Below are positions 1 to 64,000 of a stretch of 64,000 nucleotides of DNA, one piece after another; within the stretch, counting starts at the first letter, position 1; each line of letters opens with the position of its first letter. A program made the position numbers and the translations under genes. The stretch is from assembly GCA_024640225.1 (NCBI GenBank), contig JAHEFK010000007.1, positions 1 to 64,000 of the forward strand, written 5' to 3'. The notes under the pieces are model-generated. The model was not told the DNA's origin, did no database searches, and saw nothing but the letters and a program-made list of their open reading frames with translations. This DNA is from Bacteroidota bacterium (GTDB lineage: Bacteria; Bacteroidota; Bacteroidia; Chitinophagales; Chitinophagaceae).

Positions 1-599
1 CAGAGCAAGTATTGGTTAATGGCGAAGTAACACGTATTGATCAATTGCTGCAAAAAAATGATGCATTACATATAGGCGATCGACTGTTGAAACCGGGTAT
101 CATATGGAAGTATTATGCTTACCATAAACCAAGGGGAATTGAATCTACATTAAATAAAAATATTAGTGCTAATCTTGCTGATCATATCGAATTAGAAGAA
201 CATTTATTTCCCGTTGGACGATTAGATAAAGCTTCGGAAGGACTTATGTTATTAACAAATGACGGTAGCGTTTATAAAAAGACATTGGCTAAAGATGAGG
301 CAGTAGAAAAAGAATACATTGTACAGGTAGATAAGCCTATTGATATTGCCTTTCAGCAAGCAATGGAAAGGGGTATTGTTATTATGGGACAACAAACATT
401 GCCTTGCACAGTTGAGCTGATAGATGCGTTTACTTTTTCAATCATTTTGATTCAAGGCCTTAATAGGCAGATTAGACGCATGTGTTATAAGTTGGGCTAT
501 GAAGTAGTTGCTTTAAAACGAATAAGAATTGGAAGTTTGCAATTAGGTGATTTACAAGAGGGCGCAATGCTAGAAATTACAAAAGGTTCATGGTTATAG
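1..599 (+). CDS. rluF: 23S rRNA pseudouridine synthase, RluF-like (5' partial)
   Basis: This RsuA/RluB/E/F-family enzyme isomerises a uridine in 23S rRNA. The reading frame is open to the left window edge, so the N-terminal part of the S4 RNA-binding domain lies outside; its end (LVNGEVTRIDQ) is visible. The catalytic domain contains the family signature GRLDKASEGLMLLTN, with the catalytic Asp in GRLD, and the second motif GLNRQIRRMCYKLGYEV. The GLNRQIRRMC segment and the short C-terminus resemble RluF (U2604) more than RluB or RluE. A TTG at 12 could be taken for a start, but it falls inside the S4 domain and the frame continues upstream. An intrinsic terminator follows at once. Family is secure; the exact target base is inferred. 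Confidence 0.88.
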   Translation, partial: EQVLVNGEVTRIDQLLQKNDALHIGDRLLKPGIIWKYYAYHKPRGIESTLNKNISANLADHIELEEHLFPVGRLDKASEGLMLLTNDGSVYKKTLAKDEAVEKEYIVQVDKPIDIAFQQAMERGIVIMGQQTLPCTVELIDAFTFSIILIQGLNRQIRRMCYKLGYEVVALKRIRIGSLQLGDLQEGAMLEITKGSWL

Positions 600-608
600 C
601 AAATTACA

Positions 609-642
609 AAAAAAGTCGATTTTATAAGATCGACTTTTTTTT
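609..642. terminator. Bidirectional intrinsic terminator between convergent genes
   Basis: A 10-bp perfect stem (611-620 pairing with 629-638) with an 8-nt loop is flanked by A and T tracts. It lies between the ends of the RluF gene (+) and the small YciI-like gene (-), so it can serve both. Confidence 0.8.
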
Positions 643-668
643 CTAGATTTTATTGTGAGCAATTGCTG

Positions 669-923
669 TTAGCTGCGAATTAAAGTTGGCTCAATTTTCA
701 TATATGGATAATAGGGTAGTAAAGCTAATTGCGTGTGCAATTCGGCTTCATTTTCTGCTACGCATACCATAAAAATGCCCGACATATCTTGTTTAATAAA
801 GGAATGAAGAATGGTTCCTTTGGTTTCTAATTCTATTACGATTGCTTGTTCTTGAGGTAATAGTTGCATTCTCGTCTCGGTATCTAAACCTTGAAGCGTA
901 ATGTTGAGCATGAAATTTTGCAT
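669..923 (-). CDS. Small YciI / muconolactone-isomerase-like protein
   Basis: An 84-aa protein that looks like a single dimeric alpha+beta-barrel domain. The N-terminal strand FMLNITLQGL, the middle segment TKGTILHSFIKQDMSGIFMVC and the ending ELHTQLALLPYYPYMKIEPTLI match the pattern of small muconolactone delta-isomerase-like and YciI-related proteins, where a Leu-Pro-x-x-Pro turn precedes the last strand. There is no signal peptide, so it should be cytoplasmic. No catalytic residue can be assigned and the substrate is unknown. It starts at ATG 923 and shares a terminator with the convergent RluF gene. The fold assignment is by pattern only. Confidence 0.6.
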   Translation of the reverse strand: MQNFMLNITLQGLDTETRMQLLPQEQAIVIELETKGTILHSFIKQDMSGIFMVCVAENEAELHTQLALLPYYPYMKIEPTLIRS

Positions 924-1039
924 GTGAATGAATTTAATTGTTTAGAAATAATTGGAACGTGTTATTTGTTTTTTGCTCTATTAAGATTGTAAATGTAGGT
1001 TATTTTGTTTATATCCTGATGTTTTATAAGCAGGTGCTT

Positions 1040-1462
1040 TTAAGCATTAATTAATTTGTCAATTTCAAATTTGCTCATTTGCATAAAGGCATACATTACT
1101 CTAGGTGCTTTTTCAGGATCGTTCATTAAAGCGCCTAAAATTGAAGGTACTATTTGCCAGGAAACGCCATATTTGTCTAGCATCCATCCGCATTTACCCG
1201 GTTTCCCTTCTTTTGCAAAATGATCCCAATAATAGTCGATTTCTTCTTGCGAATCGCAGGTGATTACATAAGAATTGGCAATTGAAAATTGGTATTCTGG
1301 ACCTCCGTTGAGGGCCATGAATTTAGTTTCGTTGAGTTCAAAAACAACTGCCATTGGATTAGCAGAAAGAATTTTGGAGTCTTTAAAAATGGAGCAATAA
1401 AAATCGGCAGCTTCTTTAGCTTTGCCATCAAACCATAAACAAGGGAATAATTTATTAGGCAT
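1040..1462 (-). CDS. VOC-superfamily PhnB-like protein
   Basis: A 140-aa protein of the PhnB / 3-dmu-9_3-mt type in the vicinal-oxygen-chelate (glyoxalase) superfamily. Features typical of the family are the opening PCLWFDGKAKEAADFYCSIF, the central FMALNGGP strand, the segment CDSQEEIDYYWDHFAKEG, and the ending CGWMLDKYGVSWQIVPSIL followed by a helix rich in Met and Phe. Function in vivo is generally unknown for this family; members bind metal or small ligands in a paired beta-alpha-beta-beta-beta fold. It lies downstream of icd on the same strand, separated by an intrinsic terminator whose hairpin ends about 23 nt before the ATG at 1462. No signal peptide is present. Confidence 0.85.
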   Translation of the reverse strand: MPNKLFPCLWFDGKAKEAADFYCSIFKDSKILSANPMAVVFELNETKFMALNGGPEYQFSIANSYVITCDSQEEIDYYWDHFAKEGKPGKCGWMLDKYGVSWQIVPSILGALMNDPEKAPRVMYAFMQMSKFEIDKLINA

Positions 1463-1485
1463 AAAAGGGTGGTTTTTGTAAAATT

Positions 1486-1513
1486 AAAAAGGGTTGAATG
1501 CTCAACCCTTTTT
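1486..1513 (-). terminator. Intrinsic terminator after icd
   Basis: A 12-bp perfect stem (1486-1497 with 1502-1513) closes a 4-nt loop, and the outer pairs are A:T tracts. It lies 19 bp after the icd stop codon on the minus strand. Confidence 0.82.
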
Positions 1514-1532
1514 ATTGAAATAGTAGTTATTA

Positions 1533-2759
1533 TTATGCAATTTTACGTTGCAAATTAGCATCTATGGCATCTAAGAATTCTTCTGTATATAAATAGTGTT
1601 CACCATGATTTACTTTATTACCATGAATACAAACCGCTAAGTCTTTTGTCATTTTGCCACTTTCTACGGTTTCAATACAAACTTGCTCAAGCGTATTGCA
1701 GAAATCAATCAGTGCTTGATTATTATCTAGTTTGCCTCTAAACGCTAATCCCCTTGTCCATGCAAAAATAGAAGCAATTGGATTGGTAGAAGTTGGTTTT
1801 CCTTTTTGATGTTCACGATAGTGACGGGTAACCGTACCGTGCGCTGCTTCTGCTTCCATCGTTTTACCGTCTGGGGTAATTAAAACAGAAGTCATTAAGC
1901 CTAAACTTCCAAAACCTTGCGCAACGGTATCACTTTGTACGTCGCCATCATAGTTTTTACAAGCCCAAACAAAATTACCATTCCATTTTAATGCACTCGC
2001 CACCATATCGTCAATTAAACGATGTTCGTAAGTGATGCCATTTTCTTGGTATGCAGTTTTAAATTCATTTTGATAAATCTCTTCAAAAATGTCTTTAAAG
2101 CGACCATCATACTTTTTAAGAATCGTATTTTTAGTAGATAAATATAATGGCCATTTTTTACTAAGTGCCATATTGAAACATGCACGAGCAAATCCTTTTA
2201 TAGATTCATCGGTATTATACATAGCTAAGGCTACGCCATCTCCTTTGTAATCATAAACGGTATGCTCAATGGTTTGTCCATCAGCTCCTTCAAATTTAAT
2301 TGTCAATTTTCCTGCACCTTTCACAACAAAGTCGGTTGCTCTGTACTGATCACCAAAAGCATGACGACCTACAATAATTGGTGCATCCCAATTGCTCACT
2401 AAACGAGGGATGTTATTAATAACGATAGGCTCTCTAAAAACCGTACCATCTAAGATATTTCTGATAGTGCCATTTGGGCTTTTCCACATCTGTTTCAATC
2501 CAAATTCTTGTACACGTTGCTCATCGGGTGTAATGGTAGCACATTTAATGCCCACGCCAAATTCTCTGATGGCATTTGCAGCATCTATGGTAACTTGATC
2601 GTTAGTAGCATCTCTATGTTCCATACCTAAATCATAGTACTTGATGTCTACATCCATATAAGGAAGGATCAATTTATCTTTAATAAACTTCCAAATTATT
2701 CTTGTCATTTCATCTCCATCCAATTCTACTACTGGATTCGCTACTTTAATTTTTGCCAT
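1533..2759 (-). CDS. icd: NADP-dependent isocitrate dehydrogenase, eukaryote-like type
   Basis: Oxidatively decarboxylates isocitrate to 2-oxoglutarate with NADP+ in the TCA cycle. The 408-aa protein closely follows the homodimeric type found in eukaryotic cytosol and mitochondria: GDEMTRIIW near the N-terminus, [29 protein letters not shown], the substrate-binding [14 protein letters not shown] (the Arg equals the human IDH1 hotspot Arg), the YDGDVQSD metal-binding motif and [11 protein letters not shown] for the cofactor. The ORF can be extended to 2828, but the ATG at 2759 gives the conserved N-terminus [18 protein letters not shown], so I use it. It is monocistronic as far as can be seen, with a terminator downstream. 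Identity is very secure. Confidence 0.95.
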
Positions 2760-2931
2760 GTTATTTATTGATTTAAAAATATCTTCAAAAATAATAGCTT
2801 TATCTTGATTTCTATAATTTATTTTCAAATACGTTTTAGTGGGTAAATATTAGTTGATTTTTTAGGTTTTTTTTAATTTTTTACCTAAGTTTATCATTCT
2901 TATAGAACCAACATTTCCATAAATTACCATT

Positions 2932-5900
2932 ATGAAATTTATTTTCAAATCCCTTTTCTTATTTGCAGTATTAGCTAGCAAATTTGTTTTTGCATCCAAT
3001 TCAATTTGGTTGCCTTTAAACAGTGCACAAGTAGAAACAACGCTAACGGCTGATTTTAATGTAAGTAGCAGTAGCGCTTGGTCTTTTGATTTGGCGCAGA
3101 TGACTTCTTTATTGCAAACAGTAGGTAATAACCCAAGTAATGCAATTGTATTGGAATTACCTTATCCAGATGGATCCTTTCATAGCTATAAAGTATGGGA
3201 ATCATCCATAATGGAATCTGGACTAGCAGCTAAGTTTCCGCAAATTAAAACCTATTCTGGTTTTGACATGGCAAATCCAGGTGCGACTTTAAAATTGGAT
3301 ATTAACCCAATTAATTTCCATGCAATGGTATTTGATGGTTCTAGAACCTTTATGATTAATCCAAGAAATAGAAATAATGCCACTATTTATGCTTCATTTT
3401 TCAAAAAAGATTTGATCAGAACCTATCAGCAACAAATGCATTGTGAAATTGGCCAAACCGCTTCAGGTCTAGTACCTAATGGTTCGCCTATCACCATTGG
3501 CGGTGGTTTACCTGCCTTAAATACAACGGCTCAAAGAACCAATGGAACCGTGCATAAAAAATATCGCTTAGCGTTAGCGTGTACGTACGAATATGCTTGT
3601 GCTGTTACAGGCTCTACCACGCCTACGCAAGCTCCTGTATTAGCGGCTATGGTTACTTCTGTTAATCGCGTAAATGGTGTTTATGAAAACGAGTTTGGTG
3701 TTACGCTTACATTGGTAAACAATACGAATCTTTTAATCTATTTAACAAGTACTGATCCCTATACAAATAACAATGGTTCAACCATGTTGGGTCAAAACCA
3801 AACTACGGTAACAACTACTATTGGTAGTGCTAACTACGATATTGGCCACGTATTTTCAACAGGTGGTGGTGGTATCGCGTCTTTAGGTTGCGTTTGTGGA
3901 AGTGTTAAAGCACAGGGCGTTACTGGTTCTCCTAACCCAGTGGGGGATGCATATGATATCGACTATGTAGCCCATGAAATGGGTCACCAATTTGGTTGTA
4001 ATCATACTTTTAACTCCAATAATGGATCTTGCTCAGGGAATAGAAATAATGCCACGGCATATGAACCATTGAGTGGAACTACAATTATGGCTTATGCAGG
4101 CATTTGTAGCCCAGATGATATACAGCAACATTCTGATCCTTATTTCCATGCCGCTAGTTTAGTAGAGGCATCTAAGTTTATAACTACAGGTTCTGGTACT
4201 TGCTATACCACGGCAACACCTACTAATCCTACACCATCAACCGTGCCAAGTATATTAGCTACCTATAATATTCCATTTAAAACACCATTTGAATTAACGG
4301 CTCCAATTGCTACCGATCCGGATCATCAAGCTATGACGTATTGTTGGGAAGCTTGGAATTTAGGTAATTTTGGAACAGCTTGGACAACGGCATATACGGC
4401 AGGACCTAATTTCCGTTCTTTTAATCCAGATACTAGTCGCACACGTGTATTCCCTATGCCAAGTAGAGTGGTAAGAAATACGGCATCTCCCAATTATTTA
4501 GGCGAAAAATTGCCTGAAGTAGCTAGAAAAATTACGGCTAAGTTGACGGTACGTGATATCAATAATGGCATTGGCTGTTTTAATTTTACTGATGATTCTG
4601 TTAATATTAATGCAATCAATACAACGAATGCCTTTACCGTTCTTACCCCAGCTACAACAGCAACAACTTGGATGGGTGGCACAAATCAAACCGTAACTTG
4701 GAATGTAGTGGGCACAACAGCTGCACCGATTAATTGTAATTTTGTAAATATTTATTTGAGTGTAGATAGCGGCTATACATTTCCATATGTTTTAGCTTCA
4801 CATGTAGCAAATAGTGGTACAGCAACTTTTTCTGTACCCAACATCAATACCACCAATAAAGCTAGGGTAAAAGTTAAGGGCGATAGCAATATTTTCTTTA
4901 ATTTAAATCCAAGTGTATTTACTATTCAAAAAAATACAAGTTTATCGGCTCCTAATTTAATCGCAGAAGGGGATTCATTAACTATCTGTTCAGGTAAAAC
5001 TACCACTTTGCATTATGCCGGCCCGACCGGATACGCTGTAAATTGGTTTAATGGAAGCACAACTGATTCTGTAATTTTTGTTCCTGCTACTACCGGTTTC
5101 TATACCGTTTCAGCAAATAATGGGGCTAATTTTTACATCGATACTATTTATATAACTGTAAATCCTAGTCCATCAGCTACGGTTTCACCAACAGGCACAA
5201 CCCTTTTCTGTGCACCAAGCACATTGTTGTTAACCGCAACTACTAATGCAACAGGAGCTAGCTATTTATGGTATATTAATAATAGTCCAATTACTACGGC
5301 TACTGCTTCTACTTATACAGCAACAGCGGCAGGAAATTACACGGTGAAAATTACTAGTGTCAATGGTTGTGTTAGCACCTCACCTGCAAGTGTGCTGCTT
5401 TCAGGTACATTGACGGCAAGTATTACGGCTACAGGCGCTACATCCATTTGTGCTGGTGGTAGTGTATTGTTGTCTGCAAATACAGGTAATAATTATACCT
5501 ATCAATGGTATCAAAATGGTGTTGCCATCAACGGCGCTACAGGAAGTACTTATGCCGCTACCACATCTGGCAATTACTCTGTTGCTATCGTTGTAGGCAC
5601 TTGTAATGCGGCATCCAATATTATTGCAGTATCGGTAAATTCTGCGAGTAACGCACCTATAGTTAATGTAACCGCTTCGGGTAGTACAACTATTTGTACT
5701 GGCGCTTCACTTGTTTTAGCTACTAATACAGGTATTAATTATAGTTATCAATGGCAACTAAATGGAGTTGCAATAACAGGTGCAACACAAAATGCATATA
5801 CCGTAACTTCCGGAGGTTCATACACCGTATTAGTTAGTAATGGTGGATGTAATACCACATCCTCTGCAGTAATAGTTACGCAATTAGCTGACATTTCTCC

Positions 5901-6591
5901 AATTGCTAAAATTACACCAGCATCTTCAACAGATTTTTGTGCGGGCAATACAGTTGCTTTATTAGCTAATACAGGCACTAATTATTTCTACGAATGGTAT
6001 TATAATAATAATCTTATTGCTGGTGCTACGGGTAGTATTTACAATGCTTCATTGCCGGGTGCTTACAAAGTGAAAATAACTAACAACGTTTGTACAGGTA
6101 CTTCTTTGATTACTACACTAACACAACATCCGTTACCGGTTCCTACAATAGGATATGCAAGTGGACTATTATCTATAACTAATCCAGGTTTCAATTCTTA
6201 TCAATGGTATTTAAACGGACAAATGCTAAGTGGTGCTTATGGAATTTCTTATTATCCAGTGCAAAATGGTGTTTATACTATGCAGGTAACAGACCAATGG
6301 AATTGTACCGGTGTTTCTAATGGCATTTTGATTGAAAACTTTACAGGAGTTGCTTCCACTTCCTTGAATAATCAAATTATGATTAGTCCAAATCCTGCAC
6401 ATGAGCAAATACAAATTATTGGTTTAGATCAATCAAGGGTGAAAATTTATAATGCGCTTGGACAAGAAGTGATTAATGTTTTAAATCAAAATACAATTTC
6501 AATTGCAGCCTTGTCTGATGGTATTTATATGGTTCATATTTTTGATGAGCATGATAATTTAGTACAAGCACAGAAATTAGTAAAAGAATAA
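2932..6591 (+). CDS. T9SS-secreted reprolysin-like zinc metalloprotease with Ig-like repeats
   Basis: A 1219-aa secreted protein. A Sec signal peptide (KSLFLFAVLASKFVFA) is followed by a propeptide-like region and a metzincin domain with HEMGHQFGCNH at residues 348-358 (three His ligands and the catalytic Glu) and a Met-turn IMAYAG at about 385-390, as in M12B-type enzymes of Bacteroidota. Beta-sandwich domains follow, then four or five related Ig/PKD-like units of about 85-95 residues (roughly 690-1080), each with a Cys near its start, YxWxxNGxxIxGAT in the middle and a GxYxV end. The last ~75 residues form a type A T9SS sorting domain (ISPNPAHEQIQI, LSDGIYMVHI). It should therefore be exported and released or anchored at the cell surface. 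Substrate unknown. Confidence 0.9.
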   Translation: MKFIFKSLFLFAVLASKFVFASNSIWLPLNSAQVETTLTADFNVSSSSAWSFDLAQMTSLLQTVGNNPSNAIVLELPYPDGSFHSYKVWESSIMESGLAAKFPQIKTYSGFDMANPGATLKLDINPINFHAMVFDGSRTFMINPRNRNNATIYASFFKKDLIRTYQQQMHCEIGQTASGLVPNGSPITIGGGLPALNTTAQRTNGTVHKKYRLALACTYEYACAVTGSTTPTQAPVLAAMVTSVNRVNGVYENEFGVTLTLVNNTNLLIYLTSTDPYTNNNGSTMLGQNQTTVTTTIGSANYDIGHVFSTGGGGIASLGCVCGSVKAQGVTGSPNPVGDAYDIDYVAHEMGHQFGCNHTFNSNNGSCSGNRNNATAYEPLSGTTIMAYAGICSPDDIQQHSDPYFHAASLVEASKFITTGSGTCYTTATPTNPTPSTVPSILATYNIPFKTPFELTAPIATDPDHQAMTYCWEAWNLGNFGTAWTTAYTAGPNFRSFNPDTSRTRVFPMPSRVVRNTASPNYLGEKLPEVARKITAKLTVRDINNGIGCFNFTDDSVNINAINTTNAFTVLTPATTATTWMGGTNQTVTWNVVGTTAAPINCNFVNIYLSVDSGYTFPYVLASHVANSGTATFSVPNINTTNKARVKVKGDSNIFFNLNPSVFTIQKNTSLSAPNLIAEGDSLTICSGKTTTLHYAGPTGYAVNWFNGSTTDSVIFVPATTGFYTVSANNGANFYIDTIYITVNPSPSATVSPTGTTLFCAPSTLLLTATTNATGASYLWYINNSPITTATASTYTATAAGNYTVKITSVNGCVSTSPASVLLSGTLTASITATGATSICAGGSVLLSANTGNNYTYQWYQNGVAINGATGSTYAATTSGNYSVAIVVGTCNAASNIIAVSVNSASNAPIVNVTASGSTTICTGASLVLATNTGINYSYQWQLNGVAITGATQNAYTVTSGGSYTVLVSNGGCNTTSSAVIVTQLADISPIAKITPASSTDFCAGNTVALLANTGTNYFYEWYYNNNLIAGATGSIYNASLPGAYKVKITNNVCTGTSLITTLTQHPLPVPTIGYASGLLSITNPGFNSYQWYLNGQMLSGAYGISYYPVQNGVYTMQVTDQWNCTGVSNGILIENFTGVASTSLNNQIMISPNPAHEQIQIIGLDQSRVKIYNALGQEVINVLNQNTISIAALSDGIYMVHIFDEHDNLVQAQKLVKE
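4965..6130 (+). repeat. Tandem Ig/PKD-like domain repeats inside the metalloprotease gene
   Basis: Four to five diverged in-frame units of roughly 260-290 bp encode the same motif series: a Thr/Ser-rich strand with Cys, then YxYQWYxNGVAINGATG, then a GxYxV strand. Each unit carries a Cys at its start and usually another at its end. They are protein-domain repeats, not mobile DNA. Boundaries are approximate. Confidence 0.6.
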
Positions 6592-6601
6592 AAAGGTACG
6601 T

Positions 6602-6649
6602 ACACCCATAAAAAAAGCGATGCATTTGCATCGCTTTTTTTATGGGTGT
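6602..6649. terminator. Long bidirectional terminator overlapping a stop codon
   Basis: A perfect 23-bp inverted repeat (6602-6624 with 6627-6649) has only 2 unpaired bases at its centre. It includes A7/T7 tracts, so it reads as an intrinsic terminator in both directions between the convergent protease and kinase genes. The kinase stop codon (6640-6642) and its last codons lie inside the right arm. Confidence 0.85.
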
Positions 6650-7515
6650 TTGTGCATGGCTCCCGATTGGGTGCATATAAAGGCAGCAATGGATACCGCT
6701 TTTTCATGCGCTTCTTCAATGCTTAATCCTTGTAGCAGGGAAGCTATATATGCTGCTGTAAAAGCATCTCCTGCGCCTACGGTATCAGCTACAAGTACTG
6801 ATGGAGTAGGTAATGCAGAACAACAATGACCCTTGTTATTGTAAATTGCACTGCCAGCGGTTCCTTTTGTTATTATTAAAGTATGGATATGCTTGTAATT
6901 TTCATTAATAGCCTGAACGATATCCAATTCCTTAGTTACTGTCCAATGGAAAATATTAGGTAATAAGTGCAATTCTTCTTCATTTAGTTTTAATACATTA
7001 CAGGCAAGCATCGAATTATGAATAAGTGCAGCGGTATAGAAATGCTGTCTTATGTTAATATCAAAAATTTTTAACGCATTTTCAGGAGCCTGTTCTAAAA
7101 GGGATAATATCGTTTGTTGCGAATGTTGATTTCGTTGTGCTAAGGAACCAAAGCAAATGGCGGCTGCATTTTTTACTTGCGCAATAAGTTCTTCATTTAG
7201 ACTGATGAAATCCCATGCTGCAGGGGCCATTATCTCATAATTGGGAATACCCATAGCATCAACGCTTACCAAAACAGTACCCGTTTGGGCCTCATTAAAT
7301 TGAAGTTGATATTTCACCCCCTTGCTATCTAAAGTAGCTATTAATTCTTCACTTAGTACATCTTTACCGACAGCACTAATCAATATGCTGTCTAAGCCCA
7401 TTTGGGTACAATGAAATGCAAAATTTGCAGGCGCACCGCCTACTATTTTAGTTTGTTGTTCCGGAAATATATCCCATAGTACTTCCCCAATTCCAATAAC
7501 CCGTTGCTTTTGCAT
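6640..7515 (-). CDS. PfkB-family carbohydrate kinase, fructokinase-like
   Basis: A 291-aa ribokinase-fold enzyme that transfers phosphate from ATP to a sugar, probably fructose. The N-terminal GIGEVLWDIFPE and GGAPANFAFH (PfkB signature 1 region) are typical of bacterial fructokinases. The C-terminal signature DTVGAGDAFTAAYI carries the anion-hole Gly-Ala-Gly and the catalytic Asp at about residue 249. FDINIRQHFY matches the conserved DxNxR segment. There is no signal peptide. It is transcribed divergently from the DUF1857 gene, with a TATATTTG element at 7548-7555 (minus) about 33 nt before the ATG. Its 3' end is buried in a long bidirectional terminator. Sugar specificity is inferred from overall similarity only. 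Confidence 0.88.
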   Translation of the reverse strand: MQKQRVIGIGEVLWDIFPEQQTKIVGGAPANFAFHCTQMGLDSILISAVGKDVLSEELIATLDSKGVKYQLQFNEAQTGTVLVSVDAMGIPNYEIMAPAAWDFISLNEELIAQVKNAAAICFGSLAQRNQHSQQTILSLLEQAPENALKIFDINIRQHFYTAALIHNSMLACNVLKLNEEELHLLPNIFHWTVTKELDIVQAINENYKHIHTLIITKGTAGSAIYNNKGHCCSALPTPSVLVADTVGAGDAFTAAYIASLLQGLSIEEAHEKAVSIAAFICTQSGAMHKHP

Positions 7516-7537
7516 AAAATTTTTATAATTAAATTAA

Positions 7538-7555
7538 TACATTTGTTCAAATATA
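7538..7555. promoter_or_regulatory. Overlapping divergent promoter -7 elements
   Basis: The plus strand has TACATTTG at 7538-7545, pointing to the gene at 7568. The minus strand has TATATTTG at 7548-7555, pointing to the kinase at 7515. Both match the Bacteroidota -7 consensus TAnnTTTG and are separated by 2 bp. No good -33 element is visible for either. Confidence 0.5.
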
Positions 7556-7567
7556 ATAATTCATTTC

Positions 7568-7984
7568 ATGGTATCCTATACACAACATATTGCTCTTCCA
7601 ATTTCAAAAGTTTGGGAACATTTTTTATATAAAGTTGAACATCCAGCGCATTTTGTTCCTGGTATTAGTAAAGTTCATATTTTAGAAAAAACAGAGGACT
7701 ATGTATTGCGACAAATGAATTTAACCAATCCTCAAGGGGAAGAAATTACCCTTGTAGAACGAATAACGCATAAACCCTATGAAGTTCGTTACGCCATAGA
7801 AGAGCATCCTAAATACAAAGGGTATGTCTTAAATAAGGCGGAATCAATTTCTGAACAGTTAACAGCAATAACCTATTCCTTATATTGGCAAGATAAGCAT
7901 ACTGGTTCATGGTATGAAGAACTTGACACTGCTAAAAATGCAGTTTTAAAAACCATTTCATTTATGGAACAGCATAAAAGCTAA
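7568..7984 (+). CDS. SRPBCC-fold protein, DUF1857 (AtaL-like) family
   Basis: A 138-aa cytoplasmic protein with the START/Bet v1-like layout of DUF1857 proteins: an N-terminal strand and helix (YTQHIALPISKVWEHFLYKV), the conserved ENPxxFVPGI-like segment (here EHPAHFVPGISKVHILE), a central set of strands ending in ITHKPYEVRYAIEEHP, and a long C-terminal helix. The fold has a hydrophobic ligand cavity; no enzymatic function is established for the bacterial family. It has no partner gene: the neighbour upstream is divergent and the downstream gene has its own promoter-like element. Family assignment rests on pattern. Confidence 0.65.
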   Translation: MVSYTQHIALPISKVWEHFLYKVEHPAHFVPGISKVHILEKTEDYVLRQMNLTNPQGEEITLVERITHKPYEVRYAIEEHPKYKGYVLNKAESISEQLTAITYSLYWQDKHTGSWYEELDTAKNAVLKTISFMEQHKS

Positions 7985-8069
7985 TTATTAAAGAGACAGT
8001 TCTCATTCTGATTTTCGCTATTAAATTGTTAATTACGCTTCTTTTATATTAATATACTACTTCGCTTAC

Positions 8070-8077
8070 TATATTTG
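8070..8077 (+). promoter_or_regulatory. Bacteroidota -7 element TATATTTG
   Basis: An exact match to TAnnTTTG, ending 9 nt before the ATG at 8087. A TTG at 8075 that could extend the ORF lies inside this element, which favours the ATG start and a very short leader. Confidence 0.5.
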
Positions 8078-8086
8078 CACAACTAT

Positions 8087-8452
8087 ATGTCTTGGTGTAA
8101 AACTAAAATCCTACTTTTAATTACATGTTTGCTTTCTATTGCAATAATAGTCAGTAAAGAGTATGTTATAGTAAAATCAAATACGTATAGTAATACTAAT
8201 TTAAAGAAACAAACACAAAGTAATGTCGTTTTTGATTTTGAGGCATATTGTGAAACGATAGAAGATGAAGTGCAAGATCAAGATCAAGAGGGTTTTACTA
8301 AAATAATCCCTAGAATAATCCATATAATTTATGCTAGTTCTTTTAAAACACGTTACCACTTATCTAATGATAAATTTCTTTCAGAAAATACAAGTTATAT
8401 AGCCTTCAAGGATTTAACTTATTTAGCCTTTATAGGTTCCTATCGAATTTAA
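8087..8452 (+). CDS. Unrecognised small membrane-anchored protein
   Basis: A 121-aa protein I do not recognise. The N-terminus (TKILLLITCLLSIAIIVSKEY) forms one hydrophobic segment that could be an uncleaved anchor or a signal peptide. The rest is polar, with an acidic stretch (ETIEDEVQDQDQEG) and a C-terminal half rich in Ile, Tyr and Phe. There is no lipobox and no metal-binding motif; only two Cys lie outside the hydrophobic segment. It precedes the RND efflux operon by 108 bp on the same strand, but a link is only positional. It may be lineage-specific, or spurious despite a good -7 element just upstream. Confidence 0.5.
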   Translation: MSWCKTKILLLITCLLSIAIIVSKEYVIVKSNTYSNTNLKKQTQSNVVFDFEAYCETIEDEVQDQDQEGFTKIIPRIIHIIYASSFKTRYHLSNDKFLSENTSYIAFKDLTYLAFIGSYRI

Positions 8453-8560
8453 ATTACCCTTTGTTAATTATGCAATAACACATGCATTTGTTGCAGTAGT
8501 TATTGTATGAGGTTTTTTCAAAACTTCATTACCATTTTTTATTCAAATACATCTTACATT

Positions 8561-9628
8561 ATGAACAAAGTATTAATTGCTTTTTGCATTTTAGCAATTT
8601 TATCAGTGGCTTCTTGCAAGTCCAAAAAAGAAGAAAAAGAAGCGGTTGGTAATTATACAGCTACCGTTCCATTAAAAATGGATACCTCTTTTGTAAAAGA
8701 ATATGTGTCTCAAATCCAATCCATTCAGAATATTGAAATTAGAGCTAAAGTAAAGGGGTTTATTGAGCGAATTAATGTTGACGAAGGTCAGTTAGTTAAA
8801 GAGGGTCAATTGCTTTTTACGATACGTCCACGCGAATATGAGGCCGAACTTCAGAAAGTAAAAGCTCAAGTTAGAACTGCAGAGTTGGAAATGCAGAATA
8901 TTAAAACATTAGCAGATAAAGGTATTGTATCGAAAACAGAATTGTCTTTAGCCATTGCAAAACTAGATGAAGCAAAAGCAGATGAAGCCTTAGCTGCATT
9001 ATATGTTTCTTATACAAAGATAACAGCACCTTTTAGTGGTGTGATAGATAGGTTGAAATTTAAAGTGGGTAGTCTTATTGATGAAGGCACCTTATTGACT
9101 TCCTTGTCGAATAATAAAGAAGTATACGCGTATTTTAATGTTTCTGAGCAAGAGTATTTAGATTTCAAATCGAAGGGGATAACAGAATTAAAAAATGTTG
9201 CCAATTTAATTTTAGCAGATGGCCAATTGCACAAATACAAAGGCAGTATAGAAACCATTGAAGGGGAATTTGATAATAGTACTGGCAATATTGCATTTAG
9301 AGCAAAATTTCCCAATCCAGAATTGTTATTAAAGCATGGTGAAACAGGGAAAGTTCAATTGCCAATATCTATAAAAAATGCACTCCTTATTCCACAAAAA
9401 GCAACCTTTGAATTACAAGATAAGATTTATGTATATGTAATAGATGTTAACCATAAAGTACGTTCTATATGCATTACCATAAAGCAGAAATTATCTAATA
9501 TTTATATAGTTGATGCTGGATTGAGTGAGCAAGATACCATCTTGCTAGAAGGATTGCAAAGTGTGAAAGAGAATGATGTCATAAAAACGATTTTTATACC
9601 AGCTAAACAAGCAATGTCAATAAAATAA
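8561..9628 (+). CDS. RND efflux periplasmic adaptor (membrane fusion lipoprotein)
   Basis: A 355-aa HlyD/AcrA-family adaptor linking the inner-membrane pump to the outer-membrane channel. The ORF extends to 8507, but ATG 8561 gives a clean lipoprotein signal with lipobox VAS-Cys19, so I place the start there. The order is a lipoyl-like half motif (KGFIERINVDEGQLVKEGQ), an alpha-helical hairpin (about 85-135), the second lipoyl half (TKITAPFSGVIDRLKFKVG), then beta-barrel and membrane-proximal domains. The gene is followed by the pump with a 1-bp gap (stop at 9626-9628, ATG at 9630) and then the outer-membrane factor, so the operon encodes a whole AcrAB-TolC type system. Confidence 0.93.
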   Translation: MNKVLIAFCILAILSVASCKSKKEEKEAVGNYTATVPLKMDTSFVKEYVSQIQSIQNIEIRAKVKGFIERINVDEGQLVKEGQLLFTIRPREYEAELQKVKAQVRTAELEMQNIKTLADKGIVSKTELSLAIAKLDEAKADEALAALYVSYTKITAPFSGVIDRLKFKVGSLIDEGTLLTSLSNNKEVYAYFNVSEQEYLDFKSKGITELKNVANLILADGQLHKYKGSIETIEGEFDNSTGNIAFRAKFPNPELLLKHGETGKVQLPISIKNALLIPQKATFELQDKIYVYVIDVNHKVRSICITIKQKLSNIYIVDAGLSEQDTILLEGLQSVKENDVIKTIFIPAKQAMSIK

Positions 9629-9629
9629 A

Positions 9630-12600
9630 ATGATTAAAAAAATTATACACAGGCCTGTATTGGCCATCGTAATATCTCTTATAATAGTATTATTAGGGAT
9701 ATTAGCATTAGTTCAATTGCCAGTAACACAATTCCCATCTATATCACCTCCAAAAGTAAATATTAGTGCAGAATATCCAGGTGCCAATGGAGAATTGATG
9801 ATTAAAGCTGTCGTTATTCCATTAGAGAGAGCATTAAATGGGGTGCCGGGAGTTAAATACATAGCTTCTGATGCCGGAAATGATGGGGTATGTTTGATTA
9901 CAGTGGTTTTTAAATTGGGTACAGATCCAAATATTGCTTCGGTAAATGTTCAAAATAGGGTAGCCGCTGTAAGCAATAAATTGCCCCCACAAGTTGTAAA
10001 AGAAGGTATTAAAATTTCACGCGAAGAGTCGAATATGTTGATGTATGTGAATTTGTATAGTAAGGATACAAATTTAGATGTCAATTTTCTGTATAATTTC
10101 GCTGATATTAATGTGCTGTCTGAGTTAAAAAGAGTAGATGGAGTAGGGTATGCAGATATTCTTGGTAATAGAGAATATGCCATGCGCGTGTGGTTAAAAC
10201 CAGATAGAATGCTAGCCTATAATATCTCTGCAGATGACGTTTTAAAAGCAATTGATGAACAGAATTTAGAAGCTGCTCCCGGTAAGGTAGGAGAGAGTTC
10301 TGGAATGCAGGCGCAAACATTTCAGTATGTACTCAAATATCCTGGTAGATATAACTCTAAAGAAGGGTATGAAAATATAATTTTACGATCTAGTCCAGAT
10401 GGAGAAATTTTACGGGTTAAAGATGTAGCTGATGTTACATTTGGAAGTTCTTATTACGATTTATATTCAAAGATGAACGGCAAGCCAGCGGCTGCTATTA
10501 TGATTAAACAATCCTATGGTAGTAATGCAAGTGAAGTAATTAAAAATATTAAATTAAGATTAGAAGATATTAAAAAAACATCCTTTCCAAATGGCATGGA
10601 ATATGAATTGAGCTATGATGTATCTAAGTTTTTAGATGCCTCCATAGAAAAAGTACTACATACTTTACTCGAAGCATTTTTATTAGTGGCCTTAGTGGTA
10701 TTTGTTTTCTTAGGTGATTTTAGATCTACTTTAATCCCAGCTATTGCAGTGCCCGTTTCCTTAATTGGTACGTTCTTTTTCATGCAGTTTTTCGGTATTA
10801 ATCTAAATCTGATTACCCTATTTGCATTGGTCTTAGCTATTGGGATTGTGGTAGATGACGCCATTGTAGTGGTGGAAGCAGTACATGCAAAAATGGAAGA
10901 ACATGGCATTGGTCCAAAAGCTGCTACAGAAATGGCTATGGGCGAAATAAGTGGCGCCATTATTGCTATCACCCTTGTTATGGCTGCAGTGTTTATTCCT
11001 GCAGCATTTATGTCGGGCCCTGTAGGTATTTTCTATAAGCAATTTTCTGTAACCATGGCAACTGCAATTGTTTTATCGGGCATTGTTGCATTAACATTTA
11101 CACCCGCTTTATGTGCCATGTTGCTTAAAAATAATCATGAGCATGAAAAAAAAGCTACAGTATTAAATAGATTTTTATTTTCATTTAATGAAGGATTTAG
11201 AAAACTTCAAGGAAAGTATAAAAATCTAGTTGGTATCATTGTGAATAGAAAAACCATTACGTTTTCTTTACTTATTGCTTTTTGTATGGGCACTTGGTTT
11301 ATGAGTAATTCTGTTCCCACAGGTTTTATTCCTAATGAAGATCAAGGGGTTTTTTATGGATTAATTCTAACACCTCCTGGTTCCACCCTTGAAAGAACAG
11401 AATCCGTTTTGTCCCAAGTTCAAAAAGTGGCAAGTGCCATGGAAGATGTACAATCTGTATCAACGACGTCTGGTTTTGAAATTTTAACGGAAGGAACAGA
11501 ATCATGCTCGGGAACAGCTTTAATCAATTTAAAAAGTTGGGACGAACGTAAGCACTCCATGACTGAAGTTATGCAAGAGTTAGAAGAACGAACGAAGAAT
11601 ATTAAAGGAGCCACTATTGAATTTTTCCCACCCCCAGCAGTACCGGGTTATGGTGCAGCAGGAGGTTTTGAATTACGTTTATTAGATAAAGCAGGAAGTG
11701 GCGATTATAAAAAAATGGAAGCAGTAAATAAGCAATTTGTTGCGGATTTAAGTAAACGAAAAGAACTTACTTCTGTTTTTGGCTTTTATAATGCAAGTTT
11801 CCCTCAATATACTTTGAATATTGATAATGATAAAGCTCAACAGAAAGGTGTTTCGATAGACAATGCCATGAATAATTTATCAACTTTAATTGGCAGTTAC
11901 TATTCTACTAATTTTATAAAATTTGATAGGCAATATAAAGTAATGGTGCAGGCTTTACCGCAATATCGATCGAAGCCAGAAGATCTTTTGAAACTATATG
12001 TAAAAAATGATCGTGAAGAAATGGTGCCTTATTCCTCCTTTATGACAATGAAAAAAGTATATGGTTTAGACGAGATTACCCGTCATAATATGTACAATGC
12101 TTCTGAGCTTAGTGGTTCGCCTGCCGAAGGTTATAGTAGTGGAGAAGCTATTGAAGCCATAAAAGAAGTAGCTGATAAGAAACTACCAAAAGGTTTTGGT
12201 ATTGATTGGGCGGGTATTTCTATTGATGAGGTTGCTAAAGGAAATCAAACCCTTTATATTTTTATTATCTCCTTAATCTTTGTATACTTAGTATTAAGTG
12301 CTCAATACGATAGTTTCTTATTGCCTTTGCCAGTTATTTTTTCATTACCAACTGGAATTTTTGGTGCCTTTTTATTATTGAAAATTTTGGGTCTTGAAAA
12401 TAATATCTATGCCCAAATTGCTATGGTAATGCTTATTGGTATTTTAGGCAAAAATGCAGTATTAATTATTGAATTTGCAGTACAAAGGCAAAAAGCAGGT
12501 GCTACAAAATTGCAAGCAGCCATTGAAGGTGCTGCAGCTAGGTTACGCCCAATATTAATGACCTCATTTGCATTTATAGCAGGTTTAATACCCTTGGTAT

Positions 12601-12791
12601 TAGCTACCGGGCCAGGTGCTATAGGAAATAGAACAATTGGGGCAGCTGCCGCAGGAGGAATGTTGTTTGGTACTGTTTTTGGAGTCGTAATTGTACCTGG
12701 ATTATATTACTTATTTGCAAGAGTGCCTAAGCATAGCTTCAAAGAAGAAGTTATAGAATTGAACCATAAATTAACGGATAGCTATGAATAA
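9630..12791 (+). CDS. RND multidrug efflux pump, AcrB/HAE1 type
   Basis: A 1053-aa inner-membrane proton antiporter, the full length for the HAE1 family. TM1 (HRPVLAIVISLIIVLLGILAL) is followed by PVTQFPSISPPKV, as in AcrB/MexB. The proton-relay residues are present: Asp409-Asp410 in GIVVDDAIVVVEAV (TM4) and Lys941 in GILGKNAVLIIEFA (TM10). Two large periplasmic loops follow TM1 and TM7. The C-terminal FGVVIVPGLYYLF is typical. The stop overlaps the start of the outer-membrane factor gene by 8 nt, indicating coupling. No local transcriptional regulator (TetR or AraC) lies next to the operon. Drug range cannot be told from sequence. Confidence 0.95.
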   Translation: MIKKIIHRPVLAIVISLIIVLLGILALVQLPVTQFPSISPPKVNISAEYPGANGELMIKAVVIPLERALNGVPGVKYIASDAGNDGVCLITVVFKLGTDPNIASVNVQNRVAAVSNKLPPQVVKEGIKISREESNMLMYVNLYSKDTNLDVNFLYNFADINVLSELKRVDGVGYADILGNREYAMRVWLKPDRMLAYNISADDVLKAIDEQNLEAAPGKVGESSGMQAQTFQYVLKYPGRYNSKEGYENIILRSSPDGEILRVKDVADVTFGSSYYDLYSKMNGKPAAAIMIKQSYGSNASEVIKNIKLRLEDIKKTSFPNGMEYELSYDVSKFLDASIEKVLHTLLEAFLLVALVVFVFLGDFRSTLIPAIAVPVSLIGTFFFMQFFGINLNLITLFALVLAIGIVVDDAIVVVEAVHAKMEEHGIGPKAATEMAMGEISGAIIAITLVMAAVFIPAAFMSGPVGIFYKQFSVTMATAIVLSGIVALTFTPALCAMLLKNNHEHEKKATVLNRFLFSFNEGFRKLQGKYKNLVGIIVNRKTITFSLLIAFCMGTWFMSNSVPTGFIPNEDQGVFYGLILTPPGSTLERTESVLSQVQKVASAMEDVQSVSTTSGFEILTEGTESCSGTALINLKSWDERKHSMTEVMQELEERTKNIKGATIEFFPPPAVPGYGAAGGFELRLLDKAGSGDYKKMEAVNKQFVADLSKRKELTSVFGFYNASFPQYTLNIDNDKAQQKGVSIDNAMNNLSTLIGSYYSTNFIKFDRQYKVMVQALPQYRSKPEDLLKLYVKNDREEMVPYSSFMTMKKVYGLDEITRHNMYNASELSGSPAEGYSSGEAIEAIKEVADKKLPKGFGIDWAGISIDEVAKGNQTLYIFIISLIFVYLVLSAQYDSFLLPLPVIFSLPTGIFGAFLLLKILGLENNIYAQIAMVMLIGILGKNAVLIIEFAVQRQKAGATKLQAAIEGAAARLRPILMTSFAFIAGLIPLVLATGPGAIGNRTIGAAAAGGMLFGTVFGVVIVPGLYYLFARVPKHSFKEEVIELNHKLTDSYE

Positions 12792-14217
12792 AAAAATAAT
12801 TTATAAGAGCATCTATTTGCTTTTGATATGCCTCAGCTTTTCGCAATGTAAATTGCCTCAATTAGAGCAAGCGCCAACGGTGCAATTGCTTCCTAGTGCT
12901 TATAATTCAAATACGGATTCAATAAGTTGCGCCACATCAAATTGGAGAACATTTATTAATGATTCATATTTACAAACATTAATAGACATTGCATTAGATA
13001 GAAATTTAGATGTGAAAAGTACATTGCAAGATATTGAAATTGCAAGAAATCAGTTTGCTTTTAAGAAAAGCTTATTGTCGCCAAATGTTCACTTTCTAGG
13101 AAGCGCTGGTTTGGAAAAGGTAGGTAGATATACTTCACAAGGGGCAGGTGATGCATCAGCAGAAATTACGCCTGGGAAGTTAGTGCCTGAAAAATTAAGC
13201 GATTTTCTAACCGGATTTCGAGCGAGTTGGGAACTTGATATTTGGGGCAAGCTTAATAGTTCAAAGAAAGCAGCTTATGCCCATTATTTAAGCACAACGG
13301 AAGCCCGAAATTTTGCTAAAACTAATCTCATTGCAGAAGTGGCTTGTGATTATTATGAATTACTTGCATTAGATAACCAACTTGATATCATTCGCCAAAC
13401 AATAAAACTGCAGCAGAATCAATTAGAGATTGTAAAAGTTCAAAAACTAGCATCTGTAGTAACGGAGTTAGCTGTAAAGCAATTTGAAGCTCAAGTTTTA
13501 AACTCTGAGAGCATGGAAGTGGAGCTACTTCAAAAAATTACTATTTTAGAAAATGAAATAAATTTTCTATTAGGTAGGTACCCACAAGCCATAGCAAGGG
13601 AAAAGAATCCGTTGGTAACTTTACCTTTGTACATAACTAAAGTAGGTGTTCCTTCACAATTAATAAAAAACAGACCAGATGTACAACAAGCTGCGTTGGA
13701 AATGCTAGCAGCGAAATGTGATTTGAAAGCAGCAAAGCTGGAATTTTATCCAAGTGTTAATTTGAGTAGTTCGCTCGGTGCACAAGCATTTAAAACTTCC
13801 CTTTTATACACGTTTCCAGCATCTTTGTTATATAATGCAGTTAGCGAAATAACAGCTCCTGTATTAAATCGTAAGGCATTAGTAGCGGCATACAAAACAG
13901 CAAATGCACAGCAAATAAAAGCTATTTATGATTATCAAAAAGCGTTGTTGAATGCTTATTTGGAGGTTTCTAATCAATTAGCCATCATAGATAATTTAGA
14001 ACGCATTTATGATTTAAGAAATAAAGAGGTTTTAGTACTTTCCAAGTCTATTGAAATAGCTACTGATTTATTTAAATCCGCTAGAGCCAATTATTTAGAA
14101 GTATTAACGGCTCAACGAGATGCTCTATCTACTAAGTTTGAATTGATTGATGCAAAGAAACAACAATTTCAATCGCTCATAAACATTTATAGATCTCTTG
14201 GCGGAGGATGGAAATAG
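12784..14217 (+). CDS. Outer-membrane efflux lipoprotein, TolC/NodT type
   Basis: A 477-aa outer-membrane factor that forms the exit duct of the efflux complex. It has a lipoprotein signal (LSFSQ before Cys22), as in NodT/OprM proteins. The conserved LIDIALDRNLDVKSTLQDIEIARNQ, SWELDIWGKLNSSKKAA, the IKNRPDVQQAALEMLAAKCDL hinge and the last coiled-coil repeat with YLEVLTAQRDALSTKFELIDAKKQQ fit the OEP family, in two homologous halves. It overlaps the pump gene by 8 nt and ends just before an intrinsic terminator, so it is the last gene of the efflux operon. Confidence 0.93.
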   Translation: MNKKIIYKSIYLLLICLSFSQCKLPQLEQAPTVQLLPSAYNSNTDSISCATSNWRTFINDSYLQTLIDIALDRNLDVKSTLQDIEIARNQFAFKKSLLSPNVHFLGSAGLEKVGRYTSQGAGDASAEITPGKLVPEKLSDFLTGFRASWELDIWGKLNSSKKAAYAHYLSTTEARNFAKTNLIAEVACDYYELLALDNQLDIIRQTIKLQQNQLEIVKVQKLASVVTELAVKQFEAQVLNSESMEVELLQKITILENEINFLLGRYPQAIAREKNPLVTLPLYITKVGVPSQLIKNRPDVQQAALEMLAAKCDLKAAKLEFYPSVNLSSSLGAQAFKTSLLYTFPASLLYNAVSEITAPVLNRKALVAAYKTANAQQIKAIYDYQKALLNAYLEVSNQLAIIDNLERIYDLRNKEVLVLSKSIEIATDLFKSARANYLEVLTAQRDALSTKFELIDAKKQQFQSLINIYRSLGGGWK

Positions 14218-14222
14218 GCAAT

Positions 14223-14254
14223 AAAAAAGAGCAACTGAATAGTTGCTCTTTTTT
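14223..14254 (+). terminator. Intrinsic terminator of the efflux operon
   Basis: A 14-bp perfect stem (14223-14236 with 14241-14254) closes a GAAT loop with A/T tracts on both sides. It ends 3 bp from the 3' end of the convergent tRNA-Glu, so it can also stop transcripts leaving the tRNA. Confidence 0.85.
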
Positions 14255-14256
14255 TG

Positions 14257-14329
14257 TACCGCGTACGGGAGTCGAACCCGTCATTCCACCGTGAAAGGGT
14301 GGCGTCTTAAACCGATTGACCAACGCGGC
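14257..14329 (-). tRNA. tRNA-Glu (anticodon UUC)
   Basis: A 73-nt cloverleaf read on the minus strand. The acceptor arm GCCGCGT pairs with ACGCGGT (one G:U at position 1), with discriminator A at 14257. The D arm is closed by GTC/GAC, the anticodon arm CCACC/GGTGG has loop CTTTCAC giving anticodon TTC, and the T arm ACGGG/CCCGT has loop TTCGACT. CCA is not encoded. A full Bacteroidota promoter lies upstream at 14351-14381. Confidence 0.96.
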
Positions 14330-14350
14330 ATTCCCTTTGAATTTGGATTG

Positions 14351-14381
14351 CAAAGGTATCATTTACTTTTTATTCTTCAAA
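14351..14381 (-). promoter_or_regulatory. Promoter of tRNA-Glu (TTTG-N19-TACCTTTG)
   Basis: On the minus strand, TTTG (14378-14381) is separated by exactly 19 bp from TACCTTTG (14351-14358). This is a full match to the housekeeping promoter of Bacteroidota. The -7 element ends 21 nt before the mature tRNA 5' end, leaving a short leader. Confidence 0.8.
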
Positions 14382-14409
14382 GTATTTTAGGTTCTTTTTT
14401 AAAAAAAAA

Positions 14410-15171
14410 TTAAGCCATTGCATTTATAATAGCTAAAAAATCATTTGCAACTAAGGATGCACCGCCTATTAATCCACCGTCTACATCTTCACATGCAAAT
14501 AATTCTGCAGCATTATTAGGTTTGCAACTACCGCCGTATAAAATACTAAGCGCATTAGCTATTGTTTCTCCGTATTGAGCATGTATCGTAGCTCTAATAT
14601 GTGCATGCATGTCTTGTGCTTGTTGTGCACTAGCGGTAAGCCCTGTGCCAATAGCCCATATGGGTTCGTAGGCAATGGTTATATTTTCCATTGCATTAGC
14701 ATCTAAATGAAACAGGCTATCTCGTAATTGATCTGCAACAAATTGATTATGCGTAGCTTGTTCTCTACTGTTTAAGGGCTCGCCACAGCAAAAGATAATT
14801 TGTAATCCTGCTGCAAGCGCTTGGTCTACTTTTTGTGCTAATATGGAGGGGGTTTCGTTAAAATACTCTCTTCGTTCCGAATGGCCAATGAGTACGTAAG
14901 GCATACCAGCGTTTTTTATCATTGTTGCCGATATTTCCCCCGTATAAGCGCCATTAGCAAAAGCACTGCAGTTTTGTGCAGCAACGAAAACATTATTGGT
15001 TTTACTCACTAGTTCCGATACCATTATACTTTGCAAAAAGGGCGGAGCAAATACAACTTCTTTGTGATGGGGAAGCGCGTGTAGTCCATTGATAACATCC
15101 TGAACTAATTGTTTGCCTTCTGCTATAGTAAGGTTCATTTTCCAATTACCTGCGATAATCTTTTTTCTCAT
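14410..15171 (-). CDS. tpiA: Triose-phosphate isomerase
   Basis: Interconverts dihydroxyacetone phosphate and glyceraldehyde 3-phosphate in glycolysis. The 253-aa TIM barrel has the catalytic Lys in AGNWKMN, the electrophilic His in LIGHSERR, the catalytic Glu in AYEPIWAIGTG and the phosphate-binding LYGGSCKP and GLIGGASL loops. The ORF could extend to 15228, but the ATG at 15171 gives the conserved start MRKKIIAGNWKM. The upstream GlmU-like gene stops only 2 bp earlier (15174), so the two are co-transcribed. No terminator is obvious after the stop. Confidence 0.96.
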   Translation of the reverse strand: MRKKIIAGNWKMNLTIAEGKQLVQDVINGLHALPHHKEVVFAPPFLQSIMVSELVSKTNNVFVAAQNCSAFANGAYTGEISATMIKNAGMPYVLIGHSERREYFNETPSILAQKVDQALAAGLQIIFCCGEPLNSREQATHNQFVADQLRDSLFHLDANAMENITIAYEPIWAIGTGLTASAQQAQDMHAHIRATIHAQYGETIANALSILYGGSCKPNNAAELFACEDVDGGLIGGASLVANDFLAIINAMA

Positions 15172-15173
15172 CT

Positions 15174-16349
15174 TTAATATTTGTTTGAAATATAATGTAA
15201 AACAGCTTCGGATTCTTTGCTTAAGCATTGATTTCTTCTATTCATCATGGCATTTGCAGTAGCAATCGCTTTTTCAATTTGATGTTTTGTGGCCGTTTGG
15301 CCCATTCCCCAAGTAAAGGAGGGTGTGTATTTTTCTGGGAATGCAGATCCAAAAATATTGCAGGCTACACCAATTACAGATCCCGTATTAATCATGGTGT
15401 TGATACTCGTCTTAGAATGATCGCCCATGAACAAACCGCAAAATTGCAAACCGGTGGCAATATATTGTTGTTGTGCTTCATCATAAATGGCAACAGGGCT
15501 ATAATTGTTTTTAAGGTTTGAGCAATTGGTATCAGCTCCTAAATTGCACCAAGCGCCAATTACAGAATTGCCAATAAATCCATCATGACCTTTGTTGGAG
15601 TTTTCAAAAAATACACTATTGCTTACTTCTCCACCTACTTTGCATCCTGGACCGATGGTGGTATCACCATAAATTTTGGCACCCATTTTAATAGTGCTTT
15701 GCGTTCCTATGGATAATGGACCTCGTAAAAGTGCACCTTCCATAATTTCAGCATTTTTTCCGATATATACCGGGCCGTTGCTAGCATTTATAATACAAGG
15801 TAGTAAGACCGCTCCTTCGTCAATAAAAATAGCTTCTGGATTTATAGCCTGTACATAATTTGGTAAGGGAGCAGATGTTTTATCAGAAGTGATAGCTTGA
15901 AAATCGGCTTTAATTTGAGTTCCATTTTGAGTGAAGATATCCCAAATCTTATTTAGATAAGATATAGGCCCCGAAAATTCAACTTTAAAAGCTTGTTGAG
16001 CTAATTGTAGTAAATTTTCATTAGTATAAATAGCTTCTTGGCTTTTAAATGCAATGAGCAGCTCATTGAAATAAAGCGCTTGACCTGCCTGCAAAGCTAT
16101 AATTGCTGTTTTCAGTGCATCGCTAGCATGAACAGCGCCATTGATGTACGTTGTAGTAGTTGTAGTAGGGGATGTATAACAGTTTTGTAAATAACTAACT
16201 GTTAAGGTTGCGGTATGCTGCACCTTTAAATAATGCTCCCAACGCTCACGCATTGTTAAAATGCCACAACGAATATCTGCTATAGATCTTGTATGGGTAA
16301 ACGGGAAGAAATGCGCTCTTAGGGGCGTGTCAAAAAGGCAAATTTGCAT
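15174..16349 (-). CDS. GlmU-like sugar nucleotidyltransferase/acetyltransferase, Bacteroidota type
   Basis: A 391-aa protein of the alternative GlmU family of Bacteroidota, thought to supply UDP-N-acetylglucosamine or a related sugar nucleotide. The N-terminus (ICLFDTPLRAHFFPFTHTRS, then IADIRCGILTMRERW) is the family's nucleotidyltransferase signature. From about residue 170 a left-handed beta-helix of hexapeptide repeats follows (GPVYIGKNAEIMEGALLRGP, IGTQSTIKMGAKIYGDTTIG). It lies 2 bp upstream of tpiA and downstream of rpmE2. A terminator-like hairpin sits only 5 nt before its ATG. The reaction in this subfamily is inferred, since the catalytic domain differs from classical GlmU. Confidence 0.85.
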   Translation of the reverse strand: MQICLFDTPLRAHFFPFTHTRSIADIRCGILTMRERWEHYLKVQHTATLTVSYLQNCYTSPTTTTTTYINGAVHASDALKTAIIALQAGQALYFNELLIAFKSQEAIYTNENLLQLAQQAFKVEFSGPISYLNKIWDIFTQNGTQIKADFQAITSDKTSAPLPNYVQAINPEAIFIDEGAVLLPCIINASNGPVYIGKNAEIMEGALLRGPLSIGTQSTIKMGAKIYGDTTIGPGCKVGGEVSNSVFFENSNKGHDGFIGNSVIGAWCNLGADTNCSNLKNNYSPVAIYDEAQQQYIATGLQFCGLFMGDHSKTSINTMINTGSVIGVACNIFGSAFPEKYTPSFTWGMGQTATKHQIEKAIATANAMMNRRNQCLSKESEAVLHYISNKY

Positions 16350-16354
16350 AAACT

Positions 16355-16383
16355 AAAAATCCCAACAAAAGTCGGGATTTTTT
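16355..16383 (-). terminator. Terminator-like hairpin between rpmE2 and the GlmU-like gene
   Basis: On the minus strand a stem with a GGGATTTTT right side and one internal mismatch (16354-16366 with 16371-16383, loop AAAA on plus) is followed by T residues. It lies about 28 bp after the rpmE2 stop and 5 nt before the next ATG. Confidence 0.7.
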
Positions 16384-16411
16384 CGCGTATTTCAATATGT
16401 TTAATGTAAGA

Positions 16412-16663
16412 TTATGCTTTTTTAGCGTAACGATTTTTGAATTTCTCAATACGACCTGCAGTATCCACAAATACAGATTTACCGGTGTAGAAAGGGTGTG
16501 ATTTATGAGAAATTTCCACTTTAATTACTGGATATTCATTTCCATCTTCGTAAACGATGGTTTCTTTTGAATGAGCGCAAGAGCGTGTTAAAAACATATA
16601 GTCGTTAGACATGTCTTTGAAAACTACTTGGCGATACTCTTTTGGGTGTATATCTTGTTTCAT
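16412..16663 (-). CDS. rpmE2: Ribosomal protein bL31, type B
   Basis: An 83-aa large-subunit ribosomal protein. [19 protein letters not shown], the [11 protein letters not shown] segment and the [21 protein letters not shown] core are diagnostic of bL31. It lacks the CxxC pairs of the zinc-binding type A form, having a single Cys, so it is the zinc-independent type B. It is monocistronic or only weakly linked to the downstream GlmU-like gene, since a terminator hairpin lies between them. A strong full promoter is at 16714-16745. The roughly 40-nt leader contains a small hairpin (16678-16695). Confidence 0.96.
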
Positions 16664-16677
16664 AGGGTATATTTTTT

Positions 16678-16695
16678 ACATGGATTTTGCCATGT
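16678..16695 (-). promoter_or_regulatory. Small hairpin in the rpmE2 leader
   Basis: A 6-bp perfect stem (16678-16683 with 16690-16695) with a 6-nt loop lies between the rpmE2 promoter and its ATG. It could be a protein-binding site for autoregulation or chance; the stem is short. Confidence 0.3.
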
Positions 16696-16713
16696 GTGTT
16701 AAAAATTGAAATG

Positions 16714-16745
16714 CAAAGGTATATTTTATATGTTTAAAAAACAAA
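16714..16745 (-). promoter_or_regulatory. Promoter of rpmE2 (TTTG-N20-TACCTTTG)
   Basis: On the minus strand TTTG (16742-16745), a 20-bp spacer and TACCTTTG (16714-16721) match the Bacteroidota housekeeping promoter. The -7 box is identical to that of tRNA-Glu. Confidence 0.75.
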
Positions 16746-16756
16746 AAAATACTTAA

Positions 16757-17284
16757 TTATTTAGCTAAAAGCTGCTCTAGATCTTTGCTTGCTTCCTCCG
16801 AAGTCATGTATTTGCCAATGATTTTACCTTCGCTATTCATTAAAAAAGCTTGCGGTACAAATTGTATGCCATAGATTTCTGCTGGTTTTGACTGCCATCC
16901 ACCTAAGTCACTTACATGGGTTGTCCAGCTTAAATTATCTGCTTTTATAGCATTAATCCAAGCGCTTTTGTCCTTATCTAAAGAAACGCTATAAACAGTA
17001 AAGCCATTCTTAGCATTTTTAAATTTTTTATCCTTGTAATTATTATAGAGCGCAACTAATTGAGGATTGCTTCTTCTGCATGGTCCGCACCAACTTGCCC
17101 AAAAATCGATTAATACGATGCGTCCTTTAGCTACTTCTGATAATTTAATGACTTTGCCTTCTGTGTTGGGGAATGCTAACTCCGGTGCTGCTTGTCCTAC
17201 TTTAATGGTAGTGTTTTCATATTGGGCATTGGCCATAAAGCTGCATAAGGTAAATGCGCATAATAGAATTGCTAATTTTTTCAT
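16757..17284 (-). CDS. Secreted TlpA/ResA-like thioredoxin
   Basis: A 175-aa periplasmic thiol-disulfide oxidoreductase. A cleavable Sec signal (LAILLCAFTLCSFMANA, cut before QYE) precedes an AhpC/TSA-like thioredoxin fold that begins VGQAAPELAFPNTEGKVIKL. The active site is WCGPC (Cys66, Cys69) in LIDFWASWCGPC, and the cis-Pro is in YGIQFVPQAFL. TlpA-like proteins reduce periplasmic disulfides, often in cytochrome c maturation or repair. The full-length DsbD at 31.8-33.9 kb could supply electrons, which is an inference. It is the last gene of a minus-strand run after the metallo-hydrolase gene, with 31 bp between them. Confidence 0.9.
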   Translation of the reverse strand: MKKLAILLCAFTLCSFMANAQYENTTIKVGQAAPELAFPNTEGKVIKLSEVAKGRIVLIDFWASWCGPCRRSNPQLVALYNNYKDKKFKNAKNGFTVYSVSLDKDKSAWINAIKADNLSWTTHVSDLGGWQSKPAEIYGIQFVPQAFLMNSEGKIIGKYMTSEEASKDLEQLLAK

Positions 17285-17315
17285 AGTTATTGGTGGTTAA
17301 GTTTGGGTTTGCAAA

Positions 17316-18080
17316 TTAATTGATTTCAATTGTTAATCCATCATAAGCCAGATAAATATTTTCTGGCAATTGGCTTTGCACTTCTTCGTGCAATCCTAGT
17401 TGATGGCTTATGTGGGTAAAGTAGGTTTGCTCGGCTCCGATTTCTTGTGCCAAGGTAATAGCTTCCGAAAGACTGAAGTGAGAAATGTGCGGTTCCTTTC
17501 TAAGTGCATTAAGTACTAAAATCCTGGATCCTTTAATTTTATTTTTCTCAGTGTCTGAAATAAAATTAGCATCAGTTATGTATGTGAAATCATTGATTCT
17601 GAATCCATAAACTGGCAATTTATAATGTAATACTTCAATTGGGGTGATGACGGTTTGATCTATGCAAAATGGCTGATTTATGATTTCATGAATTTCTAAT
17701 TCAGGAACGCCTGGGTATTTTTTGTCTGAAAAGGCATAATCAAAATCTTTCTTTAGTACTTGAATGGTAGCTTTATCGGCATATATATCGATAGGCTTTT
17801 GAAGTATATAATTAAAAGCACGAATATCATCCATACCTGCGGTGTGGTCTTTATGGCCATGGGTAAAAAGGAGGGCTCTAAGATCGGTGACCTTTTGGCG
17901 GAGCATTTGTTGTCTGAAGTCTGGACCTGAGTCTATAACTAAATTACCATTATGCGTTTGGATGAGTAAAGAACTTCTCAGCCTATTGTCTTTTGGATTG
18001 TTTGACAAGCAAATAGGACATTGGCATGCAATAATAGGCACGCCTTGAGATGTTCCGGTTCCTAAGAATGTAATTTTCAC
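17316..18080 (-). CDS. PhnP-like metallo-beta-lactamase-fold phosphodiesterase
   Basis: A 254-aa cytoplasmic MBL-fold hydrolase. The first Zn-binding motif THGHKDH is at residues 73-79. An N-terminal structural zinc site is suggested by Cys19, Cys21 and Cys24 in ACQCPICLS, as in PhnP (cyclic phosphodiesterase of phosphonate use). Further ligands are likely in YITDANF and THISHQLG. No phosphonate genes are nearby, so the natural substrate may be another cyclic or nucleotide diester. It starts with GTG (18078-18080), 3 bp after the stop of the upstream small gene, so the two form an operon. Confidence 0.85.
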   Translation of the reverse strand: MKITFLGTGTSQGVPIIACQCPICLSNNPKDNRLRSSLLIQTHNGNLVIDSGPDFRQQMLRQKVTDLRALLFTHGHKDHTAGMDDIRAFNYILQKPIDIYADKATIQVLKKDFDYAFSDKKYPGVPELEIHEIINQPFCIDQTVITPIEVLHYKLPVYGFRINDFTYITDANFISDTEKNKIKGSRILVLNALRKEPHISHFSLSEAITLAQEIGAEQTYFTHISHQLGLHEEVQSQLPENIYLAYDGLTIEIN

Positions 18081-18083
18081 AGT

Positions 18084-18389
18084 TTAAATTTCCATTTCAC
18101 CCTGAGCAGCATTGTCACTTTCTGTAGGCTGGAGTAATAATTGATGATAGAATTTAAGCATTTCGCCACTTAAGTCAGATTCTGTAACGGCTATCGTAGG
18201 AACAATCTCTGCTAAGGCATTAATTTTACCTTCAATATTTAAAAACCGATTAATAACGACTATTTTCTTCTCTTCCAATAAGCAATATCCCGAATTGAAG
18301 TTACCTTTTTCGTATCGAATGATATAACTCATTTCTTCAAAAAGTTGTTCTAATTTTTTTAATGTGTTTGGCGTATATTTGAAGCTCAT
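18084..18389 (-). CDS. Conserved small protein of unknown function
   Basis: A 101-aa soluble protein. The N-terminal part (YTPNTLKKLEQLFEEMSYII) reads as a helix, followed by strands (YEKGNFNSGYCLLEEKKIVVIN, RFLNIEGKINAL) and a helical C-terminus. The residues VVINRFLNIEGKI give it the look of a conserved Bacteroidota hypothetical, but I know no function. It is the first gene of the transcript with the PhnP-like hydrolase (3-bp gap), so a shared task in nucleotide or phosphodiester metabolism is possible. It starts at ATG 18389, divergent from the PorT-like gene 15 bp away. Confidence 0.75.
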   Translation of the reverse strand: MSFKYTPNTLKKLEQLFEEMSYIIRYEKGNFNSGYCLLEEKKIVVINRFLNIEGKINALAEIVPTIAVTESDLSGEMLKFYHQLLLQPTESDNAAQGEMEI

Positions 18390-18404
18390 TTAAATTTATA
18401 TTCA

Positions 18405-19064
18405 ATGCTTAAAGTTACAAAATTAGCTATATATTCTTCGATAGTCTTTGCTTTTTTATTCACATCTTCTTCATTTGCACAAAAAAACTTCGAGGACGAC
18501 TATAGAACTTTTTTTGGGGGCTTATTGTTTGGTACCAATTTTTCGCAAGTAGATGGCGATAATTATGCAGGATATAACAAAACTGGTTTGAACATGGGCG
18601 GCATTATGTATGCCCGCCTAAATTCGGACTTGGCAATGAGTATGGAGTTATTGTTTAGTCAGAAAGGATCTTATGGAAGAAATCCAATATTATCTACTGA
18701 TGGCAACTTTTCTATTTACGATTATAAAATTAAATTGAATTATGCCGAAATTCCGATTATGCTAAATTACTTTGATAGAAGAAAAAGTCATTTTGGTGGA
18801 GGGTTTTCGTATTCTCAATTAGTAAGTTCTAGCGAAACATTCCAATCCGACAAAATATATCCCACTTCATTAGATGCTTATCCATTTAAAAAAACAGATA
18901 TTAATTTCTTGCTTTCTGGTAATTTGCATTTAACTAAAGGCTTTTTCTTAAATATACGATTCCAATATTCCCTCTTCCCAATTAGAACAGAATTGCCTCC
19001 TGGATTGAGTAGGAGAGAACAATACTCTAATATGTGGGTAATGCGATTAATGTATTTGTTTTAG
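18405..19064 (+). CDS. Outer-membrane beta-barrel protein, PorT-like
   Basis: A 219-aa protein with a signal peptide (YSSIVFAFLFTSSSFAQ) and alternating hydrophobic strands typical of the OMP_b-brl_2 / PorT family: GLLFGTNFSQVDGDNYAGYNK, MARLNSDLAMSMELLFSQKG, KLNYAEIPIMLNY, GGFSYSQLV and a C-terminal strand ending in Phe (MWVMRLMYLF), the usual barrel end. Some family members (PorT/SprT) are T9SS parts, but this general family includes many others, so a T9SS role is only possible. A TATATTTG element lies at 18374-18381, inside the first codons of the divergent gene. Confidence 0.8.
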   Translation: MLKVTKLAIYSSIVFAFLFTSSSFAQKNFEDDYRTFFGGLLFGTNFSQVDGDNYAGYNKTGLNMGGIMYARLNSDLAMSMELLFSQKGSYGRNPILSTDGNFSIYDYKIKLNYAEIPIMLNYFDRRKSHFGGGFSYSQLVSSSETFQSDKIYPTSLDAYPFKKTDINFLLSGNLHLTKGFFLNIRFQYSLFPIRTELPPGLSRREQYSNMWVMRLMYLF

Positions 19065-19098
19065 TAGAAATTTCAATACATTTACAAAGCCTTAGCTT

Positions 19099-20940
19099 AT
19101 GTCAGACCAATATCTAGTTTCAGCCCGAAAATACCGTCCACACACCTTTGAAACCGTTGTGGGGCAAAGTCATATTACTACTACCTTAAAGAATGCTATA
19201 AAGCAAAATCATTTAGCACATGCCTATTTATTTTGCGGACCTCGAGGTGTGGGTAAAACATCTTGTGCGCGTATTTTAGCCAAAACAATCAATTGTGAAA
19301 ACATAACGGGTGATACAGAAGCTTGTGGAACTTGTGAAACCTGTAAATCATTCAGCACCAATTCGTCCTTTAATATTTTTGAATTAGATGCGGCTTCCAA
19401 TAACTCAGTAGAAGATATTAGAAACTTAACCGATCAAGTTCGTTTTGCTCCGCAATCAGGAAAATATAAAATTTATATTATTGATGAGGTGCACATGCTA
19501 AGTACGGCAGCCTTCAATGCGTTTTTAAAAACATTGGAAGAACCTCCTGCTTATGCTATTTTTATTCTAGCAACAACTGAAAAACACAAAATATTACCTA
19601 CGATATTATCCCGTTGTCAGATCTTTGATTTCAAGAGAATTACCACGCATGATATTGTAGATCATCTGCAACAAATTGCGCTAAGTGAGCACATAGAGGC
19701 TGATGCGGCTGCCTTACATGTCATAGCTCAAAAAAGCGAAGGCTGTATGCGCGATGCGCTATCTATGATTGATAGGATTGCTAGCTTTACCAATGCGCAT
19801 TTGAGTTATGCGGCTACCATGGAGCATTTGAATTTATTGGATGCTGATTTTTATTTTCAAATTACGGATAAATTATTAAGTCAAGATGTAGCTAATACCT
19901 TACTTTCTTTAGATGCAATTTTAGAAAAAGGATTTGAAGGTGAAGTTATATTAGAAGGACTAGCAGAGCATTTTAGAAATCTTCTAATTTGTAAAGATGC
20001 TCGAATGGCAAAGTTATTAGATGTTCCTAATGATCATAAAGCCATCTATTATGAAAAGGCTAATCAAATGCCTCCATCCTTTATTTTATCGGCAATGAAT
20101 TTGATCAATGATGCAATTGTTCAGTATAAACAAACAACCAACAAGCGCTTGCATCTGGAAATGACATGTATTAAATTATGTTATTTGCTTCAAACTACAA
20201 CTCCTGCTGGAGTTGAAAAAAAAAATGAACTAGGTGAAACTCTTGTTATTCCTTCCCCAAAAAAGGAATCAAAGCCTGTCGATATACATACTAAATTGGC
20301 AAGCGATCTAGAGGTAGCTACTGAAGATCATCAGGTAGTAAATTTAGATGAAGCGCCCCGTAATGCTATTGTTACAGAAGCGCCCATCACTCCTGATATA
20401 GCAGTTGTTGCTGATCAAGAAGTGTCCAATACAGAAAGTAATAATGAGCGTAAAGGAATTTTTGGTCAGAATAAAAATACCAAAAAAGTAAGCTTACAAG
20501 TGCTTAATGAGTTAGCGTCTCAACTTTCAAACCCAGTCATAGAAGAAGAAATTGTTTTGGCTCCCATTACGGAAGAGGAGGGTATAGCCGCTTTCGAACA
20601 ATACAAACAAGCCATTGCTGCAGACAATCAAAATCAAACCTTGTTTCAGCAATTATTAATAATGGAGTTGAAGGTGTTTCCTCCTGATGAGTTGCATTTA
20701 GTGTGTCCTGTAGAATTAAATGAGGAATATGCAAAAAACCAACGAGGACAGATGATTCAATTTGTTCAAGAAGTACTAAAACGACCGGTAAGAGTTACGA
20801 CGTCTTACAAGCCCGATCCAGCTTTATTAGCTAAGCAACCTAAGGCATTGAGTAAACAAGAATTGTTTGATAAAATGAGCGAGAAAAACCCAGATTTGCG
20901 ATTGTTTAAAGATACGCTAGGATTACAAATTGAATATTAA
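19099..20940 (+). CDS. dnaX: DNA polymerase III subunits gamma/tau
   Basis: The clamp-loader ATPase of the replisome. The 613-aa protein starts VSARKYRPHTFETVVGQ. Walker A is GPRGVGKT (residues 47-54), followed by a four-Cys zinc module (NCENITGDTEACGTCETC), Walker B IIDEVHML, and the SRC arginine-finger motif in LPTILSRCQIFDFKRI. Domain III (collar) follows to about residue 370, then a variable linker and a C-terminal tau domain. No programmed-frameshift slippery sequence is obvious at the collar boundary, although an A7 run occurs at about 20215-20225. The gene appears to be transcribed alone. Confidence 0.95.
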   Translation: MSDQYLVSARKYRPHTFETVVGQSHITTTLKNAIKQNHLAHAYLFCGPRGVGKTSCARILAKTINCENITGDTEACGTCETCKSFSTNSSFNIFELDAASNNSVEDIRNLTDQVRFAPQSGKYKIYIIDEVHMLSTAAFNAFLKTLEEPPAYAIFILATTEKHKILPTILSRCQIFDFKRITTHDIVDHLQQIALSEHIEADAAALHVIAQKSEGCMRDALSMIDRIASFTNAHLSYAATMEHLNLLDADFYFQITDKLLSQDVANTLLSLDAILEKGFEGEVILEGLAEHFRNLLICKDARMAKLLDVPNDHKAIYYEKANQMPPSFILSAMNLINDAIVQYKQTTNKRLHLEMTCIKLCYLLQTTTPAGVEKKNELGETLVIPSPKKESKPVDIHTKLASDLEVATEDHQVVNLDEAPRNAIVTEAPITPDIAVVADQEVSNTESNNERKGIFGQNKNTKKVSLQVLNELASQLSNPVIEEEIVLAPITEEEGIAAFEQYKQAIAADNQNQTLFQQLLIMELKVFPPDELHLVCPVELNEEYAKNQRGQMIQFVQEVLKRPVRVTTSYKPDPALLAKQPKALSKQELFDKMSEKNPDLRLFKDTLGLQIEY

Positions 20941-21014
20941 GCACTATCTTTAAAAATAATTGAAATATTTATACAAAAAATTGAATTTTACTATTATTCG
21001 AAAATAGAATTGTT

Positions 21015-21022
21015 TATTTTTG
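21015..21022 (+). promoter_or_regulatory. Bacteroidota -7 element TATTTTTG
   Basis: A consensus TAnnTTTG match 21 nt before the E2 gene ATG at 21044, in the 103-bp gap after dnaX. No clear -33 element. Confidence 0.45.
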
Positions 21023-21043
21023 ATACCAAATTAAAATACTAAA

Positions 21044-22663
21044 ATGGCAGAAGCGATTAGAATGCCCTTATTGAGCGACACCATGAAAGAAGGTGTCATT
21101 GCTGCATGGCACAAAAATGTAGGTGATATTGTAAAGTCTGATGATGTAATTGCAGATGTAGAAACCGATAAAGCTACAATGGAAGTTATGCCTTATGTAG
21201 ATGGCACGCTATTATATATTGGTGTTGAGAAAGGTAAGGCAGCAAAAATTAATGAAATTATTGCAATCATTGGCAAGCCTGGTGAGGATATTCAACATTT
21301 ATTAGATGATGCATCTGCACCTGTTGCGCAAGCAGCACCAGCTTCTGCTCCTGAAGCAATTGCTCCGGTTGCTAGTGCACCTGCTTCGGTTGATTTGAAA
21401 GATGCTACTGTTATCAGAATGCCCTTGTTGAGTGATACGATGAAAGAAGGTAAAATTGTAGCATGGCATAAAAAAGTGGGTGATATCATAAAATCTGATG
21501 ATATATTAGCCGATGTAGAGACGGATAAAGCTACTATGGAAGTAATGCCGTATGTAGATGGTACACTTTTATATGTAGGTGTTAAAGAAGGTGAGGCGGC
21601 AAAGATTAATGAAATTATAGCTATTGTTGGTAAAGCAGGAACGGATGTTGCTGCATACCTTGCCAATGAAGGTTCTCAAGTAATTGCTTCTAGTGAAACA
21701 ACTTCAGCTGCTCCTTCAACTGCAGCTGTTGCAAATAATGCTTTAAGTGGAGCTGCTGCTACTACATCAGTTGCGAGTGGCAATAGAATTTTAATTTCGC
21801 CTTTGGCTAAAAAAATAGCTCAACAAAATGGTATTCAATTAAGCGAATTAAGAGGAACTGGAGAGAATGGTAGAATTATAAAAAGAGATATTGATAATTA
21901 TACGCCGACTGCTCAACAAGCTACTACTGCATCTTCAACCACAGCACCTATAATGAGCCCTAGCTCATCGGTTGGAATGCAAGAATCCTATATTGATACG
22001 CCAAATTCTCAAATGCGTAAAGTAATCGCTCAGCGATTATCTGAAAGTAAAAATACGGCACCTCATTTCTACCTCAAAATGTCGGTAGTAATGGATAAAG
22101 CAATGGAGGCAAGAACAGCTGTAAATGCTGTAGCTCCTGTAAAAGTATCCTTTAATGATTTAATTATTAAAGCATCAGCTATGGCATTGCGCAAACACCC
22201 TGCCGTAAATAGCTCTTGGATGGGAGAAACTACTAGAACTTACCAACATGTTCATATAGGATCCGCTGTTGCAATTGAAGATGGTTTGATTGTGCCAGTA
22301 ATTCGTTTCGCAGATCAAAAATCTTTATCTGAGATTTCGATAGAAGCTAAACAATTAACTGAAAAAGCAAGAAATAAAAAATTACAACCTAATGAATTTA
22401 GTGGCAATACCTTCACTATTTCTAACTTAGGAATGATGGATATCGATGAATTTACAGCAATTGTAAATCCTCCCGATAGCTGTATTTTAGCGGTAGGTAA
22501 AATTACACCAACACCAGTAGTTGAAAATGGTCAAGTGGTAGTGCGCCAAATATTAAAATTAACCTTAAGTTGCGATCACCGTGTAGTAGATGGTGCCGTT
22601 GGAGCAGCCTTCTTACAAACATTGAAAGCGTTTTTAGAAAATCCGGTTACTATGTTAGCATAA
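21044..22663 (+). CDS. pdhC: Pyruvate dehydrogenase E2, dihydrolipoamide acetyltransferase
   Basis: The 539-aa core of the pyruvate dehydrogenase complex, which moves acetyl groups from the lipoyl arm to CoA. Two N-terminal lipoyl domains (about 3-77 and 122-197) each carry the lipoylated Lys in VETDKATMEV (Lys43 and Lys162). Ala/Pro/Ser/Thr-rich linkers follow each. The peripheral-subunit-binding domain (about 250-285) reads SPLAKKIAQQNGIQLSELRG, and the catalytic domain ends with the active-site His in LSCDHRVVDGAVGA. The domain order and IRMPLLSDTMKEG motif point to PDH rather than 2-oxoglutarate dehydrogenase. No E1 or E3 gene is adjacent. Terminators follow. Confidence 0.94.
   Translation: MAEAIRMPLLSDTMKEGVIAAWHKNVGDIVKSDDVIADVETDKATMEVMPYVDGTLLYIGVEKGKAAKINEIIAIIGKPGEDIQHLLDDASAPVAQAAPASAPEAIAPVASAPASVDLKDATVIRMPLLSDTMKEGKIVAWHKKVGDIIKSDDILADVETDKATMEVMPYVDGTLLYVGVKEGEAAKINEIIAIVGKAGTDVAAYLANEGSQVIASSETTSAAPSTAAVANNALSGAAATTSVASGNRILISPLAKKIAQQNGIQLSELRGTGENGRIIKRDIDNYTPTAQQATTASSTTAPIMSPSSSVGMQESYIDTPNSQMRKVIAQRLSESKNTAPHFYLKMSVVMDKAMEARTAVNAVAPVKVSFNDLIIKASAMALRKHPAVNSSWMGETTRTYQHVHIGSAVAIEDGLIVPVIRFADQKSLSEISIEAKQLTEKARNKKLQPNEFSGNTFTISNLGMMDIDEFTAIVNPPDSCILAVGKITPTPVVENGQVVVRQILKLTLSCDHRVVDGAVGAAFLQTLKAFLENPVTMLA
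21416..21640 (+). repeat. Second copy of a duplicated lipoyl-domain coding segment
   Basis: This segment is a clear copy of 21059-21283 in the same gene, with the same codon order for RMPLLSDTMKEG, WHK, VGDI, VETDKATMEVMPYVDGTLLY and AAKINEIIAI. Differences are mostly conservative or synonymous, so the duplication is old but kept similar. Confidence 0.8.
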
Positions 22664-22685
22664 TTGCATGCTCATTAAAATAAAT

Positions 22686-22716
22686 AAAAAAGCCAAGCAA
22701 GATGCTTGGCTTTTTT
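22686..22716 (+). terminator. Intrinsic terminator after pdhC
   Basis: A 14-bp stem (22686-22699 with 22703-22716) with a 3-nt loop and T-rich end, 23 bp after the pdhC stop. Confidence 0.85.
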
Positions 22717-22733
22717 ATTAAGTATATCCCTAA

Positions 22734-22761
22734 AAAAAGGAGCACCTAGGTGCTCCTTTTT
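22734..22761 (-). terminator. Intrinsic terminator after the T9SS GEVED protein
   Basis: A perfect palindrome centred at 22747/22748 with 14-bp arms and A/T tracts at both ends, 22 bp after the minus-strand stop. It stands back to back with the pdhC terminator. Confidence 0.82.
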
Positions 22762-22782
22762 ATGAAATTGGTTTTGATGCAA

Positions 22783-25593
22783 TTAGTGCTTAGTGATTTT
22801 TTCAATTCCTACTAATTCGTGATTATCATTGCGTACTTCAAGTAAATAAATTCCTGATGCTACGTTAGATAGATCTAATTTAGTAGTTTGCTCTTTGGTA
22901 ATGATAACTTTACCAGTTAAATCTTTGATAGTTAATTCCATTAGTTGATTACCACTAATTTCAATAAATCGCTCAGTAGGATTAGGGTACACCTGAATAC
23001 CGTTTTTACTTAATGAAGATAGTCCTAATGTATTTATAACAACAGGGATTTCAGATACTCCAAAACAACCTGCTGCATTTTCTACTCTCACTGTATAGGA
23101 GCCATCTTGCATTGCTGTATAAGTTTGTTGTGTAGCTCCGTTTATCGCTACGCCATATCTAAACCATTGGTAAGACGTATATACTCCCGTAGTAAGTGTG
23201 TTGCCTAGGGCTGTTATAACTGGATTTGGCTGTATGAGTAAGTTTGTCGTTACCGAGTTAGAAGTGGTTAAACAAGATCCACTGATGGTTCCATCTACAG
23301 TATAAACTCCAGAAACAGTTGATAAGTAGGTACTCGTAATTGCACCTGGTATCGTAACACCATTGCGCTTCCATAAATAAGTATAGTTTTGATTGAAACT
23401 TACCGTTAATGCGCAACTTCCGCCAGGGCAAAAATTAGTGTTATTAGCTGGAGCCAATTGCAAATTAGGGCTTGGAATTACCGTTACACTTACTGTTGCA
23501 GCAGCAGAATTACAACCACCAGGTGTTGTTAAATAAACACTATAAGTGCCCGATGCATTTGCTGTAGCCGCATTTATTACCGGATTCTGTCCAACAGCTG
23601 AAAAACTGTTTGGACCTGACCAGGTATAGGTTGCGCCCGTTACAGAAGAAGTAACACTTAAGTTAATAGGTTGGTTTGCGCAAACTGTTGTTCCCGTCAT
23701 ATTGATTGTTGGAATCGGAGGGATTGATACCGCTGTTAAGGTTACATTATTTATGGTGTTGGATGGACATAAAGCAGGTGTTTTAATATTGATTGCACTG
23801 TAAACACCCGGATTTAAACCGCTGATAATATAAGATCCACTTGCATTGGTGGTTATAGATTGTGTATTAACAGCATTACCATTTAATGTATAGTCTAAGA
23901 AATAATTGGTATTGGCCTGTAAGCCATTTAATTGGATACTACCATTAGCACTATTACAAGTAGAAGGTTGTGTAACTGTTCCTAATACCATTGCTGGTGT
24001 AGTGTTGATCACCACTGTTGTAGGAACTGTTACAGAGCTTAATCCAAATTGATTAGCTTTTGCATAATAGGTTCCAGATTGAGCTGTAGTTGCATTCGTA
24101 ATGGTAATTGAACTTCCCGTAGCGGTAAAGCTGTTCGGTCCAGTCCAAGTGATAATTGCATTTGGTGAATTTGCAGCATTTGTTGCTGTAAGTGTAAATG
24201 AATTACCTGCACAAATGGGTGTATTATTACTTGCTGTTGGTGAACCAGGTGCAACCACTAAATCCACACCGATATCGTCAATGCTAAGGTAAAACGGAGC
24301 TCCTGTTGCAACACAGTTTATACCAAAGAAGTAATAGCCCGATGTTGTTGGCGTAAAAGTACCCGTATATTGCTGATAGCTTGTATTTGTTGGATTAGCC
24401 ACTGTGCCTATAATGGTTGTCATAGCAGCTGAATTTTGAGCAGATCCAACAGCAGCTTTAACATTTGTCCATCCCGAAAATCCATCAGTAATATACCAAT
24501 ATGAAAATTGATATTGACTACCTGCTGTTAAATACAAACCAGGTGTATATATCCAATCATTTGAACCCCAACGGAAAGCTGCAAATTTGCTTCCGCCGGT
24601 TGTATGATTAATTCTATTGTATGTCGTTGCTGCTAAATAGGTAGTTACCAATCCACCTAAGCCAGTTGCTGCCATGCAACTAGGAAGGGTATTTACAGAT
24701 GTAATACTTTCAAAGGTTTCGATATAGGGCAAGTTAGAAGATACTACATTTACTGTAAATGGTGTAGAGTAAGATGTTAAGTTAGAGTTACTGCAGGTAA
24801 CGGCACAACGATATTGCGTAGAAGCCATCAAGCTCGGTGTTGTATATGTTACTGTATTCGCGCCAGTACCACCAATTGTATTTTGCCAAGCTGAGCCATC
24901 GAAGAATTGCCATTGATAGGTTATACCAGATCCAACGGAAACGCCTGTAACAGAAACAGAACTAGTGGCTCCTAAACAAATAGGTGTAGCAGAACCGGTT
25001 GCCGTCCCAGCATTTGGATTGCCAGAACAAGGGCCAGATGCAATAACATTAAAATTATAATCTTCTGTTTCCCCAAAGGATAAATTTGTGCTACAAAAAT
25101 CAGTAGCCAAAGGAACCGTTGCATATTGACATTGTACGCGCATTCTGCGAATACCAGCTAATGCTGTAAGAGGTACCGTAATAGTTGATGTAAATACGCC
25201 TGTGCCCGATGTAGGTGATGCGTAAACAGCTTCCCCTGGATCTGCAAAGCTGTTATTGCCATTCCAGTCAATCCAAACTCTAAATCCTTGCCCCCAAGAT
25301 GAGCCTGATTGCATGCTCAAAGTGATGTTAAGACCTTGTACTTGTGAACAAGATAAGGTGCTATAAAAAATATAATTATTAGCATTGCCATTACAACCTG
25401 TATTGTTATTGGTAATATTTGTTGCACCACCAGTAGTAGAAAAGTTATTTATAAAATCAGCTGATGAACAAGCGGAAAGATAAGAAGGTCCGCAATAGGG
25501 AGCTTGTGCATACGCATTGGCAAAGCTGAAAATGATAAAAGCAAGGGCAATTATTTGCTTTACTTTCAATGTAATGGGTAGTTTTTTAAACAT
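22783..25593 (-). CDS. T9SS-secreted cell-surface protein with GEVED and Ig-like domains
   Basis: A 936-aa exported protein. The signal peptide ends ANAYAQ. The next ~160 residues form a GEVED-type domain: WGQGFRVWIDWNGNNSFADP, then GEAVYASP, and LSFGETEDYNFNV at its end. A jelly-roll-like region (about 290-440: YIETFESITSVNTLPSCMA, SQYQFSYWYITDGFSGW, SIDDIGVDLV) resembles carbohydrate-binding or adhesion modules. Several Ig-like repeats follow (TYTWSGPNSFSAVGQNPVIN). The C-terminus is a type A T9SS sorting domain (IQVYPNPTERFIEISG, NVASGIYLLEV). No protease or hydrolase motif is visible, so an adhesin or matrix role is likely. It is a single-gene transcript with its own terminator. Confidence 0.88.
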   Translation of the reverse strand: MFKKLPITLKVKQIIALAFIIFSFANAYAQAPYCGPSYLSACSSADFINNFSTTGGATNITNNNTGCNGNANNYIFYSTLSCSQVQGLNITLSMQSGSSWGQGFRVWIDWNGNNSFADPGEAVYASPTSGTGVFTSTITVPLTALAGIRRMRVQCQYATVPLATDFCSTNLSFGETEDYNFNVIASGPCSGNPNAGTATGSATPICLGATSSVSVTGVSVGSGITYQWQFFDGSAWQNTIGGTGANTVTYTTPSLMASTQYRCAVTCSNSNLTSYSTPFTVNVVSSNLPYIETFESITSVNTLPSCMAATGLGGLVTTYLAATTYNRINHTTGGSKFAAFRWGSNDWIYTPGLYLTAGSQYQFSYWYITDGFSGWTNVKAAVGSAQNSAAMTTIIGTVANPTNTSYQQYTGTFTPTTSGYYFFGINCVATGAPFYLSIDDIGVDLVVAPGSPTASNNTPICAGNSFTLTATNAANSPNAIITWTGPNSFTATGSSITITNATTAQSGTYYAKANQFGLSSVTVPTTVVINTTPAMVLGTVTQPSTCNSANGSIQLNGLQANTNYFLDYTLNGNAVNTQSITTNASGSYIISGLNPGVYSAINIKTPALCPSNTINNVTLTAVSIPPIPTINMTGTTVCANQPINLSVTSSVTGATYTWSGPNSFSAVGQNPVINAATANASGTYSVYLTTPGGCNSAAATVSVTVIPSPNLQLAPANNTNFCPGGSCALTVSFNQNYTYLWKRNGVTIPGAITSTYLSTVSGVYTVDGTISGSCLTTSNSVTTNLLIQPNPVITALGNTLTTGVYTSYQWFRYGVAINGATQQTYTAMQDGSYTVRVENAAGCFGVSEIPVVINTLGLSSLSKNGIQVYPNPTERFIEISGNQLMELTIKDLTGKVIITKEQTTKLDLSNVASGIYLLEVRNDNHELVGIEKITKH

Positions 25594-25671
25594 GGTTCTT
25601 TTTTTTGAAGTATTGGTTAGAATACTAATAAATTTCTATGTGTAAAATACATAAGAAAAGTTAAAAAACAA

Positions 25672-25701
25672 AAAAAAGCTACTCAATAGAGTAGCTTTTT
25701 T
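25672..25701 (-). terminator. Intrinsic terminator of the rpmB-rpmG-DUF4295 operon
   Basis: A 12- to 13-bp stem around loop AATA (25685-25688) with A7 on the left and T6 on the right, about 18 bp after the DUF4295 stop on the minus strand. Confidence 0.82.
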
Positions 25702-25718
25702 ATCAACAGATTGTTGAA

Positions 25719-25889
25719 TTATTTTTCTTTTAAGAAATCCTGCACTTTATCTTTATGCATGATGTTTTCTTTAAAAGTATATGCGCCAGTTTTTGGACTA
25801 CGAACAGCTTTAATAACTTTAGTGTAGTTTTTTGCTTCTGCTGCAAGTTTTGGATCTTTTTTGATCGCGGTTTTAGCTGCTTTTGCCAT
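25719..25889 (-). CDS. DUF4295 small basic protein, Bacteroidota ribosome-associated
   Basis: A 56-aa, very basic protein: MAKAAKTAIKKDPKLAAEAK at the start, then KVIKAVRSPKTGAYTFKENI, and HKDKVQDFLKEK at the end. This is the DUF4295 family, which sits after rpmB and rpmG in Bacteroidota. From memory, cryo-EM of a Flavobacterium ribosome assigned a protein of this sort as a phylum-specific large-subunit protein (bL38); I cannot check this here. The size, charge and gene position all fit a ribosomal protein. It starts at ATG 25889, 20 bp after rpmG, and is followed by the operon terminator. Confidence 0.88.
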   Translation of the reverse strand: MAKAAKTAIKKDPKLAAEAKNYTKVIKAVRSPKTGAYTFKENIMHKDKVQDFLKEK

Positions 25890-25909
25890 GGTAGTATAGT
25901 ATTTTTAAA

Positions 25910-26092
25910 TTATTTAATTTCTTTGTGTACAGTTACTTTCTTCATGATTGGGTTGAATTTTTTCAACTCAATTCTTTCAGGCGTATTTTTCTTGTTTTTC
26001 GTTGTAATATAACGACTTGTGCCAGCTAAGCCTGTAGCTTTATGCTCGGTACATTCTAATATTACTTGAACTCTATTTCCTTTTTTTGCCAT
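25910..26092 (-). CDS. rpmG: Ribosomal protein bL33
   Basis: A 60-aa large-subunit protein with [20 protein letters not shown], then [24 protein letters not shown] and [10 protein letters not shown], diagnostic of bL33. Only one Cys is present (Cys14) and the two CxxC pairs of the zinc-binding form are absent, so it is the zinc-free version. It is the middle gene of a three-gene ribosomal operon, 26 bp after rpmB and 20 bp before DUF4295. Confidence 0.96.
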
Positions 26093-26118
26093 TGTTGCTT
26101 AGTTTAAAAACGTTTATA

Positions 26119-26355
26119 TTAGATTTCTTGACCTTTCGCACGTAATTCTTTAACTACATTGTATAATCCGTTTTTGTTTATTGTACGAATTGCATCTGCA
26201 GAAAGTTTTAACGTTACCCAACGATCTTCTTCTACTAAGAAGAAACGTTTAGTTTGCAAATTTGGTAAAAAACGACGTTTCGTTTTTCTGTTAGAAAATG
26301 ATACTTTATTTCCGATGATAGGTTTTTTTCCAGTAACCTGACAAACACGTGCCAT
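26119..26355 (-). CDS. rpmB: Ribosomal protein bL28
   Basis: A 78-aa large-subunit protein: MARVCQVTGKKPIIGNKVSF, then SNRKTKRRFLPNLQTKRF and the C-terminal LKLSADAIRTINKNGLYNVV match bL28. It is the first gene of the operon with rpmG and DUF4295. A promoter of the same class as for tRNA-Glu and rpmE2 lies at 26377-26408, giving a leader of about 15 nt. Confidence 0.96.
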   Translation of the reverse strand: MARVCQVTGKKPIIGNKVSFSNRKTKRRFLPNLQTKRFFLVEEDRWVTLKLSADAIRTINKNGLYNVVKELRAKGQEI

Positions 26356-26376
26356 GTATATTAATTTTTAGGACTG

Positions 26377-26408
26377 CAAAGGTGCAACTTTTTTTTATTA
26401 TAATCAAA
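26377..26408 (-). promoter_or_regulatory. Promoter of the rpmB operon (TTTG-N20-CACCTTTG)
   Basis: On the minus strand TTTG (26405-26408), a 20-bp spacer and CACCTTTG (26377-26384). It differs from the consensus only in the first base of the -7 box. Confidence 0.65.
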
Positions 26409-26431
26409 TAATTTTTTTCTTTTTTTTTGAT

Positions 26432-27166
26432 TTAGGCTAAATTAGGCAGTTTTAGAGCATCTAAATCTTCTAAACCAAGCGTGTTTTCACAATGAAAACC
26501 TTCGCCATGGCTAACACCAATACGTTTTCCCAACATGCGACTTCTGCTTTTTAATTGTTCCCAAAATTCCGGGTTTGATATATACGTAAGTTCATTTTGG
26601 GCATTTTTACTGTAAAATTGAGAAGTGTAGGCTTCAATAGCGGCTAATTTTTGATCTACCTCTTGACTAATATCTACAATAAAGTCGGGCTCTGAAAAAC
26701 GATCTTGTAGCATGTGAAAAATTCGCTTTGGTCGCCATGCTATTTGTTCCTCACCTTGATCATTGTAAGTTTTAATTTTGGATAATCCGGCTAAAAAACA
26801 AGCATCTTTGATGAGCAATGCCCCGCGTCCATGATCAGGATGCCTGTCGTCTAAAGCATTAGCAATGACTATGTTAGGCTGGTATTTTCGAATATATTGT
26901 ATGATTTTTAATTTATTTTCTTCATTGTTTTCAAAGAATCCATCTCTGAGTTGCGCGTTTTCTCTAACATGCACGCCCATTATTTTTGTGGCAGCACTCG
27001 CTTCTTGATATCGACTCTCTATTGTTCCATTGGTACCTAATTCACCTTGTGTAAGGTCTAAAATACCTACTTTTTGTCCTTTTTTTAGGTGTTTTATAAG
27101 GGTGCCAGCGCAACCCAATTCAACATCATCCGGATGTGCCGCTATCGCTAAAATATCTAACTTCAT
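26432..27166 (-). CDS. bshB1: Bacillithiol biosynthesis deacetylase BshB1
   Basis: Removes the acetyl group from N-acetylglucosaminyl-malate in bacillithiol synthesis. The 244-aa LmbE/PIG-L-like protein has the zinc motif AHPDDVELGCAG (His, Asp, Asp ligands) near the N-terminus, LTQGELGTNGT, the ANALDDRHPDHGRGA motif with the third ligand region, and a C-terminal LGKRIGVSHGEGFHCEN typical of BshB1. An in-frame ATG at 27187 lies within a TATTTTTG promoter element, so the ATG at 27166, which gives MKLDILAIAAHPDD, is the likely start. The other bsh genes are not in this window. Confidence 0.92.
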   Translation of the reverse strand: MKLDILAIAAHPDDVELGCAGTLIKHLKKGQKVGILDLTQGELGTNGTIESRYQEASAATKIMGVHVRENAQLRDGFFENNEENKLKIIQYIRKYQPNIVIANALDDRHPDHGRGALLIKDACFLAGLSKIKTYNDQGEEQIAWRPKRIFHMLQDRFSEPDFIVDISQEVDQKLAAIEAYTSQFYSKNAQNELTYISNPEFWEQLKSRSRMLGKRIGVSHGEGFHCENTLGLEDLDALKLPNLA

Positions 27167-27184
27167 ATATAATGATTCTGATTG

Positions 27185-27192
27185 CAAAAATA
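27185..27192 (-). promoter_or_regulatory. Bacteroidota -7 element of bshB1 (TATTTTTG)
   Basis: A consensus match on the minus strand, ending 18 nt before the bshB1 ATG at 27166. It overlaps the upstream alternative ATG. Confidence 0.45.
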
Positions 27193-27218
27193 AGCCCTTA
27201 ATTTAACAAAAGCGACAT

Positions 27219-27857
27219 TTATTTGTGGGCTCTATACTGGCGATAATAACCTTTTTGATTAATTTCTTGCACTACTTTTTCAATTTCCTTGTCTTCATTG
27301 ATGGGGTCGTATCGCTTTCGTAAATTATTATTAAATACAAAGGCGACAGATTGCCATACAATTGCCGAAAAACCACCTTTTAACTCTCGAATAATGCCAT
27401 AGCAGTCTTTCCCGGTTTCTCGATTGATTAATTTCACTAAAATTGCTCCTTGTGACATCGTTAAATTTTCAAGTTGCCCTTTAAATTTGCTTTTCAACTC
27501 AGCTTCTACTTTTTTTAAATAGCTTTTTTCGGCTTTCCTATTCGCAAGTTTATCAAGCTCCTCATCTATGTTTTTTATAACACTAGCTGCAATTAATGCA
27601 TAAGGGTAAGCTTTGTATACATTATATCGAAGCAATGCGAGTTCACGGTCTTTTTGAAGGTTTGCTTCTCGTTGTTGTTTTATAAATGCAGGAGCATCTA
27701 TTCGAATGACAACATCGGCTAAATAAAAAGAGGGTAGGGTGTCTCCATTGGGCATAGGATAGGTGCCACAACGGATAGTGTCATTTACACCTTTATCGGC
27801 CCATGCATAAGTAAGGGAATAAAGAAACAAAAAGACTATCGCGAATACTTTTTTCAT
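27219..27857 (-). CDS. Secreted DUF4294 family protein
   Basis: A 212-aa exported protein of the DUF4294 family of Bacteroidota; function unknown. The signal peptide (KKVFAIVFLFLYSLTYAWA) is followed by a short strand region (GDTLPSFYLADVVIRI), then a long helical part (REANLQKDRELALLRYNVYKAYPYA) and a Lys/Glu-rich coiled coil, ending with LINRETGKDCYGIIRELKGG and YDPINEDKEIEKVVQEI. No catalytic motif is visible. The first ATG of the frame (27875) lies in a TATATTTG element (27873-27880), so ATG 27857 is preferred. It stands upstream of bshB1 with 52 bp between, which contains the bshB1 promoter element. Confidence 0.8.
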   Translation of the reverse strand: MKKVFAIVFLFLYSLTYAWADKGVNDTIRCGTYPMPNGDTLPSFYLADVVIRIDAPAFIKQQREANLQKDRELALLRYNVYKAYPYALIAASVIKNIDEELDKLANRKAEKSYLKKVEAELKSKFKGQLENLTMSQGAILVKLINRETGKDCYGIIRELKGGFSAIVWQSVAFVFNNNLRKRYDPINEDKEIEKVVQEINQKGYYRQYRAHK

Positions 27858-27872
27858 TTGACTAATCGTATT

Positions 27873-27880
27873 CAAATATA
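27873..27880 (-). promoter_or_regulatory. Bacteroidota -7 element TATATTTG
   Basis: A consensus match on the minus strand, 15 nt before the ATG at 27857 of the DUF4294 gene. Confidence 0.45.
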
Positions 27881-27951
27881 CTTTAATTGAACGTTAATTA
27901 TTTGTCAATACCTATAATAATTTATACTTTTTTAGCACCTTTACAAGGTCC

Positions 27952-28218
27952 ATGAAACGATTTTCTCACTTTTTTTTAGTTAGCTTGTGTTTGCTTAGTT
28001 GCCTATCTTGTAGGCAACAAATTGTGGCGCCTGAAACGCATAAAAATAATGAAATGCAACTCATTATTGATAGTCTCTCTGCTCCCGCTATCAATTATAT
28101 TAAAAAACAAGCGAAGGAGGATCTGGAAAAAAGGCTTATCATGGAAGTACCTTTTAAAATTGATTCAGTAATTAAAATCAAACAAAGTTTATTGTATGTC
28201 GATACCGCTCAAAAATAA
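27952..28218 (+). CDS. Small lipoprotein of unknown function
   Basis: An 88-aa protein with a lipoprotein-type signal; the best lipobox is LLS-Cys17 (SCLSC, with a second Cys at 20). The mature part is short and helical (EMQLIIDSLSAPAINYIKKQ, then KEDLEKRLIMEVPFKIDSVI). It resembles nothing I can name. It overlaps the start of the DCC-family gene by 23 nt in another frame, so the two are translationally close and probably co-expressed. Confidence 0.7.
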   Translation: MKRFSHFFLVSLCLLSCLSCRQQIVAPETHKNNEMQLIIDSLSAPAINYIKKQAKEDLEKRLIMEVPFKIDSVIKIKQSLLYVDTAQK

Positions 28219-28576
28219 GTTTCCCAAAGGTATTTTATACTACGATGCTCAATGTTTGATGTGTAGTAAAGCAATTCAATTGCTTCGTAAAAAAGATATA
28301 CATAATCGTTTAATTATATTGCCAATAACGCACTATATTTCAAAGGACGCCAGGCCTTTAGATAGTGTGGTTTTTATAAATAAACATAAACAAACTTATT
28401 TTTATTCTACTGCAGTTATACAATGCCTATATGCTATTGGAGGGCTTTATGCGTTTGCACTTATTGGTTATTGCATTCCAAAATTTTTAAGAGATGCCCT
28501 GTATAAGGTTGTAGCTCGTAATAGAAATCGTTTTTTTAAATATTCAACTTGTTCCTTACCTTTAAACAATAAATAG
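28196..28576 (+). CDS. DCC-family thiol-disulfide oxidoreductase-like protein (DUF393)
   Basis: A 126-aa protein of the DCC / DUF393 family. The N-terminal signature is ILYYDAQCLMCSKAIQLLRK (usually YDGxCxxC; here DAQCLMC retains both Cys), followed by KKDIHNRLIILPI, SVVFINKHKQTYFYSTAVI and the CIPKFLRDALYKVVARNRNRFF ending characteristic of the family. The family is predicted to have a thioredoxin-like fold; its substrates are unknown. It has no signal peptide. The ATG at 28196 lies within the upstream lipoprotein gene (23-nt overlap), and the next gene starts 12 bp after its stop. Confidence 0.85.
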   Translation: MSIPLKNKFPKGILYYDAQCLMCSKAIQLLRKKDIHNRLIILPITHYISKDARPLDSVVFINKHKQTYFYSTAVIQCLYAIGGLYAFALIGYCIPKFLRDALYKVVARNRNRFFKYSTCSLPLNNK

Positions 28577-28588
28577 GCCACTATTCAA

Positions 28589-30058
28589 ATGAAGCAGAAA
28601 ATAAATAAATTAGTGTTGTTAATTGTCATGTTGTTTGTAATTAGCAACTTGAGTTCGGCACAATTAGTTTGTTTTTCGGATGCGGAGAAATTTGATAAAA
28701 CATTTAATGCTTATTTATTAATTGGAAAAATAAATAAACAAACCTATACCGTTACTAGTTATAATAAGGAATATATGCTTCATATTTACAATGATAAATT
28801 GGAGCTGCAGAAGCATATTTTACTCGATTTTTTACCCAATAAATGTGAAAACGTAGAGGCCTTTTTATACCAAAACAGTAGTATAGTATTCTTGTATAAA
28901 TACATAGATAAAGGTATAGGCTATGCAGAATTTGCGAGCCTTAATTTAGATGGATTGCTAAAAAGGCAGAGTATAGTTTTTGAAAAGAAAACAAGCTTGT
29001 TTAAAGGCGATATAACTGAATTTAATTGGGCAATATCAGAAGATAAAAAACAATTTGTTTTGTATAATGCTCAACAGCGTCAAAATTCCTTTCAAATACA
29101 GTATTGTTATAATGTAGCCGATTCCCTTTCCGCAATTCATACCGTATCCGTACCTACCAATGAAATAGCATTACTTAGCAAATTTGTGCTTAATAAAGAC
29201 GGTGTATTGGCAACGTTTATTCAAGATGTATCAGCTTCATTGAATAAACCTTTTTCTCATGCGCTTGCTACCATACATCTAGTTGATGAATCCGTTGGTT
29301 TTAGCAGTATTCCTTTGCCTTCAAATGCTTATGCGGTAGAACATCTTGTAACACCTCATCCCGTTAATAACCAATTTTTCTTATCCGTCATTGTAAAGGC
29401 AAAAACTAGACAGGCTGTTAAGAACTTACAAATTTACCAAATTGTTGAAAAAGGTGCTAAGGCAAGAATGTTAGCTTCCTATGCCTTTAATGCCAATGAA
29501 TTATTCGCACAAGCATCGATGTCTTCCAATTTCGACTGGCAGCAATTTCATTTGAATAAAGTGATTTGTAAAAAAGATGGAAGTTTATTTTTAGAACTAG
29601 AAAATTATTTTGAAACGAGTAGAGTAGTAAATATGGGTGGTTTTTCTGTAATGGCTTTTGGAAGTGCACCAATGTCTAACACTAAAACTATTAGAGAGTA
29701 TCATTATGGACCAGCAGCTATACTTAATTTCGATAAGGACGGTATTATTAAGTGGTGTTCTGTAGTAGATAAAGAACAATTTTCTCAAGATGATGAAGGT
29801 TATTTTTCATCCTATGCTACCGTTCTTTCTGGTGGTAATTTGCTTTATTTTTATTCAACCATTGGTGCAGATAAAATCAGAGGTCAATTTGTGTCGGTGG
29901 ATGCTATAACTGGAAAATTAGACTTAGAACCTTTACGCGCTTATAAAAACGAAACAAGTGAATGGATTCCTAGAAATTCATTACAAATAAGTGCCAATGA
30001 ATTACTAATTCCATGCATTAAAAAGAAACAATTGTATTTAACCAAGCTCATTTTTTAA
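28589..30058 (+). CDS. Secreted protein of unknown function
   Basis: A 489-aa exported protein. A signal peptide (KLVLLIVMLFVISNLSSAQ) is followed by a long, strand-rich sequence with repeated patterns such as YMLHIYNDKLELQKHILLDF, KTIREYHYGPAAILNFDKDG and LLYFYSTIGADKIRGQFVSV that suggest a beta-propeller or other repeated-sheet fold. No T9SS domain, lipobox or catalytic motif is present, so it is probably periplasmic. I cannot assign a family. It lies in a plus-strand run after the DCC gene (12 bp) and 10 bp before the DUF6427 membrane gene. Confidence 0.75.
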   Translation: MKQKINKLVLLIVMLFVISNLSSAQLVCFSDAEKFDKTFNAYLLIGKINKQTYTVTSYNKEYMLHIYNDKLELQKHILLDFLPNKCENVEAFLYQNSSIVFLYKYIDKGIGYAEFASLNLDGLLKRQSIVFEKKTSLFKGDITEFNWAISEDKKQFVLYNAQQRQNSFQIQYCYNVADSLSAIHTVSVPTNEIALLSKFVLNKDGVLATFIQDVSASLNKPFSHALATIHLVDESVGFSSIPLPSNAYAVEHLVTPHPVNNQFFLSVIVKAKTRQAVKNLQIYQIVEKGAKARMLASYAFNANELFAQASMSSNFDWQQFHLNKVICKKDGSLFLELENYFETSRVVNMGGFSVMAFGSAPMSNTKTIREYHYGPAAILNFDKDGIIKWCSVVDKEQFSQDDEGYFSSYATVLSGGNLLYFYSTIGADKIRGQFVSVDAITGKLDLEPLRAYKNETSEWIPRNSLQISANELLIPCIKKKQLYLTKLIF

Positions 30059-30068
30059 TTTCCCTATA

Positions 30069-31052
30069 GTGTTTAGTCTTTTTAGAAACAATAACCCTTT
30101 TGCTGTTTTATTATTATTGGTATTTGCCTTCTTACTTTTTGCATTGCCTACTTATGTTATTAAGCTTGAACCGATAATTGTACATAATTCCGTACTATTT
30201 AATTATATACTTGACTTTGCCAACTGGTTTTTAGGTTCTAATAGAAGTGTATATATTTTTTTATCTTTTTGCTTAACTATTTTTCAAGCCTTATATCTTA
30301 ATTATTTAGCTGTTAAGAATAAATTATTTAATCAAACAGGTTATTTGCCAGCATTATTATTTGTTTTTTTAGCTACACTATTTAGCTCCTTTAGGGAATT
30401 TACAGCTACGCAGTTAGCCTTATGTTTTTTATTGCCGGCGATGAATTTGATCTTTAGCATCGGCTCTAGTCAATCACCAAGGAAGCATTTATTTAATATT
30501 GGTTTTTTATTTTCTTTGATAGCGTTGCTTATACAGCCGGCCTATCTGTTCTTTGTTTTAATGTACCTGTGTATTGCCTTCCTTCGACCTGTTTATTTAG
30601 TAGAATGGGTAGTGCTTTTACTTGGATTCCTTACCCCTATTTATTTTTTTATTACTATTTTATACTTGTTTGATTTTACTCATTGGTTAGCATTAATCGG
30701 TAACATTCATCTTGTACATCTTAAAGATCTTCATATACAAGTTGCAAGCCTAATCTACCTTGGATTTTTTATTCTATTACTGCTAACAGGTATTTACTTG
30801 CTGCAAGCTCAATTAACCCTATTAACTATTTATGTAAGACGCTGCTGGGCTATTGTTTTCGGTATGCTAGTTTTTAGTGCTGTTGTTGCTTTGTTTATGC
30901 AACAGGAGCAATCGGGTAATTGGTTATTAGTTGTGCCCGCTTCAGCTTTATTGATTTCTAATATTTTTACTTCTGATAAACGAAAGCAATTTGTTACATT
31001 TGCTTTTTATTTAGTGTTTGCAACACTTATAATATTTAGATTTTTTTTATAA
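30069..31052 (+). CDS. Polytopic membrane protein, DUF6427-like
   Basis: A 327-aa inner-membrane protein with about ten hydrophobic segments, beginning with the motif LFRNNNPFAVLLLLVFAFLL seen in DUF6427 proteins of Bacteroidota. Function unknown; no transporter signature is visible. It starts with GTG at 30069, 10 bp after the preceding stop; a GTG start is supported because the conserved N-terminus begins there. The next gene, purQ, follows after 22 bp. The coding sequence is very AT-rich, as expected for membrane segments in this genome. Confidence 0.75.
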   Translation: MFSLFRNNNPFAVLLLLVFAFLLFALPTYVIKLEPIIVHNSVLFNYILDFANWFLGSNRSVYIFLSFCLTIFQALYLNYLAVKNKLFNQTGYLPALLFVFLATLFSSFREFTATQLALCFLLPAMNLIFSIGSSQSPRKHLFNIGFLFSLIALLIQPAYLFFVLMYLCIAFLRPVYLVEWVVLLLGFLTPIYFFITILYLFDFTHWLALIGNIHLVHLKDLHIQVASLIYLGFFILLLLTGIYLLQAQLTLLTIYVRRCWAIVFGMLVFSAVVALFMQQEQSGNWLLVVPASALLISNIFTSDKRKQFVTFAFYLVFATLIIFRFFL

Positions 31053-31074
31053 ATAATTATTGAATTATACGAAT

Positions 31075-31761
31075 ATGAAATTTGGAGTTATTGTTTTTCC
31101 AGGGTCAAATTGCGACAGAGATATGCTGCATGCATTACAAGACGATTTACAACAAGAGGTTATTATGTTGTGGCACAAAGATTCAGATCTTAGTATGTTT
31201 ACCACTGATGATTGCATTATCTTACCCGGAGGTTTTTCTTATGGAGATTATTTGAGATGTGGTGCTTTGGCTAGATTCAGTCCCATGATGGAACAAGTAA
31301 TAGCCTTTGCTAATAGAGGAGGCAAAGTTTTTGGTGTGTGTAATGGCTTTCAAATTTTATGTGAATCAGGTCTATTACCGGGTGTCTTATTACAAAACGA
31401 TCATCAAAAATTTGTATGTAAAAATGTTTACATCAAAAATGAAGGTGGCGACAATAGAATTGCTCAAAAAATAGCACAAAAAACCTTAAAGATTCCGGTA
31501 GCTCATGGGGAAGGACGCTATTTTGCAGATGATGCTACTATTGCTTCTTTAGAAGCAAACCATCAAGTTATCTTTAGATATTGCGATGAGCAAGGTAATG
31601 TTACCAAAGAAAGCAATCCTAATGGAGCCATAAACAATATTGCAGGTATTTGTAATAGTACCAAAAATGTATTTGGTATGATGCCACATCCTGAACGAGC
31701 GTGCAGTGATGCGCTTCATAACATAGATGGAAGAGCTATTTTGCAAGCATTGTCTAATTAA
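31075..31761 (+). CDS. purQ: Phosphoribosylformylglycinamidine synthase, glutaminase subunit
   Basis: The 228-aa class I glutamine amidotransferase subunit that feeds ammonia to PurL in step 4 of purine synthesis. KFGVIVFPGSNCDRDM, LPGGFSYGDYLRCGALA, the nucleophile Cys in FGVCNGFQIL, and the His-Glu pair in GMMPHPERA are all present. A stand-alone PurQ implies the small-PurL plus PurS type of complex rather than the single long PurL. The frame can begin at a non-ATG codon at 31060, but ATG 31075 gives the conserved start. dsbD follows after 5 bp. Confidence 0.95.
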   Translation: MKFGVIVFPGSNCDRDMLHALQDDLQQEVIMLWHKDSDLSMFTTDDCIILPGGFSYGDYLRCGALARFSPMMEQVIAFANRGGKVFGVCNGFQILCESGLLPGVLLQNDHQKFVCKNVYIKNEGGDNRIAQKIAQKTLKIPVAHGEGRYFADDATIASLEANHQVIFRYCDEQGNVTKESNPNGAINNIAGICNSTKNVFGMMPHPERACSDALHNIDGRAILQALSN

Positions 31762-31766
31762 TATTT

Positions 31767-33878
31767 ATGAAATTTATCAAGTCAATTATTTTTTTTCTTG
31801 CTATTGTTTTTGCTGCAAATGGAATATTTGCTCAAAATATGATTGCAGATCCCAGTACATGGACATTTGAAACTAAACATGTCAAAGACAACCATTACCA
31901 ATTAGTTTTTCATTTACAACTAAAGGAAGGTTGGCACATTTGGTCATTACACCCAGGCGGTGATGGTTTTCAAATTGTGCCTTCGTTTAAAATTAAAAAG
32001 AATGAAGCGGTTGTAAAGTTGAGTGCTTTTAAAGAAAAGGGTAATGCTATTACCGAATTAATGGATGGTGTGGATGGTAAAGTGACCTATTTTAAAAACA
32101 AAGTGGATTATATTGCTGAATTAGATGTTAATACTAATACGATTTTGACAGGTTCCTATACCTATCAAGTTTGTGATGATAAAATGTGTTTGCCACCTGC
32201 TACCAAAAAATGCACCTTTGAAATTAAAGATGCTCAAACTTTAGAGTCAACAAATGCAGCAAAAGATACTAATTCCATAGCAAATACTGAAGCTGCTGGA
32301 GCTACTGGAGCTACTGGAGCTACAACAAATGATGCTTCTGAAACAAATCAAACAGTTTTGACTACAAAAGAGGATGCTACCTCTAGTCCTTCTGATCAAA
32401 GAAGCAATCTTATGTTGATCATTGAAGGTATTTTAGGTGGACTATTATCAATTATCACTCCATGTGTTTTTGCTATGTTGCCCATGACGGTCAGCTTTTT
32501 CTTGAAGCGTTCTAAGGATAAAAAAACAGGTATCAAAGTCGCCCTACAATATTCATTTTCAATTGTTTTAATTTTTACCCTCTTAGGGTTTTTATTAACC
32601 TTGGTTAACAATAAGAATATTCTGTACGAATTTTCATCGGATTGGAGAACTAACCTTGTTTTCTTTGGTTTGTTTTTAATCTTTGCCTTTTCTTTCTTAG
32701 GAGCTTTCGAATTGAGTTTGCCATCTAAATGGAGCACCTTAACAGACAGCAAAGCTAACATGAATAGCTTTAGCGGTATTTTCTTTATGGCGCTTACCTT
32801 GGCAATTGTTTCTTTCTCTTGCACAGCTCCATTTTTAGGTGGATTGATTTCAGAGATTTCTAAAGGTGCACATATTGGTCCATTATTTGGATTTATGGGA
32901 TATGGAATAGGCCTAGCACTTCCATTTACTTTATTTGCAATTTTCCCTCAGTTGTTGAGTGCATTAAATAAACAAGGTGGTTGGCTTAATGCGGTTAAAG
33001 TTACCTTTGGTTTTATTGAATTAGCCCTAGCTTTCAAATTTTTATCTAATGCTGATTTGCAAAAGGGTTGGAGATTGTTAGATAGAGAAATTTTCATTGC
33101 CATTTGGGTAGTTATTGCTATTGTACTAGCACTTTATCTTTTGGGTAAAATTCGTTTTTCGCACGATAGCGATTTGCCTAAAAACACTTGGGATCTACCT
33201 TATTTAACGGTTACCAGAACCATGTTTGCAATTGCTTCCTTAGTATTTGCAATTTATTTATTACCCGGCATGTGGGGTGCTCCATTAAATGGTATGGGCG
33301 CTTTTGTGCCACCTATGGGCACGCAGGATTTTGTGTTAAACTCCGGCGCTCCAAGCACACAAGAGTCCGTTAAAGAGGTGCATACCTATGCAGATAAAAT
33401 GAAACTATACGAGCCAGAAGCGGTACGTAAATTTGGTTTAGATACTTATTTCGATTACCAAGAAGCCTTAGCGGCATCTAAAAAGTTTAATAAACCTTTG
33501 ATGCTCGACTTTACCGGTATTACTTGTGTGAATTGTCGTAAGATGGAAACCCAAGTATGGAGTAATGAAGCCGTTTTAAAAATGCTAAAAGAAGATTTTA
33601 TTATTGTCTCGCTCTACTGCGATGCTACGCAAGTTGAAATTCCAAAAGAAGCACAATTTGAATCTAAGTTTTTAGGTACTACTGTAGAAACGCTTGGTCA
33701 ATATAATTCCGATTTACAGGCAAGCAAATACAATTCTAATACACAGCCTATTTACTTTTTTGTTGATGGCGACGAACATTTATTAGCAAAAGAGGGCTAT
33801 AGTTATAATCCTGATGTTGTCATGTTTATAAAGCATTTGAACGCCGTAAAAGCTACTTATAAAAACCTACATCCATAA
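31767..33878 (+). CDS. dsbD: Thiol:disulfide interchange protein DsbD
   Basis: A 703-aa protein carrying reducing power from the cytoplasm to the periplasm. All three redox modules are seen: an N-terminal immunoglobulin-like domain with Cys136/Cys141 in VCDDKMCLPP, after a signal peptide (FFLAIVFAANGIFAQ); a membrane domain with Cys233 in ITPCVFAMLPMTVSFF and Cys352 in FSCTAPFLGG; and a C-terminal thioredoxin domain with Cys587/Cys590 in GITCVNCRKM. The linker before the membrane domain has a short Gly-Ala-Thr repeat. It could feed the TlpA-like thioredoxin of this window. It is the last gene of the plus-strand run and has a terminator. Confidence 0.94.
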   Translation: MKFIKSIIFFLAIVFAANGIFAQNMIADPSTWTFETKHVKDNHYQLVFHLQLKEGWHIWSLHPGGDGFQIVPSFKIKKNEAVVKLSAFKEKGNAITELMDGVDGKVTYFKNKVDYIAELDVNTNTILTGSYTYQVCDDKMCLPPATKKCTFEIKDAQTLESTNAAKDTNSIANTEAAGATGATGATTNDASETNQTVLTTKEDATSSPSDQRSNLMLIIEGILGGLLSIITPCVFAMLPMTVSFFLKRSKDKKTGIKVALQYSFSIVLIFTLLGFLLTLVNNKNILYEFSSDWRTNLVFFGLFLIFAFSFLGAFELSLPSKWSTLTDSKANMNSFSGIFFMALTLAIVSFSCTAPFLGGLISEISKGAHIGPLFGFMGYGIGLALPFTLFAIFPQLLSALNKQGGWLNAVKVTFGFIELALAFKFLSNADLQKGWRLLDREIFIAIWVVIAIVLALYLLGKIRFSHDSDLPKNTWDLPYLTVTRTMFAIASLVFAIYLLPGMWGAPLNGMGAFVPPMGTQDFVLNSGAPSTQESVKEVHTYADKMKLYEPEAVRKFGLDTYFDYQEALAASKKFNKPLMLDFTGITCVNCRKMETQVWSNEAVLKMLKEDFIIVSLYCDATQVEIPKEAQFESKFLGTTVETLGQYNSDLQASKYNSNTQPIYFFVDGDEHLLAKEGYSYNPDVVMFIKHLNAVKATYKNLHP
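32295..32325 (+). repeat. Three 9-bp tandem repeats in the dsbD linker
   Basis: Three copies of the unit GGAGCTACT (the last ending in A) start at 32298 and encode Gly-Ala-Thr repeats in the linker between the N-terminal domain and the membrane domain. Changes in copy number would stay in frame. Confidence 0.75.
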
Positions 33879-33880
33879 TA

Positions 33881-33908
33881 AGTAAAAGCTCCGAAAGGAG
33901 CTTTTACT
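33881..33908 (+). terminator. Intrinsic terminator after dsbD
   Basis: A perfect 12-bp stem (33881-33892 with 33897-33908) closed by a stable GAAA tetraloop, right after the dsbD stop codon. The T run on the 3' side is short and lies within the stem. Confidence 0.75.
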
Positions 33909-33948
33909 ATTTCATTATTTTTTTCTAGGATAAAAACCTAGCATTATT

Positions 33949-35511
33949 ATGATAAAGACGATTAACTTAACCCTTACCCAAGAGGTTTGCGCAAATGATG
34001 AAGCATTGCAACTTGCCATTGCCCAATATTTACAAATTAATACTAAACAATTAGCTGGATTTAAATTACTTCGTCGCTCTCTAGATGCGCGAGGGAAAAT
34101 AATTAAATGGGCCTTGCAAATAGAGGCATACATTGATCAAGCCATTGAAGAAACAGCCCCTTTTACGCCCATTTGGAAAGAGGTACATCATGCTCCATTA
34201 AATGCAATTGTTGTAGGTGCTGGTCCGGCCGGCTTGTTTGCTGCAATAGAATTGGTAACTAAAGGCATAAAGCCAATTATAATAGAGCGCGGCAAAGAAG
34301 TGCGTGCTAGAAGACGCGATTTGGCGGCTATCAATAAATTAGGGGAAGTCAATCCAGAATCGAACTATTGTTTTGGAGAAGGTGGCGCAGGCACCTATAG
34401 TGACGGAAAATTATATACCAGAAGTACGAAACGAGGAGATGTGCGAAAAGTGTTACAGTATTTGGTGCATTTTGGAGCAGATCCTTCTATCTTAATTGAT
34501 GCCCATCCTCATATAGGTACTAATAAGTTACCTAAGATCATAAGTGCTATTAGAGAGCAGCTAATAGCTTGTGGTGCAGAAGTTCGTTTTGACACTAAAT
34601 TGACCGATATTCATTGCAAAGGGAATGTATTAACCGGCATTGAGGTGAATCAAGAAGAATTAATTCCGTGTACACATCTTATTTTAGCTACGGGTCATTC
34701 TGCTAGAGATATTTATACGTTATTAGCTAAAAAAGGAATAGCTATAGAAAGTAAGCCTTTTGCATTGGGAGTGCGTATAGAACATCCTCAATCAATTATA
34801 GATTCCGCACAATATAAATGCGCTATAAAACCAGATTGGTTGCCGCCTGCAAGTTATTCTTTAGTAACGCAAGCTAGCGGAAAAGGTGCTTTCTCGTTTT
34901 GTATGTGCCCAGGTGGCATTATTGCTCCAGCCGCTACAGCGCCAGGTGAAATTGTTGTAAATGGTTGGTCGCCCTCCAAAAGAAATAATCCATATGCCAA
35001 TTCAGGCACCGTAGTTACTGTAGATGAACAAGATTTTGCACGCTATGGTTTTATTGGCCCATTAGCCGGCATGCACTATCAACAAATGATAGAGCAAAAA
35101 GCTTTTGCAATGGGAGGTGGTTTGCTTAAAGCGCCAGCACAACGAATGATAGATTTTACATCTAATATAGTTTCTACAACTCTGCCTGACTGTTCTTATT
35201 TACCCGGTATTGTAAGCAGCTCCTTGCAGGATACTTTGCCAAAAGAAATTACAACAGCCTTAAAAATTGCATTGAAAGATTTTGGAAAAAAAATGAAAGG
35301 TTATTATACCAACGATGCGGTATTAGTTGCAACAGAATCAAGAACAAGTGCACCCGTTCGAATTCCAAGAGATAAAAATACGTTAGAGCATATACAGATT
35401 AAAGGCTTGTATCCATGTGCCGAAGGTGCTGGATATGCTGGAGGTATTGTAAGTGCCGCTATCGATGGAATGAATTGTGCCCATCAAATTGCACAAAAAG
35501 TGATAGTCTAA
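33949..35511 (+). CDS. FAD-dependent dehydrogenase (COG2509-type)
   Basis: A 520-aa flavoprotein. An N-terminal ~80-residue domain (KTINLTLTQEVCANDEALQL, LLRRSLDARGKIIKWALQIE) precedes the Rossmann FAD-binding motif VVGAGPAGLFAAIELV (about residues 87-102). CFGEGGAGTYSDGKLYTRS and the C-terminal GLYPCAEGAGYAGGIVSAA are characteristic of this uncharacterised FAD-dehydrogenase group of the geranylgeranyl-reductase/HI0933-like superfamily. It is soluble. The substrate is unknown. It sits alone between the dsbD terminator and clpB; the 168-bp gap after it holds no recognisable element apart from AT-rich sequence before clpB. Confidence 0.85.
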   Translation: MIKTINLTLTQEVCANDEALQLAIAQYLQINTKQLAGFKLLRRSLDARGKIIKWALQIEAYIDQAIEETAPFTPIWKEVHHAPLNAIVVGAGPAGLFAAIELVTKGIKPIIIERGKEVRARRRDLAAINKLGEVNPESNYCFGEGGAGTYSDGKLYTRSTKRGDVRKVLQYLVHFGADPSILIDAHPHIGTNKLPKIISAIREQLIACGAEVRFDTKLTDIHCKGNVLTGIEVNQEELIPCTHLILATGHSARDIYTLLAKKGIAIESKPFALGVRIEHPQSIIDSAQYKCAIKPDWLPPASYSLVTQASGKGAFSFCMCPGGIIAPAATAPGEIVVNGWSPSKRNNPYANSGTVVTVDEQDFARYGFIGPLAGMHYQQMIEQKAFAMGGGLLKAPAQRMIDFTSNIVSTTLPDCSYLPGIVSSSLQDTLPKEITTALKIALKDFGKKMKGYYTNDAVLVATESRTSAPVRIPRDKNTLEHIQIKGLYPCAEGAGYAGGIVSAAIDGMNCAHQIAQKVIV

Positions 35512-35679
35512 ACTTGACGATTTTGCAGTTGTTTTTATTAATATCTGCAGTAATTGCAGTTATATTTAAGTTGCTATAACTTATTGGCAGATGCTTTTAT
35601 TTTCTTATGCCAAAATAGCTACAAATTAAGATTGGTATTTATTTTGATATAGTTAGGATAACAATAAAAACTATTAATT

Positions 35680-38286
35680 ATGAATTTAAACAATTTTACC
35701 ATCAAAGCTCAAGAGCTTATACAAGCATCGCAGCAATTAGCATTTAATTTTCAATCGCCAAGTATAGAAACGGCACATTTACTAAAAGCGATGCTAGAAG
35801 ATAAAGATGCTCCAATTTCTTATTTGCTTAAAAAGAATAATGTTATACTACCTTCCTTACAAACTAAATTAGATCAAGAATTAGCACGCATTCCAAAGCT
35901 AACTACTGGAGATGCTGCTACAACTATATCAAAAGACTTGAACTCAGTAGTGTTGAAAGCAGGCAGTTTGATGAAAGAATTTAATGATGAATTTATCACG
36001 GTCGAATTGCTGTTGTTAGCATTATTATCAATTAAGGATGCTACAAGTTCCTTATTAAAAGATCAGGGGCTTACAGCAAACGGGTTGACCATGGCTATTA
36101 AAGAATTGCGAAAAGGTGCTAGTGCAGACTCTGCTACGAGCAGTCAAGAGTTTCAATCTTTGAAACGATACGCAATCAACTTAAACGATGCCGCACAAAA
36201 GAACAAATTAGATCCCGTTATTGGAAGAGACGAAGAGATTAGAAGGACCTTGCATATCTTAAGTAGACGATCTAAAAATAATCCTATTTTAGTTGGAGAG
36301 CCAGGTGTTGGTAAAACCGCTATCGTAGAAGGTTTAGCGCATAGAATTATCAACGGTGATGTACCTGATAATTTGAAATCTAAAGTTATTTATGCTTTAG
36401 ATATGGGTGCTTTAATGGCTGGTGCAAAATATAGAGGAGAATTTGAAGAGCGCTTAAAAGCGGTGGTGAAAGAAGTGAGTGATAGCAATGGCGAAATTGT
36501 ACTCTTTATCGATGAGATTCATACCTTAATTGGTGCGGGTGCTATGGAAGGTGCTATGGATGCTGCGAATATTTTGAAACCTGCTTTAGCAAGAGGAGAG
36601 TTGCGTGCTATAGGTGCAACAACTTTAAATGAGTATCAAAAATACTTTGAAAAAGATAAAGCGTTAGAAAGAAGATTTCAGAAAGTGATAATCGATGAGC
36701 CTAATACCGAAGATGCTATATCAATTCTTCGAGGCTTAAAAGATCGCTACGAGTCTCACCATAAAGTACGTATTAAAGACGAGGCCATTATTGCCGCCGT
36801 GGAGTTGTCCCAACGCTATATCAGTGATCGCTTTTTACCCGATAAAGCAATTGATTTAATTGATGAAAGTGCAGCAAAATTGAAATTAGAAATCAATTCT
36901 ATGCCGGAATCTTTAGATGAATTAGAACGAAAAATTCGACAATTAGAGATTGAACGAGAAGCTATTAAAAGAGAACATGATGACGAGAAGTTAAAAGTAC
37001 TTTCACAAGAAATTTCTTTATTGCATGTAGAACGTGATACCTTAAAAGCAAAATGGCTGGAAGAAAAATCGTTGGTAGATCAAATCAATAAAGCAAAATC
37101 TACTATGGAGCAATTAAAGCAAGATGCAGATAGAGCAGAACGCGATGGTGATTATGGTTTGGTAGCTGAAATTCGCTACGGTAAACTTAAAGAGCAAGAA
37201 ACGATTATTACGAAGCTAAATGCCGATTTGCAGGAAATGGATAGCCATCATAAACGTTTATTGAAGGAAGAAATTGATGCGGATGATATTGCAGAATTAA
37301 TTGCAAAAGCTACAGGTATTCCAGTGCAACGAATGCTGCAAAGTGATCGAGATAAACTATTGCATTTAGAAGAAGAACTGCATAAGCGTGTGGTTGGACA
37401 AGAAGAAGCTATAACAGCGGTGGCCGATGCTATCCGTAGAGGGAGAGCAGGCTTGCAAGATCCAAGAAAGCCCATTGGTTCCTTTATCTTTATAGGCACT
37501 ACTGGTGTAGGTAAAACAGAATTAGCGAAAGCCCTTGCTGAAGTATTGTTTGATGATGAATCGATGATGACGAGAATTGACATGAGTGAGTATCAAGAGA
37601 AACATAGTGTAAGTAGATTGGTTGGTGCTCCTCCAGGCTATGTGGGTTATGATGAGGGTGGTCAGCTTACAGAAGCAGTAAGAAGGAAGCCGTATTCTGT
37701 TATTCTCTTAGATGAGATAGAGAAGGCACATCCCGATACGTTTAATGTACTTTTACAAGTTTTGGATGATGGTCGCTTAACGGATAATAAAGGTAGAGTA
37801 GTGAATTTTAAAAATACGGTTATCATCATGACCAGCAATATGGGCTCTTCAATCATTCAAGAGCGATTTGCAGATGTTGATGAAAAAAACATAGCAGCAA
37901 TAATTGATCATACCAAAGATGAGGTGATGCAATTATTAAAACAGGCTATGCGACCAGAATTTTTAAATAGGATAGACGATATTATTATGTTTCATCCTTT
38001 ACTTAAAAAAGAAATACGATCTATTATTAAAATTCAATTGCAGCATTTAATACAGCAATTGGCGGCACAACAAATTAATATTTCTTTTACCGATTATGCT
38101 ATAGATTACTTAGCAGAGCGAGGATTTGACCCGCAATATGGAGCAAGACCTTTAAAGAGAATCATTCAAAAAGATATCATTAACGAGTTGAGTAAGAAAA
38201 TTATTGCCGGTGATATTGACAAATCTAAGCAATTATTAATTGATGTATTTGATCATCTCATTGTGTTTAGAAACGATACGAAGTAA
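35680..38286 (+). CDS. clpB: ATP-dependent chaperone ClpB
   Basis: An 868-aa HSP100 disaggregase working with DnaK. Domain order: Clp N domain with two repeats (1-150); AAA1 with Walker A GEPGVGKTA (about 206-214) and Walker B in LFIDEIHTLIGAG; the coiled-coil middle domain (about 400-530: LERKIRQLEIEREAIKREHD); AAA2 with Walker A GTTGVGKTE (about 606-614) and IDMSEYQEKHSVSRLVGAPP; and the C-terminal D2-small domain GFDPQYGARPLKR. The middle domain separates ClpB from ClpA/ClpC, and there is no ClpP-binding IGF loop. Full family length. It ends with a terminator; no CIRCE or sigma-32 site was recognised upstream. Confidence 0.96.
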   Translation: MNLNNFTIKAQELIQASQQLAFNFQSPSIETAHLLKAMLEDKDAPISYLLKKNNVILPSLQTKLDQELARIPKLTTGDAATTISKDLNSVVLKAGSLMKEFNDEFITVELLLLALLSIKDATSSLLKDQGLTANGLTMAIKELRKGASADSATSSQEFQSLKRYAINLNDAAQKNKLDPVIGRDEEIRRTLHILSRRSKNNPILVGEPGVGKTAIVEGLAHRIINGDVPDNLKSKVIYALDMGALMAGAKYRGEFEERLKAVVKEVSDSNGEIVLFIDEIHTLIGAGAMEGAMDAANILKPALARGELRAIGATTLNEYQKYFEKDKALERRFQKVIIDEPNTEDAISILRGLKDRYESHHKVRIKDEAIIAAVELSQRYISDRFLPDKAIDLIDESAAKLKLEINSMPESLDELERKIRQLEIEREAIKREHDDEKLKVLSQEISLLHVERDTLKAKWLEEKSLVDQINKAKSTMEQLKQDADRAERDGDYGLVAEIRYGKLKEQETIITKLNADLQEMDSHHKRLLKEEIDADDIAELIAKATGIPVQRMLQSDRDKLLHLEEELHKRVVGQEEAITAVADAIRRGRAGLQDPRKPIGSFIFIGTTGVGKTELAKALAEVLFDDESMMTRIDMSEYQEKHSVSRLVGAPPGYVGYDEGGQLTEAVRRKPYSVILLDEIEKAHPDTFNVLLQVLDDGRLTDNKGRVVNFKNTVIIMTSNMGSSIIQERFADVDEKNIAAIIDHTKDEVMQLLKQAMRPEFLNRIDDIIMFHPLLKKEIRSIIKIQLQHLIQQLAAQQINISFTDYAIDYLAERGFDPQYGARPLKRIIQKDIINELSKKIIAGDIDKSKQLLIDVFDHLIVFRNDTK

Positions 38287-38289
38287 ATG

Positions 38290-38319
38290 AAAAAACGGAT
38301 GAGTTTTCATCCGTTTTTT
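38290..38319 (+). terminator. Intrinsic terminator after clpB
   Basis: A perfect 13-bp stem (38290-38302 with 38307-38319), loop GTTT, starting 3 bp after the clpB stop codon and ending in T6. Confidence 0.87.
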
Positions 38320-38356
38320 AGTATAGCTTTTGTACTTTTAACATTCAATCACCATT

Positions 38357-38680
38357 ATGTATATACAAAATCAAGAATTTTCCGATAGTGAAACATTGTT
38401 AGATATGCTTTTCGATTTCGAATTAGGTAATGCATCTCCGTGGTTGCAATCTACCAAAAGTACCATTGATGCTGCGGTAAGTGCCAATCAGGCTTTTAAT
38501 GATTTTGTAGCAACCTTATCAGATGAGGAAGAGCGCATGGAAGTGCAAGATGAGGAACGACGACTCCAATTGGCAGCTACATTACAAGAGCAGTTCACAG
38601 CATTTGAAGTTAAAAACAATAAGCTTCTTGCAAAAAATGACAAGGAAGTAGTAGTGTTGTACGAAATAGATCTTTATTAA
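38357..38680 (+). CDS. Small acidic protein of unknown function
   Basis: A 107-aa soluble, acidic protein, probably all-helical (SDSETLLDMLFDFELGN, EEERMEVQDEERRLQLAATL). No motif is recognised. Its stop codon (38678-38680) directly abuts the ATG of the DUF486 gene (38681), so the two are co-transcribed. A near-consensus promoter element TAGCTTTTG at 38324-38332 (one base longer than TAnnTTTG) may drive the pair. Confidence 0.65.
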   Translation: MYIQNQEFSDSETLLDMLFDFELGNASPWLQSTKSTIDAAVSANQAFNDFVATLSDEEERMEVQDEERRLQLAATLQEQFTAFEVKNNKLLAKNDKEVVVLYEIDLY

Positions 38681-39028
38681 ATGAGAACTGTTTTATTATT
38701 GGTAATTTCTAATTGCTTTATGACTTTTGCATGGTATGGTCAATTGGCAAATAAAACCAAGCATTTGTCCTTATGGAAAATAGTTTTAATCAGTTGGGCT
38801 ATAGCTTTTTTTGAATATTGTTTTATGGTGCCAGCTAATAATAAATTTGGCCAATTAGAAGGATTTAATCCATTTCAATTAAAGACTATTCAAGAAGTAA
38901 TTTCATTAATCATTTTTAGCCTTTTTGCTATTTACTTTTTAGGAGAACCTATCAAATGGAATTACATCGTTGCTTTTGTTTTTATTATCGCTGCGGTTTA
39001 TTTTATGTTTTTACCTACGCATCGATAG
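38681..39028 (+). CDS. DMT-family membrane protein, DUF486
   Basis: A 115-aa inner-membrane protein with four predicted membrane segments. VLLLVISNCFMTFAWYGQL at the start, WKIVLISWAIAFFEYCFMVP and the FNPFQLKTIQEVISLIIF region are characteristic of DUF486, a small drug/metabolite-transporter-like family with unknown substrate. Its ATG abuts the stop of the preceding small gene. The 3' end overlaps the convergent MFS gene by 14 nt with no terminator between. Confidence 0.9.
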   Translation: MRTVLLLVISNCFMTFAWYGQLANKTKHLSLWKIVLISWAIAFFEYCFMVPANNKFGQLEGFNPFQLKTIQEVISLIIFSLFAIYFLGEPIKWNYIVAFVFIIAAVYFMFLPTHR

Positions 39029-40307
39029 CTGTATTTTTAAAATCTAAGGTTTTTAATTTAGGCGCTTTAAAATAACTAATGGCTACAACTCCAAGGGTCA
39101 TAATGCCTCCAAATACTACAGCGGGAACGGTGCCCATCCACTTAGCGGTTAGTCCGCTCTCCATAGCGCCTAATTCATTGCTAGAAGTGATGAATATGGT
39201 ATTGACAGCAGAAATTCTTCCTCGCATATCATCCGGCGTTTGCAATTGTAAAATGGTACCTCTAATAACAACACTAATAGCATCGCAGATACCGCCCAGC
39301 ATCAATAAGCATAAGGAAAAATAGAAATTGGTTGAAAGTCCAAATAATATGGTGGTTATACCAAAGCCGGCAATGCATATATACATTTTAATGCCCGGTT
39401 TTGTTTCTAATGGGATAATAGAAAGAGCTAATAAGGTAATCATAGCTCCAATTCCGGGTGCTGCTCTGAGCCATCCAAACCCCATTTCGCCTACATGAAG
39501 TATCTTATCTGCATAAACAGGTAGTAAAGCTACTGCACCACCAAATAATACAGCAAACATATCAAGGGATAAGGCAGCCAATAAAACCTGATTGGTAAAT
39601 ACAAAATGAAGTCCTGCTCGAAGGCTTTTTAAGATAGGTTCTTTCGTTTTCTTTACAATTGCTTGCTTAGGGATTTTGAGCATGCAATACAAGCCAATTA
39701 ATTGAAAGATTATTACACACAATAAGCTATAGTAATAGCTCATTAAGCCAATGCAAATGCCTCCTAATAATGGTCCAAGTACAGCCCCAGCTTGCCAACT
39801 GGTGCTACTCCAAGCTGTGGCATTAGGGTATTGTTTTCTTGGTATGAGCAATCCAAATAAAGAGAAATTAGCTGGACCATAAAATGCCCTTAAACTACCA
39901 CCGATAAAAACACCCAAATAAATTAGCCAAACGACTGTCTGTTTAGGTACGCTTTGTAGAACAAGATCACTAGCTAATAAGCAATAAAATATAGATAAGC
40001 CAATATAGGCAATGATGCAAGTAAGTAATACACTCCTTTTTTCTCTAGTTTCTACGAAATGACCTGCAAATAAAGAACCGGCAACAGCTGGAATTACTTC
40101 CCACAAACCTAATAAGCCCAGGGATAATTCACTTTTGGTAAGGTTGTAGACCAGATAACTAACGATGGCTGTCTGCATCATCATTGCCGTGATCATTGTT
40201 AATCGGGTAGCGATATAATTTCGAAAGTGTTTATTTCGAAGCGCTTTGTTTTTAATTAAAAATGGAATAACAATTTTCAAGGGATAGTTTTGTGCGAATT
40301 TATTCAA
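39015..40307 (-). CDS. MFS transporter, MFS_3/enterobactin-exporter-like
   Basis: A 430-aa inner-membrane protein with about 12 hydrophobic segments and a cytoplasmic loop in the middle (KIPKQAIVKKTKEPILKSLR). The start region NKALRNKHFRNYIATRLTMI resembles the typical ALRxxxFRxxxxGxxxSxxG entry of this exporter group, and GGSLRAFYGPANFSLFGLLI resembles its motif after TM4. The substrate is unknown. There is no ATG: the most upstream in-frame start is TTG at 40307, after an upstream stop; TTG at 40280 is another option. The 3' end overlaps DUF486 by 14 nt. It diverges from the ABC permease gene 43 bp away. Confidence 0.85.
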   Translation of the reverse strand: MNKFAQNYPLKIVIPFLIKNKALRNKHFRNYIATRLTMITAMMMQTAIVSYLVYNLTKSELSLGLLGLWEVIPAVAGSLFAGHFVETREKRSVLLTCIIAYIGLSIFYCLLASDLVLQSVPKQTVVWLIYLGVFIGGSLRAFYGPANFSLFGLLIPRKQYPNATAWSSTSWQAGAVLGPLLGGICIGLMSYYYSLLCVIIFQLIGLYCMLKIPKQAIVKKTKEPILKSLRAGLHFVFTNQVLLAALSLDMFAVLFGGAVALLPVYADKILHVGEMGFGWLRAAPGIGAMITLLALSIIPLETKPGIKMYICIAGFGITTILFGLSTNFYFSLCLLMLGGICDAISVVIRGTILQLQTPDDMRGRISAVNTIFITSSNELGAMESGLTAKWMGTVPAVVFGGIMTLGVVAISYFKAPKLKTLDFKNTAIDA

Positions 40308-40337
40308 TATTAATAATGTATTCTACTTTACTTAAGT

Positions 40338-40345
40338 TATTTTTG
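40338..40345 (+). promoter_or_regulatory. Bacteroidota -7 element TATTTTTG, 5 nt from ATG
   Basis: A consensus TAnnTTTG match that ends only 5 nt before the ATG at 40351, so a transcript from it would be leaderless or almost so. No clear -33 box. Confidence 0.45.
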
Positions 40346-40350
40346 TTCAC

Positions 40351-41604
40351 ATGAAAGCCCTGCTTCAATTAATACAATTTAGTTTCATACAAGCGATTCA
40401 AGAATTAAGAGTGAATCGTTTGCGAACCACACTTTCACTATTAGGCATTAGTATTGGTATTTTTTGTATTATCTCCGTACTTACAGTATTAGATAGTATG
40501 GAGCGCAATATTAGAAAAGAAGTAGCAAGCTTAGGTAGTGATGTCGTCTATATCAATAGATGGCCATGGATGGATGAAGGTGGAGAATATAAATGGTGGG
40601 ATTTTTTAAGACGCCCAAGTATGGGAGTTAAAGAATTGAAAGCTGTAAATGGCTTGCCGCATGTACAGTTTGCAACACTTTGTTTTAGTGAAAATAATGT
40701 AACCATAAAAAATAATCAGAATGAATTAAGTGGCGTAAATAGTTATGCCGTTATGCCTTATTTTGAAAATACCCAGAATTTAGAAATACTGAAAGGGCGT
40801 TATTTTTCTTCTACGGAATTAGAAGGTGGTACGGCTTGTGGCGTAATAGGTGATAAGCTCTACAACGAATTATTTCCTTCCCAATTAAATCCAATTGGTA
40901 CCTATGTTTTTTATCATGGCAAGAAAATTAAAATCATAGGATTGCTTAAGAAAATGGGTCAGTCTATGTCTGGATTTGATTTTGATAATGGATTACTCGT
41001 GCCTTATTATGTTACCTCTAGTATTCTTGATTTAAAATCATTGCAATACGATCCTATGCTGATTGTAAAAGCAAGCAATGAAAAGTCATTGGAAGAAATG
41101 ACCTATGAATTGACAGGTGCTTTGCGTGCTATTCGAAAAGTAAAACCCACCGAACCTAATAACTTTGCAATCAATAAGCTCAGTCAAATCTCCGATCGAC
41201 TGGATACTATTTTTGCGACGATCAATGTAATTGGATTTGTTATAGGCGGATTTTCATTAATAGTGGGTGCTTTTGGCATCGCAAATATTATGTTTGTTAC
41301 GGTGAAAGAGCGAACCAAAATGATTGGACTGAAAAAAGCTATTGGAGCTCCTGCAGCAACTATATTAATGGAATTTTTAACGGAAGCGGTTATCTTATGT
41401 TTATTAGGTGGTTTATTTGGAATAATAAGCGTTTTCCTATTATCTTTGTTAGCTACCTATTTGGCTGATTTTGAAATGGTTTTAACATTAAAAAATATTG
41501 GAATTGGAACAAGTATCTCTCTTCTTGTGGGTGTACTTGCAGGCTATATTCCAGCTAAAAAAGCAGCTGCACTTAATCCCGTAGAAGCTATTCGATCTCA
41601 TTAA
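40351..41604 (+). CDS. ABC transporter permease, MacB/FtsX-like
   Basis: A 417-aa membrane protein. One membrane segment near the N-terminus (RTTLSLLGISIGIFCIISVL) is followed by a MacB-type periplasmic core domain (about 60-270) and an FtsX domain with three membrane segments at the C-terminus (FGIANIMFVTVKERTKMIGL is the coupling-helix region, with GIGTSISLLVGVLAGYIPAKKAAALNP at the end). Such permeases work with a LolD/MacB-type ATPase in lipoprotein release or efflux. No ATPase gene is adjacent, so it must use one encoded elsewhere. The next gene starts 11 bp later. Confidence 0.9.
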   Translation: MKALLQLIQFSFIQAIQELRVNRLRTTLSLLGISIGIFCIISVLTVLDSMERNIRKEVASLGSDVVYINRWPWMDEGGEYKWWDFLRRPSMGVKELKAVNGLPHVQFATLCFSENNVTIKNNQNELSGVNSYAVMPYFENTQNLEILKGRYFSSTELEGGTACGVIGDKLYNELFPSQLNPIGTYVFYHGKKIKIIGLLKKMGQSMSGFDFDNGLLVPYYVTSSILDLKSLQYDPMLIVKASNEKSLEEMTYELTGALRAIRKVKPTEPNNFAINKLSQISDRLDTIFATINVIGFVIGGFSLIVGAFGIANIMFVTVKERTKMIGLKKAIGAPAATILMEFLTEAVILCLLGGLFGIISVFLLSLLATYLADFEMVLTLKNIGIGTSISLLVGVLAGYIPAKKAAALNPVEAIRSH

Positions 41605-41615
41605 TTGCTTTCCTT

Positions 41616-42107
41616 ATGAAGATAACTTTATTGACAAAACAGCAGATTGAAAAGAAAATTAATCGTATCGCTTTTCAAATTCTAGAACAACATATAGATG
41701 CTTCGGCTATTGCCTTAGTGGGAATTGCAGATGCAGGATTAGTGATTGCATATAAATTAGCAGATGTGCTTAAATCTATTGCTGATAAAGAGGTGCAAGT
41801 AATTGCTCTGAGCATGGATAAAAAAAATCCTTTAAACAAAGAAATTACTTTGTCGGCTCCAATTAAAAATCAATCTATTGTTTTAGTTGATGATGTTTGT
41901 AATAGTGGTAAAACTTTAGTGTATGCTTTAATGCCGCTTTTACAAGCTGCTCCATCCGCTATAAAAATCGCTGTTTTAGTGGAGCGTAAACATACCGCAT
42001 TTCCAATTGCACCAGATTTTGTTGGTTTATCAGTAGCTACTACCTTACAGGATCACATTATAGTAGAAACTTCTAATAACGAACTTATTCAAGCCTATTT
42101 ACAATAA
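41616..42107 (+). CDS. Phosphoribosyltransferase, PyrR-like
   Basis: A 163-aa type I phosphoribosyltransferase. The PRPP-binding motif VLVDDVCNSGKTL is clear (normally VLVDDVLxTGRT in PyrR), with LVGIADAGLVIAYKLAD as an upstream substrate loop. It resembles PyrR-like proteins of Bacteroidota, where the uracil phosphoribosyltransferase or regulator role has not been settled. It lies between an ABC permease gene (11 bp) and an isoaspartyl peptidase gene (4 bp) on the same strand, likely one transcript. The Asn-Ser in the motif is a small departure from typical Thr-Gly. Confidence 0.82.
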   Translation: MKITLLTKQQIEKKINRIAFQILEQHIDASAIALVGIADAGLVIAYKLADVLKSIADKEVQVIALSMDKKNPLNKEITLSAPIKNQSIVLVDDVCNSGKTLVYALMPLLQAAPSAIKIAVLVERKHTAFPIAPDFVGLSVATTLQDHIIVETSNNELIQAYLQ

Positions 42108-42111
42108 ATTC

Positions 42112-43077
42112 ATGAATAACTATACACTCGTAATTCACGGCGGAGCCGGAAATATTCACCCCGGCATGATGGATGCTGCTCTTGAAAAAGAATATCAATT
42201 AGCATTGCAAACAGCTTTAAATAAAGGCTATCAGGTATTAGAACAAAAAGGAACAGCCTTAGACGCCGTAGCTGCAGCAATAGTTGCACTAGAAAACAAT
42301 CCACTTTTCAATGCAGGGAAAGGATCTGTCTTTACTAAAAAAGGGCTGCATGAAATGGATGCATGCATAATGAATGGAGCCGATTTACAAACGGGTGCAG
42401 TAGCGGGTGTGAGAAATATTCAAAATCCTATTTTATTAGCAAAAGAGGTGATGCTGCACTCAGGGCACGTATTATTAAGCGGTAATGGAGCAAGCGAATT
42501 TGCTATGTCGAGAGGTTTTGCTTTTATGCCTGATGATTATTTTTATAATAAAGAACGATATGATCAATGGGTAGATATTAGGGATACCGATTTTTATCAA
42601 CTAGATCATAAGGATGATAATCTTAAAGGTACGGCTCCTAATCCAGATTATAAATTTGGAACGGTGGGTGCTGTTGCCTGCGATCACCAAGGCCATATAG
42701 CAGCGGGTACTTCTACTGGCGGTATGACCAACAAGCGCTTTGGTAGAATAGGAGATAGTCCTATTGTGGGTGCTGGTACCTACGCGAATGATGCAACTTG
42801 TGCTATTTCTTGCACAGGACATGGAGAGTATTTTTTAAGAGCAGTGGTAGCCCATGATATTGCTTGTTTAATAGAGTATAAAGGGCTTAGTTTAAAAGCA
42901 GCCTGCGAAGTAGTAGTCTTAGATAAGCTCAAAAAAATGGGCGGAGAAGGTGGTTTGATTGCCGTGAATGCTGCAGGTGATTACGAGTTCTGTTTTAATT
43001 CTGCAGGCATGTATAGAGCTGTGAAATCTTCTAAAGGCGAAGAGCTTGTTGCTTATTATGGTCAAGCATCTAAATAA
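42112..43077 (+). CDS. iaaA: Isoaspartyl peptidase / L-asparaginase, Ntn-hydrolase family
   Basis: A 321-aa type III asparaginase made as a precursor that self-cleaves. VIHGGAGNIHPGMM and LENNPLFNAGKGSVF are family hallmarks of the alpha part, and the autocleavage site lies before the catalytic Thr in KFGTVGAVA. The beta part has GTSTGGMTNKRFGRIGDSPI and GTYAND. It hydrolyses isoaspartyl dipeptides and L-Asn. There is no signal peptide. It starts 4 bp after the phosphoribosyltransferase gene. Its 3' end overlaps the convergent asnB gene by 16 nt, with no terminator. Confidence 0.94.
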   Translation: MNNYTLVIHGGAGNIHPGMMDAALEKEYQLALQTALNKGYQVLEQKGTALDAVAAAIVALENNPLFNAGKGSVFTKKGLHEMDACIMNGADLQTGAVAGVRNIQNPILLAKEVMLHSGHVLLSGNGASEFAMSRGFAFMPDDYFYNKERYDQWVDIRDTDFYQLDHKDDNLKGTAPNPDYKFGTVGAVACDHQGHIAAGTSTGGMTNKRFGRIGDSPIVGAGTYANDATCAISCTGHGEYFLRAVVAHDIACLIEYKGLSLKAACEVVVLDKLKKMGGEGGLIAVNAAGDYEFCFNSAGMYRAVKSSKGEELVAYYGQASK

Positions 43078-44972
43078 GTAGCTATCATTTTTTCGGTACT
43101 AAGCAATTGCCATATTTTTGATACTGCTGCCGATTGATTTCTTTGTTGCCACCATAGATCAATGGTCTTATTATTAAATATACCTCTTTTTTTGAGTTGA
43201 TTAAGCGCATCAAATGCGTAGTTTTCTATCGTTTTATTATTTGCAAGCCATTGTGCTGTTGGTAATGCAAATCCTTTTTTAGGCATTTGCATATTGGCTG
43301 CTAAAATATGTTTTTGAGCAATAGCTCTTAAAACAGGCTTATTCGTATTTTTTTGATAGACTAGAGACGTTTTTAATCGAAATACGGCTGTTGCTAATTC
43401 ATGATCTAAATAAGGATAGCGGGCTTCCATGCTATGTTTCATATAACTTAAGTCTTCTCTTACTACATGATGATTGCCCACATTATGCTGTAAATCCAAT
43501 AAACTAATTTTTTCTAAATTGGAAATAGGCAAATGTTCTATGGTCTCAAATTGTTTGGGTGTAGGTAAGGATAAAGGATGTGAAACGAGTTGCTGTAGTT
43601 CACTCAGCTGCATTCCCTCATGAAACAAACCATAAAATTGAGAAACCGTTTGTGCCTTCCAAAACTGCTGTAAAGTTTTAGTTTTTTGAAAAGGCAAGGG
43701 AGCTATGAAATTCGCCATCCAAGAAAAATGATTGAGTCGCTCCCATTGGTAGATACGCTGATAGTATTGATATCCTCCAAAAAGTTCATCAGCACCAATA
43801 CCATTAATGACCACTTTAAATTGTTGATCGTGCATAAATCTAGCAGCTAAAACTACGGGTTCAATACTAGTATAAGGAGCTTCAAAATGCGTAAGTGATG
43901 CATCTAGGTCTCTCAACAAATCATCTGCATGCAATTCCTGTATATGTGCTTGTAATTTTAAATGGGAGGCAATTGCTTTTGCTTGCGGAAGCTCATTGTA
44001 ATGTTGCTCGTTTAGTGCTAGTGTATAGGATGCTAAATCGGGTTTATATTTTTTTGCAATAGCCGAAAGGGTGGTAGAATCTATTCCGCCACTGAGCATT
44101 GAAATAATTGGCACATCAGCTTTGAGTTGTTTTTTTACAATTTGATGAAGCAATTCTTCTATATGTTCAATTGTGGTATTCGTTCTTTGTAGTTGAGTGA
44201 GTTGCAGCGTGTCCCAATAGGTATGGGTTGATGTGTTTTGTGCAACAAGATCAATTTTTAAATAAGTACCTGGGGCTAAAGAATTAATATGTTTAAAACA
44301 AGTAGCATGATCAGTACTTTGTTGCCATAGATAGTTAGTATATAGTCCGTTTACATCGAGCTGTTTTTCTAACGAAGGCACTTTGAGTATTGCTTTAATT
44401 TCTGAGCTCCAATAGAGTGCCTCTTTGTGTTGACTATAATACAAGGGTTTTATTCCAAAGCGATCTCGTATCAAATAGAGAGTATTGTCTCTTTTATCTA
44501 AAAGAGCAATGGCAAACATACCATTCAATTTTTGAATACAGTTGATGCCCCAATGTTGGTAGGCAGTTAAAACCACTTCGGTATCACTTTTGCTTTTAAA
44601 GCTATAGCCAGCTTGTTGTAGTTCACTCCTTAGTTCTTCAAAATTATATATAGCACCATTGAATGTAATAGCAATGCTGCGATCATGGTTTAGCATCGGT
44701 TGATGGCCAAGAACGCTGGTGTCAAAAATGGCTAAACGTCTGAAGCCCATGCCAATTTGATATTGGCTATTATGGTTTAATGAAGGGTAGGTTGTTTTAA
44801 TCTCAGCTACGCTGTCTTCATCATGAAAGGAATCCATTGATGATTGATGGATATTGCTTAGTACAAAACCGGCATCATCTGGACCTCTGTGTTGAAGGGC
44901 ATGCGTCATTAATTGCAATTCATGGGTTTGAATTGCTTTATTAAATTGAAGAATGCCACATATTCCACACAT
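43062..44972 (-). CDS. asnB: Asparagine synthase, glutamine-hydrolysing
   Basis: Makes L-asparagine from aspartate, ATP and glutamine. The 636-aa protein has the glutaminase domain starting MCGICGILQF (nucleophile Cys2 after Met removal), with HRGPDDAG and FNGAIYNFEELR, and the synthetase domain with the ATP pyrophosphatase motif SMLSGGIDSTTLSA (about 289-302). The C-terminal region has LSYMKHSMEARYPYLDHELA. The group is close to the AsnB family used either in general metabolism or with surface polysaccharides; the surroundings (pgk, gapA) favour the former. A terminator-like hairpin lies 13 nt before the ATG, after pgk. Confidence 0.92.
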   Translation of the reverse strand: MCGICGILQFNKAIQTHELQLMTHALQHRGPDDAGFVLSNIHQSSMDSFHDEDSVAEIKTTYPSLNHNSQYQIGMGFRRLAIFDTSVLGHQPMLNHDRSIAITFNGAIYNFEELRSELQQAGYSFKSKSDTEVVLTAYQHWGINCIQKLNGMFAIALLDKRDNTLYLIRDRFGIKPLYYSQHKEALYWSSEIKAILKVPSLEKQLDVNGLYTNYLWQQSTDHATCFKHINSLAPGTYLKIDLVAQNTSTHTYWDTLQLTQLQRTNTTIEHIEELLHQIVKKQLKADVPIISMLSGGIDSTTLSAIAKKYKPDLASYTLALNEQHYNELPQAKAIASHLKLQAHIQELHADDLLRDLDASLTHFEAPYTSIEPVVLAARFMHDQQFKVVINGIGADELFGGYQYYQRIYQWERLNHFSWMANFIAPLPFQKTKTLQQFWKAQTVSQFYGLFHEGMQLSELQQLVSHPLSLPTPKQFETIEHLPISNLEKISLLDLQHNVGNHHVVREDLSYMKHSMEARYPYLDHELATAVFRLKTSLVYQKNTNKPVLRAIAQKHILAANMQMPKKGFALPTAQWLANNKTIENYAFDALNQLKKRGIFNNKTIDLWWQQRNQSAAVSKIWQLLSTEKMIATYLDA

Positions 44973-44985
44973 AGTTGTAGATGCT

Positions 44986-45015
44986 AAAAAACACCTTAAA
45001 TATAAGGTGTTTTTA
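44986..45015 (-). terminator. Intrinsic terminator between pgk and asnB
   Basis: A 13-bp stem (44986-44998 with 45003-45015), loop AATA, T6 on the minus strand. It lies 19 bp after the pgk stop and ends 13 nt before the asnB ATG. Confidence 0.8.
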
Positions 45016-45034
45016 TTTGTATTATGCGATTAAT

Positions 45035-46243
45035 TTAGGCTAATATAGAAGCAATTCCTGGTAATTCTTTACCTTCAAAATACTCCAACATAGCGCCACC
45101 ACCGGTACTTACATAACTTACTTTGTCGGACAACTTAAATTTATTTACAGCAGCAACACTATCTCCACCGCCCACTAAAGAAAATGCGCCATTGGCAGTA
45201 GCTTGAGCTACCGCTTCGGCAATTGCTTTAGTGCCATTTTGAAAGGCTTCCATTTCAAATACCCCCATTGGTCCATTCCATAATATTGTTTTAGAATTGG
45301 CAACAATTTCAGAAAAATGAGCAATAGCATTCGGTCCAATATCTAAACCCATCCATCCATTTTCTATGCTGGTATTGTCTGCAATATTGGTTGCTGCATC
45401 TGCTGCAAATTTATCCGCAATTATGCTATCAACTGGCAGATGTATTTGAACGCCTTTGTTTTTTGCGGTAGTCAGTAAAGCTAAAGCCATATCGAGACGA
45501 TCATCTTCGCAAAGAGAATTACCAATTTGCCCACCTTGTGCTTTGAAGAAGGTATAAGCCATACCACCGCCAATGATAATATGTTGTGCTCTATCCAATA
45601 AATTTTCAATTATTAATATTTTATCAGACACTTTAGCGCCGCCAATAATAGCAGTGAAAGGTGCTTCTGCATTGTGCATTACCTGATTAGCCGCTTGTAC
45701 TTCTTGCTCCATTAAAAATCCAAATGTCTTTTTAGTTTTGTCAAAAAACTGAGCAATGATAGCCGTACTTGCATGCGCTCTATGTGCAGTGCCAAAGGCG
45801 TCATTTACATATACATCGCCATAAGAAGCTAATTGTTTTGCAAAGTCGATAGCTCCTTTTTCTTCTTCTTTATAGAACCTTACATTTTCTAATAAGATAA
45901 TTTGTCCCATTTGTAGGGATGCCGATTGCTCTTGCGCTTCTTTACCTAAGCAATCGTTAATGAAAATTACTTCTTGTCCTAATAATGTACTTAAGTGTTT
46001 TGCAACGGGTCCTAATGAAAAATCAGCGAGTGTAAGCGTTGGTTTTTTCTCTATGTCTTTCAAGGGTCTTCCCCAATGGCTCATTAAAATCACGGCTCCA
46101 CCATCTGTTAAAATCTTTTTTATGGTTGGCAATGCCGCTTTTATTCTTGAGTCATCGCTAATGATGCCATTTTTCATAGGCACGTTAAAGTCTACCCTTA
46201 CTAAGGCTTTGGTATTTTTAAAGTTGAAATTTTTGAAAGACAT
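45035..46243 (-). CDS. pgk: Phosphoglycerate kinase
   Basis: Transfers phosphate from 1,3-bisphosphoglycerate to ADP in glycolysis. The 402-aa protein has the signature [54 protein letters not shown], the hinge [14 protein letters not shown], and the ADP-binding [15 protein letters not shown] and GGGDSVAAV. Full family length. It lies 51 bp downstream of gapA on the same strand, the usual glycolytic order, but an intrinsic terminator lies in the gap and ends about 15-19 nt before the pgk ATG. Confidence 0.96.
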
Positions 46244-46257
46244 ACTAAATAAGATTT

Positions 46258-46286
46258 AAAAAAAAGCCCGAAAGAATCGGGCTTTT
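46258..46286 (-). terminator. Intrinsic terminator between gapA and pgk
   Basis: A 10-bp stem (46262-46271 with 46277-46286) rich in G:C pairs, with a 5-nt loop, followed on the minus strand by a T8 run that extends past the stem to 46258. It ends 14 nt before the pgk ATG. Confidence 0.85.
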
Positions 46287-46293
46287 AAATGAT

Positions 46294-47307
46294 TTATTTT
46301 GAAATTAAACCTGCAAAATATTTTACAGTTCTTACTAATTGAGATACATAACTCATTTCGTTATCGTACCAACTAACTGTTTTCACCATTTGAGTTTCTC
46401 CAACGGTGATAACTTTAGTTTGGGTAGCGTCAAAAAGAGAACCGTAAGATATACCAATAATATCGCTACTTACAATTTCATCTTCATTATAACCAAATGA
46501 TTCGTTTGCAGCAGCTTTCATTGCAGCATTTACTTCTTCAATGCTTACTTTTTTACCTAAAACAGTTACTAATTCAGTTAATGAACCAGTTACTGTTGGT
46601 ACACGTTGCGCTACTCCATCCAATTTACCTTTTAACGCTGGTAATACTAGACCAATTGCTTTTGCAGCACCGGTAGAGTTTGGAATGATATTTTCTGCAG
46701 CAGCACGAGCTCTTCTTAAGTCACCTTTAGGGTGAGGGCCATCTAAGGTATTTTGGTCATTGGTGTAGGCATGAACAGTAGTCATCAAACCTGCTTTTAA
46801 TTCAAATGAATCATGCAATACTTTAGCCATAGGAGCTAAACAGTTGGTAGTACAAGATGCACAAGAAATAATTGTTTCTGAACCATCTAACTCATGGTGA
46901 TTAACATTGAAAACAATTGTTTTCATTTCTCCTGTTGCAGGTGCAGAAATTACTACACGTTTAGCACCAGCTTTGATATGAGCCGCTGCTTTATCTGCAT
47001 CGGTAAAAAATCCTGTACATTCTAAAACAACATCTACATCATGCGCTCCCCAAGGAATTTGAGATGGATCTTTTTGAGCATATATTTTTATGGTATTACC
47101 AGCTACTACAATGCTATCATCGGTATGGGTTACTTCAACACCAAAACGACCTTGAGCGGTATCGTATTTTAATAAATGAGCTAATACGTGTGGTTGTGTA
47201 AGATCATTGATCGCAACAACTTCAATGCCTTCCATGTTGTATATTTGACGGAAAGCTAATCGGCCAATACGACCGAAACCATTTATGGCAACTTTTACTT
47301 TACTCAT
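46294..47307 (-). CDS. gapA: Glyceraldehyde-3-phosphate dehydrogenase
   Basis: Oxidises glyceraldehyde 3-phosphate with NAD+ in glycolysis. The 337-aa protein has the Rossmann NAD motif [16 protein letters not shown] with the acidic Asp in INDL, the catalytic Cys152 in [13 protein letters not shown], the phosphate-binding [14 protein letters not shown], and WYDNEMSY near the C-terminus. It starts at ATG 47307. A -7 box TACCTTTG at 47344-47351 lies upstream. The terminator after it lies between gapA and pgk. Confidence 0.97.
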
Positions 47308-47343
47308 AGTATTTTTGGTTTAAAGTGAATAGTTAAGAGGGCT

Positions 47344-47375
47344 CAAAGGTATAATACATTCTATAAATTGCCAAC
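47344..47375 (-). promoter_or_regulatory. Promoter of gapA (GTTG-N20-TACCTTTG)
   Basis: On the minus strand TACCTTTG (47344-47351) lies 36 nt before the gapA ATG, with GTTG (47372-47375, one mismatch to TTTG) 20 bp further up. The -7 box is the same as for tRNA-Glu and rpmE2. Confidence 0.6.
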
Positions 47376-47376
47376 C

Positions 47377-47384
47377 TATATTTG
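47377..47384 (+). promoter_or_regulatory. Bacteroidota -7 element TATATTTG
   Basis: A consensus match on the plus strand, 37 nt before the ATG at 47422 of the small membrane protein. It lies beside the divergent gapA promoter. Confidence 0.45.
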
Positions 47385-47421
47385 CTTTTTTTAAGCTATA
47401 TTTATCAAATTAATAACTTTT

Positions 47422-47772
47422 ATGCAAGATTCTGAATCAAGCTTTTCCATTCAACATCTGAAACGTCTTGAAAATGCTCATATATTCCTTTGGTTAATTA
47501 AGGATAGTTGTTGGGTTATGGAATTCAAAGTTCCAGCTTTAGTTATGATTTTCCCAACACTCAGTATGGCTTTTTATTTATTAATTAAATCCTGGAACAA
47601 TACCTCTGAGCGGATCCATAATTGGGCTATTTGTTTTTGGATTATGGCTAATTCAGTATGGATGATAGGCGAGTTCTTTGATAAAGAACTAAGACCCTAT
47701 GCCGCTGTTTTATTCAGCATAGGGCTTATGAGTTTGTTGAGTTATTACCTTAGAAAATTATTTTTCAAATAA
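47422..47772 (+). CDS. Small membrane protein of unknown function
   Basis: A 116-aa protein with three predicted membrane segments (FKVPALVMIFPTLSMAFYLL, WAICFWIMANSVWMIGEFF, YAAVLFSIGLMSLLSYYL) after a short polar N-terminus. The motif HNWAICFWIMANSVWMIGE, with Trp and Asn in a membrane helix, looks conserved, but I cannot name a family. Its stop lies 1 bp from the convergent purM stop; no terminator separates them. Confidence 0.75.
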   Translation: MQDSESSFSIQHLKRLENAHIFLWLIKDSCWVMEFKVPALVMIFPTLSMAFYLLIKSWNNTSERIHNWAICFWIMANSVWMIGEFFDKELRPYAAVLFSIGLMSLLSYYLRKLFFK

Positions 47773-47773
47773 C

Positions 47774-48946
47774 TTATTCGTAAATAAATTGTCCGTATGG
47801 ACTTTCGATAACTACTTCTTTCTTAGTGCTAGCTTCTACACGGCCAGAAATTTGCGCATCAATATTAAACGATTTTGCTATTTCAATAATGGAAGCAGCA
47901 GTAGTTGCATCTGTGAAAATTTCTAAGCGTTGTCCCATATTAAATACCTGATACATCTCTCTCCAATCCGTTCCTGCACTCGATTGAATAAGTTGGAACA
48001 ATGGCGGTATTGGTAATAAATTATCTTTAACGATGCGTAATGGTTTTGGCAGATAGTGTAAGCATTTGCTTTGTCCACCACCACTACAATGCACAATGCC
48101 ATGTATTTGATCGAAATGTTGTTGAATTATTTCTAAAATTACCGGCGCATAGGTGCGGGTAGGAGATAAAATCATCTTGCCAATATCTAGACCGGTTGTT
48201 GTCATTTCGGTTAAGAGATGTTTGCCATTATAGACTACTTCATCTGGCAGATTAGGATCTATGCTTTCTGGATATTTTTCTTTGTATATCTTTTGTAGCA
48301 TTTCATGTCGAGCGCTAGTCAATCCATTACTTCCCATGCCACTGTTGTAGGTGTTTTCATAGCTAGCTTGACCATAGCTTGCTAATGAAACAATAACATC
48401 GCCCACATCCATTTTTTCTGTGGTTATTAATTTGCTACGTTCCATTCTACACGACATGGTGCCGTCTACAATTACGGTTCTCACCACATCGCCGACATCA
48501 GCTGTTTCTCCACCCATTAAATGAACTTGTATGCCATATTGTGCAAGTGTATCAAAATAGCTTTGGGTGCCATTGATGATGCGGGATATTACTTCAGCAG
48601 GAATTAAATTTTTGTTTCTACCAATGGTAGAAGAATACGTAAAAGGACCTACGGCGCCCACGCACAACATGTCGTCTATATTCATGACAATGGAGTCTAT
48701 AGCAATACCTTCCCATACGCTTAAGTCGCCAGTCTCTTTCCAATAAATATAAGCTAGCGAAGATTTTGTACCTGCGCCATCGGCATGCATTATATTGCAA
48801 TAAGCTTCATCGCCACCCCAATAATCAGGATATATTTTGCAAAATGCATTAGGAAAAAGTCCTTTATCTAATTTGGCTATTGCTTTATGCACATCTTCTT
48901 TTTGTGCAGATACCCCTCTTAAATTATATCTATTATTAGTGCTCAT
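47774..48946 (-). CDS. purM: Phosphoribosylaminoimidazole synthetase (AIR synthase)
   Basis: Closes the imidazole ring in purine synthesis (FGAM + ATP to AIR). The 390-aa protein has the ATP-binding MHADGAGTKSSLAY, the dimer-core DSIVMNIDDMLCVGA, LMGGETADVGDVV and the C-terminal GIVHCSGGGQSKCLHYL and FNMGQRLEIF. It is longer than the E. coli form and belongs to the Bacteroidota branch of the family. It begins 6 bp after the pepT stop, so the two share a transcript. The stand-alone purQ is about 16 kb away. Confidence 0.9.
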   Translation of the reverse strand: MSTNNRYNLRGVSAQKEDVHKAIAKLDKGLFPNAFCKIYPDYWGGDEAYCNIMHADGAGTKSSLAYIYWKETGDLSVWEGIAIDSIVMNIDDMLCVGAVGPFTYSSTIGRNKNLIPAEVISRIINGTQSYFDTLAQYGIQVHLMGGETADVGDVVRTVIVDGTMSCRMERSKLITTEKMDVGDVIVSLASYGQASYENTYNSGMGSNGLTSARHEMLQKIYKEKYPESIDPNLPDEVVYNGKHLLTEMTTTGLDIGKMILSPTRTYAPVILEIIQQHFDQIHGIVHCSGGGQSKCLHYLPKPLRIVKDNLLPIPPLFQLIQSSAGTDWREMYQVFNMGQRLEIFTDATTAASIIEIAKSFNIDAQISGRVEASTKKEVVIESPYGQFIYE

Positions 48947-48952
48947 AAAATG

Positions 48953-50206
48953 TTATTTAGATTCGTTGGTCCATATTTGTGCTAAGTGAACAAGGATTTC
49001 ACATGCTTTTTCCATGTCTTGTACACTCACATATTCTTGTTTAGAGTGGATGCCCATTTCTCCTGTAAAAATATTAGGGCAGGGAAGACCCATGAAAGAT
49101 AAGCGAGAGCCATCCGTACCGCCTCTAATTTTCATTATTGCTGGCTCAACACCTGCTTTTTTATAAGCTTGTGCTGCATATTCCATTACTTCTGGATGTT
49201 GATCCAGTACTTCTCTCATATTTCTATATTGCTCTTGCACTGTCAAAGATGTTTCTATGCCCGGGAAAGCACGTTCTGTCTCTTTTAAGAGCGCTCGCAA
49301 TCTATCTTCGTGTTCTTGTAGTTTTTGAGTGTCAAAATCGCGCACAATAAACTGAACGGTTGCTTCTTCCAAAAAACCATCCATGTGCATTGGATGCACA
49401 AAGCCTTCATCGCCTTCCGTTGCTTCTGGGCACCATGAAGTAGTTGGTAATAAATCTATAAAATGAGCTGCTGCTTTTAAAGCACTAACCATTTTGCCTT
49501 TTGCATACCCTGGGTGTGCACTAATGCCTTTAAATGTTGCTTTAGCACTATTTGCAGAAAAAGACTCACCTTCTAAATGGCCACGTTCTCCTCCGTCTAA
49601 GGTATAGCCAAAATCAGCACCTAGTTGCTGCATATCTATTTTCGCCACACCTTTTCCTACTTCCTCATCTGGGGTGAATAATATTCTGATAAGGCCATGT
49701 TCCAATTCAGGATGGGAGATTAAATAATTGGCTAGATCCATGATAATAGCTACTCCCGCTTTATCATCTGCTCCTAAAAGGGTTGTACCACTTGCTGTAA
49801 TGATATCATCGCCTATACGGCTTTTTAAATACGGATGCTGTTCGGTTGTGATGATAACTTCAGGATCATCTGGTAAAATTAGGGGTGCACCGTTATAATG
49901 CTTATGCAGGATAGGTTTTACATTCGTTCCACTACAATCTGGTGCCGTATCTACATGTGCACAAAAACATAATACGGGTACTTTCTTTGAAGTTGTTGCC
50001 GGAATACTTGCATATACATAGCCAAATTCATCGGTAACAGCATCGCTAATACCCATAGCTATGAGTTCTTGCTGTAAGAGTGCACTTAGATTTTTTTGTT
50101 TTTCTGTAGTTGGATGGGTAGTAGCATTGGGGTCACTTTGTGTATCTATTTGAACATAACGCATAAAACGTTCTGTTACGGTATGTTGATAGGAAGGAAT
50201 GGACAT
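48953..50206 (-). CDS. pepT: Peptidase T, tripeptide aminopeptidase
   Basis: A 417-aa cytoplasmic M20B metallopeptidase that removes N-terminal residues from tripeptides. The two-zinc ligand motifs are FCAHVDTAPDCSGTN (His, then Asp), GADDKAGVAI (bridging Asp), LFTPDEEVGKG (catalytic Glu and ligand), YTLDGGERG (Asp) and the final His in GEMGIHSKQEYV. A -7 element TATCTTTG lies 14 nt before the ATG at 50206. The stop is 6 bp before purM on the same strand. Confidence 0.95.
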   Translation of the reverse strand: MSIPSYQHTVTERFMRYVQIDTQSDPNATTHPTTEKQKNLSALLQQELIAMGISDAVTDEFGYVYASIPATTSKKVPVLCFCAHVDTAPDCSGTNVKPILHKHYNGAPLILPDDPEVIITTEQHPYLKSRIGDDIITASGTTLLGADDKAGVAIIMDLANYLISHPELEHGLIRILFTPDEEVGKGVAKIDMQQLGADFGYTLDGGERGHLEGESFSANSAKATFKGISAHPGYAKGKMVSALKAAAHFIDLLPTTSWCPEATEGDEGFVHPMHMDGFLEEATVQFIVRDFDTQKLQEHEDRLRALLKETERAFPGIETSLTVQEQYRNMREVLDQHPEVMEYAAQAYKKAGVEPAIMKIRGGTDGSRLSFMGLPCPNIFTGEMGIHSKQEYVSVQDMEKACEILVHLAQIWTNESK

Positions 50207-50220
50207 AGTAGAAGTTTACG

Positions 50221-50228
50221 CAAAGATA
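50221..50228 (-). promoter_or_regulatory. Bacteroidota -7 element of pepT-purM (TATCTTTG)
   Basis: A consensus match on the minus strand, 14 nt before the pepT ATG. No clear -33 box. Confidence 0.45.
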
Positions 50229-50269
50229 TTTGATTTTTTTAGTTTAACGAATGGATTAACGGAAGTCTT

Positions 50270-50277
50270 TATCTTTG
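50270..50277 (+). promoter_or_regulatory. Bacteroidota -7 element of the MarC gene (TATCTTTG)
   Basis: A consensus match on the plus strand, 15 nt before the MarC ATG at 50293. A TTG at 50275 in the same frame lies inside it and is not a start. Confidence 0.45.
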
Positions 50278-50292
50278 TATCAAATTGATGTT

Positions 50293-50874
50293 ATGGATTC
50301 TTTGTCAATAGTTAGTTTATCACAAGTGGTAACGGTAAGTTTAACCCTATTTGCGGTTATTGATATGTTAGGTTCCATTCCGGTGCTTATTGCTATTAAA
50401 AACAAAATGGGTGATATTCATGCAGGCATGGTCACTTTTGTTTCTGGTGTATTAATGTATTTATTCTTTTTAATTGGAGAGAAAGCGCTTGCTTTTATGG
50501 GTATAGACATTGCTTCCTTTGCCATTGCGGGTTCAATTGTAATTTTTATTTTAGGCTTGGAAATGGTTTTGGGTTTAGAGTTTTTTAAAAGTGATGCAAA
50601 TTTGAAATCAGGTAATGTAGTGCCAATTGCCTTTCCAATTATTGCTGGCTCGGGCACGCTTACTACCATTATGTCTTTAAAAGCGAACTTTCATGCCTAT
50701 AATATTTTATTGGGTATTGGAGTCAATTTAGTGGTTATTTTCATTGTACTTCGTTCGCTCAATTTTTTAGAGCGTTTATTAGGACCGTCTGGTATTTTAG
50801 TGGTGAGAAAATTCTTTGGTGTTATTTTATTAGCCATTAGTGTGAAGATTTTTAAATCGAACTTATTTCATTAA
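50293..50874 (+). CDS. MarC-family integral membrane protein
   Basis: A 193-aa inner-membrane protein with about six membrane segments. LTLFAVIDMLGSIPVLIAIK and AFPIIAGSGTLTTIMSL are diagnostic of the MarC (UPF0056) family; function is unresolved, and the old link to multiple antibiotic resistance was withdrawn for E. coli MarC. ATG 50293 is preferred over the in-frame TTG at 50275, which lies in a promoter element. The RNA methyltransferase gene follows after 42 bp, with its own -7 box. Confidence 0.92.
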   Translation: MDSLSIVSLSQVVTVSLTLFAVIDMLGSIPVLIAIKNKMGDIHAGMVTFVSGVLMYLFFLIGEKALAFMGIDIASFAIAGSIVIFILGLEMVLGLEFFKSDANLKSGNVVPIAFPIIAGSGTLTTIMSLKANFHAYNILLGIGVNLVVIFIVLRSLNFLERLLGPSGILVVRKFFGVILLAISVKIFKSNLFH

Positions 50875-50902
50875 TACTGTATTAAAGCAAGTTTAATTCC
50901 AT

Positions 50903-50910
50903 TACTTTTG
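50903..50910 (+). promoter_or_regulatory. Bacteroidota -7 element TACTTTTG, 6 nt from ATG
   Basis: A consensus match ending 6 nt before the ATG at 50917. A TTG at 50908 that would extend the ORF lies in it. A transcript would be nearly leaderless. Confidence 0.5.
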
Positions 50911-50916
50911 TACACT

Positions 50917-52083
50917 ATGAGTGTGTTTACAACAAAAGCAAATGTGGTTATTACTTGCCACAAAAGAATTGTACCGTATTTAGAACAAGAAGTAATAAAT
51001 CTTGGTTTCGAAATTGAAGAGCGATTTGTAACAGGGCTTAAGCTCTTTATTACGTTAAACGACTGCATTAAATTAAATTTAAATCTTAGATGTGCTAGTC
51101 AGGTTTTGTATAGTCTACATGCATTTAAAGCTGTCGATGCCAATCAAATTTATAACGAATTAGTGCAAATGCCTTGGGAAGAAATTATTCCCAATCCAGG
51201 TTACTTCTCCGTTACGAGCAATGTAAGTAATGAAAGTATCAACAATAGCATGTTTGCAAATCTTAGAGTTAAAGATGCTATAGTAGATCGACTTCGAGAT
51301 ATCCGTGATGAGCGACCAAAGACGGGTGCAGCACTTACAGGATCTGTAATACACTTACATTGGAAAGATGAATTTGCAGAAGTGTTTATAGATACTACGG
51401 GCGATTCTATTGCTCGTCATGGTTATCGTAAAATACCTGGCTTGGCTCCCATGTTAGAAGGCTTAGCGGCCGCTACTATTTATGCTAGCCGATGGGATAA
51501 GAAAAGTCCTTTTATAAATCCTATGTGTGGCTCTGGTACCTTAGCTATTGAAGCGGCCTTAATGGCTACTAATAGAGTGCCCGGTTTGTACAGATCCAAT
51601 TATGCCTTTATGCATATTTTGGGATATGATGCGGAAGTTTACGAAAAAGAACGTGCTATAATTGAGGCTCAAGTTAAAGAAGCAAAAGTGCCCATTATAG
51701 CAAGTGATATAAGTAGTAAAGCAATAGAAAATGCTAAGTTAAATGCAATAGCTGCAGGCGTAGAGGATATGATCAGTTTTGCTGTATGTGATTTTTACGA
51801 TACGGCTGTTCCAGAAGCAGGAGCAGGTGTAATGATGGTGAACCCTGAATATGGCGATCGCTTGGGCGAGGAAACGGAATTGGAAGCCACCTACGGCAGA
51901 ATTGGAGATTTCATGAAGCAAAAATGTGGTGGTTATTGGGGGTATGTTTTCACTGGGAATTTAGACTTGGCTAAGAAAATAGGTTTGAAAGCTAAAAGAA
52001 GAATAGAGTTTTTTAATAGTACTATTGACTGTAGACTGCTAGAATATGAATTGTATTCAGGCTCTCGTAGAGTAGAGAAATAA
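50917..52083 (+). CDS. THUMP-domain class I RNA methyltransferase, RlmL N-terminal-like
   Basis: A 388-aa SAM-dependent methyltransferase of the RlmL/TrmN type (23S rRNA or tRNA guanine-N2). The N-terminal part (ITCHKRIVPYLEQEVINLGF, ALTGSVIHLHWKDEFAEVFI) is the ferredoxin-like plus THUMP region. The Rossmann domain starts near residue 190, with FINPMCGSGTLAIEAALMA as SAM motif I and IIASDISSKAIENAKLNA as motif II. The catalytic NPPY motif reads VNPEYGDRLGEE, with Glu in place of the second Pro. The start at ATG 50917 is chosen because the frame upstream passes through a promoter element. A terminator follows directly. Confidence 0.88.
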   Translation: MSVFTTKANVVITCHKRIVPYLEQEVINLGFEIEERFVTGLKLFITLNDCIKLNLNLRCASQVLYSLHAFKAVDANQIYNELVQMPWEEIIPNPGYFSVTSNVSNESINNSMFANLRVKDAIVDRLRDIRDERPKTGAALTGSVIHLHWKDEFAEVFIDTTGDSIARHGYRKIPGLAPMLEGLAAATIYASRWDKKSPFINPMCGSGTLAIEAALMATNRVPGLYRSNYAFMHILGYDAEVYEKERAIIEAQVKEAKVPIIASDISSKAIENAKLNAIAAGVEDMISFAVCDFYDTAVPEAGAGVMMVNPEYGDRLGEETELEATYGRIGDFMKQKCGGYWGYVFTGNLDLAKKIGLKAKRRIEFFNSTIDCRLLEYELYSGSRRVEK

Positions 52084-52114
52084 AAAAGAGCGACTTATAT
52101 AGTCGCTCTTTTTT
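52082..52114. terminator. Bidirectional terminator between the RNA methyltransferase and M13 peptidase genes
   Basis: A perfect 14-bp stem (52082-52095 with 52101-52114), loop TATAT, A6 and T7 tracts, overlapping the last base of the methyltransferase stop codon and lying 22 bp from the M13 peptidase stop. Confidence 0.85.
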
Positions 52115-52135
52115 TATAATTGTTTAAGTTGGTTA

Positions 52136-54196
52136 TTACCAAACTTGTGCTCTTGTATTAGGTGCACGATAATTTTTAGTACCCGGTTGGATATTAAATG
52201 CTTTGTAGAACGGTTCGAAATTGCTCAACGGTGCATTGCATCTCCATTCGTTAGGAGAGTGAGGATCGGTAATGATTCTTGAAACCATTTCTTCTGGTCG
52301 CGTATTTGCTCTCCAAACTTGTGCCCAGCTTAAGAAGAATCGTTGGTCAGGCGTCAAGCCATCAATTGTTTTCCCTTCTTTATATTGCTGTGTTTGTTGA
52401 AACGCTTGATAGGCAATAGTTACACCACCCAAATCTGCAAGATTTTCACCAATGGTCAACTCGCCATTTACATGTACCGTATCTAAAACAGTGAATTTAT
52501 TAAATTGATCAATAACTACTTGTGCTTTTTTAGTAAATAAGGCAGCATCCGCTTCTGTCCACCAATCGTTTAAATTACCATCTGCATCATATTGTCGTCC
52601 TTGGTCGTCAAAACCATGGGTCATTTCATGACCAATAACGCCACCAATTCCACCATAATTTACGGCATCATCAGCATCAAAGTCAAAGAAAGGATATTGT
52701 AAGATACCTGCAGGGAATACGATTTCATTAAATGCAGGGTTGTAATACGCGTTAACGGTTGGAGGTGTCATGCCCCATTCTTTTTTATCTACAGGTTTAC
52801 CTAATTTATCAATATTCATTTGGAATTCTAAGGCGCTTGCATTCATAATATTTTGTGCATAGTTATTAGGCACAATTTGCAATTTGCTATAGTCTTTCCA
52901 AGCATCTGGATAGCCTATTTTTTTCAAAAACGTATTGAGTTTTATAAGTGCTTTTTTCTTTGTAGCCTCACTCATCCAGTCTAAATGTTGAATGCGATCG
53001 GCATAGGTAGCTTGTAAATTATTTACTAATGCTAACATGCGACTTTTTGCTTCTGGCTTGAAGTTTTTACGAACATATTCTTGTCCTAATAATTCTCCAA
53101 TATTACCATCTACCATAGATAACACTCTTTTCCATCTTGGTTTTTGTTGCTGCTGACCGCGTACGGCTTTACCATAAAACTCAAAGCTAGCTTGGTTATA
53201 AGGGCTGCTTAAAAAAGATGCCATACTGTTTACTAAATGAAACTGTAGGTAATTTCTCCAATCGTCTAGTTTTTGCGAATGTAGCATTTCGCTCCATTTA
53301 GCAAAATAATTAGGTTGCGCAATGATGAAGCTATCTGCATTTTTAATACCTAAATAATTTAGCAAACGAGTGCTTTCAAACATAGGCATGGCAGCAAAGG
53401 CGCTTTTTTCATTGTATTTATTATATAATTTATAAGGGTCTCTCATTTCTACACGCGTCATATGAGAACCCGCTAAAATTGTTTCTAAATCTAATACAGA
53501 TTTTGCCATTGCAGCGGCTTTATCTTTATTGCCTAGTAAGGTAAAAACCGTTTCCAAGTATTTTACATAAGCATCCTTTATTTTTAAAGTGCGTGCGTCT
53601 GTTTTAAAATAGTAGTCGCGGTCGGGCATGCCTAAACCTGCTTGTCCAAATTGGCAAATTTGTTGGGTTACATTTTTATCATCAGGAGAGATATAAAATC
53701 CAAATACTGGGCTTAGACCGATGGTATGTTCGTAACAGATTTCTTTTAATAAATCATCTGCATTCTGTAAGCGAGCAATACGCATAAAATGACTGCTTAA
53801 TGGCGTAATACCAGCTTTTTCGATAGTATTTGTATCCATGCCACTTTTGTAGAAATCGCCAATTTTTTGCAAATTGCTACCTTTTTTTGCATTTGATTTT
53901 GCAGCAGATTCAAGAAGCTCATGCAGTGCTTTGTAATTATTTTCTTGCAATTCATTAAAGCTACCCCAGCGTGTTTCTGTAGCTGGAATTGGATTGTTTT
54001 TAAGCCAGGTGCCATTTGCATAAAAGAAGAAATTGTCGCCTGGATTTACAGAGAGATCCATATTTGCAGGATCTAGTAATTTTCGTTTACTTGCAATACT
54101 TGTTTTTTTCATTGTTTTTGTTGACTGAGCCCATCCTGAATGAGGAATAGATAAGCTAAGGGCAGCCGAAATAAAAAATAGGTTTCTAATATTCAT
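52136..54196 (-). CDS. M13-family zinc endopeptidase (neprilysin/PepO-like)
   Basis: A 686-aa secreted metallopeptidase of the neprilysin family. A signal peptide (NLFFISAALSLSIPHSGWAQ) indicates export to the periplasm or beyond; there is no T9SS domain or lipobox. The N-terminal M13 domain includes DPANMDLSVNPGDNFFFYAN. The C-terminal catalytic domain has the substrate-binding NAYYNP, VIGHEMTHGFDDQGRQYDADG (HExxH at about 521-525), the third ligand Glu in GENLADLGG and the final WRCNAPLSNFEPFYKAF with the conserved Cys near the C-terminus. Full family length. A -7 element TACATTTG lies 19 nt before its ATG. Confidence 0.95.
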   Translation of the reverse strand: MNIRNLFFISAALSLSIPHSGWAQSTKTMKKTSIASKRKLLDPANMDLSVNPGDNFFFYANGTWLKNNPIPATETRWGSFNELQENNYKALHELLESAAKSNAKKGSNLQKIGDFYKSGMDTNTIEKAGITPLSSHFMRIARLQNADDLLKEICYEHTIGLSPVFGFYISPDDKNVTQQICQFGQAGLGMPDRDYYFKTDARTLKIKDAYVKYLETVFTLLGNKDKAAAMAKSVLDLETILAGSHMTRVEMRDPYKLYNKYNEKSAFAAMPMFESTRLLNYLGIKNADSFIIAQPNYFAKWSEMLHSQKLDDWRNYLQFHLVNSMASFLSSPYNQASFEFYGKAVRGQQQQKPRWKRVLSMVDGNIGELLGQEYVRKNFKPEAKSRMLALVNNLQATYADRIQHLDWMSEATKKKALIKLNTFLKKIGYPDAWKDYSKLQIVPNNYAQNIMNASALEFQMNIDKLGKPVDKKEWGMTPPTVNAYYNPAFNEIVFPAGILQYPFFDFDADDAVNYGGIGGVIGHEMTHGFDDQGRQYDADGNLNDWWTEADAALFTKKAQVVIDQFNKFTVLDTVHVNGELTIGENLADLGGVTIAYQAFQQTQQYKEGKTIDGLTPDQRFFLSWAQVWRANTRPEEMVSRIITDPHSPNEWRCNAPLSNFEPFYKAFNIQPGTKNYRAPNTRAQVW

Positions 54197-54215
54197 AGAT
54201 TGGTTTTTAGGTTAA

Positions 54216-54223
54216 CAAATGTA
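54216..54223 (-). promoter_or_regulatory. Bacteroidota -7 element of the M13 peptidase gene (TACATTTG)
   Basis: A consensus match on the minus strand, ending 19 nt before the ATG at 54196. Confidence 0.45.
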
Positions 54224-54250
54224 GGTATTTAGAACTAAATTCAGGCTGTT

Positions 54251-54880
54251 TTAATCGCTATTTATAGGGAAAACATGCATCAAACTTGGGAAAAGAAATT
54301 TTTTATGTGTGCCCACTTGTTCACATACATAACGTGTTCTTCTTTTTTCCAATAATTTATAGGTATGGCCATCGGTTGATTTAAATAGACTGTTGGTCGG
54401 TAGTTCCTCTACTAAGCTGTAATTTTCGTCTTTTCTATCAAAAGCCATTAAGGCTCTAAATAAGTGAGGATCACTACAAGAACTAGCTCCCGGATTTTTA
54501 ATATATTTTATTAAGGCTTTTTCTACGCTGGGTGGAAATATATTTTTCCCCAATAGCGGTGCTAATAAATTTGAAAAAAAGGATTTCCATTCTTTACCAT
54601 GAGGAGATACCTTGTGTTGATGATGCACAAAGGTTATTAAATGAGCAATTTCGTGCAAAAGAGTAATTAAAAAACTGTATTTATTGAGCGTGCCATTGAT
54701 GCTAATTCTATGGAAGGGTTTCTCAGGTATTGGATTTCGGTAATCGCCTAATACCAGTTTACGATCTTTTGTTATCGTTAAATGGATAGTATATTGTTCT
54801 ATAAATGGGACTATATAGGCATAAGTGTCATCGGGAAGAAAATTTTGCAAAACCTCAAAGGAAGCTTGTTTTTTTCTCAT
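54251..54880 (-). CDS. SprT-like zinc-dependent metalloprotease-fold protein
   Basis: A 209-aa cytoplasmic protein of the SprT-like group. The active-site motif is LLHEIAHLITFVHH, followed by SPHGKEWKSFFSNLL, which provides the third His. SprT-like domains are found in DNA-protein crosslink proteases (Spartan) and in uncharacterised bacterial proteins. The C-terminal part has a few Cys (SSCSDP, RYVCEQVG) but no clear CxxC zinc ribbon. It starts 5 bp after the stop of the upstream AtpI-like gene, so it appears to be co-transcribed with the AtpZ cluster. Confidence 0.85.
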   Translation of the reverse strand: MRKKQASFEVLQNFLPDDTYAYIVPFIEQYTIHLTITKDRKLVLGDYRNPIPEKPFHRISINGTLNKYSFLITLLHEIAHLITFVHHQHKVSPHGKEWKSFFSNLLAPLLGKNIFPPSVEKALIKYIKNPGASSCSDPHLFRALMAFDRKDENYSLVEELPTNSLFKSTDGHTYKLLEKRRTRYVCEQVGTHKKFLFPSLMHVFPINSD

Positions 54881-54885
54881 GCTGT

Positions 54886-55263
54886 TTATTTTTTTCGCTT
54901 ATTCATATTAGATAACATGCTGCCATCTAACATAGTGTAAAAAAAGTACATCCCTAATAGCGAAAAAACGGTTGGTTTGTGGAGTCCCTGTTTATTTAGT
55001 AAAACATAGAGTAGGATGGAGATGGAGCAAATAACTATTTTCAAAAGCGAGCTAGCATATACTCCATTTACAAAGCCTTGTGCGCTTTTCCCTTCACTCG
55101 TTTTTATCATTTTAAGACTTAGTAAGGAGAGTCCGAATAAGATGATATTGCCTATCCATAAAGCTTTAGCATCAAATAAAGGGAATTTTTCATGGATAAA
55201 GAAGATTGCAACGGCTAAAACGATAGCTACCAAAAGATGACTTAGGATAAATATTTTTTTCAT
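54886..55263 (-). CDS. Four-helix membrane protein, ATP synthase I-like
   Basis: A 125-aa membrane protein with four predicted membrane segments (LSHLLVAIVLAVAIFFIH, LWIGNIILFGLSLLSLKMI, LLKIVICSISILLYVLL, VFSLLGMYFFYTMLDG). It resembles the unnamed AtpI-like protein that stands between atpZ and atpB in many Bacteroidota. Such proteins help assemble the c-ring or carry Mg2+ into the complex; this is inference here. It starts 1 bp after the atpZ stop (55265). The SprT-like gene follows in place of atpB. Confidence 0.7.
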   Translation of the reverse strand: MKKIFILSHLLVAIVLAVAIFFIHEKFPLFDAKALWIGNIILFGLSLLSLKMIKTSEGKSAQGFVNGVYASSLLKIVICSISILLYVLLNKQGLHKPTVFSLLGMYFFYTMLDGSMLSNMNKRKK

Positions 55264-55264
55264 G

Positions 55265-55474
55265 TTATTTTTTTGAATTGAGTGATTTTAAAAGAGCATA
55301 AAAACAATAGCTCAAGGCCAAAAGCGGTAAGGTTATTATAAATAAGGGTTTGCAATGCCAACGTCCATCCAGCTGTATGCCGCCCCAAACACCTAAGCCA
55401 AGAAATATAAACCATTGAATGGTTATGCTTGTGTATTGTAAAATTCGATTAGGATTGAAGTTATTTTCTGCCAT
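55265..55474 (-). CDS. atpZ: AtpZ/AtpI-family protein
   Basis: A 69-aa inner-membrane protein with two membrane segments (SITIQWFIFLGLGVWGGIQL and FIITLPLLALSYCFYALLKS) and a short LDGRW loop between. AtpZ/AtpI proteins help assemble the F0F1 ATP synthase rotor. It starts at ATG 55474 within the last codons of the upstream gene (14-nt overlap), and the AtpI-like gene follows after 1 bp. No ATP synthase subunit gene is present nearby. Confidence 0.82.
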   Translation of the reverse strand: MAENNFNPNRILQYTSITIQWFIFLGLGVWGGIQLDGRWHCKPLFIITLPLLALSYCFYALLKSLNSKK

Positions 55475-55958
55475 GTCTCTTTTTTCTGTTAGCTGCTTTT
55501 ACTTGAATATTAGCATCTTTTTTAATGGCTTCTGCATTAGGTAGAACATTTTTTTCAGGTAAGGCATCAATTTGCTTCGGCGATAGCGCATTCGTATCAA
55601 GTGTAATGACATCTTTACCTTGCACTATTCTGTTGAAATTATTAATAACTAACTGTTGACTTTGAGTATAGTCATTGAGAGAATCTATTTGTTGTTTGAG
55701 GTGAATAAGTTCTTTTCTTCCTGCTCCACTAGCATAGCCTGGAATATAATAGCGTAATGGAGTCGTTATAACAAGAAGGTAAGTGAGTAATACGGTGCCT
55801 ACAAATAAGGAGCTAAAGAGGATATAAACGCTTTTTTTGGTAAGTTTAAACGAGGCCACCTCCATTAAGGTTTCATCATTAATAATAACAAGACGATACG
55901 GGTCTTTCGTCCCTTTAAATAGACTAGGTTTGGTATTGAATTTAAAGTGAAATGCCAT
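55461..55958 (-). CDS. Membrane-anchored coiled-coil protein like the stalk of M23 peptidases
   Basis: A 165-aa protein with an N-terminal cytoplasmic part (DPYRLVIINDETLMEVASFK), one membrane segment (KSVYILFSSLFVGTVLLTYLLVI) and a periplasmic coiled-coil part (LKQQIDSLNDYTQSQQLVIN, ending in a basic KKRHGRK tail). The pattern TPLRYYIPGY after the membrane segment is typical of Bacteroidota proteins annotated as M23 peptidases located upstream of atp genes. The M23 catalytic domain (HxxxD, HxH) is absent here, and nothing in other frames restores it. So it is either a stalk-only member or a truncated one. It overlaps atpZ by 14 nt. Confidence 0.7.
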   Translation of the reverse strand: MAFHFKFNTKPSLFKGTKDPYRLVIINDETLMEVASFKLTKKSVYILFSSLFVGTVLLTYLLVITTPLRYYIPGYASGAGRKELIHLKQQIDSLNDYTQSQQLVINNFNRIVQGKDVITLDTNALSPKQIDALPEKNVLPNAEAIKKDANIQVKAANRKKRHGRK

Positions 55959-55974
55959 ATGAATAAACTATTGG

Positions 55975-55982
55975 CAAAAGTA
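55975..55982 (-). promoter_or_regulatory. Bacteroidota -7 element TACTTTTG before the stalk-protein gene
   Basis: A consensus match on the minus strand, 16 nt before the ATG at 55958 that starts the AtpZ cluster. Confidence 0.45.
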
Positions 55983-56053
55983 GGATTCTTTTGGGTAAGT
56001 TTCTATTTTTTGTTATTATTCGCTTTATAATGGAAAGAATGCTTAGTTTTTTT

Positions 56054-56061
56054 TATTTTTG
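56054..56061 (+). promoter_or_regulatory. Bacteroidota -7 element TATTTTTG before the SprE/PorW gene
   Basis: A consensus match. It overlaps a TTG at 56059 that would extend the ORF, so the true start is probably further downstream (TTG at 56140 or 56143). Confidence 0.45.
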
Positions 56062-56142
56062 GTAGAATTAAGAATACGGTATACTATTTTTACAGTTTCT
56101 CCGTTATTTTTAAAGCGTTTTATATTAAAAATCAAAGACTTG

Positions 56143-59100
56143 TTGAGGAAGCTGCACATTTATTTTATTGTTACTTTACTTTTATTTGCTGTTTATACTG
56201 ATTCCTTATTTGCTCAGTATAATAAGTCTATAGATTCAAAAGCACTTGCTGCTCATAAGTTAGATAGTATTAAATCTCAGCGTGCACTTTTCTTAAAACA
56301 AGTAGAAGTTCAACGAAAAAAGAGAGCCGATAGTATTGCTAATATTCAGCGTTATAAATTAAGTAGACATTATAGGGACAGTATAACTAAAAAAAGGCTT
56401 CACAAAGCAGACAGTATTAAACAAGTAAGGCTAGCAATTTTAGACGAACTGAAGCAAGCTCGTTTGCGAAAATTAGACAGTATAAATTTATTAAGGAATC
56501 CTAATTATAAGCCTAAAGCTAGGCCATTAACCAATGTAAAATCGCCTAGTAAAAAGTTTGATGTAGCAAAAAATAACAAGCGTTATAACGACAGTCTTTT
56601 GTTGATGCAAACCAGTAATGGCAATAAGTCAACTAAAAAGCGACTCAGTAAAGCAGATAGTTTACAAAATGTTAGAAAATTAATATTAGCAGAAAAAGCT
56701 GCTCAAAGAAAAGCTCAAATGGATAGCATTGCAGCCATAAGAAAGCAAAAAGCTGATTCTGTACTTCAAATCAAAAAGTCGAAAAATGAGCAGTTGGAGG
56801 AGGTGAAGAAAAGGAAAGAGAATATTGCTAAATCTAATGAGAAGAAAAGTGAAGACAAATTTAAGTTGGCTTTAGAATTAAAAATTCAGAAAAAAAGGGA
56901 GCTTTTTTCAAATGAAAATATGTTGAAAAAGGGTTGGTATTTTCCAAGAAATTTTATTCAGAATTTATTTACCCGATTTAATTATCATTTTAATGCCCAA
57001 AAGAAAATAAAAGAAGCAAGGGCAAATATGGATCGGTTATACGTTGATAAATTTGATACGCTTATTAACTTGTTTACCTACCTACCAAAAGATTCCACCA
57101 TTTATGGAGCTGATATGGATTCCATAATTCGAAAGGCGTCGTTGGGCATTCAAATTCATGACCCTAGAACCAAATGGGCCGATGATTTGTACTTCTTGAT
57201 GGGACAAGCCTATTATTACAAAGGGGATTATGAAAATGCCATTGCTGCATTTCGATATGCAATGCTTGTGCAAGATATGTATCCTACAAAAGGAGCTGCC
57301 AAACAAGTAAGTGATAAATTATCTGTTGTAAAAAATAAAAAGAAAGGACCATTAGGTTGGTTTGCTCATAAGCCAGTTAAAAATGATGCTATTCTATGGT
57401 TGTGTAGGACATTGGTAGAAAATAAAAAATATGGTGAAGCTGAATCTGTATTAGACCTATTAGAATCGGATAAGAAAACGGATCGATTTATGAAAGGCAA
57501 GGTAGCCTTAGAACATGCCTATTTAGCCATAAAAGATGAAGATTTTGTGTTGGCTACTGAATCACTAACAAAAGTTGTAGCCACTAAAAAGATGCCTAAA
57601 GCAATTAAATTGAGGGCTTCTTTTCTTTTGGCTCAATTGTCATTTTCACAACATGCATATGATAAAGCAGAGCGAGCGTATGCTGCCGCATTGAACTATC
57701 ATCCTAATTTAGAAATGGATTTTGAAGCTAGAAAGGGTATTGCATTATCTAAAGTCGCAAATAGCAATGTTGATAATAAGGCGCTCAATAGTTTGAAAGA
57801 GATGTTGCACGACAACAAATATAGTAACTATCAAGATCAGGTATATTACATGTTAGGTAAATTATCCTTACAGATTGATACTAAAAATAGTGCTATTGCT
57901 TATTTTCAAAAAGGCTTACACTTAATAAAAATAGCGCCTTCACAAAAAGCAATTTTATATGCCGCATTGGCTAATGTTTATTTTGATAATGGCAATTATA
58001 AAATTGCCAAAACAGCTTTTGATAGTTTAGATAAATATAAAACGAGTGCTGCAAAGCATACTGAAGTTGTGTTAGCGCTTAGTAGATCTAAAGTGATTGA
58101 TGAAATTGTTATTCCAATTCGATCTATAAAAGAAAAGGATAGCTTAATTCATCTAGCCAATCTATCCGATAAAGAACAAAAGGCTGTTATTAAAAAGTAT
58201 ATTAAACAATTGGAACGCCAACAAGCAGATAGTGTCAACCAAAATAATACGGTCTCGGTTTCTATTCCAACAATTGTTACCAAAGAATCTTCAACATGGT
58301 ATTTTGGAAATGCTAATCAAATTCAAATGGGTGCTACTGATTTTAAGCGTAAATGGGGTAGTAGGCCTAATGCAGATAATTGGAGGAGAATAGCAAGTAT
58401 TGGTCAATCTAACGCTGCTGGCTTAAATGAACAAGATGCTAAAAATAACGCTGCCGATACTGCCAATTCAAATGAAAAGGGCTTGCCAACTGAAACATCT
58501 TTGTTGAGTTTATTACCTAAGACAAAAATTGAGCAAGAAAAATTGCTTAATCAAATTCAAAAACACTATATCGATTTAGCAAATGCCTTTTTGGATAATT
58601 TAGATGATCATAAAAATGCTACCCAATCCCTAGATACTTTGCTCAAGCGATTCCCTAAGAGTTTATATAAACCTGAGGCTTTGTATTTGTACTATAGAAT
58701 GGCATTAAAAGAAAATAATGTTCGTTTTGCACAAAAAATGGTTACCCAATTAAAAGATAGTTTTTCTCAATCTAAATGGGCAATGTTGGTAAAGCCATCT
58801 GCAGACCAGGACTGGAATGTGCAAAATCAACGAAAATTAATGCTTCAATATGATTCTGTGTATACGCTTGTATCGAAACGTAATTTTGATTCATCTTGGT
58901 TAGTTTTGGAAAGTATTAATTTGGATAAGTTTTCTGATACTATGAAACAGCGCTTCTATCTGCTGAAAGCTATTACGTACATTGGTTTAAATAAATATGC
59001 TACTGCCGATAGTTTTTTTAAAAATGTCAAACCATTTATTAAACAACAAGCTCTTGCAAATTGGGTGCAAGCAGTTGAGCAGCAATTAAGTTTACATACC

Positions 59101-59520
59101 GTTAAGGATACCATAGTTAAAAAAGATGCTATTACTCCTCAAGTAGTGTATCCTTATACATTAGATTCTAATGCTACTTTTAACGTAGTTATTTACTCCA
59201 CCTTAAAAGAGTCACTTTTTAATGCTCTTGTTGCGTCTATAAAATTATGGAATACGAATACCTTAAAATCAACAGCACTTAAGGTAGAGGGTATAAAATT
59301 GCCCAATGGTACAAATATAATTAATGTGAGTACTTTCCCTAATAAGTCCAGTTCAACACAATATATCATAAGCCTAAGCAATTCCTTTTTGATGAAGCAA
59401 ATTCCTGCAAGCGATTATGCTATGTATCCTATTTCTAATTATAATTTTACAAAAATCACTAAACCTGAACATTGGTTTTCTTATTTTGATTTTTGGAAAG
59501 CTAATTTTTCAACGAAATAG
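56143..59520 (+). CDS. sprE: SprE/PorW-like type IX secretion component, TPR protein
   Basis: A protein of about 1126 aa. The best family clue is WYFGNANQIQMGATDFKRKW followed by GSRPNADNWRR, which matches the SprE/PorW signature; these TPR proteins are needed for T9SS secretion and gliding. Order: signal peptide (LHIYFIVTLLLFAVYTDSLFAQ), a basic coiled-coil region with nine xDS(I/L/V) repeats, TPR-type helices from about residue 270, the signature at about 730-750, more TPRs and a C-terminal beta-rich domain. No ATG occurs near the 5' end; TTG 56143 gives a normal signal peptide, and TTG 56140 or 56059 are alternatives. No lipobox is present, although PorW is known as a lipoprotein. Confidence 0.82.
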   Translation: MRKLHIYFIVTLLLFAVYTDSLFAQYNKSIDSKALAAHKLDSIKSQRALFLKQVEVQRKKRADSIANIQRYKLSRHYRDSITKKRLHKADSIKQVRLAILDELKQARLRKLDSINLLRNPNYKPKARPLTNVKSPSKKFDVAKNNKRYNDSLLLMQTSNGNKSTKKRLSKADSLQNVRKLILAEKAAQRKAQMDSIAAIRKQKADSVLQIKKSKNEQLEEVKKRKENIAKSNEKKSEDKFKLALELKIQKKRELFSNENMLKKGWYFPRNFIQNLFTRFNYHFNAQKKIKEARANMDRLYVDKFDTLINLFTYLPKDSTIYGADMDSIIRKASLGIQIHDPRTKWADDLYFLMGQAYYYKGDYENAIAAFRYAMLVQDMYPTKGAAKQVSDKLSVVKNKKKGPLGWFAHKPVKNDAILWLCRTLVENKKYGEAESVLDLLESDKKTDRFMKGKVALEHAYLAIKDEDFVLATESLTKVVATKKMPKAIKLRASFLLAQLSFSQHAYDKAERAYAAALNYHPNLEMDFEARKGIALSKVANSNVDNKALNSLKEMLHDNKYSNYQDQVYYMLGKLSLQIDTKNSAIAYFQKGLHLIKIAPSQKAILYAALANVYFDNGNYKIAKTAFDSLDKYKTSAAKHTEVVLALSRSKVIDEIVIPIRSIKEKDSLIHLANLSDKEQKAVIKKYIKQLERQQADSVNQNNTVSVSIPTIVTKESSTWYFGNANQIQMGATDFKRKWGSRPNADNWRRIASIGQSNAAGLNEQDAKNNAADTANSNEKGLPTETSLLSLLPKTKIEQEKLLNQIQKHYIDLANAFLDNLDDHKNATQSLDTLLKRFPKSLYKPEALYLYYRMALKENNVRFAQKMVTQLKDSFSQSKWAMLVKPSADQDWNVQNQRKLMLQYDSVYTLVSKRNFDSSWLVLESINLDKFSDTMKQRFYLLKAITYIGLNKYATADSFFKNVKPFIKQQALANWVQAVEQQLSLHTVKDTIVKKDAITPQVVYPYTLDSNATFNVVIYSTLKESLFNALVASIKLWNTNTLKSTALKVEGIKLPNGTNIINVSTFPNKSSSTQYIISLSNSFLMKQIPASDYAMYPISNYNFTKITKPEHWFSYFDFWKANFSTK

Positions 59521-59567
59521 TTTCTTTATTCTTGGCTACGGCCATATCTTTTGCCCGTTCCTTTGCT

Positions 59568-59575
59568 TATATTTG
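59568..59575 (+). promoter_or_regulatory. Bacteroidota -7 element of the RelA/SpoT gene (TATATTTG)
   Basis: A consensus match on the plus strand, 25 nt before the ATG at 59601, in the 80-bp gap after the SprE-like gene. Confidence 0.45.
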
Positions 59576-59600
59576 TTTTATATAATTGTCCCCTTATTTT

Positions 59601-61856
59601 ATGAATACAACTGTTGCTTCCTATAATTTAAATGAAGAAGAAGAAAAGAAATTAATTCTTCGCGAATATCGAGCTTTACTAAGGGCCTTAAAAACGCGTA
59701 TCAAAAGAGGGGATAAAACCTTGTTGAGAAGGGCATTTGAAATGGCTGTAGATGCGCATATGAATATGCGTAGAAAATCCGGAGAGCCCTATATTTTGCA
59801 TCCAATAGCTGTGGCTCGCATAGTAGTAGAGGAAATTGGATTAGGAATACGATCTACCATTTGCGCTTTGTTACATGATGTTGTAGAAGATACAGAAATA
59901 AGTTTGGAGGATATTGAATCTGAATTTGGATCGCAACTAGCCAAAATTATAGATGGCTTAACTAAGATTTCTAATGTTGTAGATTTAAAAGCAAACACTA
60001 CGGTGCAAGCTGAAAATTTTAGAAAAATCTTATTGACCCTTGCTGAAGATCCACGTGTAATTTTAATTAAACTAGCTGATCGATTGCATAATATGCGAAC
60101 CTTGGGTAGCATGAGCAGAGAAAAACAATTGAAAATTGCTTCTGAAACTACCTATTTATATGCCCCTTTAGCACATCGTTTAGGGCTCTATGAAATTAAA
60201 ACAGAATTAGAAGACTTAGCTTTAAAATATACGCAACCAGATGTATATGTAGAAATAGCAAGAGGCTTGAAAGAAACCAAAAGAGATCGAACGCGTTATG
60301 TAAATGAATTTATTAAACCTATCAAAGAAGAATTAACCTTAGCAAATTTAGATTTTGAAATTTATGGTCGACCAAAGTCTATCCATTCCATTTGGAATAA
60401 AATGCGCACAAAGCATGTGGCCTTTGAGGAAGTATATGATTTGTTTGCCATTCGTGTAATTATCAATTCTAGCCCAGAAAAAGAAAAAGATGATTGTTGG
60501 AAGGTATATTCTTTAGTTACCAATTACTATACACCCAGTCCGGATCGATTGAGAGATTGGATTAGTGTGCCAAAAAGTAATGGATACGAAGCCTTACATA
60601 CAACGGTAATGGGGAATGCTGGTAAATGGGTGGAGGTGCAAATACGCTCAAAACGAATGAATGATATTGCTGAAAAAGGATTAGCAGCTCACTGGAAATA
60701 TAAAGAAGGTACAGATCATCAAGCGCAAGAAAACAAATTAGATCAGTGGCTTGTCAATTTGAGAGATATTGTAAGTAATAATGATTCCGATTCGCTTGAT
60801 TTTATTCAAGATTTTAAACTTGATTTATTTACAGAAGAAATTTATGTGTATACTCCAAAAGGAGAAATGCGTGTATTGCCCAAAGGTGCTACAGCATTAG
60901 ATTTTGCTTTTGATATTCACTCTGTTTTGGGAGCACGATGTATTGGTGCTAAAATCAATCATAAACTACTCCCTTTGAGTCATGTGCTAAGTAGTGGCGA
61001 TCAAATTGAAATCATAACTTCTTCTAAGCAAAAACCAAGTGAAGATTGGTTATCTATTGTTACTACGGCAAAAGCAAAAGCTCGGGTGAAATATCACTTA
61101 AAAGAAGAGAAACGAGCAATTGGTAATAATGGCAAGGAAATATTACAGCGGAAATTAGATCATTTGTCCTTACCTATGAGTGCGCATAATATAAATGAGT
61201 TGTGCCAATTTTATAAAAAAGATTCTTCTTTAGAATTGTTTTATAGTATCGCCGTTGGTGCTTTAGATCTAAGGGAATTAAAAGATATTCCTAGTGCGGG
61301 TGGTAAATTGCATTTACCCTTTAGGGATATAAAAAATGATATAAAAGGATTGACACCAGAGGAAGTGCTCACGTCTACTAATCCTCCTAAGGGTACGGAG
61401 TTAATCATCTTTGGAGAGCATTCCGATAAAGTACTTTATAAATTAGCAGCTTGTTGTCAGCCTATTCCAGGTGATGACGTATTTGGGTTTGTTACGGCTG
61501 GAGAAGGATTAAAAATACATCGAGCCGATTGTCCCAATGCCCCACAACTTTTGGCGCATTATGGACATAGGGTTATTAAAACTAAGTGGGCTAAAAATAA
61601 AGAGATTACCTTCTTGGCCGGAATACGCATGGTAGGATTAGATGATGTAGGGATTATTCAAAAAATTACCAATATTGTTTCCGGTGACTTGAAAATCAAT
61701 ATGTCTTCCATGAGCATCGACACCAAAGAAGGCCTTTTTGAAGGCAGTATCAAAGTGTTTGTGCATGATCGTGAAGAATTGGATATATTATGTGATCGAT
61801 TATCTAGAATACAAGATATTCATACGGTAGAGCGTATTGAACAAAAAAATGATTAA
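59601..61856 (+). CDS. Bifunctional (p)ppGpp synthetase/hydrolase, RelA/SpoT family
   Basis: A 751-aa stringent-response enzyme. The HD hydrolase domain comes first (YILHPIAVARIVVEEIG, LLHDVVEDTEISLEDI, with the HD pair at about residues 91-92), and the intact metal ligands suggest active hydrolysis. The synthetase domain has VYDLFAIRVIINS and DRLRDWISVPKSNGYEALHT (substrate loop). TGS (about 405-470, EEIYVYTPKGEMRVLPKGAT), a conserved Cys region (ACCQPIPGDDVFGFV) and the ACT domain (from about 670) follow. Start ATG 59601 is chosen over TTG 59586. The M32 carboxypeptidase gene follows after 3 bp. Confidence 0.95.
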   Translation: MNTTVASYNLNEEEEKKLILREYRALLRALKTRIKRGDKTLLRRAFEMAVDAHMNMRRKSGEPYILHPIAVARIVVEEIGLGIRSTICALLHDVVEDTEISLEDIESEFGSQLAKIIDGLTKISNVVDLKANTTVQAENFRKILLTLAEDPRVILIKLADRLHNMRTLGSMSREKQLKIASETTYLYAPLAHRLGLYEIKTELEDLALKYTQPDVYVEIARGLKETKRDRTRYVNEFIKPIKEELTLANLDFEIYGRPKSIHSIWNKMRTKHVAFEEVYDLFAIRVIINSSPEKEKDDCWKVYSLVTNYYTPSPDRLRDWISVPKSNGYEALHTTVMGNAGKWVEVQIRSKRMNDIAEKGLAAHWKYKEGTDHQAQENKLDQWLVNLRDIVSNNDSDSLDFIQDFKLDLFTEEIYVYTPKGEMRVLPKGATALDFAFDIHSVLGARCIGAKINHKLLPLSHVLSSGDQIEIITSSKQKPSEDWLSIVTTAKAKARVKYHLKEEKRAIGNNGKEILQRKLDHLSLPMSAHNINELCQFYKKDSSLELFYSIAVGALDLRELKDIPSAGGKLHLPFRDIKNDIKGLTPEEVLTSTNPPKGTELIIFGEHSDKVLYKLAACCQPIPGDDVFGFVTAGEGLKIHRADCPNAPQLLAHYGHRVIKTKWAKNKEITFLAGIRMVGLDDVGIIQKITNIVSGDLKINMSSMSIDTKEGLFEGSIKVFVHDREELDILCDRLSRIQDIHTVERIEQKND

Positions 61857-61859
61857 ACT

Positions 61860-63338
61860 ATGAGTTATATACTATTAGAAAAAAAATTGAAAGAAATTGC
61901 TGATTTGCAATATGCAATTGCTGTCTTACATTGGGATCAAGAAACCTATATGCCTATTAAAAGTAGTGCATCTCGTTCAAGACAAATTGCTACTTTATCT
62001 ACATTGGCGCATCAAAAAGCATGTTCTGAAGAACTTAAAAATACCATTGATGCAGCCTTAGAAGAAAATTTAACCAAGGAGCAGAAAGCTAATGTAAGTC
62101 TTGCTTTAAAAGACTATACAAAAGCAGTTTTGTTGCCAGAAGATTTTGTAAATCGATTAAGTTTGCATACCAGTGAAGCATATCATGCATGGGTAGCAGC
62201 AAGAAAACAAAATGATTATAGTTTGTTTCAAGAGGCTTTAACTACCATGATTGAGCTTAAACGCGAACAAGCTTCTTTTTATAAAACAGCGCACCCTTAC
62301 GATGCTCTTTTAGATGAATATGAACCAGGTGCTACTGTAGCACAGTTAGATCCTCTTTTCAAATCGTTAAAAGAACAGCTTTTACCTTTATTAAAAACTA
62401 TAAAACAAGCGGAGCAAGTAGACAATTCATTTTTACATAAGTATTATTCACAGCAACAGCAATGGGATTTTTCCATGCAAATTTTGCAACATATTGGTTA
62501 TGATTTTGAAGCTGGTAGACAAGATTTTGCAGAACATCCATTTACTACCTCTTTTTCATCTCAAGATGTAAGAATTACAACACGTGTAGATGAATATGAT
62601 TTTTCAAATTTATTGTGGAGCTCTATTCATGAGGCTGGGCATGCATTGTATGAGCAAGGTTTGAGAGACGATATGTATGGTATGCCTATAGGTAGCGCAT
62701 GCTCTTTGTCTATTCACGAGTCTCAATCCCGTATTTGGGAAAATAATATTGGTAGAGGTATTCATTTCTGGCATTATTGGTTCCCTATATTGCAACAGCA
62801 AGTAAATGGTTTTGAAAATAGTTCGTTTCAAGATTTTTATGCAGCTATTAATAAAGTTTCACCTTCTTTAATAAGAACCGAAGCCGATGAATTGACGTAT
62901 CATTTCCATGTTATGATTCGATATGAATTGGAAAAAGGACTGATAGAAGGAACCCTACATCCCAAAGACCTCAAACAAGCATGGAACGATGCATATCAAA
63001 ATTACTTAGGCGTTTGTCCGCAAGATGATGTAACAGGTATTTTACAAGATATACATTGGAGCCATGGTAGTTTTGGTTACTTTCCTACGTATTCGTTAGG
63101 TAGCTTATATGCTGCCCAATTTTATGCTTTTGCAAAGCAAACGATACCTAGTTTAGAAAGTGCTATTGAGCATGGGGATACCAAGGACTTTTTAAATTGG
63201 TTGCGAAACTCAATCCATACTTTTGGTCGCCGTTATACTTCTGATGAATTATGCAAATTAGTTACAGGCTCCTCGCTAGATACCCAATATTTTTTCGATT
63301 ATGCCCATAATAAATACAAAGACATCTATAAGTTTTGA
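61860..63338 (+). CDS. M32-family metallocarboxypeptidase (carboxypeptidase Taq-like)
   Basis: A 492-aa cytoplasmic zinc carboxypeptidase. AVLHWDQETYMP near the N-terminus and DEYEPGATVAQLDPLF are family motifs; the active site is SSIHEAGHALYEQG (HExxH at about 257-261), followed by IHESQSRIWENNIGRG with the third ligand Glu and IRTEADELTYHFHVMIRYE. The C-terminal region has SHGSFGYFPTYSLGSLYAAQ, also diagnostic. It starts 3 bp after the RelA/SpoT gene, and its stop TGA shares its last base with the ATG of the next gene, so three genes are coupled. Confidence 0.95.
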   Translation: MSYILLEKKLKEIADLQYAIAVLHWDQETYMPIKSSASRSRQIATLSTLAHQKACSEELKNTIDAALEENLTKEQKANVSLALKDYTKAVLLPEDFVNRLSLHTSEAYHAWVAARKQNDYSLFQEALTTMIELKREQASFYKTAHPYDALLDEYEPGATVAQLDPLFKSLKEQLLPLLKTIKQAEQVDNSFLHKYYSQQQQWDFSMQILQHIGYDFEAGRQDFAEHPFTTSFSSQDVRITTRVDEYDFSNLLWSSIHEAGHALYEQGLRDDMYGMPIGSACSLSIHESQSRIWENNIGRGIHFWHYWFPILQQQVNGFENSSFQDFYAAINKVSPSLIRTEADELTYHFHVMIRYELEKGLIEGTLHPKDLKQAWNDAYQNYLGVCPQDDVTGILQDIHWSHGSFGYFPTYSLGSLYAAQFYAFAKQTIPSLESAIEHGDTKDFLNWLRNSIHTFGRRYTSDELCKLVTGSSLDTQYFFDYAHNKYKDIYKF

Positions 63339-63826
63339 TGACTACTAGCTTATTTAATACCGAATTGAGCTTGGAGGAAAGAACCTTCCTTCAAGATAGT
63401 TATCAGAAGCATAAAAGAAGATTTATAAAGAATACATTATTTATAACTTGTATAGCTTTTCTTATAGCAATAAGTTCGTTGTTTAAATTTGATATGGAAA
63501 CGAAGCAAGTATACCTCAATTGGTTTGTTTTTGCTTGCGTGCAAATCGTTTTGATTAGTATTGTTGCAATAAGTGCTCTGATAGCCTTCTTTGTCAAAAT
63601 TCATCCATTAAAGAAAGATTATTTGTGCAACTATAAATTAATTGAAGTGGTAACGATCACTAAGAAGGTGCATATGAAAGCTACCAATACCTTTCATTTT
63701 TATGTGCTATCTGCATTTCGTTTGTCCATTGAAGTAGACCAAGTTATATTTGATCAATATGAAGTAGACGATGAGCTTAATTTAGAATTAAGTTATTATT
63801 CCCATCGCTTTTTGGGATGTTATTAA
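63338..63826 (+). CDS. Membrane protein of unknown function
   Basis: A 162-aa protein with two membrane segments (KNTLFITCIAFLIAISSLF and WFVFACVQIVLISIVAISALIAFFV) followed by a strand-rich cytoplasmic or periplasmic part (YKLIEVVTITKKVHMK, SIEVDQVIFDQYEVDDELNLEL). The C-terminal half resembles small membrane-attached beta-barrel domains, but I cannot name it. The ATG (63338-63340) overlaps the M32 stop in a TGATG junction. A terminator follows. Confidence 0.7.
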   Translation: MTTSLFNTELSLEERTFLQDSYQKHKRRFIKNTLFITCIAFLIAISSLFKFDMETKQVYLNWFVFACVQIVLISIVAISALIAFFVKIHPLKKDYLCNYKLIEVVTITKKVHMKATNTFHFYVLSAFRLSIEVDQVIFDQYEVDDELNLELSYYSHRFLGCY

Positions 63827-63855
63827 AAAAGGCTACCCAATCGGTAGCCTTTTTA
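63825..63855. terminator. Bidirectional terminator before trxB
   Basis: A perfect 13-bp stem (63825-63837 with 63843-63855), 5-nt loop, A6/T5 tracts, between the stop of the membrane-protein gene and the stop of the convergent trxB. Confidence 0.85.
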
Positions 63856-63857
63856 TT

Positions 63858-64000
<143 letters not shown>

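Follow-up and report, generated by a model that had tools for sequence, protein, structure and literature searches.

A predicted unlipidated SprE/PorW with a basic DS-repeat rod and a probable TTG start in Chitinophagaceae

The scaffold protein SprE/PorW of the type IX secretion system (T9SS) has been described as a lipoprotein. All PorW members are said to share a lipobox in passages of Gorasia et al. (2022, PMC8754138), where the alignment covers nine species, none of them Chitinophagaceae, and the same source accounts for the importance of lipoprotein sorting to the T9SS by the lipid of PorW/SprE. In F. johnsoniae, SprE is reported to stay immobile with SprA even without SkpA (PMC10994853). 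We analyzed a sprE/porW gene in a stretch of 64,000 nucleotides, hereafter the window, that represents positions 1 to 64,000 of contig JAHEFK010000007.1 from a member of the Chitinophagaceae (assembly GCA_024640225.1). Its product appears to lack the lipid attachment site, to start at a TTG codon and to carry a long basic insert behind its signal peptide. Listings and abstracts of the open-licence PMC literature yielded no paper that deals with unlipidated PorW/SprE, with the insert or with sprE or sprA starting at a codon other than ATG.

The sprE locus and its signal peptide

The open frame at 56047..59520 (plus strand, stop codon included) is free of internal stops and frameshifts. A profile search with this frame matched NF052312, the equivalog T9SS_PorW_SprE, at 349.6 bits against a cut-off of 250. 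The best stretch of this match (440-991), TPR repeat families matched within the same protein, and homology over the TPR scaffold to the cryo-EM structure of F. johnsoniae SprE (PDB 8gl8_I, E = 7e-14, two stretches) delimit a SprE/PorW core with TPR repeats at 57376..59031 (plus strand). Judged by these matches, the product is orthologous to SprE/PorW, the scaffold of TPR repeats in the T9SS extended translocon, and is encoded by a single copy. This agrees with the identity proposed in an earlier note made from the sequence alone, and the lack of profile similarity that the note named as a counter-sign was not found. The source genome (1.85 Mb, 96.5% complete) also encodes SprA, GldK, GldN and 48 T9SS cargo tails, indicating that it has a T9SS. 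As the upstream genes, an SprT-like gene and others, lie on the opposite strand and the downstream gene, named by eye from its sequence, is presumably RelA/SpoT-like, sprE stands alone.

According to sequence rules, 56140..56214 (plus strand) codes for a Sec signal peptide with TTG codons, a short positively charged segment, a hydrophobic core and the sequence LLLFAVYTDSLFA followed by Q, with no Cys. The putative signal peptidase I site SLFA-Q has the features of the Q-rule, i.e., Gln at +1 and a small residue at -1. The lipobox Cys ascribed to PorW by the family name and by PMC8754138 is absent, and by these rules the window protein is a SprE/PorW orthologue but not a PorW lipoprotein.

To place this N terminus among its relatives, PorW/SprE N termini from 199 genomes were classified with simple sequence rules. 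The frames were read from stop to stop so that any start was covered, which rules out that a lipobox was missed through a wrong start. The survey comprised 137 of the 148 genomes of the window's family (the other 11 lacked a usable PorW locus), 24 genomes from elsewhere in the order (23 plus G229), 20 of 21 from other parts of the class and, from the remaining phylum, 18 of 89, mostly the strongest matches, with those below the NF052312 cut-off mostly left out. In the window's family, 126 of the 137 genomes have a signal peptidase I site with Gln at +1, preceded by A (76), G (30), S (13) or C (7). Four more (G076, G090, G112, G113) were flagged for a lipobox, but these calls are doubtful since a Q-rule site follows a few residues on; the best is G076, with an acceptable lipobox, VLAC, inside the signal peptide. 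The remaining seven were not called, five of them because the gene is cut or masked, while G007 and G121 have a non-Q signal peptidase I site by eye. The other families of the order are mixed (13 lipobox, 7 signal peptidase I with Gln, 4 uncalled; n = 24). Outside the order, 36 of 38 proteins have a lipobox by rule (class 19/20, phylum 17/18) and a 37th by eye; the two missed by the rule are G206, with SWAC-S by eye, and G197, which was read in the wrong frame. GldK, used as a control, has a lipobox in 33/33 genomes of the family and in 67/67 overall, and lipoprotein export has thus not been lost in the family.

A tree of the conserved part was built from 192 sequences, with G197, G105, G151, G129, G041, G056 and G206 left out by hand. 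Labels were set by eye for the four doubtful lipobox calls of the family, G007 and G121 (all signal peptidase I) and for G054 (lipobox). The window's family forms one clade (134/134, support 1.0), and the distribution of lipidation takes at least 6 changes, versus a mean of 43 for shuffled labels. The intended outgroup was not one clade at rooting, which affects neither the unrooted splits nor the change counts.

Translation start and upstream DNA of sprE

The first in-frame ATG of sprE is at 56605, codon 186 of the open frame. Among the 41 non-overlapping frames of at least 150 codons in the window, four reach their first ATG only after more than 45 codons (one of these frames is cut by the window edge), and sprE is the most extreme case. 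Translation likely starts at one of two TTG codons at 56140..56145 (plus strand), the second of which is followed by Arg-Lys; 26 of 28 orthologues from the clade that shares the insert (the rod clade, described below) also have no ATG there. The earlier note had remarked on the missing ATG and had placed the start of a signal peptide without Cys at TTG 56140/56143, and both points hold on this reading of the sequence. A metagenome-assembled genome of the same genus (L002/L031), whose protein is 77% identical, has the same frame and the same TTGTTG, within a block of 36 identical nucleotides at 56116..56151 (plus strand) by pairwise comparison. The signal peptide itself has diverged between the two genomes.

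We compared start codons across the T9SS genes sprE, sprA, gldK and gldN with one rule, which looked for an in-frame ATG in the interval between 28 codons upstream and 1 codon downstream of the start of the signal-peptide core. A start class was assigned to sprE in 191 of the 199 surveyed genomes, and 62 of the 191 have no ATG: 26/28 in the rod clade, 11/104 in the family members without the insert (93/104 of which have an ATG near the start), 12/22 in the rest of the order, 11/20 in the rest of the class and 2/17 in the rest of the phylum. An ATG is likewise missing from sprA in 38/52 genomes but from none of the gldK (0/67) and gldN (0/31) genes, 0/98 for these two controls, which belong to one operon. 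Within one and the same set of relatives, the counts were 20/53 for sprE, 38/51 for sprA and 0/81 for gldK and gldN together. Non-ATG starts are thus recurrent in the translocon genes sprE and sprA and absent from the ring genes gldK and gldN sampled.

The start codons of long, weakly expressed genes might simply drift in a neutral manner, with no regulation involved. This reading falls somewhat short of an even chance. The sprE start class flips often, with 27 changes on the tree, and sprA and sprE show no concordance by genome (Fisher p = 1.0), a discordance that also argues against a strict stoichiometry rule. Drift does not readily account for the 0/98 in gldK and gldN of largely the same genomes, nor for the 26/28 rod-clade sprE genes without ATG, nor for a TTG region that is identical in two species whose signal peptides have diverged. 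We consider that the TTG start probably lowers the output of a subunit of which few copies are required.

Two candidate promoter elements precede the TTG codons. The sequence TATTTTTG at 56054..56061 (plus strand) forms a -7-like box (TAnnTTTG) that overlaps the first TTG of the frame, at 56059, and is also found in the same-genus L031; the reported -7 consensus is TTTG/TANNTTTG (PMC6847099). The overlap had been pointed out before, and it stands, but the box is not the sole promoter candidate. An element common to relatives lies at 56080..56109 (plus strand), here TATACTATTTTTACAGTTTCTCCGTTATTT and in its family form approximately ATAATA..TTT..CAGTTATT, and may be a second promoter candidate, a 5' leader motif or both. 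The window element scored 14.1 with a matrix trained on the same sequences that it scored, against 11.4 for the 99% level of a null that ignores relatedness. With fixed spacing, this matrix exceeded the 95% null level in 19/26 rod-clade genomes, 61/104 rodless family members, 14/22 genomes from the rest of the order and 13/20 from the rest of the class. In the 110 bases before sprE, the heptamer CAGTTAT is enriched (37/189, versus 1.6 expected from shuffles and 2/98 gldK/gldN upstream regions).

Genome-wide, the strict pattern was not commoner than its reversed control in 39 genomes, which rules it out as a general promoter at that stringency. A variant with spacing 3 bases shorter gave a similar count, such that gene specificity is not provable either. 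The element is a candidate either for a promoter whose start region would be unusual or for a leader motif. An Rfam scan of the leader returned only two matches, both far below the gathering score. A sigma-70 scan of the region gave 5 sites, fewer than in shuffles, the sigma-70 type not being the promoter type of the phylum.

The basic DS rod

Directly behind the predicted cleavage site, 56215..56931 (plus strand) codes for a basic stretch of 239 residues, here called the rod, with 65 Lys and Arg, 25 Asp and Glu and a net charge of +40, in which DS units recur in an 11-residue register. Ten DS pairs are found between the Gln and the conserved core, nine of them of the form xDS(I/L/V), the number that the earlier note had counted. 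Of the 427 DS-to-DS gaps in the 30 orthologues with a rod, 254 measure exactly 11 residues, where random placement gives a mean of 13.5; another 73 equal 22 and 46 equal 16. By the gaps of 11, these orthologues have the 11-residue register of a hendecad repeat. Hydrophobic residues occupy positions +2 and +5 after the Asp and Arg or Lys positions +6/+7, with few Pro or Gly. In the window the gaps are 10, 22, 16, 11, 22, 38, 22, 22 and 11, and by this spacing its rod is a decayed version of the repeat of the clade. An AlphaFold model, computed for the window protein and L031 only, has very low confidence (mean pLDDT 38) and contains predicted helices at 12-94 and 148-229 with pLDDT of ~33-60, which makes it far too uncertain to rely on. 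If helical throughout, the rod would by simple arithmetic (239 x 0.15 nm) be 36 nm long. A sequence search of the PDB with the rod gave no match below E = 0.05, and the open-licence PMC literature held no paper that pairs type IX secretion with a hendecad; in the part of that literature searched, the rod is an unrecorded module.

The rod is a clade-specific insert. From the Cys of lipidated orthologues to the first conserved helix motif there are mostly 11-25 residues, and the linker of rodless family members up to that motif has mostly 41-51. In the rod genomes (30 of the 137 of the family) the linker measures 194-367 residues, 254 after the Gln in the window, owing to an insert of 180-350 residues between the signal peptide and the scaffold. 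G078 also satisfied the rod rule, its linker of 42 residues having 4 DS, and was taken out of the rod set by hand. Since the rod genomes, including that of the window, form one clade (30/30, support 1.0), the rod arose once.

SprA differs in the same clade. A loop of SprA comprises 136-217 residues in 11/11 rod-clade proteins read, one of which (G001, where no PorW gene was found) was assigned to the clade for the SprA comparisons by its genus only, versus 39-97 residues in 8 rodless family members. In most of the rod clade the last part of this loop is basic, looks helical and carries the DS motif of the rod, e.g., QLDSL..KAEK.KRK. The SprE rod and the longer SprA loop fall in one and the same clade and so represent a single event, but together they suggest a joint change of the translocon.

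The position and charge of the rod could mean that it functionally replaces the lipid anchor by binding the outer membrane or the cell wall. All 30 rods have a net charge of +30 to +59, and the rod sits exactly where other families have a lipidated Cys and a short linker. We nevertheless regard this reading as unlikely. Rodless family members (107/137) are also without a lipobox, bar three doubtful cases or cut genes; 98 of them have a signal peptidase I call with Gln or a non-Q site by eye, the rest being ambiguous or uncallable. On the tree, loss of the lipid preceded the rod or took place in its absence. Having a single origin within a family that was unlipidated already, the rod cannot explain why the lipid is dispensable there, and it is probably not a simple replacement anchor, although it may still bind something anionic. 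The suggestion of the earlier note that this lineage attaches the protein differently is thus supported, the family as a whole being predicted to be unlipidated, but its proposal that the basic repeat substitutes for the lipid is not.

Less probable still is that the hydrophobic stretch stays uncleaved and holds SprE in the inner membrane, from where the rod would reach across the periplasm to the outer-membrane translocon in a TolA-like manner. An N-terminal hydrophobic segment is present, and a helical rod of 239 residues (36 nm) could span that distance. However, the A/G/S/C-Q site is kept in 126/137 family members, and it comes immediately behind a short core, the usual arrangement in signal peptides.

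A first ATG 186 codons into the frame might suggest an artefact of sequencing or assembly in which an ATG start and a lipobox were lost. This reading has almost no probability left, because the independent genome of the same genus has the same frame with 36 identical bases over TTGTTG and, contrary to what the earlier note had envisaged for an error, neither ATG nor lipobox Cys, and because the pattern is family-wide in the lipobox and start surveys and the frame is intact.

Proposed mechanism and comparison with known systems

The reading that we favor, to which we give a probability of about 0.7, combines an unlipidated SprE held by SprA, a rod that serves as an added tether, and a TTG start that limits translation. 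SprE would be exported by means of a signal peptidase I signal peptide, leaving an N-terminal Gln that is probably converted to pyroglutamate. The mature protein would be soluble, a scaffold in the periplasm that contacts with SprA, rather than a lipid, retain at the outer membrane. Retention by SprA is plausible because F. johnsoniae SprE remains immobile with SprA in the absence of SkpA (PMC10994853). The rod, ~36 nm if helical, would run along or across the periplasm and act as a further tether, specific to its clade, by binding an anionic surface (peptidoglycan, membrane or LPS phosphates). The charge of the rod points to a surface such as peptidoglycan, and an electrostatic tether is in our view its most likely role. 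The TTG start would lower translation such that SprE, like SprA needed once per machine, stays scarce beside ring proteins present in tens of copies. Ribosome profiling has been reported to estimate the stoichiometries of T9SS proteins (PMC6847099).

A more far-reaching version can be put forward only tentatively. It holds that SprE/PorW is unlipidated throughout the family and also in several further families of the order, making the lipid dispensable for the machine, that sprA and sprE have been selected for non-AUG initiation throughout the phylum, which would keep the translocon scarce relative to the PorK/N ring, and that the rod-clade SprE and SprA loop form a new polybasic tether to the cell wall.

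With natural orthologues that appear to do without a lipid, the role of the anchor can be put to a direct test through swaps of N termini in F. johnsoniae. To our knowledge, the Bacteroidota are a phylum without Shine-Dalgarno sites, and non-ATG sprA and sprE beside ATG-started gldK and gldN may represent a translational setting of machine stoichiometry in such a phylum.

The closest described system is SprE of F. johnsoniae (8gl8 chain I; PMC10994853), with which the window protein shares homology over the TPR scaffold and the context of a T9SS genome. The F. johnsoniae protein is described as a lipoprotein with a lipid anchor, whereas the window protein is predicted to begin with Gln and a 254-residue linker. 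P. gingivalis PorW falls into the same NCBIfam equivalog but has a type II signal peptide (PMC8754138), in contrast to the signal peptidase I-type Q-rule site found here. The shared-lipobox rule given in passages of PMC8754138 applies neither to this protein nor to at least 126 of the 137 family members. The N terminus resembles instead the Q-rule substrates of signal peptidase I in Bacteroidetes (PMC5837995), with Gln directly after an A/G/S/C cleavage site, and we saw no difference from them.

Domain II of TolA is a long periplasmic helical rod. The SprE rod, which is basic, probably helical and predicted to lie in the periplasm, is analogous to it in form, but is distinguished by its 11-residue DS register.

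Start codons of sprA and of other frames in the window

In 38 of the 52 genomes surveyed (L346-L397), sprA, the gene of the translocon partner of SprE, likewise had no ATG close to its signal-peptide region. The genome of the window, G000, differs from most in this respect, as its sprA (L352, on contig C7) has an ATG near the signal peptide. Within the window, two other long frames reach their first ATG late, at codon 59 on the reverse strand (17319-18083) and at codon 133 on the forward strand (30042-31049), and their likely start codons are GTG and TTG.

The A+T-rich element upstream of sprE

Upstream of sprE, at 56080-56109 of the window, lies an A+T-rich element of two parts that has CAGTTATT at its end. 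Elements of this type, with the terminal CAGTTATT, were found 5′ of sprE in many relatives across the class. Searches of 39 genomes with the strict pattern of the element revealed no genome-wide enrichment relative to the reversed control.

PorW without a lipobox in other families of the order

PorW proteins devoid of a lipobox were also found in families f6, f9, f12, f14, f16, f19 and, in part, f3 of the order (loci L019, L021, L026, L013, L181, L189 and L192). As several other families thus lack the motif, its loss from PorW occurred more than once. At loci L027 and L041 (genomes G016 and G137), the hydrophobic stretch chosen by a first rule precedes another stretch of the frame, and the PorW start is provisional.

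OmpH/Skp-like genes and the SprA loop

Searches for OmpH/Skp-like genes yielded a single one in G000, compared with three in G002, its same-genus relative; each of the remaining genomes searched gave two to four. This single gene may reflect a gap in the assembly, which is 96.5% complete, or loss of SkpA.

In the rod clade, i.e., the family genomes whose SprE carries the basic DS-repeat rod, SprA harbors an enlarged basic loop of 136 to 217 residues (L349-L354, L356, L357, L359, L364 and L367); the corresponding loop is 39 to 97 residues long in eight rodless members of the family. In most of the rod clade, a basic, helix-like segment of the DS type closes the enlarged loop.
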